Under the pieces are notes generated by a model, which saw only the letters and a program-made list of their open reading frames with translations, ran no database searches and had not been told where the DNA came from. A DNA stretch of 30,662 nucleotides from a virus: the IMG/VR virus record IMGVR_UViG_3300044971_000362, positions 1 through 30,662 of that record. The stretch is one strand, 5' to 3'. Made by a program: the position numbers and the translations under genes. This document shows, piece after piece, positions 1 through 30,662 of this stretch; positions within the stretch are counted from its first letter, which is position 1; the number at the start of each line of letters is the position of its first letter.

Positions 1-146
1 AATAGCCTCTCCACTTTTTCCCGTGATTGATTTGAATAGATGTAGGATTTCCTGCTCCGCCATCAAAGATTTCTGGGTATATTGTTGTAAGTCTTTTGAT
101 GTATTGATAAAAAAAAACAGGCAACCGAAATTTACCCTCATATTAG
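1..146. repeat. Left copy of the 146-bp terminal overlap (circular closure)
   Basis: Identical to 30517-30662 except for G at 127 versus A at 30643. The sequence beyond each copy joins into one uninterrupted gene, so this is the overlap of a circular assembly, or a short terminal redundancy, rather than two biological repeats. The true circular length would be about 30,516 bp. Confidence 0.95.
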
Positions 147-630
147 TTTTAAGAAATACACTATCATCTTCTTTGCCTGTATATGTTTGTATCTCATAAT
201 AGTTTTTATCTTTCTTTACAATGGGTCTATAAAGGATTGACATTATCTTTGTCCAATTCTTATCTATTGAAATTGTATCATGCTTACTAATATCTAAGTA
301 TGCACCATAACTAATCTCAGCAAGGTTAGGTTCAAATCCATATTCCACATTATCAATTGTAATAAATCTTTCTAATTCAAAATCTGCTTTACCTATAAAT
401 CCAATTAAGTCTTGTTGAATTATTTTTAGTTTGTCCATAGGTATTTGTGTAATCATAGAAGGTTTGATACCACATAAGATATCTAACGCAATAATAAAAG
501 ACTTATCATCTTCCTCTGCTTCAACATCTTCTTTATACATCTCTATTGTCTTTCTATACTTAAGATATGTTTCTAAAGTAATCTCATCCCAGCTTTGTGG
601 TATTGTAACTTTAACTAATTGTTCACTCAT
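1..630 (-). CDS. Tail-chaperone-like protein, zero frame (5' 210 codons; the gene continues across the join)
   Basis: The reading frame opens at ATG 630-628 (MSEQLVKVTI) and stays open to base 1. Across the circular join it continues at 30516 and stops at TAA 30483-30481, giving 221 aa. It is acidic to mixed in composition, with LDILCGI near residue 55 and ILYRPIVKK near residue 135, followed by a hydrophobic GCLFFF stretch. Codons 172-174 are TTT TTT TTT, a nine-T run. A second open frame starts here and runs on in the -1 frame. I recall this layout (short protein plus -1 extension) from tail-assembly chaperone pairs such as lambda G/GT, and similar proteins occur in Bacteroidota siphophages. 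The position next to terminase and head genes, far from the tape measure, is unusual for a chaperone. Function is inferred; the two overlapping frames are seen. Confidence 0.7.
   Translation of the reverse strand, partial: MSEQLVKVTIPQSWDEITLETYLKYRKTIEMYKEDVEAEEDDKSFIIALDILCGIKPSMITQIPMDKLKIIQQDLIGFIGKADFELERFITIDNVEYGFEPNLAEISYGAYLDISKHDTISIDKNWTKIMSILYRPIVKKDKNYYEIQTYTGKEDDSVFLKTNMRVNFGCLFFFINTSKDLQQYTQKSLMAEQEILHLFKSITGKSGEAI
109..117 (-). promoter_or_regulatory. T9 slippery run, candidate -1 ribosomal frameshift site
   Basis: On the minus strand codons 172-174 of the gene starting at 630 are TTT TTT TTT, followed by A. Slipping back one base after codon 174 gives TAT and enters an 87-codon open frame ending at 30362. 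The run fits the X XXY YYZ rule. The same run appears as 30625-30633 in the right copy. A tenth T in the real genome would fuse the frames outright, so a homopolymer miscall is the competing explanation. Confidence 0.65.
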
Positions 631-631
631 A

Positions 632-841
632 TTATATGTTTATTGTTGTTGGTAAATTATTTTGACAATGTATTAATGCAAACTCTAATTGCTTAACTCT
701 TGATTCTGCTACATCTCTTTGTGTTTGTAATATCATTGCCCATTGTTTAAAGTATTCTACATTGTTTTCTAATCCATCAATGTATTCTTGTAGTTCTTGT
801 CTTTCTATATTATCTAACTGAGATTGCATACTTGCCGGCAT
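632..841 (-). CDS. Small coiled-coil protein following the large terminase
   Basis: This is a 69-aa product rich in Gln, Glu and Leu. The segment from about residue 8 to 55 is predicted by eye to be one long helix or coiled coil, with no membrane segment or signal peptide. Its start overlaps the end of the large terminase by 32 nt, and its stop lies 1 nt before the ATG of the chaperone-like gene, so it sits inside a packed operon. A second in-frame ATG at 829 would give 65 aa and may be the true start. I do not recognise the family. The position between terminase and head/tail genes suggests a structural or packaging role, but that is a guess. Confidence 0.65.
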   Translation of the reverse strand: MPASMQSQLDNIERQELQEYIDGLENNVEYFKQWAMILQTQRDVAESRVKQLEFALIHCQNNLPTTINI

Positions 842-1982
842 TAATTTGTTTCTGTGTCAGTTTCATCATCACAGCATAACGCAATGCGTCTATGAGATGA
901 TTGAACGCATCTATTGGTTTATCTATTGTATTTCCTTCTTTATCAGTTTGCCACTCATAAGAATACAATTCATTTATTAAGTTTGTCGAATCCTTAGTTG
1001 CAATCAAATCCCAATTCATCATTTGCTTTATACCAAACGAAATACTATCAGGCCCTTTCTTTACTGCTTTAATATTAAATCCCATTCTATACAACTCCTC
1101 GTTTAATCTGGGTTCCGCACTATCTGCAAATATCTCAATCTTACCGATACCCATTCTATTTAGTTTATCTGCTATATCATTTGTAGTTAATCCTTTCTCA
1201 TACAACATTTCTTTGATGTATAACTTATCACCTCTCCTATATAATTTTATAACTGCTGTCTCATCATTTACAAATCCATAGTCAATTGAGTAGCATAGCA
1301 ATTCGTTTTCATCTATGTCATCTGCTTCGCATGTATCGAATTGGAATATCTGTTTATCGTTGCCGGCAAACTCTCCTAGTCCATATATCCTATAATACTT
1401 TTCACTACGATTTTGTAGTGCTTCTATTGCTTTAACCTGGTCTTTAGAAAGGTATGGATTGTTCTTATATGTGGTATGAAATAAAGTCACATCATCTTCC
1501 GTTCTATTTTTGTATAACCAATGTGTAGGGCCAAAGCTAGGATTGTAAGAATAGATAATCTTTTCAGTTGTTCTAATACCTAATTGGAATGCATCATCCT
1601 CTGATAATTCCTGTGCTTCATCTACCCATAGTATTTGTCTACGACTTCCTCGCACTTTATCTGATATGTCAACTGAAAAGAATTCAATTGTGCTACCATT
1701 GTCAAACTCATATATTCTATCGGTTGCATTCCATCTTATATCTTGCCATATGTTTAATCCTTGCATTATCTCTATAAAGTCTTTCATTGCAGATTTCTTT
1801 AAAGAGGGCAATGTCTTTCTAATAATGGATATATCTTTTCTTTCGTTTAATGCAATCACTATCAGATATTGTACAAGTGCGTATGACTTACCACTACGGG
1901 TTGCACCGCAATGATGTTGTATCCTTGTATTGCACTCCCATGCATTCTCTAAAGTAATCGTTGAATTAATTTCCAAGTTCAT
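810..1982 (-). CDS. terL: Terminase large subunit (ATPase/nuclease packaging motor)
   Basis: The 390-aa protein has the two-domain layout of PBSX/Terminase_3-type large terminases. Near residue 27 there is a Walker A motif GATRSGKS, and near residue 115 a Walker B segment ILWVDEAQ followed by a coupling-motif-like SYNP near residue 146. The C-terminal half has the RNase H-like nuclease signature: SIDYGF near residue 230 with the first acidic residue, IFADSAEP near residue 285, and FNHLIDALRYA near residue 360 supplying the last acidic positions. It packages DNA into the prohead through the portal. Length is slightly short but within family range. The gene overlaps the small terminase by 17 nt and the following coiled-coil gene by 32 nt. 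The assignment is firm from motifs. Confidence 0.95.
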   Translation of the reverse strand: MNLEINSTITLENAWECNTRIQHHCGATRSGKSYALVQYLIVIALNERKDISIIRKTLPSLKKSAMKDFIEIMQGLNIWQDIRWNATDRIYEFDNGSTIEFFSVDISDKVRGSRRQILWVDEAQELSEDDAFQLGIRTTEKIIYSYNPSFGPTHWLYKNRTEDDVTLFHTTYKNNPYLSKDQVKAIEALQNRSEKYYRIYGLGEFAGNDKQIFQFDTCEADDIDENELLCYSIDYGFVNDETAVIKLYRRGDKLYIKEMLYEKGLTTNDIADKLNRMGIGKIEIFADSAEPRLNEELYRMGFNIKAVKKGPDSISFGIKQMMNWDLIATKDSTNLINELYSYEWQTDKEGNTIDKPIDAFNHLIDALRYAVMMKLTQKQINAGKYAISVR

Positions 1983-2283
1983 CTTTACTACCTGTTCTAT
2001 TTATGTTGATACTGATTTGTTGTATCTTAGCATTGACTTCCATACTACCTTGTATATCAATACTTCTTAACTTGGGTAATGAATACTCCATGAGTTTCAT
2101 AGCAAGTTCCATTGCCTTCTCTGGATTAGTCTTTTTTATTTCAGCTAAGTCAGTTTGTATTGTATCTAATGTATTGTTAACTGCACGTGCGATATTCAAC
2201 CTCATCATTTCAGTTGTGCGATTTAACGCTCCCGTGGGTCTCCCTGCTTTATTTATTCTTGTATCCCCTTTGACAAATGGCAT
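1966..2283 (-). CDS. terS: Terminase small subunit-like DNA-recognition protein
   Basis: The 105-aa protein begins with a basic segment containing GRPTGALNRTT, which matches the G-R-P-x-G-x-x-N-x-T-T pattern I associate with small terminase or DNA-binding proteins of Bacteroidota phages. A helical region follows (residues 25-75) with NPEKAMELAMKLMEYSLPKL, then a polar tail. It lies immediately before, and overlaps, the large terminase, the canonical place for terS. In that role it would recognise the packaging site and load the large subunit. A spacer of 36 bp separates it from the upstream acetyltransferase. Assignment rests on position plus the N-terminal motif. Confidence 0.8.
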   Translation of the reverse strand: MPFVKGDTRINKAGRPTGALNRTTEMMRLNIARAVNNTLDTIQTDLAEIKKTNPEKAMELAMKLMEYSLPKLRSIDIQGSMEVNAKIQQISININRTGSKDELGN

Positions 2284-2319
2284 TGTATAATATTGTTGTT
2301 TAGTATATTTATAACAATC

Positions 2320-2844
2320 TTAATTTATGTTTGTAGTATACCATTCTTTTAATGCTTCTATATTATCTGAACATAGCATTGGTGCGATATCATTTATAAT
2401 TGTATCATCCATATTCCACCATTGTAGTTTTAATAAAAAATCTATATCATCATCACTAAACCTTTTTCTTTTACTATTGCCCGGATTACCAACAAATATA
2501 CTATATGGAGCAACATCTTTTGCTACAACAGTATTAGCACCAATCACTGCTCCATCTCCTATCTTTATACCACTCATAAGGATTGCATCCATTCCTATCC
2601 ACACATCATTACCAATTATAATATCTCCCTTAGTTGATGGATGTCCTTCTCCTTTAAAATGATTGAATGTATTATTATGAATGTGTCCGAATGGATATGT
2701 AGTAATCCAATCTATTCTATGATTAGAACCTAAATATGCTTTAACTCCATCTGCTATTGAACAAAAGTTTCCTATTTCTATTTCTGCACCATGTAATTTG
2801 ATTTCAATCTTATCATGTCCGTATGTCCACTTTCCTACTTTCAT
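2320..2844 (-). CDS. Hexapeptide-repeat acetyltransferase (CatB/Vat-like)
   Basis: The 174-aa product has left-handed beta-helix signatures throughout: IEIGNFCSIADGV (about residues 21-33), GDIIIGNDVWIGMDAIL (about 73-89) and IKIGDGAVIGANTVVAKDV (about 94-112). It then has FVGNPGNSKRKRF near residue 117-129, the usual xenobiotic/sugar acetyltransferase signature, and a helical C-terminus. The conserved catalytic His is likely the H in the loop containing TTYPFGH. Such enzymes transfer acetyl from acetyl-CoA to a sugar or antibiotic hydroxyl. In this context, downstream of two glycosyltransferase-like genes and a methyltransferase, acetylation of a glycan is likelier than drug resistance. It is the last gene of the glycan cassette and precedes terS. 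Confidence 0.88.
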   Translation of the reverse strand: MKVGKWTYGHDKIEIKLHGAEIEIGNFCSIADGVKAYLGSNHRIDWITTYPFGHIHNNTFNHFKGEGHPSTKGDIIIGNDVWIGMDAILMSGIKIGDGAVIGANTVVAKDVAPYSIFVGNPGNSKRKRFSDDDIDFLLKLQWWNMDDTIINDIAPMLCSDNIEALKEWYTTNIN

Positions 2845-2845
2845 A

Positions 2846-3019
2846 TTATTTAATTAATTCATAACCGTACATCTTAACTTTGTTTCCCTCACTATCTAAG
2901 ATTAATAGGATTCCACCATACTCATCTCCATTGTGTATAATCTGCTTATCTTTAATCCAGTTCCAATCGAATCTAAAGTAAACATATTGGTAGTCTATAT
3001 TGTGATGGTTAGTCTTCAT
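2846..3019 (-). CDS. Small protein of unknown function, 57 aa
   Basis: An ATG at 3019-3017, inside the end of the preceding zinc-ribbon gene (11-nt overlap), opens a frame of 57 codons ending at TAA 2848-2846. Two bases later the acetyltransferase ATG begins. The product contains aromatic segments (YQYVYFRFDWNWI) and a beta-rich half with GGILLILDSEGNKV, suggesting a small folded beta protein. There is no signal peptide or Cys pair. The snug fit between two genes, with overlap at one side and 1 nt at the other, supports it as a real gene. I do not recognise the family. Confidence 0.7.
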   Translation of the reverse strand: MKTNHHNIDYQYVYFRFDWNWIKDKQIIHNGDEYGGILLILDSEGNKVKMYGYELIK

Positions 3020-3455
3020 AGTAGCCCCTGGTGTCCGGGAATTCTGTTCTAATCATATTTCTACTCTTTCCATTTGGGTTATTTTCTTTCTTTGCTTCTG
3101 GTGACCTTCGGTCTAAAATCCAGGTCATTATGCCATTCTCTTCTATCTCTTTTAATTTTTTATCATAGTGTGCAGTCATAATACTTCTATCACCTGTCTT
3201 TTCAAATTCAATCCAAGCTTTCCTTAATTCTTTTCTTATACCACAAAATCTTGCAAACGCTTCATTAGTATAATTGTCAAATGGGTATTGTTCTTTCTTT
3301 GGAGTTTTTGCTCTCTTCTTTGCTTCAATTATCTTTTGTGCAGCATTAACACACTTTGTACATTTCCATATAGGTTTAAGTGTAAAGAATGATGCATTAC
3401 ATTCTTTGCATGTTCTTTGTTCTCCTACTTTACGATTGAATGGTTTCTTAAACAT
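3009..3455 (-). CDS. Zinc-ribbon protein of unknown function
   Basis: The 148-aa basic protein has two CxxC pairs near the N-terminus (CKEC near residue 16 and CTKC near residue 32), spaced like a small zinc ribbon. A Lys/Arg-rich stretch and a helical middle follow (residues 60-110), ending with DTRGYYED. I recall similar Cys-pair proteins with this C-terminal flavour in Bacteroidota phages, without known function. Nucleic-acid binding is plausible from the ribbon and charge. It starts on the last base of the glycosyltransferase stop codon (1-nt overlap), so it is translationally coupled to the glycan cassette, yet it does not look like a sugar enzyme. Confidence 0.7.
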   Translation of the reverse strand: MFKKPFNRKVGEQRTCKECNASFFTLKPIWKCTKCVNAAQKIIEAKKRAKTPKKEQYPFDNYTNEAFARFCGIRKELRKAWIEFEKTGDRSIMTAHYDKKLKEIEENGIMTWILDRRSPEAKKENNPNGKSRNMIRTEFPDTRGYYED

Positions 3456-4078
3456 TACTGATTATTTAATAGTTTATGCCATTCCTTTGTATCGTTATCT
3501 CTTACTTCTCTTACATCCATTCTGTCAGATGATGTAGACATTTTAGTTTTTATATTCATTCCTATTAATTGAAATATGTTTTGGTTAGTTCCATGTATCC
3601 AATTATCTCCATACCATATCTTTAATCTTTCTGGTATTGGTTTCCATATATTCTTATTAAATGCAAATAGACAACCCCATCCTCCTGCATTGGTTTTATT
3701 ATCATACATTTCAATTGCAACTTCTATTTTATCTTCGGTATAGTTTTGAGAATGTGAACCTATAAACCCAGCATCTAATAAGTTTAATGCTTGAGACATA
3801 TAGTAAAAGTATTCATTTGGGTTAAACAAAATGTCGTCATTACAAATAGTTACATAGTCATACTTTGCAATACTAACTCCTTTGTTCCATGCTGCATTAA
3901 CATATGTGTTAGTCTCTTCTTTTATATGTACTAACTTATCCATTACTATATCTTTTGTTGGTGCATTATCAATTAAAATAATTTCACCTACCATTTCACA
4001 ATTAGATAACTCTTCTAATAAAGGTGTAGTATATTCCGATGCCCATATCGTTGGGATTATTACAGAGAATTTTTCCAT
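3455..4078 (-). CDS. Family 2-like glycosyltransferase (GT-A fold)
   Basis: The 207-aa protein opens with the GT2-type strand FSVIIPTIWAS, followed by GEIILIDNAP near residue 32 and NAAWNKGVSIAKYDYV near residue 62. YVTICNDDILF near residue 75 provides the metal-binding acidic pair in the usual DxD position (here NDD). NAGGWGCLFAFNKNIW near residue 130 and WYGDNWI near residue 155 match the acceptor side of this fold. It would transfer a sugar from a nucleotide donor. It overlaps the upstream methyltransferase by 19 nt. Small GT2 enzymes of this type are frequent in phages and may glycosylate virion proteins or alter host surface glycans; which applies here cannot be read from sequence. Confidence 0.85.
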   Translation of the reverse strand: MEKFSVIIPTIWASEYTTPLLEELSNCEMVGEIILIDNAPTKDIVMDKLVHIKEETNTYVNAAWNKGVSIAKYDYVTICNDDILFNPNEYFYYMSQALNLLDAGFIGSHSQNYTEDKIEVAIEMYDNKTNAGGWGCLFAFNKNIWKPIPERLKIWYGDNWIHGTNQNIFQLIGMNIKTKMSTSSDRMDVREVRDNDTKEWHKLLNNQ

Positions 4079-4653
4079 TGGTCTATTGATTTAATGTTTA
4101 ATAATTCATGTTTAAGTAATTCATAGTTTTCCCAAGTTAAATCAATTGGATTTTCAAAACCTATATTGTCAGCATTAAGTCTAATACATCCAATTCCCCA
4201 GTCTGTATCTATTGTTGATACATCTAATCCATCTTTTGCTTTGATGTCAACAATGGACTTCCAAACGTCTCCTGTCCACTCTTTACCATTGTCTTCAATA
4301 CTTGTTTGATATTCTGCAGTTGGTAAACAATCATGCACTAATATAGTTCCATTATCTGAAAGGTGTTTAAGTGAATTAAGAATATCTGCAAGTGATTGTT
4401 CTCTTGTATGTAATCCATCAATAAAGATTATATCATACTTAACATTATCCTCTAATGATTTGAAAAACATATCTGATGTTAATTCTACAATTCCTTTATT
4501 TAATAAGTCTGTAATTGCAAATGGTTCTATACCTGTTTTATTTTTAATCACAATCTTGTCGTAATTAGAATGTGGAAATTGTACTCCTATCTCTAAATAA
4601 GAATTGTAGTTGTATCTTTCAATAAGATAATTGATAATGTCTGTTCTAAGCAT
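4060..4653 (-). CDS. SAM-dependent methyltransferase (Methyltransf_24-like)
   Basis: The 197-aa protein shows the class I methyltransferase pattern. YLEIGVQ near residue 19 corresponds to motif I, and KYDIIFIDGLHTREQ near residue 73 is the hallmark acidic-loop motif of the Methyltransf_24/cephalosporin-hydroxylase-like group. NGTILVHDCLPT near residue 100 is the following strand and loop. SAM would bind the glycine-poor N-terminal loop. It overlaps both neighbours (8 nt with the upstream 217-aa gene, 19 nt with the glycosyltransferase), so the three are almost certainly co-translated. In such cassettes the substrate is usually a sugar hydroxyl; that is inference. Confidence 0.83.
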   Translation of the reverse strand: MLRTDIINYLIERYNYNSYLEIGVQFPHSNYDKIVIKNKTGIEPFAITDLLNKGIVELTSDMFFKSLEDNVKYDIIFIDGLHTREQSLADILNSLKHLSDNGTILVHDCLPTAEYQTSIEDNGKEWTGDVWKSIVDIKAKDGLDVSTIDTDWGIGCIRLNADNIGFENPIDLTWENYELLKHELLNIKSIDQWKNSL

Positions 4654-5299
4654 GTCTTGTTAATTTATATAATGTATTCATTTCTCTTGTCACAAATCTT
4701 TGGTCTAATATCTTTACATTCTCTTTTCCAACTCTATCTATTGTTGGTTGATATAGATTATGTAATGCTATTGCAATTCCTTTATGTGGTCTTAATTCTG
4801 CATCTTCAATACTTTCAATAATACTTCTAGTCCACTTATACGGAAATCCAAAGAATGTATCATTTACTAATGGTAGAGTTTCATGTGCAGGCTCTCTCCA
4901 TAAAAAGTTTACTTTGTCAAAATCCCAATCGTATGTTGTAAATGGATTGTTTAAAAACTTCTGGTCAAATCTAGCTCTTATAACATAATCAAAGTCCCAC
5001 TCTAATACTTCATTTAATCCAGCAATCACATTAACTGCCTGAACTGTTTGACCATTTGGAATATATTGATTATGTTCATCTATAAACTTTGCTTCTGTAA
5101 AGTTATTATACCTTTCCAATATATCATTACTCTTAATGGTTTGGTATGTATAAATGAAAGTAAATACATCATGACCTTGTTTGACAAGATAGTCAATTAC
5201 GTTTTCATTAAACGAATCAACTGCATCTTCATAATTTCTATAACGATACTTACTTCCATCTTCATAGGATACTCCTGCGATACTAATTGCAATTCTCAT
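4646..5299 (-). CDS. Putative glycosyltransferase-like protein
   Basis: The 217-aa protein starts with MRIAISIAGVSY, a Rossmann-like first strand, and carries YVIRARFDQKF near residue 105 and DFDKVNFLWRE near residue 127. The R-x-R-x-D arrangement resembles the nucleotide-sugar site of small glycosyltransferases found in capsule and phage clusters. The remainder (NDTFFGFPYKW, residues 145-155) is aromatic-rich like an acceptor pocket. No metal-binding DxD is obvious. It is the first gene of the overlapping glycan cassette, 8 nt downstream of the sigma-factor gene, and its end overlaps the methyltransferase. Assignment is by pattern and context, so moderate confidence. Confidence 0.6.
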   Translation of the reverse strand: MRIAISIAGVSYEDGSKYRYRNYEDAVDSFNENVIDYLVKQGHDVFTFIYTYQTIKSNDILERYNNFTEAKFIDEHNQYIPNGQTVQAVNVIAGLNEVLEWDFDYVIRARFDQKFLNNPFTTYDWDFDKVNFLWREPAHETLPLVNDTFFGFPYKWTRSIIESIEDAELRPHKGIAIALHNLYQPTIDRVGKENVKILDQRFVTREMNTLYKLTRHA

Positions 5300-5307
5300 A
5301 TAACTTT

Positions 5308-5835
5308 TTATTTTAGTGGGTTGTCTATTATTTCTTTTAGATAATTTTTAATACGCTTGACTGATAAAAATACTGTGCTCTTGGAAACTTTTAATCTTTT
5401 GGCTAAATCATTTAATGAATCATCACTTTCAAAATAGTAAGTGAATATCATTGCATCTGCCCATAGTGCTGTATCTTTTAGTTTATTAACTTCTAATTTG
5501 ATATTTTCATATGCAATCATTATTTCAATATCAATAGTATCATCATATTCCTCATCACTTACATTATCATCAAAGAATTCAGTTGCAACTACTTTCTTAC
5601 TTCTATTCTTTGAATTTATAAATCTAGACTTAATAAATCTGTGACAGTAAAGTAAATTAAAACTATTATTATAAAATAGTTTCTCATTGCGTTTCTCTAA
5701 CAGGTATACGAATAGGGATTGGACAAGGTCTTCGGCATCTGCTTTATTCTTTGTCATATTAATAGCTACTCTAAATAACCAATCATAAGATTCATTAAAA
5801 AGTCTATTAAGTCTTTTATCAAATTCATTATCCAT
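5308..5835 (-). CDS. ECF-type RNA polymerase sigma factor
   Basis: The 175-aa protein has a sigma region 2-like N-terminal half (SYDWLFRVAINMTKNKADAEDLVQSLFVYLLEK split over residues 16-48), with the A-D-A-E-D-L-V-Q segment typical of ECF region 2. A region 4-like helix-turn-helix follows at about residues 132-170 (SLNDLAKRLKVSKSTVFLSVKRIKNYLK). The acidic linker between them (residues 85-105) is long. It would replace or supplement the host sigma on core RNA polymerase and direct transcription of phage genes. It lies ahead of the glycan, packaging and head genes, a place suited to a middle-to-late switch. It overlaps the preceding 70-aa gene by 8 nt. Target promoters are not proven; see the TTTGTTAAATA elements. 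Confidence 0.85.
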   Translation of the reverse strand: MDNEFDKRLNRLFNESYDWLFRVAINMTKNKADAEDLVQSLFVYLLEKRNEKLFYNNSFNLLYCHRFIKSRFINSKNRSKKVVATEFFDDNVSDEEYDDTIDIEIMIAYENIKLEVNKLKDTALWADAMIFTYYFESDDSLNDLAKRLKVSKSTVFLSVKRIKNYLKEIIDNPLK

Positions 5836-6040
5836 TCGTAGATATAAATTCTCTTAAATCATTAATTGCATCATTCCATCTTCTTGGATTACAAGTACAT
5901 GGAGGTGGTACGTTACCACCATTTAACTTATTGTATGCATTCCAAATTGGATGTACTTGTGCTGGGTCTATATAATCTTTAATAGTTTGAACTAAAGTTT
6001 TTAAATCATTGTATTCTTGCTCTGTGAAATTACCTATCAT
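5828..6040 (-). CDS. Small conserved phage protein with CxC motif, unknown function
   Basis: The 70-aa protein contains VHPIWNAYNKLNGGNVPPP followed by CTCNPRRWNDAINDLREF. I recall the pattern of a short helical N-terminus, a Pro-rich turn, CxC and a P-R-x-W helix from many Bacteroidota phage genomes, always without known function. The Cys pair alone is not enough for a zinc site unless the protein dimerises. It sits 3 nt after the preceding gene and overlaps the sigma-factor start by 8 nt, so it may be co-translated with the sigma factor and could be a partner of it; that is speculation. Confidence 0.72.
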   Translation of the reverse strand: MIGNFTEQEYNDLKTLVQTIKDYIDPAQVHPIWNAYNKLNGGNVPPPCTCNPRRWNDAINDLREFISTNG

Positions 6041-6043
6041 AAA

Positions 6044-6337
6044 TTATCTATTTAAATCTGATTGTTTGATTGGTTGGTCTTTAACCAATAAATGTTCTAG
6101 TTGAGGGTATAAAGGATTTTGTTCACCAATTACTATACCTAATGATGCCATCAATAAAAGTATTTCTTCTGTTTTACTTACTTTACTAAAGTCAACAAGA
6201 TAATACTTTTGTTCTTTCTTTAAGTTTAATTTAGGAAGTTGTAATTGAGTTGGTGTTCCTTTCTGATAAATCTTATCCATTTCTTCTTTAGATAATTCAG
6301 TTTGTTCTTTTGGGGGTTGTGCGTAATGTATTGGCAT
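6044..6337 (-). CDS. Hypothetical protein, 97 aa
   Basis: The product starts MPIHYAQPPKEQTELSKEE and has a charged, Pro- and Lys-rich first half followed by a hydrophobic helix-like stretch (EEILLLMASLGIVIG, residues 57-71) and a polar tail. The hydrophobic stretch is too short and too acidic at one end for a confident membrane segment. No known motif is seen. It lies in a run of small genes between the HNH gene and the sigma factor, 7 nt after the preceding stop, and its codon usage and spacing match its neighbours. Confidence 0.65.
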   Translation of the reverse strand: MPIHYAQPPKEQTELSKEEMDKIYQKGTPTQLQLPKLNLKKEQKYYLVDFSKVSKTEEILLLMASLGIVIGEQNPLYPQLEHLLVKDQPIKQSDLNR

Positions 6338-6344
6338 ATTTTAT

Positions 6345-6530
6345 TTAATTTAGTTTTATTCTTTTATAGCAATTTCCTAATTCGTTAAGTTTGGTCTGGC
6401 GTCTGCTACACCCACAATCTTCAAAACCCATCCAGTTTGCAATACGGGTCGATATGTGCTTGCCTAATCCAAAAGTTGAGTAATGTATCAATCTCTCAAC
6501 AAAGTCTCCTATACACAGTCTTATTTTCAT
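6345..6530 (-). CDS. Small CGC-motif phage protein, unknown function
   Basis: The 61-aa basic protein has an amphipathic helix (residues 8-34, with FGLGKHISTRIANWMGF) followed by EDCGCSRRQTKLNELGN. I recall the D-C-G-C-x-x-R-Q-x-x-L-N pattern from small proteins of Bacteroidota phages, including crAss-like ones, where it is conserved but uncharacterised. The amphipathic helix could be membrane-associated. It begins 5 nt after the HNH gene and is followed 7 nt later by the 97-aa gene. Confidence 0.7.
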   Translation of the reverse strand: MKIRLCIGDFVERLIHYSTFGLGKHISTRIANWMGFEDCGCSRRQTKLNELGNCYKRIKLN

Positions 6531-6535
6531 TTTAA

Positions 6536-6898
6536 TTAATTTCTATATTGTGGGTGTTTTGGATTTGCTGCACCATATAATACTCCTGCTTCAATTCCGT
6601 ATTTCATATTATCTAATTGGTCTACAAGTTGTAAGTTATCCAATGTATTGTTATGTTTGTCATGGTCTATGTGATGACATTGTAATCCATCTTTTATAAT
6701 TCCGTTGTGGCATTCATATACGAAACGATGTACTAAATACATTTTAGGAAAACCATTATGTATACAAAATTGTTGATATCCTCTAGTGTGAGGAACTTTA
6801 CTGATTTGCTTAACCTTATTAAACTTAAGAGAATAAATGTTACCATCTTTGTCAGATGCGTAAGTTGTAAATACTGGGTGTGATTTTAATTTTATCAT
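6536..6898 (-). CDS. HNH homing endonuclease-like protein
   Basis: The 120-aa protein has an N-terminal NUMOD4-like beta region (residues 5-50; TYASDKDGNIYSL) and a clear HNH_3 core at about residues 73-100 containing CHHIDHDKHNNTLDNL. The tandem His, the central His/Asp and the N-x-x-x-x-N-L pattern are intact, so metal-dependent DNA nicking or cleavage is expected. Free-standing HNH genes of this type spread by homing; some also help packaging when next to terminase, but this one is far from it. It is the first gene downstream of the promoter at 6916-6947, with a leader of only about 10 nt. Confidence 0.88.
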   Translation of the reverse strand: MIKLKSHPVFTTYASDKDGNIYSLKFNKVKQISKVPHTRGYQQFCIHNGFPKMYLVHRFVYECHNGIIKDGLQCHHIDHDKHNNTLDNLQLVDQLDNMKYGIEAGVLYGAANPKHPQYRN

Positions 6899-6915
6899 TT
6901 GCTATTTTTATATAT

Positions 6916-6947
6916 GTAATATAAGATTATTTTCTGATATCACCAAA
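6916..6947 (-). promoter_or_regulatory. Bacteroidota-type promoter driving the 6898 operon
   Basis: On the minus strand TTTGGT lies at 6947-6942, and 20 nt after the TTTG comes TATATTAC (6923-6916), followed by ATATAT. The -33 TTTG agrees with the Bacteroidota consensus and the spacing is right; the -7 box differs from TAnnTTTG. The promoter at 8621-8652 has the same two boxes and the same 20-nt spacer. Transcription would start near 6909. Confidence 0.7.
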
Positions 6948-7004
6948 TATAAATATCAATTTCAAATCCATTACCCGAGTTTTAAGTAAATTATTTTGAA
7001 GCAT

Positions 7005-7041
7005 AAAAAAACCCAGCACGAATAGCAATAAACGGCTGGGT
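7005..7041 (-). terminator. Intrinsic terminator after the NUMOD4/HNH gene and candidate RNA
   Basis: On the minus strand ACCCAGC (7041-7035) pairs with GCTGGGT (7017-7011), with two further C-G pairs possible inside the loop. Six T residues (7010-7005) follow, then ATGC. The T-tract is present only in the minus orientation. Confidence 0.88.
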
Positions 7042-7107
7042 ATAATATATTAAAACAGGAACTTCATATATAAGTGCTTAGAGCGATGAAGCATTATTTA
7101 ATCCTGT
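7005..7107 (-). ncRNA. Candidate small structured RNA between the two HNH genes
   Basis: The intergenic stretch has the parts of a self-contained RNA gene. A TATATTAC box (7118-7111) lies just upstream of a predicted start at about 7107. The first bases ACAGGA (7107-7102) pair with TCCTGT (7060-7055), closing an internal domain. Inside that domain TGCTT/AAGCA (loop CATCGCTCT) and CTTCAT/ATGAAG are alternative, mutually exclusive pairings. The RNA would end at the terminator 7041-7005, for a length of about 103 nt. No ORF longer than a few codons is present. The downstream HNH gene has its own promoter, so this need not be a leader. No -33 TTTG is seen at the right distance, and the RNA matches no family I know. 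Confidence 0.5.
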
Positions 7108-7110
7108 ATT

Positions 7111-7118
7111 GTAATATA
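7111..7118 (-). promoter_or_regulatory. -7-like box TATATTAC before the candidate RNA
   Basis: This 8-base box is identical to the -7 boxes of the promoters at 6916-6923 and 8621-8628 and lies 4 nt before the first base of the proposed RNA stem. The -33 position 20 nt upstream reads AAAA instead of TTTG, so the promoter is incomplete by the rule of the other two and may need another factor. Confidence 0.4.
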
Positions 7119-7123
7119 ACAAA

Positions 7124-7702
7124 TTAAAATAACGATTGTTTTGTCATCTTGTTTACATTTACTTTGTATGGGTTCTTGTGATACCATAAACTTAATACAT
7201 ACTGATAAGACAATCCTAAATCATCTGCTATCTCTTTGTATAATTCAATCATAGTTCCTTTATAGTTTTGCATATTTGCTTTCACTAAGTCAGCAACTAT
7301 AATACGATTTAATTCAATCTTACTTCTATGAGTTACTTTCTTTCTTACAGTTATCATTTGTGAGTTTTGATAATGTGTTCCCCATTTAAGATTACTTACT
7401 ACATTATTATTAGGATTGTCGTCTTTGTGTAGGACTAAATCACATCCTCTTCTTGTTTTTAAGAATGCTTTTGCAACTAATCTGTGAACGTATTCATATT
7501 TCCTTTTACCATCTACTACTAAACCAACTTGCCAATATCTGTGGAATTGTTGTCTAGGTTTTAATAACTTACCATTTGAACCATTAGTTTTTATTTTACC
7601 TGTAAGGTTGGTTCCTAATTTTGGTAAAGACATTATCTTACCTGTGTTTGATGCAATGTATCCTTCTATTTCAGGTATGCATTTCCATAATTCTTCTTTC
7701 AT
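7124..7702 (-). CDS. NUMOD4/HNH homing endonuclease with C-terminal DNA-binding tail
   Basis: The 192-aa protein starts with a NUMOD4 module (ELWKCIPEIEGYIASNTGKI, residues 4-23). It continues through YEYVHRLVAKAFL near residue 69 and an HNH_3 core with LVLHKDDNPNNNVVSNLKWG at about residues 88-107. The last 60 residues include ELYKEIADDLGLSYQYVLSL, which looks like a helix-turn-helix similar to NUMOD1 tails. Together this is the classical free-standing homing endonuclease architecture, with cleavage by the HNH and target choice by the flanking modules. It is 1 nt downstream of the replication gene stop, suggesting insertion into, or co-transcription with, the replication operon, and it is followed by the candidate small RNA. 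Confidence 0.9.
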   Translation of the reverse strand: MKEELWKCIPEIEGYIASNTGKIMSLPKLGTNLTGKIKTNGSNGKLLKPRQQFHRYWQVGLVVDGKRKYEYVHRLVAKAFLKTRRGCDLVLHKDDNPNNNVVSNLKWGTHYQNSQMITVRKKVTHRSKIELNRIIVADLVKANMQNYKGTMIELYKEIADDLGLSYQYVLSLWYHKNPYKVNVNKMTKQSLF

Positions 7703-7703
7703 G

Positions 7704-8498
7704 TTATTGATTTAATTTAATTGTAATCGTTGTGTCTAATTCTTTCTTTTGTTCATCTGTTAAATCTAACTTTGCAAAGAATGTATCCCAACCTATTTCT
7801 GATATATCATCGTATATCTCACTATATTGATTTAAAGGTATTTCATAGTTTAATAATTGTTGATATAGTTTATAAACTACTCTATAACTTAGTCCTTGTT
7901 CTATATCACTATCCAGGACAATGTCCTTAGACTTGTCCGTTGCTTTAACTTGTTCCTTGATTTTATCCTTGTCTTTAACATTGTCCTTGTCCTTGGGGGT
8001 ATCGATAGGGTATGGATACTCTATGGATAGGGTATCGATAGAGTATTCATTGGGTATAGATAAGGTATCAATAGGGTTAGTATAGTCTATCAATACACTA
8101 TATTCTTTTCTTTGTCTTATTTCAGTTTTACCATATGGATAATCTATTAACTTTCCAGTCCACTTAATAATATTATTTTGTTCTAATACTTTATGTGCAG
8201 CAATAACTGCTTTGTTAGTGCTTTCTAAAAAATCATTTCCATACTGATAAACACAAAACTTATTTATTAACCATTTGTCATCAGCTAATTGACTAACTCT
8301 TTTGTTAAATACTTTTAATATCTCATCAGCTGATACATTAGTATTACAATAGTAATTTAATAACTTAATGTTTCGTTTGTAAATTCCCGCATTATCACAG
8401 GTGTCTAAAAGGTATTGCCAAATTATTTTGTAATCACTACTTAATTCGGTATACCACTCATCCTTCCATTTGTCGGTGTCGGTAAATCTCTTTGCCAT
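7704..8498 (-). CDS. DnaD-like replication initiation protein
   Basis: The 264-aa protein begins MAKRFTDTDKWKDEWYTELS, the start I associate with phage replication organisers of Bacteroidota. These have a winged-helix N-terminal domain of about 120 residues (YKIIWQYLLDTCDNAGIYKR). The middle (residues 134-165) is built of 11-residue units beginning IDTLSI, encoded by 33-bp DNA repeats. A highly charged Lys/Asp linker follows (residues 168-190), then a small helical C-terminal domain (SYRVVYKLYQQLLNYEIPLN). It would bind the origin and recruit a host helicase loader. No other replication enzyme is present in the genome. It is the first gene of the operon behind the promoter at 8652 and the leader hairpin. 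Confidence 0.8.
   Translation of the reverse strand: MAKRFTDTDKWKDEWYTELSSDYKIIWQYLLDTCDNAGIYKRNIKLLNYYCNTNVSADEILKVFNKRVSQLADDKWLINKFCVYQYGNDFLESTNKAVIAAHKVLEQNNIIKWTGKLIDYPYGKTEIRQRKEYSVLIDYTNPIDTLSIPNEYSIDTLSIEYPYPIDTPKDKDNVKDKDKIKEQVKATDKSKDIVLDSDIEQGLSYRVVYKLYQQLLNYEIPLNQYSEIYDDISEIGWDTFFAKLDLTDEQKKELDTTITIKLNQ
7997..8095. repeat. Three 33-bp tandem repeats inside the replication gene, possible origin iterons
   Basis: Units at 7997-8029, 8030-8062 and 8063-8095 share GGTATC(G/A)ATAG near their start and ATA at their end, exactly 33 bp apart (11 codons, about three helical turns). They diverge in the middle. A perfect 13-bp dyad, AGGACAATGTCCT, lies nearby at 7915-7927. Repeats within the initiator gene recall the origin of lambda, which lies inside gene O. 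The alternative is that they are only a repetitive peptide linker. Confidence 0.65.
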
Positions 8499-8507
8499 AA
8501 TCTAATT

Positions 8508-8595
8508 AAAAAACCCTTTGAAAAAGAAGTAGGCTTTCTTTCTCTCAGGGTCTTTGTTTTGGAATTTCTTCCTTTATTTTGATATAGTAGCCTAC
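8508..8595 (-). promoter_or_regulatory. Candidate attenuator in the leader of the replication gene
   Basis: On the minus strand ACCCT (8551-8547) and GAGAAAGAA (8544-8536) pair with TTCTTTTTC (8528-8520) and AGGGT (8517-8513), with a small GA/AA internal loop. T residues follow to 8508, forming a terminator-like hairpin ending 10 nt before the start codon. Its 7-nt loop AGCCTAC (8535-8529) is exactly complementary to GTAGGCT (8595-8589) earlier in the same leader. That segment also lies in a dyad, ATAGT...ACTAT. Between them GGAAGAAATTCC can form a small hairpin. This could be an antiterminator, a pseudoknot or an operator. Confidence 0.55.
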
Positions 8596-8620
8596 ACTAT
8601 ATGTTTTTTGTTTGATATAT

Positions 8621-8652
8621 GTAATATACGAATAATATTTTAAACTACCAAA
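8621..8652 (-). promoter_or_regulatory. Bacteroidota-type promoter for the replication operon
   Basis: On the minus strand TTTGGT (8652-8647) and TATATTAC (8628-8621) are separated by 20 nt counted from the TTTG, followed by ATATAT. This is the same architecture as the promoter at 6916-6947. Transcription would start near 8614, leaving a leader of about 115 nt that contains the hairpin at 8508-8551. Confidence 0.72.
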
Positions 8653-8751
8653 TTTATTTAGTTTTAATATTTCCCCACTAGTCTAACAGCGTTTCCTGAT
8701 AAAGTAGTCAAATCTTACTATATTAAATATCAAAAATAAATAATGGCGCAT

Positions 8752-8780
8752 AAAAAACCCCAACATTTTAAGTTAGGGTT
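8752..8780 (-). terminator. Intrinsic terminator at the end of the tail/late operon
   Basis: On the minus strand AACCCTAAC (8780-8772), loop TTAAAAT and GTTGGGGTT (8764-8756) form a 9-bp stem with one U-G wobble, then T residues and ATGC. The wobble is favourable only in the minus-strand RNA, which supports that orientation. The plus strand also ends in a T-rich run, so weak bidirectional action is possible. Confidence 0.88.
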
Positions 8781-8884
8781 TTTCTTTGCGTTTAAGGACG
8801 CTTCGATTACTTTTGATATATTCTCCTTACTTTACTATTTGAGTGTCTACAAGTGGGTTATATTATGGTTGTACCTAATTCTGG

Positions 8885-9004
8885 CTACTTACCTTGTCCA
8901 ACATTCTTTTTAGTTGGTTTATCTTTAGGGCCTTTACCTTTTTTAGCTTTACCTTTCTTTTTAGTCTTTAGCACTTTTACTGCTACATTCATTCCTTTTG
9001 CCAT
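8885..9004 (-). CDS. Lys-rich 39-aa basic peptide
   Basis: An ATG at 9004-9002 overlaps the TAA of the lipoprotein gene by one base and opens 39 codons ending at TAG 8887-8885. The peptide has about fourteen Lys, with KTKKKGKAKKGKGPKDK in the middle and a hydrophobic MNVAVKVL start. It could bind nucleic acid or act like an arginine/lysine-rich virion packing peptide. No membrane segment is present. The stop-start overlap and position as the last gene before the terminator support it. No family is recognised. Confidence 0.65.
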   Translation of the reverse strand: MAKGMNVAVKVLKTKKKGKAKKGKGPKDKPTKKNVGQGK

Positions 9005-9177
9005 TACTTTAATGTATCTACTTTAACTGAATCAATTTTCATTTCAGTTGAGTCCATTTTCACTTCGGTTGATACCGTATTTCCACATCCCCATACTAAA
9101 AATGCTATTAAAGTTGTGATTGCAAATGCTGCAATAATCTTTTGTGTCTTTGTTAATGTTGGTAATTTAATTTTCAT
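9004..9177 (-). CDS. Small lipoprotein
   Basis: An ATG at 9177-9175 overlaps the end of the preceding gene by 4 nt and encodes 57 aa. The N-terminus is a signal peptide: Lys residues, then a hydrophobic core IIAAFAITTLIAFLVWG, then Cys31 in a lipobox-like V-W-G-C. The mature part is only 27 residues, with a repeated D-S/T pattern (MDSTEMKIDSVKVDT). Tiny lipoproteins occur in Bacteroidota phages and in Rz1-type outer-membrane spanins. A role in lysis or superinfection exclusion is possible. Trp at -2 of the lipobox is unusual. The following ATG overlaps its stop, so translation is coupled. Confidence 0.75.
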   Translation of the reverse strand: MKIKLPTLTKTQKIIAAFAITTLIAFLVWGCGNTVSTEVKMDSTEMKIDSVKVDTLK

Positions 9178-9359
9178 ATTGATTTTCCGTATTTTTTGTT
9201 TGATAAATATGCTACTTCAATTTGTAGCGAATTAATTTGTGATGATAACTCCAATATCATTTTGCGGAGGTCATCGATTTGATGTTGTTGCGCTTCGAGT
9301 TTTAATTGTAAATCATAAAGATTGTAATCAAATTTCTCTTTGCGAAATAGATGCATCAT
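9174..9359 (-). CDS. Small coiled-coil protein, 61 aa
   Basis: After a basic start the sequence shows a heptad-like run from about residue 14 to 53 (LYDLQLKLEAQQHQIDDLRK and on through ILELSSQINSLQIEVAYL), so a parallel coiled coil is likely. There is no membrane segment or signal. Its ATG is followed at once by a second ATG, and its end overlaps the lipoprotein start by 4 nt. It might pair with the lipoprotein, but no known family is recognised. Confidence 0.68.
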   Translation of the reverse strand: MMHLFRKEKFDYNLYDLQLKLEAQQHQIDDLRKMILELSSQINSLQIEVAYLSNKKYGKSI

Positions 9360-9374
9360 TTTAATTAGTTTAGG

Positions 9375-9716
9375 TTATTCACCTCCACCATAGTTGGACT
9401 TAATCCAACCACATATGCGAGGTGCCGCTTCCTCTCCATATCTTGCAGTTTGGTCTGCAATACATTCATCCCATGGATAGTCTGCTAAATTGATTCCGTT
9501 TTTCTGTAACGAAATGGCAGCAAGTTTAGCTTCGTAATGATTGATTGATTTAATCATCTTATCTTCATTACTCATTTTTACTGCACCCATATTTGTATCC
9601 CACTTAGATTTGCATATTGCATAACTTTGGTCTTGTGGGTATGTATTAGTTTCTTCTTTCATGCATCGTGAGATAAACGTTTGTTCATCTTCACTTGCTC
9701 CTGGTTGTATAGGCAT
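9375..9716 (-). CDS. Phage structural accessory protein with paired short motifs
   Basis: The 113-aa protein has two segments that I recall from virion-associated proteins of environmental phages. One is SEDEQTFISRCMKEE...AICKSKWD (residues 8-41) and the other is YPWDECIADQTARYG...RICGWIKSNYG (residues 79-110). Each carries a Cys pair, and each is often found attached to XkdF-like or portal-fusion proteins. It ends with a Gly-rich tail. Function is unknown. It lies downstream of the LamG-like gene in the tail operon, 15 nt before the next gene, with an A/T-rich spacer and no Shine-Dalgarno. Confidence 0.65.
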   Translation of the reverse strand: MPIQPGASEDEQTFISRCMKEETNTYPQDQSYAICKSKWDTNMGAVKMSNEDKMIKSINHYEAKLAAISLQKNGINLADYPWDECIADQTARYGEEAAPRICGWIKSNYGGGE

Positions 9717-9726
9717 ATTATTAAAT

Positions 9727-10764
9727 TTATCTAAAACTTCCTGATACTTGTAAATTCTGTCTTATTGCATTACATACTCTATAAACTTCACTATCTGTTA
9801 ATTGTCTTGAGTATATTCTAGTTTCTAAAAGTGTTCCTGTAAATCCACCAATAGATGATGAAATATAATATTGTGATTTTCCCATAATATAATTTACAGG
9901 TGCAACTCCACCATTATTATAATTATTTCTTGAATAAAGATATTTATTAGAAGTAGGGTCAGAGTTAAAAACAACTGGAAGATTTTCATTGGGTGGTTTT
10001 ACATTAAGTTCAAATGTTGCACTACCTGATGTTTGTATATCATAATATCCACTAGGATATCTTGCTGATGTATTTTGATAACTATCTCTAAATACTACAA
10101 ATACAGGTATACCTCCTTCAAAACTAGATGAAGCAAGTGTTATATCTGCAGACGATGTGGTAGGCCAAAAGTTCCATCCACCTTTAAAAAATGGAGTATC
10201 TATTGCATATCCATCTTCTACCATATCTACTAAATGTTCAATAGAATATTTTGTTCCTTGAGTTGAATTAGTATATCCACCAAAAGCAGCTGAAGCATCT
10301 TGTGGTGCTCTATTAGAACTTTGTGTAGACTCTAAATTAATTACATGACCCCAACCTGCATTACCACCACCTGAACCAAAACTTTGACTTATTTGACTTC
10401 TATTCCAAAGATATTGGTCAGATGTTCCATTTAATGTTGCGTAATATATAATTGTTGACCCTGTTGTAAATGGAAATGCACTAATACCAGCATTCTTATA
10501 TTGAACACCAACATCTCCCGTAGTTGTAGGTACTTCAAACCATGAACTACCATCAAACTTATATCCTAATTGTGAGCCTGAATCCGATACAGTTCCACTA
10601 CCTGATTTATATCCATGATTACCATTTCCACTTAAATCAGTCCATTTGCTTCCTGTTATGCCACCATAAGTCCATCTTAAAGATAGTCCGCCGGTTACAT
10701 CAGTTCCAATACCACCACCAGCTAATGGAACTGCTAGGTTAATATTTTCTATTACATTTAACAT
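9727..10764 (-). CDS. LamG/concanavalin-like adhesin or tail-associated protein
   Basis: The 345-aa protein contains WTDLSGNGNHGYKSG near residue 41 and YKFDGSSWFEVP near residue 68, the marks of a LamG-like jelly roll (the pattern D-L-S-G-N-G-N-x-G). It closes with LLETRIYSRQLTDSEV near residue 322, the usual end of this fold. The middle (residues 95-280) is beta-rich and Ser/Gly/Asn-rich. Such proteins bind glycans and often form head fibres or receptor-binding parts. No signal peptide is seen, so it is probably virion-borne. It starts 7 nt after the decoration-like gene. Confidence 0.75.
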   Translation of the reverse strand: MLNVIENINLAVPLAGGGIGTDVTGGLSLRWTYGGITGSKWTDLSGNGNHGYKSGSGTVSDSGSQLGYKFDGSSWFEVPTTTGDVGVQYKNAGISAFPFTTGSTIIYYATLNGTSDQYLWNRSQISQSFGSGGGNAGWGHVINLESTQSSNRAPQDASAAFGGYTNSTQGTKYSIEHLVDMVEDGYAIDTPFFKGGWNFWPTTSSADITLASSSFEGGIPVFVVFRDSYQNTSARYPSGYYDIQTSGSATFELNVKPPNENLPVVFNSDPTSNKYLYSRNNYNNGGVAPVNYIMGKSQYYISSSIGGFTGTLLETRIYSRQLTDSEVYRVCNAIRQNLQVSGSFR

Positions 10765-10771
10765 ATTGTAA

Positions 10772-11020
10772 TTACTTAAATGCTACAACGTTTGTAGCAG
10801 TAGACCCTGTTAAGAAATGTGTTATCAAACCTGGAATATATCCTGATGCATTAGTCAAAGTAAATTGTGAACCATCAATGGTTTTAACAACTAAATCTCC
10901 TAATGTGCCCACATATAATCCACCAGCAACGAAAGGTAATTCTGCTTGAGATGATGTTACATTTTGACCACCCGCAAATTGTGAGTTTTGGCCATACGAT
11001 TGTCTAGTTTCTATTTTCAT
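10772..11020 (-). CDS. Small decoration/head-fibre-like protein
   Basis: The 82-aa protein is mostly beta: GGLYVGTLGDLVVKTIDGSQ (residues 33-52), then a short loop and IPGLITHFLTGSTATNVVAF (residues 62-81). The final G-S-T-A-T-x-x-V-A pattern is one I recall from short capsid decoration or cement-type proteins in many phages, where a small barrel ends in TTAxxIVAL. It follows a TTTGTTAAATA element 27 nt before its ATG. The role is inferred from similarity of pattern and the setting among virion genes. Confidence 0.62.
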   Translation of the reverse strand: MKIETRQSYGQNSQFAGGQNVTSSQAELPFVAGGLYVGTLGDLVVKTIDGSQFTLTNASGYIPGLITHFLTGSTATNVVAFK

Positions 11021-11036
11021 AGTATTATTATTTTTA

Positions 11037-11047
11037 TATTTAACAAA
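11037..11047 (-). promoter_or_regulatory. TTTGTTAAATA element before the 11020 gene
   Basis: On the minus strand TTTGTTAAATA lies 27 nt before the ATG. Here the preceding bases complete TAAATTTG, a perfect TAnnTTTG Bacteroidota -7 box, so this copy could be a promoter. Related copies lie at 20875, 26158 and 30110, with looser ones at 12850 and 24686. Confidence 0.45.
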
Positions 11048-11048
11048 T

Positions 11049-11351
11049 TTAAATTACATTGTAAGTGATACCTCTATAAGTAATTGCTTTAACATTGTCC
11101 ATTACGACCGTTCTCCAATCACCCTTAGTTAAGTCATCCATTACCATATATCCTAATGCTTCATAGTCATACGAAGCACCACCTAATTCAGGCCCATATA
11201 CCATTCTCCTTCTTGCACCACCACCATCTAATTTATTCCAAGTCACAATTACTTCTTCACCTGATGTAAGATAGTCAAACATAGTGAATGCATCTATCTC
11301 TGGTCTTGCAAACTTTACTAAATTCTTATATACGGTTTGTTGTGTGTCCAT
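11049..11351 (-). CDS. Small protein, DUF2693-like fold suspected
   Basis: I choose ATG 11351 (MDTQQTVYKNLVKF), 4 nt after the stop of the protease-like gene, giving 100 aa. An upstream in-frame ATG at 11393 would add 14 residues read from inside the previous gene. The sequence has GEEVIVTWNKLDGGGARRRM followed by a loop, then VMDDLTKGDWRTVVMDNVKA and ITYRGITYNV. This arrangement of strands and a D-x-x-x-x-x-W-R-x-x-x-x-x-x-V segment resembles the small DUF2693/WYL-like beta fold. Function is unknown and the family link is tentative. Confidence 0.6.
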   Translation of the reverse strand: MDTQQTVYKNLVKFARPEIDAFTMFDYLTSGEEVIVTWNKLDGGGARRRMVYGPELGGASYDYEALGYMVMDDLTKGDWRTVVMDNVKAITYRGITYNVI

Positions 11352-11355
11352 CTTA

Positions 11356-12846
11356 TTATTTTTCAGGTACACAATTTGGAACCTGTCTACCATCTTTGTC
11401 TTTCATTCCAATCATTATATATCCATCTTGGCAGGGATTTGGTGATTCTTCAGCCATTGTAATCGGCCCACCTACGACCCAGGCGTTGCACGTACGAGAT
11501 GCTGCACATTTAAAATCAAATGCTTCACAATATCCTAAGTCACCTGCTTCGATTGTATCCCACTCATCTTTCTGTGTTCCTCCAATACCTTCAGCAATAC
11601 AATTAAGTATCTCTTTTGTTTGTAAGAAGAAAGAACAATTTCCACATAATGATTTCTTAGCTGATTCCACATCACCTTTAAACATATCTGCTTTAGCTTT
11701 CCAATAATCTTCATTTGGTTCATTTGGGTTTAAAGGGCCATAATTTGCAACATCAATTGCATTTTGTCTATTCTTTAAATTCACCTCTATATTCTGTGTT
11801 GCTTCAGGACATCCTTCTTGCATTTTTACACTACCTGATGGTTGGAATTGACCTGGATAAGATGATGTAATACCAACTGCTGTTTCTAATTCAACAAACC
11901 CAGCATCCATTTGACCCAATTCTTTTAATTTAGATTCTGACCAACTTTTACCTGCAAGTCCTCCCCATAAATAAAAACTAATTGTGCCACAAGCTTCCAT
12001 ATCATTCTCATCATAGTATGCCTCTGCTCTACTTAAATAGCTATACATTCTTTTTATAGTCTCAACCGATAAAGGTTTTTTCTGTGCTAATTGTTGTGCT
12101 CTTATTTTACCAACAGGTGTTGCACATTTATTTCCTAATTTATCATTTAACTCAATTCCTTTTTTTGCATTGTTAGATACTGAATCTGGATAATCACTAT
12201 ATGATTCCATTTCAACCTTTTCCTTTGATTTATAACGGTTGTCTTTCTTTAGTATACGTTTTATCATTCCTAACATTTCAATCCCCTCTTCCTCCTCTAA
12301 TTGACAAATAAAGGTATCGTCCTGTATTGTCATTGAAACTTGCTTATGTTCAAAACTTCCCTCGATTGAGAACGCATTTACAACGCCGGTTTTTACATAA
12401 TTATTCCAAATGTCATCATTATTTATTTTCATTAAACCATACCAAGTTCCAGCCGGCAAATTAAACCCGTATGTAGACGCTTTATCAGCAGTTCTACTTT
12501 TTGAAACCCAGGATTCTACAAGTGTCACATCTTCGATTGGTTTAGAATGTTCTAATGTTGCTTTTGAATTATAGTTTCTAAGCATATATCTTTGAGCGAT
12601 TTTTTCAATCGTTTGAGCTGTAAAATACACGAAATAAGTTTCACCTTTACCGTCTACTCTAATTATCTTTTTCTCGGGGATAAGCAGCGGGCCAGCTACA
12701 ATGCGCTGCTCGTCATCTGCAGTTGCAAACTTAATATCTTCTTTACCAAACCACACGAAGTCTTTTTCTATGGCACCTTTTTCTACAAGTGATATTGCAT
12801 ATACCTCATCGGTTTCATCAGCTAATAATAATTCAAATGTCTTCAT
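11356..12846 (-). CDS. XkdF-like putative prohead protease fused to Cys-rich C-terminal domain
   Basis: The 496-aa protein appears to have three parts. Residues 1-170 resemble XkdF/S78-type putative phage serine proteases: AISLVEKGAIEKDFVWF, GPLLIPEKKI, then YNSKATLEHSKP with a candidate catalytic His and FSIEGSF with a candidate Ser. Residues 215-315 (YPDSVSNNAKKGIELNDK; CATPVGKIRAQQLA; TISFYLWGGLAGKSW) match a helical domain often fused to phage proteases and portals. Residues 395-465 hold Cys residues in CGNCSFF, LNC, YCEAFDFKC and SRTCNAWV, recalling a metal or iron-sulphur binding domain seen in environmental phages. Maturation of the head is the usual role, yet the gene sits after the tape measure, far from the capsid gene. 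Confidence 0.75.
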   Translation of the reverse strand: MKTFELLLADETDEVYAISLVEKGAIEKDFVWFGKEDIKFATADDEQRIVAGPLLIPEKKIIRVDGKGETYFVYFTAQTIEKIAQRYMLRNYNSKATLEHSKPIEDVTLVESWVSKSRTADKASTYGFNLPAGTWYGLMKINNDDIWNNYVKTGVVNAFSIEGSFEHKQVSMTIQDDTFICQLEEEEGIEMLGMIKRILKKDNRYKSKEKVEMESYSDYPDSVSNNAKKGIELNDKLGNKCATPVGKIRAQQLAQKKPLSVETIKRMYSYLSRAEAYYDENDMEACGTISFYLWGGLAGKSWSESKLKELGQMDAGFVELETAVGITSSYPGQFQPSGSVKMQEGCPEATQNIEVNLKNRQNAIDVANYGPLNPNEPNEDYWKAKADMFKGDVESAKKSLCGNCSFFLQTKEILNCIAEGIGGTQKDEWDTIEAGDLGYCEAFDFKCAASRTCNAWVVGGPITMAEESPNPCQDGYIMIGMKDKDGRQVPNCVPEK

Positions 12847-12876
12847 ATCTATTTAACAATTTAATAGTTTAAGGTT

Positions 12877-15636
12877 TTATAATGTTGCTGCTCTATTAGT
12901 TCTTCTATCTAAAGATTGCTGAGAACTTACAGAAGTGCTCACAACATATGCCTCAATCGGCTTCTGGGTGGTTTGTGCAAGTGTTTGAGCAATTTGTTGA
13001 GTTGGGTTTGAAGCAACTCCTTGTGTTATTTGTGGTGCTGCAACTGCTGCTATTTGTGGAGCAGTTGGTAAAGTAGGAGCCGGTGTAGATGCACTACTCA
13101 CACCTGTACTAGTTGTGGCAGCTGCACCACCACCTTCAAACTTAGTTGCATCTATCTTTTTAATATTAACTGCCGTAGCTACTGCTAATGCTGCTGCATT
13201 GACACCTTTTACAATCCAATCTACCGGAGATGGCAATACTGATGGTTGAGTAAGTATTTGAACCAAACCACTTGCTGCAGATAATAATGCAGTTGCTTTT
13301 TGTAATTTCTTTCTTTTATTAAATGCTGCTTCTGATGTTTTAGCTTCTTCGTCATATCCACTTGCAATTGCACTGGTTAAACCAGCAACTGCATCTATTG
13401 TCGCAGATATAACTTTACCTGTCGATGCTAATTCATCTTCATCTAATTGTTGTCTTAACTTGCTATATTTATCTTTAATAGCAGTCTTTTCACCTTCTGT
13501 TAAATCTAATGCAGCTAATTCTTTTGCCTCTTCTTCTGCAAGTATTGCTGCTCTATTTTCAAAATATGCTTTTGTTCCTGATAATAATGATTGTCCTCTT
13601 AATTCTAATAATCTTAATTCATCATCATACTTTTTAAGAATTTTATCATTATCTTCTTTTCTTGCATCATCATCAATCTTCGTTATATCATTTGTATATG
13701 CTTGCTTTAATAAAAGTCTTAAATTACCTTTATCATCTTCTGATAATTTTATAAAGTTTTTATCTGCTTCTAAGTCAGCTAAATCTTTTGTATATTTATC
13801 CTCTCGTTCTTTTCTACTTCTTTCAACCTCATCCGCAGTTGCAGCAGTTTTAATTGCTTTAACTTTCTCATTAAACTCTTCTTTTGACTTTACCTCATCT
13901 GCATCATATTTTTTATTTATATCTGCAACTCTACTATTATACGATTCAGTCAGTTTCGTAGTATCAATTCCTAATCTTTCAGCTTCTTTTATTAAATTAT
14001 CATATGCAATTTTAGCATCGTCTAATTCTTTCTTTCTGGCTTCTTTTCTTAAATCCTCCGAAGTCTTTACATACTCAGCAATTTGTTTATTTAAATCAAC
14101 TGCATATTTTTGATTTATTTGAATTACTTTTAAATTATATGCTTCTTCTAATTTTGTAGTATCTAATTTGAACTTTTCAGCATTCTTTAATAATTCTGTA
14201 TATGCCATCTTAGCATCATCCAAATCCTTTTCCCTTGCAGTCTTTTTATCTAAGTTTTCTAATTTAGAATACTTTTGTGTAATCATTAATAATTCTGCTT
14301 CATAGTCAGATTTTATCTTTGTAATATCTTCACCAGCTTTTTTAGCATCCTTTATTCTTGTTTGATATACAAGACCTGCAGCTTTGATTTCATCATCTTG
14401 AGATTTAATACTAACCTCATTTAATTTAATTTCATTAGCTTTTTTAACTGATTTGATGTAATCCTCAATAGCTTTCTTTGTATTCTCTATTTGTTGAGTT
14501 CTACTTTCACCACCCTTTTTAGCAGTTTCTTCTGCTTTTGCAGTTGCAACAAGTGTTTGTTCGTATGGTTTTAATTGCTTTAATACAGTCTCTGTCTCTG
14601 TGTATATACCAGTAAGACTTTGTCTCCATTTTTCATTTTCTGCATTAACCTTAGCAACTTCTGCTTGTTGATTTTTAAGACCTGATAAAAATTGATTTGA
14701 AATCTGTGCACTAATATTTCCACCTGATTTAATAACATTCCATGCACTTTCCCAAAAACCAACATTCTCTAATAATGATTTTTGTTCAATTTCAGCAATC
14801 TTAATACCATTCTCAGCAATCTTTTGAACAACTAATTTAGCTTTAGCTTCTAATTCATATTGCTTTATTTTTAACTTAACAAATTCAAGACCTTGCTTAT
14901 TAAGTTTATTCTCTTTATCTATAAACGCATTAAAGCCAGGATATGTCTTTTTAAGTTCTTCTATTTTTCTATTTTGCAATTCTCTATTACCATTGACTTC
15001 TGTAAGAATGTCTAATGTATTTTGTAATTGAACTGCTTCATCACTTTGAACCTTTGCTAATTCTTTACCTAATTTATTACTCTCTTTAAGTTCTTCATTG
15101 AAATTATTAAATGCATTGATTAGTAATCCAATTGCTACTACGATTGCACCAATACCTGTTGCAGTTAATGCCGCTGCAAATCCCTTTGCAGCAACTGATG
15201 CTGTATTTTGTGCAATACCTAATCCTATAAATGATTTTTCTAGAAATCCATTTACTACAGTATATACTTTTGTAATACCTGTAAGATTTAATACATTCTT
15301 ACCAATATCTAAAAAGTCTTTACCTAATTCAACAACCGACTTACCTAAATCAGAAAACTTAATTAAAGTAAATTGTTTAAGTGCAGTTACTGTTGATGCT
15401 GCAGCAGAACCAATAGTCCCAATAGGGCCAGGTAATCCACCTAATACTTCTAAAAAGTTACCTGCTCCTTGTCTGGCACCGGCTAATGAATCTTGTATAT
15501 CATCAATACGAGCTTGGACTTTTGTAAACTCTTCAGTACCTGCAGGAATATCTCTTAATTCCTTTTTTAATTTACGAAGTTCTCCAACAGATGCTTCGGT
15601 ATCAACATTTACTTTAAAATCTATTTCCCTTGCCAT
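12877..15636 (-). CDS. Tail tape measure protein
   Basis: The 919-aa protein is Lys/Glu/Ala-rich and largely helical, with long charged repeats (for example KARKKELDDAKIAYDNL-like units around residues 490-620) typical of a tail-length ruler. A hydrophobic stretch at about residues 135-175 (GFAAALTATGIGAIVVAIGL) and a second at about 782-829 (AAALAVATAVN) could insert into membranes during DNA ejection, as in other tape measures. The C-terminal 90 residues are Ala/Thr/Gln-rich. No peptidoglycan hydrolase motif is seen. It starts inside the end of the 50-aa gene (16-nt overlap). Its place downstream of the fibre gene is unusual, since tape measures normally precede baseplate genes. Confidence 0.9.
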   Translation of the reverse strand: MAREIDFKVNVDTEASVGELRKLKKELRDIPAGTEEFTKVQARIDDIQDSLAGARQGAGNFLEVLGGLPGPIGTIGSAAASTVTALKQFTLIKFSDLGKSVVELGKDFLDIGKNVLNLTGITKVYTVVNGFLEKSFIGLGIAQNTASVAAKGFAAALTATGIGAIVVAIGLLINAFNNFNEELKESNKLGKELAKVQSDEAVQLQNTLDILTEVNGNRELQNRKIEELKKTYPGFNAFIDKENKLNKQGLEFVKLKIKQYELEAKAKLVVQKIAENGIKIAEIEQKSLLENVGFWESAWNVIKSGGNISAQISNQFLSGLKNQQAEVAKVNAENEKWRQSLTGIYTETETVLKQLKPYEQTLVATAKAEETAKKGGESRTQQIENTKKAIEDYIKSVKKANEIKLNEVSIKSQDDEIKAAGLVYQTRIKDAKKAGEDITKIKSDYEAELLMITQKYSKLENLDKKTAREKDLDDAKMAYTELLKNAEKFKLDTTKLEEAYNLKVIQINQKYAVDLNKQIAEYVKTSEDLRKEARKKELDDAKIAYDNLIKEAERLGIDTTKLTESYNSRVADINKKYDADEVKSKEEFNEKVKAIKTAATADEVERSRKEREDKYTKDLADLEADKNFIKLSEDDKGNLRLLLKQAYTNDITKIDDDARKEDNDKILKKYDDELRLLELRGQSLLSGTKAYFENRAAILAEEEAKELAALDLTEGEKTAIKDKYSKLRQQLDEDELASTGKVISATIDAVAGLTSAIASGYDEEAKTSEAAFNKRKKLQKATALLSAASGLVQILTQPSVLPSPVDWIVKGVNAAALAVATAVNIKKIDATKFEGGGAAATTSTGVSSASTPAPTLPTAPQIAAVAAPQITQGVASNPTQQIAQTLAQTTQKPIEAYVVSTSVSSQQSLDRRTNRAATL

Positions 15637-15773
15637 TTGTAAGTTCGTTTTATTTTATTAATAGCATCTTTTAATGTTTTAGGATATGCATGCTTTCCTT
15701 TTGCTATCTCAACTCTTTCTGATACGTTATACCACTTTTCAGCTGATAACGTATCTATAATCATTTTTATCAT
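15621..15773 (-). CDS. Small 50-aa protein before the tape measure
   Basis: An ATG at 15773-15771, 1 nt after the fibre stop, opens 50 codons that end at TAG 15623-15621 inside the tape measure start (16-nt overlap). The product is basic and helical (IIDTLSAEKWYNVSERVEIA then KTLKDAINKIKRTYKW). Its tight packing between two large genes, a start directly after the fibre stop and a normal ATG argue that it is real. It might be a tail assembly factor by position; no family is recognised. Confidence 0.7.
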   Translation of the reverse strand: MIKMIIDTLSAEKWYNVSERVEIAKGKHAYPKTLKDAINKIKRTYKWQGK

Positions 15774-15774
15774 A

Positions 15775-18700
15775 TTATGTAGTTGGATTTATGATTAGAT
15801 AATTAAATGTAATACTGGTTGAACCAACAGATGAATCAATTGTTGCTGAACCGGCAGTTTGAGCTGCAACCCATAATCTATAATCTCCTCTTGCTGTAAG
15901 TAATATTATTGAATTTGATTGTATCAATGAATTACTCAATGTTGTTTCTCCACCACTATCTGTACTTAAAGTAACTGTATTAGCAGGTTTATCACCACCT
16001 ACATTTAATTTAATTCCACCTTGGAATGACCATGCACTTCCTGAATATTGTGCTTTTATTTGTCCTTCTCCATCTGCAAGAATGATATTATTAGTTAATA
16101 ATTCACCTGCACTTCCTTGATATCTACCTAATATTGTATTGTTACTACCACTAATATTGTATCCTGAATTTGCACCTATAAATGTATTATTGCTACCACT
16201 TACATTAAATCCTGCAGAGTCACCAATTGCAGTATTCGATTCACCAGTTGTATTTTTAGTCAATGCACTTGTACCAATACCAACGTTAGCTTGACCCGTT
16301 GTATTACTTGATAAGGCTTCACTACCCATTGCAAAGTTTTTACTTCCAGTTGTAATTAATAATGCGTTATTACCTATTGCAACATTCTGACTAGACCCAC
16401 TTGCAAATCTCATTGCACCTTGTCCGATTGCAATTGCTATTGTATTTCCTAATGCTAATGGTTGTGCTCCTGCATCACCCATACCTAAAGCATTCAAACC
16501 TAAGTATACGTTTTGGTCATATCCACTTCTATCAACAAAAAGTATACTACCTGACATAGTCAAACTACCAGTTATTCTTTGGTTACCTATAAATGAACTA
16601 TTTCCATTTACTAATAAACTACCTGTTATAGTTAAACCATTTGCTATTTGTATTGCTGCAGTTGCACCATTCTTTTGTAATGCTATATTACCTGCTCCAT
16701 CTGCTAAAATAACATTGTTTGCTAATGGTGAAGTTAATCCTGTTATACCTCTACCGATAATTGTATTACTCTCCATTGAAGAAGGTAATCCACTATCCTG
16801 ACCTAATACAATATTTCTACTACCAGTTATAAATCCTTCTCCAGCTACACTTCCTCCGTGCATTACTATATTGTTAGAGCCTGATATTAATTGAAATAAT
16901 GCGTTGTGTCCAATTGCTGTATTATATAATGACCCAGTTCCAGTATTTGCTCCTATTGCAGCCAATACACCTCTACCTATACCTGTATTTCTATCACTAC
17001 TGATTGCTGCAGCAAATGCACTTGAACCAATAATAGTATTTCTAGTTCCTGTTACTAATGCAGTTCCTGTACCTCCACCTATAACTGTATTTGCACCCAT
17101 AGTGGCTGCTGAACCTGCAGACCCACTACCTAAATTTGATAATGCAGATATTCCGATAGCTATATTATTTGAAGTACCTGTAAATTGTTGTAATCCTAGA
17201 GCAAAATTACCAATTGCTATATTATTTGCAGCTTTATTTAATCTTAATGTATTACTTCCTATACCAATCGTAGAAGTACCTATATTTGCTAATAATGACC
17301 CACTACCAATTCCCATGTTACCAACATTAGAGCCACTTCCTATACCAACTATTAATCCATTAAAACTACCATTCAATGTTGAAGTAATACTACCTGTAAT
17401 GATTTGATTACCTACAAATGAGTTAGAGCCAGTTGTTGCAAAACTACCTGTGTCAATGCTTGCACCTCCACCACTACCTGTGTCTACTGTTAAATTAAAT
17501 GTTGTTGCATCTCCTTTTGTAAATGTTAAAACATTACCCGCAACACTACCTGTCACCATTAAACTACCTGTATATGTTGCTCCACCACTCCACGAACCAG
17601 ATTGTCCACCTATTGTAGCAAACTTTTCGTCAATTGAAGCAGTGTATGTAGCAAGTGTAGAGTTCTTAGTATCTTGCGATTGTGTAAATGTATTTAAAGC
17701 AGCTACTGAAGTATTCAAACTTGCAGTCGTACTTTCTATATTTGTTAATCTAGTATTAGTAGATGATGTGTATGTGTTGAATGATGCAGTAGATACTAAA
17801 TTAGTTCCACCACCAACATCCACTCTATTCATAGTTGCTATTACAGAAGGAATTGCAGTGTAATTACTAGCTGCTGCTTCTGCGAATAACTTTGTATGTC
17901 CACCATTACTTTGCCATGCTAATTCAAATACATCATTTGCATTTGCAGAAACAACAAAGTTCCATGCTGCTACATCTGCTTCATTATTTCTTAATACTAA
18001 TTTAGTAGAAGTATCAGGAACATTAGTTCCATTTTTCTTCAACCATATCCATAATGTATCTGCACCGGTGTCTGCTAGGACTTGTGCAGAGAATTGTAAA
18101 TCATATGTTCCTGCTGCTAATACTTTAATACCTCCACTACCTGAAATTATTACTCCATCGGAAATATCTGTGTTATTCAATTTCATTGAGTATGCAACAC
18201 CAGCACTACCCGATTGAGTTGTAGTATCATAGAATGCTCCAAAACTACCTGTTACATAATTCAAACTTCCAGTTGTTACTGTTACTGGGAATGTTGTACC
18301 ATCACCCTTAGTAAAAGTAATTGTGTTTATAAATGCTGATGCAGTTACTAATAAACTACCTGTATTCGTTGTTCCGCTTCCACTAACATCAGGTATTACT
18401 ACACCGAATGTTGATGCATCACCTTTTGTAAATGTCAAAGTATTTCCACTAAAAGATGCAGTTACTAATGCTAAACTTGCAGAAGTAAATAAACTTGCAG
18501 TTGCACTATTCAATGAAGATGTTACACTTGCTAATGTAGAGTTCTTTGTATCTTGTGAAGCAGTAAATGCATTCAATGAAGTTAAATCGGTTGTTACTGC
18601 ACTACCTGTATTAACTGTAATGTTAAATGTAGATGCATCGCCCTTTGTAAATGTAATTGTGTTAAGATTTACCGATGCGGTTACTAATGAACTTGCAGTG

Positions 18701-20847
18701 ATTGCAGATGTTACATAACTTCCAGTTTGACCTGCTAAGTTAGTCCATTTAGTGTCATTAGATGCAGTGTATGAGTTTAATGATGTGTTGCCATTACTTG
18801 AAGTAAAACTATTTATATTAGTCAAAGAATTATTAACACTTGCAGTGTATGTAGCTAATGTACTATTCTTTGTTTCTTGTGATGCAGTAAATGCATTTAA
18901 AGATGTAATATCAACTGAACTTGTTTGTACAGGTGTTCCATTAACTGTCAAGCTACCTTGTACTTTTACACTACCTGAAAGAGTTTGTATGTCTGTCAAC
19001 TCATCTCCAAATTGATTAGAACCACTAGAATAAATTACACTAGCCGTTTCATAAGTTGTTTGAATATATTGGAACGATGCAGATACTGCAGTTATGTTTG
19101 TAAAGGTTTGGTTTACTGTAAAGTTATTATCTACGTTTGTTCTAGCAAAACTACCCGTTTCACTTTCGGTCACAAAACTTCCACTTTGAGAACCTAAATT
19201 GCTCCACTTAGTATCATTGCTACCAGTATACGTTGCAATAGTAGAGTTTTTAGTATCTTGTGATGCAGTAAAACTATTTAAATTTGTATTATCCCAACTT
19301 GCAGATTGTGAACCTATGTTAGAAAACTTTGTATCTACCGATGCAGTGTATATTGCTAATGTAGAGTTCTTACTATCTTGTGAAGCGGTGAATGAATTTA
19401 ATGATGTAATATCAGTTGATGTTGCACTACCTGTATTAATAGTTACCGCAAATGTTGTATTATCTCCCTTTGTAAAAGTAATTGTATTTAAGTTTACACT
19501 TGCAGTAATTAAGAACGAACCACTTTCAGTTTCAGTTACAAAACTTCCTGTTTGTGAACCTAAGTTAGACCATTTAGTATCATTACTTCCAGTATAAGTT
19601 GCTAATGTTGAGTTTTTAGTATCTTGTGATGCAGTAAATGCATTCAATGCAGTAATGTCAGTTGATGCTCCACCTGCAAATGAACTTGTTGCTACTGCAA
19701 CTGATACTCCATTTGCATTACCAACCCAAGCATATCCTTGTTGAATAGATGCTGTGAATGATGCTGATGGTATATTAAACGATGCAGTATTCATCGTAAC
19801 AATTGTACCATTTGTATCAACTATTTCTAATCTTGCATTTTTATTAGTTAACGCAATATATGGATTTAACGGCGATGTTGTATCTCTTAACGCGATTGTT
19901 GGGTCTGGCCCCTCTATTCCAATACCATTACCCGCTAGAGTAGTATTTATTTTCATACCACCAGCCAAAAGTATATTTAAATCATTTGCTTCTAATGAGA
20001 TATCATTACCATTAGTAGTTCCTATTTTTAGATATGGGTTTGTAATTACACCACCTCTTACAACAAATCCAATTTCAGTACTTGATGTTACCGATAAGCT
20101 ACCTGATATTCTTTGGTTTCCTATAAATGTATTACTACCTGTTGTTGCAAAGAATGAATTACTTACATATTGTGATTGTGTAAATGAATTTAAAGATTGT
20201 AAAGATGTAGATGAAGTTAAATAAGAACCACTAGCTGCAATCAAAGAATTAATTTGTGATTGTTGTGCCGCATCTACTGCTGCAACAGATGAACTGATTG
20301 CATAAGATGATGTAGCAGCGTTTAAATTACTTATAGAAATCCCCTGGCTTGCTGTGGTTGAGTTTAAATTACTAATTGATATATTGAGACTAGCCGAATT
20401 AGTTTCTAAGTTATTTAGTCTATTATCAGCAGAACTTGTAAATTGATTTAATGATGTGTTACCATTACTTGCAGTGAATTGATTTATGTTAGTAATCGAA
20501 ATATCAACACTTGCAGATTTACTTTCTAAGTTAGTTAGTCTATTATTTTGAGCAGTATTAGTTATATCATTACTACCTGTATAAGATGCTAATGTAGTAT
20601 TCTTAGTATCTTGTGAAGCAGTAAATTGATTTAATGAAGTCAAAGTTTGACCACCTACAGTACCTGCATTTGATGCAAATGATGCACTTAGTACAACCAT
20701 TGATGAAGTCAAATCATTAGTAATTAATGAATCTATCAAATCATTATTAAATGTTCTTGCTTCAGCAGCAGTTATACCACCGATACCATTGGTATCGTAT
20801 GTATTATTACTTGAGGTCTTTAATTGGGAGCGAGTTAAACTTGCCAT
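15775..20847 (-). CDS. Giant repetitive tail fibre / receptor-binding protein
   Basis: This 1690-aa Ser/Thr/Asn-rich protein is a mosaic. Residues 1-870 are coiled-coil-like repeats: seven copies of an FTxSQ(D/E)xKN motif and five TFTKGD beta units occur over the protein. About residues 865-1005 (AGVAYSMKLNNTDI, AGTYDLQFSAQVL, NDVFELAWQSN) resemble a C1q/TNF jelly roll. About 1172-1386 and again 1446-1589 carry tandem N-x-A-I-G-x-x-A-L units like YadA-type trimeric adhesin heads. The last 90 residues (RGDYRLWVAAQTAG) are a beta cap. It should form a long trimeric fibre that touches the host. No chaperone or cleavage domain is visible. Serine codon patterns leave several long antisense frames, which are shadows. 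Confidence 0.88.
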   Translation of the reverse strand: MASLTRSQLKTSSNNTYDTNGIGGITAAEARTFNNDLIDSLITNDLTSSMVVLSASFASNAGTVGGQTLTSLNQFTASQDTKNTTLASYTGSNDITNTAQNNRLTNLESKSASVDISITNINQFTASNGNTSLNQFTSSADNRLNNLETNSASLNISISNLNSTTASQGISISNLNAATSSYAISSSVAAVDAAQQSQINSLIAASGSYLTSSTSLQSLNSFTQSQYVSNSFFATTGSNTFIGNQRISGSLSVTSSTEIGFVVRGGVITNPYLKIGTTNGNDISLEANDLNILLAGGMKINTTLAGNGIGIEGPDPTIALRDTTSPLNPYIALTNKNARLEIVDTNGTIVTMNTASFNIPSASFTASIQQGYAWVGNANGVSVAVATSSFAGGASTDITALNAFTASQDTKNSTLATYTGSNDTKWSNLGSQTGSFVTETESGSFLITASVNLNTITFTKGDNTTFAVTINTGSATSTDITSLNSFTASQDSKNSTLAIYTASVDTKFSNIGSQSASWDNTNLNSFTASQDTKNSTIATYTGSNDTKWSNLGSQSGSFVTESETGSFARTNVDNNFTVNQTFTNITAVSASFQYIQTTYETASVIYSSGSNQFGDELTDIQTLSGSVKVQGSLTVNGTPVQTSSVDITSLNAFTASQETKNSTLATYTASVNNSLTNINSFTSSNGNTSLNSYTASNDTKWTNLAGQTGSYVTSAITASSLVTASVNLNTITFTKGDASTFNITVNTGSAVTTDLTSLNAFTASQDTKNSTLASVTSSLNSATASLFTSASLALVTASFSGNTLTFTKGDASTFGVVIPDVSGSGTTNTGSLLVTASAFINTITFTKGDGTTFPVTVTTGSLNYVTGSFGAFYDTTTQSGSAGVAYSMKLNNTDISDGVIISGSGGIKVLAAGTYDLQFSAQVLADTGADTLWIWLKKNGTNVPDTSTKLVLRNNEADVAAWNFVVSANANDVFELAWQSNGGHTKLFAEAAASNYTAIPSVIATMNRVDVGGGTNLVSTASFNTYTSSTNTRLTNIESTTASLNTSVAALNTFTQSQDTKNSTLATYTASIDEKFATIGGQSGSWSGGATYTGSLMVTGSVAGNVLTFTKGDATTFNLTVDTGSGGGASIDTGSFATTGSNSFVGNQIITGSITSTLNGSFNGLIVGIGSGSNVGNMGIGSGSLLANIGTSTIGIGSNTLRLNKAANNIAIGNFALGLQQFTGTSNNIAIGISALSNLGSGSAGSAATMGANTVIGGGTGTALVTGTRNTIIGSSAFAAAISSDRNTGIGRGVLAAIGANTGTGSLYNTAIGHNALFQLISGSNNIVMHGGSVAGEGFITGSRNIVLGQDSGLPSSMESNTIIGRGITGLTSPLANNVILADGAGNIALQKNGATAAIQIANGLTITGSLLVNGNSSFIGNQRITGSLTMSGSILFVDRSGYDQNVYLGLNALGMGDAGAQPLALGNTIAIAIGQGAMRFASGSSQNVAIGNNALLITTGSKNFAMGSEALSSNTTGQANVGIGTSALTKNTTGESNTAIGDSAGFNVSGSNNTFIGANSGYNISGSNNTILGRYQGSAGELLTNNIILADGEGQIKAQYSGSAWSFQGGIKLNVGGDKPANTVTLSTDSGGETTLSNSLIQSNSIILLTARGDYRLWVAAQTAGSATIDSSVGSTSITFNYLIINPTT

Positions 20848-20867
20848 ATCTTTTATCTTTTATCTTT
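20847..20867 (-). repeat. Three 7-bp repeats (AAAGATA) at the fibre gene start
   Basis: On the minus strand AAAGATA occurs three times in perfect tandem, and the last A is the first base of the fibre ATG. It lengthens the distance between the TTTGTTAAATA element and the ATG to 38 nt, against 25-27 nt at other genes. Slippage would change the spacing in 7-nt steps. Confidence 0.8.
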
Positions 20868-20874
20868 AGTTATT

Positions 20875-20885
20875 TATTTAACAAA
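20875..20885 (-). promoter_or_regulatory. TTTGTTAAATA element before the fibre gene
   Basis: TTTGTTAAATA on the minus strand overlaps the stop codon of the preceding gene (TGT TAA) and precedes the fibre ATG by 38 nt. Because it overlaps coding sequence it is weaker evidence than the intergenic copies. Confidence 0.4.
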
Positions 20886-21471
20886 GTGACCTTACGAATG
20901 TACCATCGAAATCATTATTCCAATCACAATTAAAGTCACCATAATTTGCAGCTGGTGCTACGTTTCTATCAGCTGCACCTGCAATTATAGGCCCAATCAA
21001 TTCAATTTGACATTCACCTGTTGTTATATTATAGTCATTTATAGCTCTTAGGTGAAATAGATTTCCTCTAAAAGAAATAATATCATTTAATTCCATTTGA
21101 AAATAATCAGATAAAGGTATAATTCCTTCACTTCTTACTATTCTAGTAGTTGGGTTATATAAAAAATTAATCCAAGTACTCCAATATTCTGAATATAAAC
21201 TACCTGTTGGTATTTCTCCGTATGCTGCAGCTTCATTATTAAAAAGTAATGATTTGCTATCTAAAGTTGGAAAACTACCAGTTACTACACTATAATTGTC
21301 AAAATAAGGAAATGAATCTACTTGAGTTGTAGACCCGGATGGAGTTTGTATCCAATAGGGTTCACATTGTAATGCTCCATTATAAAATAATAAACGAGGC
21401 AATACTCTAGCTGGCCTGTAATTTTGGTCACTAATGTATGTCGGTATGTATATAGGTATTTTTTGACTCAT
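20878..21471 (-). CDS. Baseplate/tail tip protein
   Basis: The 197-aa protein starts IPIYIPTYISDQNYRPARVL and has PYFDNYSVVTGSF near residue 75 and FNNEAAAYGEIPTGSLYSEY near residue 97. LSDYFQMELNDIISFRGN near residue 132 and FHLRAINDYNITTGECQIEL near residue 151 follow. I recall these segments as the C-terminal part of a larger baseplate hub-like protein in Bacteroidota phages. Here they form a separate gene directly after the 669-aa protein, 12 nt downstream. The conserved strand-rich fold suggests a structural tail-tip element. No enzymatic motif is visible. Confidence 0.68.
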   Translation of the reverse strand: MSQKIPIYIPTYISDQNYRPARVLPRLLFYNGALQCEPYWIQTPSGSTTQVDSFPYFDNYSVVTGSFPTLDSKSLLFNNEAAAYGEIPTGSLYSEYWSTWINFLYNPTTRIVRSEGIIPLSDYFQMELNDIISFRGNLFHLRAINDYNITTGECQIELIGPIIAGAADRNVAPAANYGDFNCDWNNDFDGTFVRSLC

Positions 21472-21483
21472 AATAATTTATTT

Positions 21484-23493
21484 TTAAACATATTCACGAC
21501 TACCACCGCAGAAATCTCCAGTTCCGTATCCAATTTCTCCTGTGAATTGGTCAATTTGATAAATTTCGTTACCACCACCATATGTAAAGTATTTGTATCC
21601 GGTAATAGGATTTTGTCCATATTGGTCAGAGTATGCAATTTGTCCTTGTGTAAGTAATCCATCTGTTGTATACATAAATATTTGAGTTACACTAGTACAT
21701 ACTGCCCTTGAGTCAGATGCGGCTGTGAATGCATATTGGCCCGCGTAGAATTTTGTAATAGTTGGATTTAATCCACCAACACTACCTGATAAACCAGTAC
21801 CAGGTAAATAAACTAACGGGTCAGATGCAAACGTTGTCTTAACAGCAAATTCACCTTGTGAAAAGAAATTATTATTATCTACATAATATGCTTGACCATA
21901 TTCTCTATTTGCAGCTTTAGCAAATTGTTGTGAGATATAATCAGTATCTAATGCATCTCCAAAGTTTAATTTATTAACCGCAAGATTGTTTGCTGATATA
22001 ACTTCAATTTTAGAGTTTAAGTTTATGTATTTATTAAAATCTTTAAATTCACCTTTATTATACCAATTATTAAATGTTTCAACAATTAGACTATTAGTAT
22101 TATTTCTATCAGGGTAAATTATTAAATTAAACTTCTTTTGTATTCCTTTAATCCAATCCACCAATTTAATACCAGATGTTCCAAACGGCATATTCAAAGG
22201 TATGTCCATTATTAAACCATCTGCTGCATTCTTAACTTTATTAATTTGTAAGTAAGATGAATTTTTATCATTCTTATCAATTGTAAATTGAAGGCCTCCT
22301 GTTGGTGACCAGTTTGTATAATACCTTATTCCAAAACGATAATTACCTGCAGCTAAATAAGATGTATTAAATTTAGTTGTAATAGTTTGAGTATCATTCA
22401 CTCCACCTCCACCTGTATTTGCTTCTCTATAATTGTCAAAGTATTGATTAAAGTTTACCAACGTAGTATATGAAAAACCTGGACTACTTCCATCAAGCCA
22501 ATAGTGTATTTCAATAACTGGTGATACATTAAATGAAGATGAAAAATTAAGATTCAATGATAATGTTCCTTCTATTACACTACCTCGTTCTAAAGTATAT
22601 ACTCCTGTATCACTATAATTATTATTAGGGTCAGCTTGAACATTATACCATGGAAATTGAGTTATGGTATTATATGTTGGTTGCCAGTTTGTCATACCAC
22701 TACCTGATATTGCACCTACTTTAATTTGTCCGAATGTTTCCAAATCATATCCACTATATTCAGGATATTTTAATGAATTATTACAAACCATATAAACATC
22801 ATCTAAAAACGCAGAGTTCATAAATGAAGATGTGTATGTGTATCCAGTTTTCTCAAATATTGCATCCCATACTGCTTTAACTCTAATTGCAGGTTTATAA
22901 TCTTGTATACTTATCGCACCTTCATTATCATCTATTCCAAAGAATGCATCTCCAGCAGTATAAGACCAACCTGTTCCGTAATCTGCAAATGGATATACAA
23001 TGCTGCCACTAAATAACCCACCACCCCATGATGAACTAATATTAGTAAATGATGATGTATGATTGTATTTTGTAAGTGTTGTTAAATCGTTTAATGTTAA
23101 TCTATTGATATCTCTACTAAAGCTTGATACAATACCATAAAGACTTACTTCGTATGAGTCAATGAATTTATTTTCATAAACTGATACCTTATTTAATTGT
23201 AGATATCCATTAGCTAAATATATTCCGTCAAAGTCTAAGTATGCTTCTACCTTTTGATTGGTTGCAAATAGAAATGGATTTTGAACACTAATATCATATA
23301 CATGTTCAAAGAATGCATTATTCTTTTTAGTACCAGGTAACATTATAGTCCTACTAAATTCAGCAGGAATAGCTCCTATATCAAATAGGTTAGTGATATT
23401 GTTACTAATCTTAATCTCTTCATCTTTGAAAAGGTCTAATATTATATCATTAGCTACTAACTTTACATTATATCCTTGCGTGCTATTTAGCAT
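21484..23493 (-). CDS. Baseplate hub / distal tail-like structural protein
   Basis: The 669-aa protein opens with LVANDIILDLFKDEEIKISN and AEFSRTIMLPGTKKNNAFF, a start I recall from tail-tip proteins of Bacteroidota phages. It has a region LVDWIKGIQKKFNLIIYPDR near residue 450 and VNKLNFGDALDTDYISQQFA near residue 510, resembling the hub fold. The last 110 residues (TSVTQIFMYTTDGLLTQGQI and EIYQIDQFTGEIGYGTGDFC) look like a small repeat domain appended to receptor-binding proteins, with a Cys near each end. It begins 1 nt after the 391-aa gene stop. Confidence 0.68.
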   Translation of the reverse strand: MLNSTQGYNVKLVANDIILDLFKDEEIKISNNITNLFDIGAIPAEFSRTIMLPGTKKNNAFFEHVYDISVQNPFLFATNQKVEAYLDFDGIYLANGYLQLNKVSVYENKFIDSYEVSLYGIVSSFSRDINRLTLNDLTTLTKYNHTSSFTNISSSWGGGLFSGSIVYPFADYGTGWSYTAGDAFFGIDDNEGAISIQDYKPAIRVKAVWDAIFEKTGYTYTSSFMNSAFLDDVYMVCNNSLKYPEYSGYDLETFGQIKVGAISGSGMTNWQPTYNTITQFPWYNVQADPNNNYSDTGVYTLERGSVIEGTLSLNLNFSSSFNVSPVIEIHYWLDGSSPGFSYTTLVNFNQYFDNYREANTGGGGVNDTQTITTKFNTSYLAAGNYRFGIRYYTNWSPTGGLQFTIDKNDKNSSYLQINKVKNAADGLIMDIPLNMPFGTSGIKLVDWIKGIQKKFNLIIYPDRNNTNSLIVETFNNWYNKGEFKDFNKYINLNSKIEVISANNLAVNKLNFGDALDTDYISQQFAKAANREYGQAYYVDNNNFFSQGEFAVKTTFASDPLVYLPGTGLSGSVGGLNPTITKFYAGQYAFTAASDSRAVCTSVTQIFMYTTDGLLTQGQIAYSDQYGQNPITGYKYFTYGGGNEIYQIDQFTGEIGYGTGDFCGGSREYV

Positions 23494-23494
23494 A

Positions 23495-24670
23495 TTATAA
23501 TATTAATTTATATCCTTGACCTATTGAAAACTCTATTGTATATTGTATAAGTTTATCAACAACGTGAGTTTTAAAATCTAATGTTGTCGTTTTGATTGTT
23601 AATGGTTTAATTGCTTGTGAACCTTGTTCTTCATTGTATTGCCAATAGATTTCATCTGATACTAATAATTGCTTGAATATATTATTATAGTCTTGACTTA
23701 CCCAATCTGTATTTACAATAAGATTTTCAGATGAGTCAACAATGTATCTTTGTATAGAAGTATCGTATGAGTTGTAATCAAATGTTCTATTATTAAAGTT
23801 TCCAATTTGAGGTTGATAAGTTCTAGCCTCTGTATTAAATTGTTGTTTAGAAACTCCATTGAAATTATATTTGTCGAACTGCCCATATCTGTTTTTCCAC
23901 CATATTCTTACGTTTGGATACTTTTTCCTACATTCAATATTAAAGTTTAATTTTGACCCAATAGGAACGCTTCCAGAGTATGCCTGAATGTTATACATAT
24001 CCCCACTTCCCAATGTGTTTAATGGAAAACCATCTGCATTAGGTGAATAAGGTATTTGTTCTATTTGAGTTGTAGTAGTGTTAGATGTTGCAATTAAATT
24101 ATATTCACCATTAGTGCCGGCAGAACCCGAATAAACTATCCTGGTTGGTATAATACTTCCTAAGTTTCCTTTGTATACACCAAACGTTCCTCCATGCTCA
24201 GTATAAACTGATTGACTGCTAGGGCCATCTGTTAAGAATGGATAGAAAACACTTTGTGATTGTAATGATGTTCCTATTGCATTTGGAAATAAATCATATC
24301 CATCTAATGCAACAAATATAGAAGATGATGCAAGTGAAGATGTAATATATTCAATACCATTATAATATCTGTAATAAGAATTTGCTTTTACATACTTTGC
24401 ATAAGATGTATTTGCATATGCTGAATCACTAAATGTTGAGTTGACAATCTTACTTACGTCAAATATACCAACGCTAGAATTGTTTGGATATTTTGCTAAA
24501 GTATAATTTGCAGTAGATGATGAGTTTGCAAGTGAACCACTCCAATAATATAAATCTAATAAATATTGAAATTGAGATTGAGTTACATCAGTCGAAGAAC
24601 TGACTGTAAATATCATAGGTGATTGTGATAGAGAAGCACTTGCTGGTGTTTGTATAATTGTAATAGGCAT
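23495..24670 (-). CDS. Tail structural protein, function unclear
   Basis: The 391-aa protein begins MPITIIQTPASASLSQSPMI and has a Ser/Tyr-rich beta sequence with FQYLLDLYYWSGS near residue 34 and GIFDVSKIVNSTF near residue 68. PNVRIWWKNRYGQFDKYNF near residue 243 and LTIKTTTLDFKTHVVDKL near residue 355 follow. The overall pattern is shared by proteins lying before the hub gene in Bacteroidota siphophages. A distal tail or baseplate wedge role is likely from position. The preceding spacer contains TTGGTTAAATA 26 nt before the ATG. Confidence 0.62.
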   Translation of the reverse strand: MPITIIQTPASASLSQSPMIFTVSSSTDVTQSQFQYLLDLYYWSGSLANSSSTANYTLAKYPNNSSVGIFDVSKIVNSTFSDSAYANTSYAKYVKANSYYRYYNGIEYITSSLASSSIFVALDGYDLFPNAIGTSLQSQSVFYPFLTDGPSSQSVYTEHGGTFGVYKGNLGSIIPTRIVYSGSAGTNGEYNLIATSNTTTTQIEQIPYSPNADGFPLNTLGSGDMYNIQAYSGSVPIGSKLNFNIECRKKYPNVRIWWKNRYGQFDKYNFNGVSKQQFNTEARTYQPQIGNFNNRTFDYNSYDTSIQRYIVDSSENLIVNTDWVSQDYNNIFKQLLVSDEIYWQYNEEQGSQAIKPLTIKTTTLDFKTHVVDKLIQYTIEFSIGQGYKLIL

Positions 24671-24685
24671 TACTAATTCGTTTTA

Positions 24686-24696
24686 TATTTAACCAA
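24686..24696 (-). promoter_or_regulatory. TTTGTTAAATA-like element (TTGGTTAAATA)
   Basis: On the minus strand TTGGTTAAATA lies 26 nt before the ATG at 24670, the same distance as the copies at 26158 and 30110. It differs from the consensus at one base. Confidence 0.35.
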
Positions 24697-24713
24697 CTGA
24701 AAGTTCTTTGTAT

Positions 24714-25106
24714 TTAACGAAGTGACAAAATGATTTCGTCTGCTAATGCATTTGCAATTTCGTCACTTAATTTCTTTTCAAATGTAAGATTGACTGCATC
24801 TGCAAACCAAGGTCGTTTAGGTCTAATTGCAGGTTTACCATTTCGTTTAGTACCTGTCTCTAAGAATAAACCATAGTCAACTGTCTTAACTACGATACCA
24901 CCTCTTAATTGTGCAACTTTAAGTGAATTAACTAATGTCCTACTTTTTACATGTGGATATTTCCAATAAGTAGGATTAGCTTGAAGATAGTCTGTGTTTA
25001 GTTTGTAGTTTCTTCTTAAACGTTTATTATTCTTATCGTTTAGATTATCTTTTAAACTATCTCTTAATATTGGAACTGCCTTAGCAATTGCTTCTTGTAT
25101 CGTCAT
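24714..25106 (-). CDS. HK97 gp10-like neck/tail component
   Basis: The 130-aa basic protein contains TLVNSLKVAQLRGGIVVKTV followed by DYGLFLETGTKRNGKPAIRPKRPWF. This corresponds to the Y-x-x-x-x-E-x-G-T...P-x-R-P-F signature of HK97 gp10-type proteins. These join the head connector to the tail tube. Its ATG overlaps the stop of the previous gene (TAATG). Length and place after portal and connector genes fit well. Confidence 0.85.
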   Translation of the reverse strand: MTIQEAIAKAVPILRDSLKDNLNDKNNKRLRRNYKLNTDYLQANPTYWKYPHVKSRTLVNSLKVAQLRGGIVVKTVDYGLFLETGTKRNGKPAIRPKRPWFADAVNLTFEKKLSDEIANALADEIILSLR

Positions 25107-25615
25107 TATGGATTAAGATTGATTGTGCAATAATTAAAGCAGTTGTTTGGAACTGTTAAATCAAATGCTACTGTCCAACCTGCTAATACATTATCCAATC
25201 TATCTAAAAATGGAACTGCTCTTATGTTTCCTAATTCGAATAATGCAAAGTTATTTGTATAAGCCATCACATCATTTATAATACCCATAAGGTTTGCATA
25301 GATATCGTTTACATCATCTATACCTTCGTATGGAATAATTTCTTTGTTTCTATTATCAACTGAATCTGGTATTATTAATTTAGGTTTATCCAATAGTGTC
25401 AATACAAAGTTATATTGCATTGTATTCTTAGTAACATCAGTTGAATCAACATATATGTTTGCAAGTGGATAAGCTGGAAATTCTTTTATGTCAGTCGAAA
25501 ATATATCTCCTTGACTAACAAATCCAATAGAAGGATGGTTTGCAAGTATCGTTTTCCAATACTCCATCATCACATAGTATACACAATAATTACTTGCAGA
25601 GTTTAATGTTGCCAT
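25106..25615 (-). CDS. Tail terminator/completion-like protein
   Basis: The 169-aa protein has strands such as IKEFPAYPLANIYVDSTD and TMQYNFVLTLLDKPKLI, a helical IYANLMGIINDVMAYTNN and a last strand AGWTVAFDLTVPNNCFNYC. This alternating order matches small tail-completion proteins that cap the tail tube at the head. The position between the connector and the gp10-like protein supports this. It shares TAATG with the next gene. No decisive motif is known to me. Confidence 0.62.
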   Translation of the reverse strand: MATLNSASNYCVYYVMMEYWKTILANHPSIGFVSQGDIFSTDIKEFPAYPLANIYVDSTDVTKNTMQYNFVLTLLDKPKLIIPDSVDNRNKEIIPYEGIDDVNDIYANLMGIINDVMAYTNNFALFELGNIRAVPFLDRLDNVLAGWTVAFDLTVPNNCFNYCTINLNP

Positions 25616-25626
25616 AATAGTTTATT

Positions 25627-26142
25627 TTAGAAGTGAATACCGCCGTAGTACTGTGAAGATTTATCCGGATAAACCTCTGTTTGGTCACCTGTTACTTGTA
25701 AGTATTCAGGTATACCACCTGCATTAGATGTTGAGATTAACCAATCTTGCATTCTAGTTGCATAATAGTCAGCATTATTCAATGCCTTATTTAAAAGATA
25801 ATCTAATTCATTCTTTGTAGGTGCAGTGGATTGTTCAGATAAATGTTTAACTGCTCCTCCTGCTTTAAAATCAATTGATGAAAAAGGAATATACTCTGTG
25901 CATGCATACCAAATTAAAGTTGGTTTAACATAATCTTCTAATAGAGTTTGATAATCACCGGTAACACTACCAGCAGTAATCTTTGTTTGTAATGCATCGT
26001 AAAGTATTGTCCCTAATAAATTAAGTATATATTTCTCTTGTGCTGTGCGTAAAAAGGGAATTAGTTTGTCCGCATCAATTGCTCCACCTAATGGAGTATT
26101 TTTGATAATATCGTTACGAGATATGAATAATGCAAATGCCAT
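25627..26142 (-). CDS. Head-tail connector protein (DUF6712-like)
   Basis: The 171-aa helical protein has LFISRNDIIKNTPLGGAIDA at the start and FLRTAQEKYILNLLGTILYD near residue 30. YQTLLEDYVKPTLIWYACTEY follows near residue 63, and a C-terminus with TEVYPDKSSQYYGG. I associate this order with DUF6712-type connector proteins of Bacteroidota phages, which bind under the portal. It follows the portal by 30 nt and is preceded by a TTTGTTAAATA element 26 nt before the ATG. Confidence 0.75.
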   Translation of the reverse strand: MAFALFISRNDIIKNTPLGGAIDADKLIPFLRTAQEKYILNLLGTILYDALQTKITAGSVTGDYQTLLEDYVKPTLIWYACTEYIPFSSIDFKAGGAVKHLSEQSTAPTKNELDYLLNKALNNADYYATRMQDWLISTSNAGGIPEYLQVTGDQTEVYPDKSSQYYGGIHF

Positions 26143-26157
26143 AGTATTAGTATTTAT

Positions 26158-26168
26158 TATTTAACAAA
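26158..26168 (-). promoter_or_regulatory. TTTGTTAAATA element before the connector gene
   Basis: On the minus strand the element lies in the spacer after the portal stop, with its first base 26 nt before the ATG at 26142. The bases before it (CCAA) do not complete a TAnnTTTG box. Confidence 0.45.
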
Positions 26169-26172
26169 TTGG

Positions 26173-27411
26173 TTATTCGTAATCATTTTTGAAAAAAGCA
26201 GAATTAACTTTTGGTAATCTTTCATTTACCTGTACAGCTTCTGCATCATCTACTTGTGATTGTTCGTTTGCAGTATCTTCTACTTGAGTGATTGTTTGAC
26301 CAGACTCTTCTGCCTGTTTAGAAGCAATTGAGAGTGGCATAATTTGTTCAATATATAAATCTGTCATATCCCATCCACCTGATTCTAAACACTCCTCTAT
26401 TGCACCTAAGAATAGATTTTGGAATGGTACAATTGTCATTGATTGTAAGATACTAAATGCCATAGCCATCTCATCTGCATTTGAACTAAAACCATTTACT
26501 TCTGTACGAATACCAAAAAGTAAAGGTGAGGTAATTCTATGAGCAACCAATATTCTATCTTGTGAATATTTGGCAACATACTCATACTTCTCATGTAAGT
26601 TATCAGTTTGTATTGCATCGAATGTAGGTTTGTTGTCTGCTGAATCATTAAATGTAATTAAGAATCTACCGGCGTTTCTAGTGCCTGTAAACTTAGATAC
26701 AATCTGGTCTTCTATAATATCTCTTTCTTCAATTGGTGGAACTCCGTTATTTAAATTGATTGCTACCAATGGTAAGAAACCATTTTCGATATTGTTTAAA
26801 TGTAAGTTTGATAACTCTGCTTCACTTGCAGCAAATTGTAATGCTGAAATCCAATCAGGTAAAGAGTAATAATACTTTCCAGGTGTATATCCTTTTATGT
26901 AATATATTTCAACTTTCTCATTAGATGTTCCGAATGCAGGTATTTTCTTTTTATTACGGATTGACTTTTGGTCTGCCCAATCAACTGCATAATAATAGTT
27001 TTGTATTTGTGTTGCATCATGTAGTTTTTCTGCTCTTAACTTTTGAACTGGTATGTGATACAATCTTAAAATCTTTGTATGGTCATCATTCCAAACTACT
27101 TGCATTGCTGCATTACCAAATAACTTTAAATCAAATGAAATCTTTCTACCACAATTTTTACTTAATATCTTTTTTAAGCTTTCTTCAAACTGCACATTCT
27201 TTGTGTATATACCTTCACCATAAATTAAGTCTGCTATACCTTCAACACATGCAGCGTTAGTAGTAGATGTATTATATGCTTCTTCCACTAATACAAAGAA
27301 ATCATCACTATCATAAATGCCAACAGGCACCCATGATTGGCGTGTTCTTGTATCTTCAGTTATGACAGGTATATCGTGTCTGCTTAGATTTATTACTTTT
27401 AAGTCATTCAT
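26173..27411 (-). CDS. Portal protein (PBSX/SPP1-like)
   Basis: The 412-aa protein contains TTNAACVEGIADLIYGEGIY near residue 50, FDLKLFGNAAMQVVWNDDHT near residue 96 and LRLYHIPVQKLRAEKLHD near residue 117. SKFTGTRNAGRFLITFNDSA near residue 236 and LVAHRITSPLLFGIRTEVNGF near residue 288 follow. This is the expected order of the wing, stem and crown regions of phage portals. It forms the ring through which the terminase pumps DNA. The C-terminal 35 residues are acidic and Gln-rich. Its start lies 1 nt beyond the stop of the 131-aa gene. Its separation from terminase by the whole head block, with the capsid gene in between, is unusual. Confidence 0.9.
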   Translation of the reverse strand: MNDLKVINLSRHDIPVITEDTRTRQSWVPVGIYDSDDFFVLVEEAYNTSTTNAACVEGIADLIYGEGIYTKNVQFEESLKKILSKNCGRKISFDLKLFGNAAMQVVWNDDHTKILRLYHIPVQKLRAEKLHDATQIQNYYYAVDWADQKSIRNKKKIPAFGTSNEKVEIYYIKGYTPGKYYYSLPDWISALQFAASEAELSNLHLNNIENGFLPLVAINLNNGVPPIEERDIIEDQIVSKFTGTRNAGRFLITFNDSADNKPTFDAIQTDNLHEKYEYVAKYSQDRILVAHRITSPLLFGIRTEVNGFSSNADEMAMAFSILQSMTIVPFQNLFLGAIEECLESGGWDMTDLYIEQIMPLSIASKQAEESGQTITQVEDTANEQSQVDDAEAVQVNERLPKVNSAFFKNDYE

Positions 27412-27412
27412 A

Positions 27413-27808
27413 TTATAATATTATGTATTGATTTGATGATGTATAAGATAAACTTGTATCATTTTGTGTTGTATAATCCACCTTATTAGATTGTGATACA
27501 AAGTAAGATTGTGATTGTTGAGAGAATACTTGCACAGTTCCTTTATATTGTAAAGTAGACTGACTGCCTGTTGTATCCCACAATACTATTCTATATTGGT
27601 CTCCTACTTGACTGCCTGATATTTGAGGAAAATTAAATTGTATCAATTGTGAATCAGCAGTTGTAGAATATGATGCAGTTCCTAATGTAATAGATGAACT
27701 AACATAGGTTGACATATCAGTCAAACTAATAGCTAGACTGCCTGAACTTATAGGTTGCTTGTATCTAAATGCTGTTTGATTGCTGCCACTAACGAAGTAT
27801 GATATCAT
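27413..27808 (-). CDS. Small beta-rich virion-like protein, unknown function
   Basis: The 131-aa Ser/Thr/Gln-rich protein starts MISYFVSGSNQTAFRYKQPI and alternates short strands (SGSLAISLTDMSTYV, QLIQFNFPQISGSQVGDQY, YRIVLWDTTGSQSTLQYKG) in the manner of an immunoglobulin-like or jelly-roll fold. It is the first gene after the terminator at 27880-27909 and starts directly before the portal, so it heads the connector/tail transcription unit. A role in the capsid or neck is plausible. I recognise no family. Confidence 0.62.
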   Translation of the reverse strand: MISYFVSGSNQTAFRYKQPISSGSLAISLTDMSTYVSSSITLGTASYSTTADSQLIQFNFPQISGSQVGDQYRIVLWDTTGSQSTLQYKGTVQVFSQQSQSYFVSQSNKVDYTTQNDTSLSYTSSNQYIIL

Positions 27809-27879
27809 TTGTATGTATTTATCTTGTCTATATTATATAACAAACTCGTCTGGTCTATGTTTTACTTATATTATTGCAT

Positions 27880-27909
27880 AAAAAAACCCCCACTATATAA
27901 GTGAGGGTT
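27880..27909 (-). terminator. Intrinsic terminator after the major tail protein gene
   Basis: On the minus strand AACCCTCAC (27909-27901), loop TTATATA and GTGGGGGTT (27893-27885) form a 9-bp stem with one U-G wobble. T residues and ATGC follow. It limits read-through from the strongly expressed capsid and tail-tube genes into the portal operon. Confidence 0.9.
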
Positions 27910-27933
27910 AATATTTTTCGTATATTATTACTA

Positions 27934-28485
27934 CTATACTGCTTGATAAGTTGCAACAGTTATTGAACCGCTGATACCTGCAAATGGATTAGTTGTTGAA
28001 CTACCACTCAAAAATTGTGCGTATACAGGCTCGTTACCACTTAAGGTAATGCTGTATCCGTATAAATCTTGAAGTGCTCCACCCGTAGAGATTTGACCTG
28101 CAGTTACATCTGCACCGAATCTTCTACCTACTAACAATGCATCACCTGCATTTGTGTGTACAATAATTCTTGGTCTACCTGCTGATAATACTTTCAATTC
28201 TTTTGTCATCGCGTTAGTCAACTTCTTTAAGTTTAATACTGCTTCTTGTGTGAAAGAAGTCGTACCATTTTCTCTTGAAGTGTTAACTGTCTCTGTGTAA
28301 GTTGAAGTTCCTTTCAAATCATATTTATACACCGTTGTAGATGCACCTAATGAAGTGATAAGACCATCAGCATCCTCAGAAGCGAATGATGCAGTTTCGT
28401 TGTAGTTAATAAAATATACGGCTTGCAAACCACCTACTGAGTCTTTACAAGGTTCTAATCTAGATGTGCTTAAATTACATGCCAT
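27934..28485 (-). CDS. Major tail tube protein (putative)
   Basis: The 183-aa protein begins MACNLSTSRLEPCKDSVGGL and then AVYFINYNETASF. It continues YKYDLKGTSTYTETVNTSRE and NGTTSFTQEAVLNLKKL, with LSAGRPRIIVHTNAGDALLV near residue 100 and a C-terminal domain LQDLYGYSITLSGNEPVYAQ. I recall this order from the tail tube proteins of Bacteroidota siphophages, with the early C-x(n)-C-K-D and the S-R-E-N-G-T segment. It follows the capsid gene by 41 nt and is followed by a strong terminator, as expected for two abundant proteins made together. The alternative is a capsid decoration protein. Confidence 0.72.
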   Translation of the reverse strand: MACNLSTSRLEPCKDSVGGLQAVYFINYNETASFASEDADGLITSLGASTTVYKYDLKGTSTYTETVNTSRENGTTSFTQEAVLNLKKLTNAMTKELKVLSAGRPRIIVHTNAGDALLVGRRFGADVTAGQISTGGALQDLYGYSITLSGNEPVYAQFLSGSSTTNPFAGISGSITVATYQAV

Positions 28486-28526
28486 GATTTTAATGTTTTA
28501 ATTTTAATTAATTTTGTTTACTACAA

Positions 28527-29459
28527 TTACGCTTTGTGAATTGCAATGTCTGAACCGATACCGAATTGAACACCCGCCGTCATACGCATGATTACTCTCA
28601 CGTTTTGACTGCCGTCCAAGTCTGCCATGTCTAATACTTTTACCTCGTTTGTGTCTGCTAAAAGCCCTGTTCCAAAGAATAAATTGCTCTTTTCAGCTGC
28701 AACCATATAATTTGATGTAAGACCTGGTGCTACGAATAATGGGATACCATTGTAATCAAAAGGCTTCTGACCTACTGTTACTAAGTTGTTGTATCCATTT
28801 GCGTAGTTAGCACCTAATGCTTGTTGGTAAGCCTTTGCTACGTTTGTTGGTATGTAGATAACTAAATCTTCTTTACCATAAACTGCGTCAGGGATTGCAG
28901 ATACTAATGCTTCTAAGTCAGAGATTACATTTGCAGAAGTGATTGAACCACTGTTAGATGAAGATACTACTCCAGAACCACCAGCAGTCATTAAACCTAA
29001 TAGACCTGTGAATGTTCCACTACCTGATGCAGATGCTCTCCAGATAGATTGTTCGATTTGTTGAGCTACTGTATTTGCTACGTTAGCCAATAAGAAATCT
29101 GTGAAATTTGCAGGAAGATTGTCGTAAACAGAGAATCCCATTTCTGCAGCTTCCCAGTCACTTCTAAAATCTTTCTTACATAATTCGATGTTTACTTGCA
29201 ATTCTTTTGGTTGCAAGATTGCTTCTGTTAATGTTACAGAGCCAGTTGCTGCGAAATCACAAGTTGCGTCTTGGATGATGTTCGTTGTTGCCATCTTCTT
29301 CATGACCTGCTTAAATTTAACATTTGGAACAATCGTGATTGCTCTTTCTGCTAAAGTTTTACCTGAAAGTAGAGCCGCGCTAATATATTTACCAGCGAAT
29401 TCTCCTGAGTAGGTAGAGGTGATTGAAGTAGACGTTGCAAAGTTTTGTTTTTGCTTCAT
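28527..29459 (-). CDS. Major capsid protein
   Basis: The 310-aa protein has the HK97-like layout. A helical N-terminal arm is followed by AERAITIVPNVKFKQVMKKM near residue 37. An extended E-loop region and LQVNIELCKKDFRSDWEAAE near residue 87 (spine helix) come next. FTDFLLANVANTVAQQIEQS near residue 118, a Gly/Ser-rich loop near 150-175, and YGKEDLVIYIPTNVAKAYQQ near residue 194 lead to the P-domain strands (VRVIMRMTAGVQFGIGSDIA). The N-terminus is not obviously removed by a protease. The preceding gene is scaffold-like, the following one a tail tube protein. Composition (Ala, Gly, Ser, Thr rich) is typical of an abundant capsid protein. Confidence 0.88.
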   Translation of the reverse strand: MKQKQNFATSTSITSTYSGEFAGKYISAALLSGKTLAERAITIVPNVKFKQVMKKMATTNIIQDATCDFAATGSVTLTEAILQPKELQVNIELCKKDFRSDWEAAEMGFSVYDNLPANFTDFLLANVANTVAQQIEQSIWRASASGSGTFTGLLGLMTAGGSGVVSSSNSGSITSANVISDLEALVSAIPDAVYGKEDLVIYIPTNVAKAYQQALGANYANGYNNLVTVGQKPFDYNGIPLFVAPGLTSNYMVAAEKSNLFFGTGLLADTNEVKVLDMADLDGSQNVRVIMRMTAGVQFGIGSDIAIHKA

Positions 29460-29483
29460 TTTCTTTTTTTTTAATTTATGAAT

Positions 29484-30095
29484 TTATTTGGAAAAGTTTT
29501 GTAAAACTCTATCCATTGTTGTTTGTTGTTTTGCTGGTTTGAATTGGTAAGATAAGTTTACTGCTTCTTCTTCAACAGGTGCACCATCTAATACAGGTAC
29601 ATCTACTTCTTCATCCTCATCATCTTCATCTACTGTTACTTCGGCCATCTTAATATCTTTAGCTTTAAACTCATTGATTAAAGCTTCCATTTCCATTACC
29701 TTAGCTTCTAAGTCTTTAATCTTTTTGTCTTTCTCATCCATTGGTTCTTCTGGCATTACTTCCATTTCAACTTCATCCTCAATTTGTTCTTGAGATTCCT
29801 CAGGTGCTTCAGGTGCTGATTCTTCTACATTTTCTCTTTCAGTAATTTTGCCATCAGCAACAAGTACTCTAATGATTACTTCTTTACCTTCTGAATCTTT
29901 CAATGCGATTTCATGTTCACCGGTTGGTGCAGGAGATTTACTTCCATCTTCTGATACTACATCAATTGTTTCTCCAACATCAAATGTATTAGATTCCAAA
30001 ATAGTACCATCCTTTAATTGTCCATAAGCTAATGCAACTTCTTCTTTCACAGAAAGTAAAGTCATAATCTTATTTAACATAGTTTGTGCGCTCAT
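29484..30095 (-). CDS. Scaffold-like acidic coiled-coil protein
   Basis: The 203-aa protein has an N-terminal beta domain (VALAYGQLKDGTILESNTFD; ITERENVEE) of about 85 residues, then a very acidic Glu/Pro-rich stretch (residues 88-122). A coiled-coil segment follows (DKKIKDLEAKVMEMEALINE) and an acidic tail ends in a short basic helix (MDRVLQNFSK). This order directly before the capsid gene fits an assembly scaffold, the terminal helix being the likely capsid-binding element. A TTTGTTAAATA element lies 25 nt before the ATG. Confidence 0.75.
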   Translation of the reverse strand: MSAQTMLNKIMTLLSVKEEVALAYGQLKDGTILESNTFDVGETIDVVSEDGSKSPAPTGEHEIALKDSEGKEVIIRVLVADGKITERENVEESAPEAPEESQEQIEDEVEMEVMPEEPMDEKDKKIKDLEAKVMEMEALINEFKAKDIKMAEVTVDEDDEDEEVDVPVLDGAPVEEEAVNLSYQFKPAKQQTTMDRVLQNFSK

Positions 30096-30109
30096 ATTAA
30101 TTTATTTTT

Positions 30110-30120
30110 TATTTAACAAA
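30110..30120 (-). promoter_or_regulatory. TTTGTTAAATA element before the scaffold gene
   Basis: On the minus strand the element begins 25 nt before the ATG at 30095, in a spacer of 40 bp. Preceding bases are AAAC, so it is close to, but not, a TAnnTTTG box. Confidence 0.45.
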
Positions 30121-30135
30121 GTTTATTGTATTCGT

Positions 30136-30324
30136 TTAATTTGATGTAGGATAAGGAGATTGTGTTTTACCAATACCTTGTGCCCATAATCTACCATCAC
30201 AGCATTGTCTAGAGTATTTCTTTTTATCTTTACATAGACAACCCCTTCTACTTCCTTTACCAGGAACAGCTAGACCTTGTGTTGGGCCTAAGTAGATACC
30301 TTCCATTTGTGCTCTATTTGCCAT
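30136..30324 (-). CDS. Small Cys-rich protein, unknown function
   Basis: I choose ATG 30324 (MANRAQMEGIYLGPTQGLAV), which gives 62 aa; an upstream TTG at 30339 adds only five residues from the spacer. The core CLCKDKKKYSRQCCDGRLWA followed by QGIG carries four Cys residues in CxC and CC pairs, suited to one zinc ion. I recall the C-L-C...Y-S-x-x-C-C-D-G...Q-G-I-G pattern from small proteins beside capsid genes in Bacteroidota phages; its role is unknown. It lies between the frameshift gene and the scaffold. Confidence 0.75.
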   Translation of the reverse strand: MANRAQMEGIYLGPTQGLAVPGKGSRRGCLCKDKKKYSRQCCDGRLWAQGIGKTQSPYPTSN

Positions 30325-30361
30325 ATGACTATATAACAAAGTAAAAAGAATTTTTCCAATA

Positions 30362-30625
30362 TTATTTTATACCACTCATTATTTGTTTATGTAGCATATC
30401 TTGTACTAATGCAGTATCTGCTTTATACGCAAGATACAATAGACACTTCTCTAATGGTAGTTCAACAATAGTATCAAACTTTAAGATGTCTCCGTTTGCG
30501 AGTTCAACAATCGAAGAATAGCCTCTCCACTTTTTCCCGTGATTGATTTGAATAGATGTAGGATTTCCTGCTCCGCCATCAAAGATTTCTGGGTATATTG
30601 TTGTAAGTCTTTTGATGTATTGATA
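30362..30625 (-). CDS. -1 frame extension of the tail-chaperone-like gene (T part)
   Basis: After the T9 run (30633-30625) the -1 frame stays open for 87 codons to TAA 30364-30362. It encodes YQYIKRLTTIYPEIFDGG at its start, QINHGKKWRGYSSIVELANG in the middle, then DILKFDTIVELPLEKCLLYL. No ATG lies in this frame between an upstream TAA and the run, so it can only be translated by frameshifting or from a TTG at 30640. Fused to the first 174 codons it gives about 261 aa. The lysine/tryptophan-containing middle and the helical L-P-L-x-K-C-L-x-Y-L segment are, in my memory, recurrent in Bacteroidota phage proteins of this type. Confidence 0.68.
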   Translation of the reverse strand, partial: YQYIKRLTTIYPEIFDGGAGNPTSIQINHGKKWRGYSSIVELANGDILKFDTIVELPLEKCLLYLAYKADTALVQDMLHKQIMSGIK

Positions 30626-30662
30626 AAAAAAAACAGGCAACCAAAATTTACCCTCATATTAG
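30481..30662 (-). CDS. Zero-frame 3' end of the tail-chaperone-like gene (partial, from right edge)
   Basis: This is the right-hand copy of the gene described at 1-630, cut at its 5' side by the window edge. After the T9 run the zero frame continues for 47 codons as INTSKDLQQYTQKSLMAE and so on to NSQTETS, ending at TAA 30483-30481. It thus overlaps 30481-30625 with the -1 frame, so that stretch codes in two frames. Confidence 0.68.
   Translation of the reverse strand, partial: NMRVNFGCLFFFINTSKDLQQYTQKSLMAEQEILHLFKSITGKSGEAILRLLNSQTETS
30517..30662. repeat. Right copy of the 146-bp terminal overlap
   Basis: This matches 1-146 except for A at 30643 versus G at 127. In the zero frame of the gene the change is TTT versus TTC, both Phe, which looks like natural variation and not sequencing noise. 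Confidence 0.95.

Follow-up and report, generated by a model that had tools for sequence, protein, structure and literature searches.

A phage gene lying behind the terminase large subunit gene (TerL) encodes a short protein and, in the -1 frame, an extension of it, and the two are almost certainly joined by programmed -1 recoding, transcriptional or ribosomal, at an uninterrupted T run that is conserved throughout its relatives. Judged from the sequences, the slip probably takes place in transcription rather than in translation. The gene product is likely a tail assembly chaperone-like protein, which appears to work like the G/GT pair of long-tailed phages but is not filed here as a proven member of that class.

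The window, i.e. the whole stretch of DNA analysed here (30,662 nt, IMG/VR virus record IMGVR_UViG_3300044971_000362), is a circular phage genome judged complete by its end repeat, in which 146 nt are shared by both ends (1-146 and 30517-30662) with one mismatch. This single mismatch, at base 127 of the repeat, suggests strain variation within the assembled population. The two-frame gene crosses the circular join and has 221 codons once 146 nt are removed there (Table 1). Its codons 172-174 are TTT TTT TTT, past which the zero frame runs for 47 more codons and terminates at 30483-30481. The -1 frame is open for 87 codons past them, with its stop ending at 30362 and a predicted fusion of 261 residues; these counts, first given by a sequence-only reading of the window, were correct after the join. 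Removal of 145 nt instead of 146 produced an artificial fusion of both frames. On the given strand the run is an A9. No other coding run of nine or more A or T occurs in the window, the single further one being an intergenic T9 at 29464. Three uninterrupted contigs (L002, L003 and L016) carried a near-identical region with T9 and the two-frame layout in the absence of any join, and a contig-end artefact is therefore excluded.

Table 1. Coordinates of the two-frame gene, its slip site and selected neighbours in the window
Feature	Position	Strand	Remark
G-like zero-frame gene, N-terminal 210 codons	1..630	-	ATG at 630
Zero-frame last 11 codons and stop, across the circular join	30481..30516	-	30517-30662 repeats 1-146
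T9 slip site, first copy	109..117	-	codons 172-174; G (CTG) before, ATC after
T9 slip site, second copy in the terminal repeat	30625..30633	-	
-1 frame, T-like domain	30362..30658	-	98 codons open, 87 after T9
Dual-coding overlap after the run, on the end copy	30484..30624	-	141 nt to zero-frame stop
Terminase large subunit, conserved upstream neighbour	810..1982	-	
69-aa ORF between terminase and two-frame gene	632..841	-	detected in 13 compared loci
67-aa ORF directly downstream of two-frame gene	30136..30339	-	detected in 147 compared loci
Putative tape measure protein	12877..15636	-	weak PHROG match

The two halves and progressively more distant members served as queries against IMG/VR, and relatives were also sought among bacterial genome contigs and phage records. 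Profiles of both halves were run against all open frames of each locus, and the T run played no part in the choice. We gathered 532 related loci, some of which share a contig or belong to near-identical phages, and these contain 410 distinct sites. Both halves were present and -1 apart in 530 of the 532 loci, the remaining two being truncated by contig ends. All 530 assessable loci had an uninterrupted T run (T9 in 463, T10 in 66 and T11 in one); no run was shorter than nine T's, and no locus had a fused single frame. A short product and a predicted frame-shifted long product from one gene, the trait of G/GT genes, were thus encoded in 530 of 530 loci, which supports the G/GT-like two-frame expression at the T run that the sequence-only reading had proposed. 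That reading had also named what would speak against it. Relatives with one continuous frame or with no slip site did not occur among the 530. Runs of ten T's did occur, in the 66 loci mentioned, but they stood in another codon phase and left the frames -1 apart.

Cultured representatives include the Nonlabens phages P12024L and P12024S (T9), and prophages with the two-frame gene were found in the isolates Galbibacter pacificus CAA-3 and Flavobacterium sp. MFBS3-15. The two-frame layout was also seen in seven loci on chromosomes and in two further genomes, isolates among them. A scan of bacterial genomes with the close-family alignment returned no loci, and with the distant-family alignment it returned the seven; in an alignment of distant T domains the conservation was too low for profile scanning. 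The known hosts are mostly Flavobacteriia, and one locus lay in a bin assigned to Epsilonproteobacteria, perhaps through faulty binning. The earlier claim that the split at the assembly ends hides the gene from simple gene calling holds for the window, whereas in P12024L and P12024S the gene is annotated as two hypothetical proteins.

The suspected dual-coding region was borne out by resampling. When the -1 protein was held fixed and its synonymous codons were redrawn, the zero frame was expected to be open to its observed length in 1.3 of 77 sequences, and it was open in all 77; the reverse test, conducted likewise for the other frame, expected 1.7. The similarity of the zero frame among relatives was 32 standard deviations above the redrawn sets, a figure inflated by shared ancestry. 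Wobble positions in the overlap were slowed in both frames, the zero-frame value being 0.21 there and 0.47 in single-coded parts, and the -1 frame value 0.24 there and 0.43 in single-coded parts; the pairs were picked by divergence in the overlap, which biases these levels but not the pattern among positions. Across the relatives the two frames share 47-263 nt (median 164 nt) past the run, and the comparisons indicate that both frames are under selection across this long overlap.

The run was kept whatever its codon phase, and all three phases were used across the distinct sites: TTT TTT TTT (protein L-FFF-V/I/L), xTT TTT TTT Txx (V/L/I-FF-Y/W/C) and xNT TTT TTT TTx (S/G/A/N-FF-L/F). Fewer T's on one flank were offset by more on the other, and the total was never below nine. 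A FastTree tree of 200 tips, built with the slip site left out, implied at least 21 phase changes, and close pairs showed phase change too. If the flanks of the heptamer were independent, runs of 7-8 T's would be expected in about 81 of 354 distinct genes, and they were observed in 0 of 354; the sites share ancestry, so that this expectation and the P values are optimistic. G or C stood directly before the run at 394 of 410 sites, and all 87 Leu codons in this place had G or C as their last base, as compared to 19% elsewhere in the same genes. An in-frame heptamer of the X XXY YYZ kind, as in ribosomal -1 frameshifting, was present as T TTT TTT in every site analysed. No stem-loop signal beyond that of shuffled sequences was detected around the run (90 sites, mean z 0.1 downstream and -0.1 upstream, with pseudoknots outside the folding model), and a Shine-Dalgarno-like GGAG was found upstream of the run at 55 of 354 sites. 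Some phage frameshift sites have no stimulators.

Homopolymers are prone to error, the contig ends divide the window gene and the wrong 145-nt join fuses the frames, so that the true run might be T10 within one continuous frame of 261 codons. Such a sequencing or assembly error is scarcely credible and is refuted by the relatives: the two-frame layout holds in 530 of 530 loci, among them isolates of both phages and bacteria, the zero-frame tail is itself under selection, and the T10 loci sit unfused in their other phase. Long T runs are also mutable (PMC3711429), and replication slippage could in principle toggle T9 and T10 so that each particle makes one product; however, an on/off switch of this kind should leave some fused consensus, which was seen in 0 of 530 loci, and both products appear selected in all lineages, making phase variation very improbable. 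It is also highly doubtful that the -1 frame is a separate overlapping gene with its own start. GTG or TTG does occur early in this frame at 178 of 410 sites, and the P12024 annotation has two genes, but only 43 of 410 sites have an ATG in that frame no later than ten codons beyond the run, and a separate gene would leave the universal T9-10 run unexplained.

The choice of route is less sharp. A ribosomal -1 shift requires seven T's in the right phase, and transcriptional slippage requires a run of about the length of the RNA-DNA hybrid. We know of no ribosomal reason for G or C to precede the run; one might speculate that a firm G:C pair at the hybrid's upstream edge steers slippage to insertion. 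Nine A or nine T suffice for efficient slippage of bacterial RNA polymerase in vivo, and the enzyme has a hybrid of 9-10 bp (PMC5009743). For programmed transcriptional slippage, Tn with n>8 is among the listed motifs (PMC3711429); an uninterrupted A or T run of about nine or more is used in this process, and all 530 loci here have T9-T11. The rival route, in which the Phe tRNAs would slip back by one base on T TTT TTT in a programmed ribosomal -1 frameshift as in lambda G/GT and P2 E/E', is possible but doubtful. It is the established route for tail chaperones, P2 using T TTT TTG (PMC5009743), and the heptamer it needs, in codons NNT TTT TTT, is in frame at every site analysed. The heptamer alone, however, leaves unexplained both the absence of 7-8 T runs in any phase and the G or C before the run, no stimulatory structure was found downstream, and GGAG is upstream in only the 55 of 354 sites given above. 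On the other side, a reporter study found that seven or more T's are enough for some slippage by E. coli RNA polymerase (PMC6260861), and a sharp floor at nine is therefore not dictated by the polymerase alone. The F-F-F motif together with the heptamer also yields nine T's by itself in the close group of the window, which counts against a polymerase-only reading. Because the run length is kept in all phases, G or C precedes the run and RNA structure was not detected, transcriptional slippage is favoured, and both kinds of slippage may act together. The frameshift proposed by the sequence-only reading thus stands as two-frame recoding, and for the route the evidence points more to slippage in transcription than to a ribosomal shift.

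According to the transcriptional reading, normal expression would give the short protein G of 221 residues. In some mRNAs the RNA polymerase would slip on the T9-10 run and add one U, and a ribosome on such an mRNA would read the -1 frame and make G-T of 261 residues. If lambda gpG/gpGT is a guide, the tape measure protein would be coated by numerous copies of G and a small number of G-T, which would recruit the tail-tube protein and then leave, the ratio of the two products being taken from the same analogy. We are inclined, with modest confidence, to the view that in this flavobacterial phage group the ratio of the chaperone forms is set by the RNA polymerase through the (G/C)T9-10 run, with a long dual-coding tail. 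It is plausible, at a similar strength, that the run matches the length of the RNA-DNA hybrid and has been selected as such through changes of codon phase.

The assignment to tail chaperones comes from profiles and folds. PHROG 32199, whose function is unannotated, matched 76 of 76 G halves scanned, and phrog_38404, likewise unannotated, matched 42 of 77 T halves. PF10109 (tail assembly chaperones E, 41 and 14) matched 25 of 76 G members with a best value of 8.4e-5, each match being below the Pfam cut-off in each protein checked; phrog_166 (tail protein) matched 38 of 76 and phrog_3140 (tail assembly chaperone) nine of 76. The chaperone and tail matches fell at about residues 1-80 in the checked cases, and TAC_7-like profiles at about 7-75 in relatives. 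P2 gpE alone gave no significant alignment with the family in a direct profile comparison. Since the single matches lie below the cut-off and P2 gpE does not align, the profile links to chaperone families are suggestive. Structures of the G and T halves were predicted separately. A BFVD fold search returned a protein named tail assembly chaperone (E 0.069, prob 0.85); in a PDB fold search the zero-frame model had no match and the T domain only matches with Z<3. The T half was modelled as helices, and its core KKW..Y and PLEKCL..LA.K.D is conserved in close relatives.

Several uncultured-phage proteins of 226-267 aa in BFVD (A0A6J5N0W0, A0A516L5A8, A0A6J5SVK3 and others) gave fold matches to both halves, so that more distant phages may have the two parts fused in one frame, but no such gene occurred among the 532 loci. 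In Flavobacterium phage 6H (L155 9500-10927, gp10 and the gap behind it) the fold of gp10 weakly resembles the G half, and an unannotated T-like frame lies in the gap after gp10, upstream of the tape measure gene; neither a long T run nor a clear slip site was found there, and this locus may have either another recoding route or an error.

Wherever both were seen, TerL was followed by the two-frame gene. The sequence-only reading had called the terminase-side position atypical, which does not hold within the group, where the place beside TerL is conserved; the distance from the tape measure gene does hold in the window, where it is about 15 kb with head genes in between. In L453 and P12024L several genes separate it from the tape measure gene further downstream. 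The Galbibacter prophage has TerS and TerL, then the two-frame gene at the head of the tail module, followed by a pair of neck/tail-completion-like genes, a pair of large tail genes, the tape measure gene and a protease gene; P12024L is alike, and there too the two-frame gene heads the tail module. The gene thus does not stand directly upstream of the tape measure gene, a place usual for G/GT genes though not strictly defining. A two-product gene that is programmed but serves as a head-assembly or packaging partner would agree with the conserved TerL adjacency, with the far-off tape measure gene of the window and with the weak sequence links to chaperones. We consider this rather unlikely, as the tail PHROG and TAC_7 matches recur across members in the same N-terminal region and the two-frame gene heads the tail module in the prophages.

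Frameshifted tail chaperones have been known since lambda, and their recoding is textbook ribosomal frameshifting. As in lambda gpG/gpGT, one gene of a long-tailed phage encodes a short G and a -1 extended G-T, with the T domain in the -1 frame, but the slip site here is T9-10 instead of a mixed heptamer, and the gene follows TerL whereas that of lambda immediately precedes the tape measure gene. The overlap of 47-263 nt (median 164) also differs from the average of about 36 nt in G/GT genes (PMC10885494), which in general were treated by Xu et al. 2004 as cited in PMC5009743. P2 E and E+E' (PF10109, Phage_TAC_7) are similar in the -1 shift at a T-rich site and in the sub-threshold PF10109 matches of the N-terminal domain of many relatives; unlike here, P2 has T6G, E ends about 20 nt past the slip, and the tape measure gene directly follows. 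Slippage has been described in dnaX, in type III secretion and in IS genes (PMC5009743). The present gene resembles Thermus dnaX and Shigella spa13/mxiE in a run of about nine A or T, equal to the hybrid length, and in two products, there at a set ratio (PMC5009743, PMC3711429), but those are not phage tail genes, and slippage was experimentally shown there and is proposed here. A named homologue is gp40/gp41 of P12024L and P12024S (Inhavirus), a two-frame gene with T9 and the same TerL neighbour; it differs in its annotation as two hypothetical proteins and is only about 28% identical to the window protein. A search of the open-access literature, of limited coverage, returned neither a tail chaperone with transcriptional slippage nor this two-frame family.

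If the transcriptional reading is true, transcription and translation would be interchangeable for one conserved function across a whole phage group, and hundreds of natural slip sites would be available for gauging the requirements of Bacteroidota RNA polymerase. A function is also proposed for PHROG 32199 and phrog_38404. The records of P12024L and P12024S show that the long product can escape automatic annotation.

Some other features of these genomes were observed. A head maturation protease-like ORF (11356-12846 in the window) lies after the tape measure gene and not before the capsid gene, and the Galbibacter prophage has the same order. Many relatives carry fibre-like genes with repeated SGS/TASQ motifs between the 67-aa ORF and a 203-aa scaffold-like ORF (L037 5505-8039 and L148 7124-10729); this place is empty in the window, which has a fibre-like gene of 1690 aa elsewhere (15775-20847). 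Three adjacent ORFs at 3455-5299 of the window were judged by eye to resemble glycosyl- or methyltransferases; they have the terminase genes on one side and a sigma-factor-like ORF on the other.
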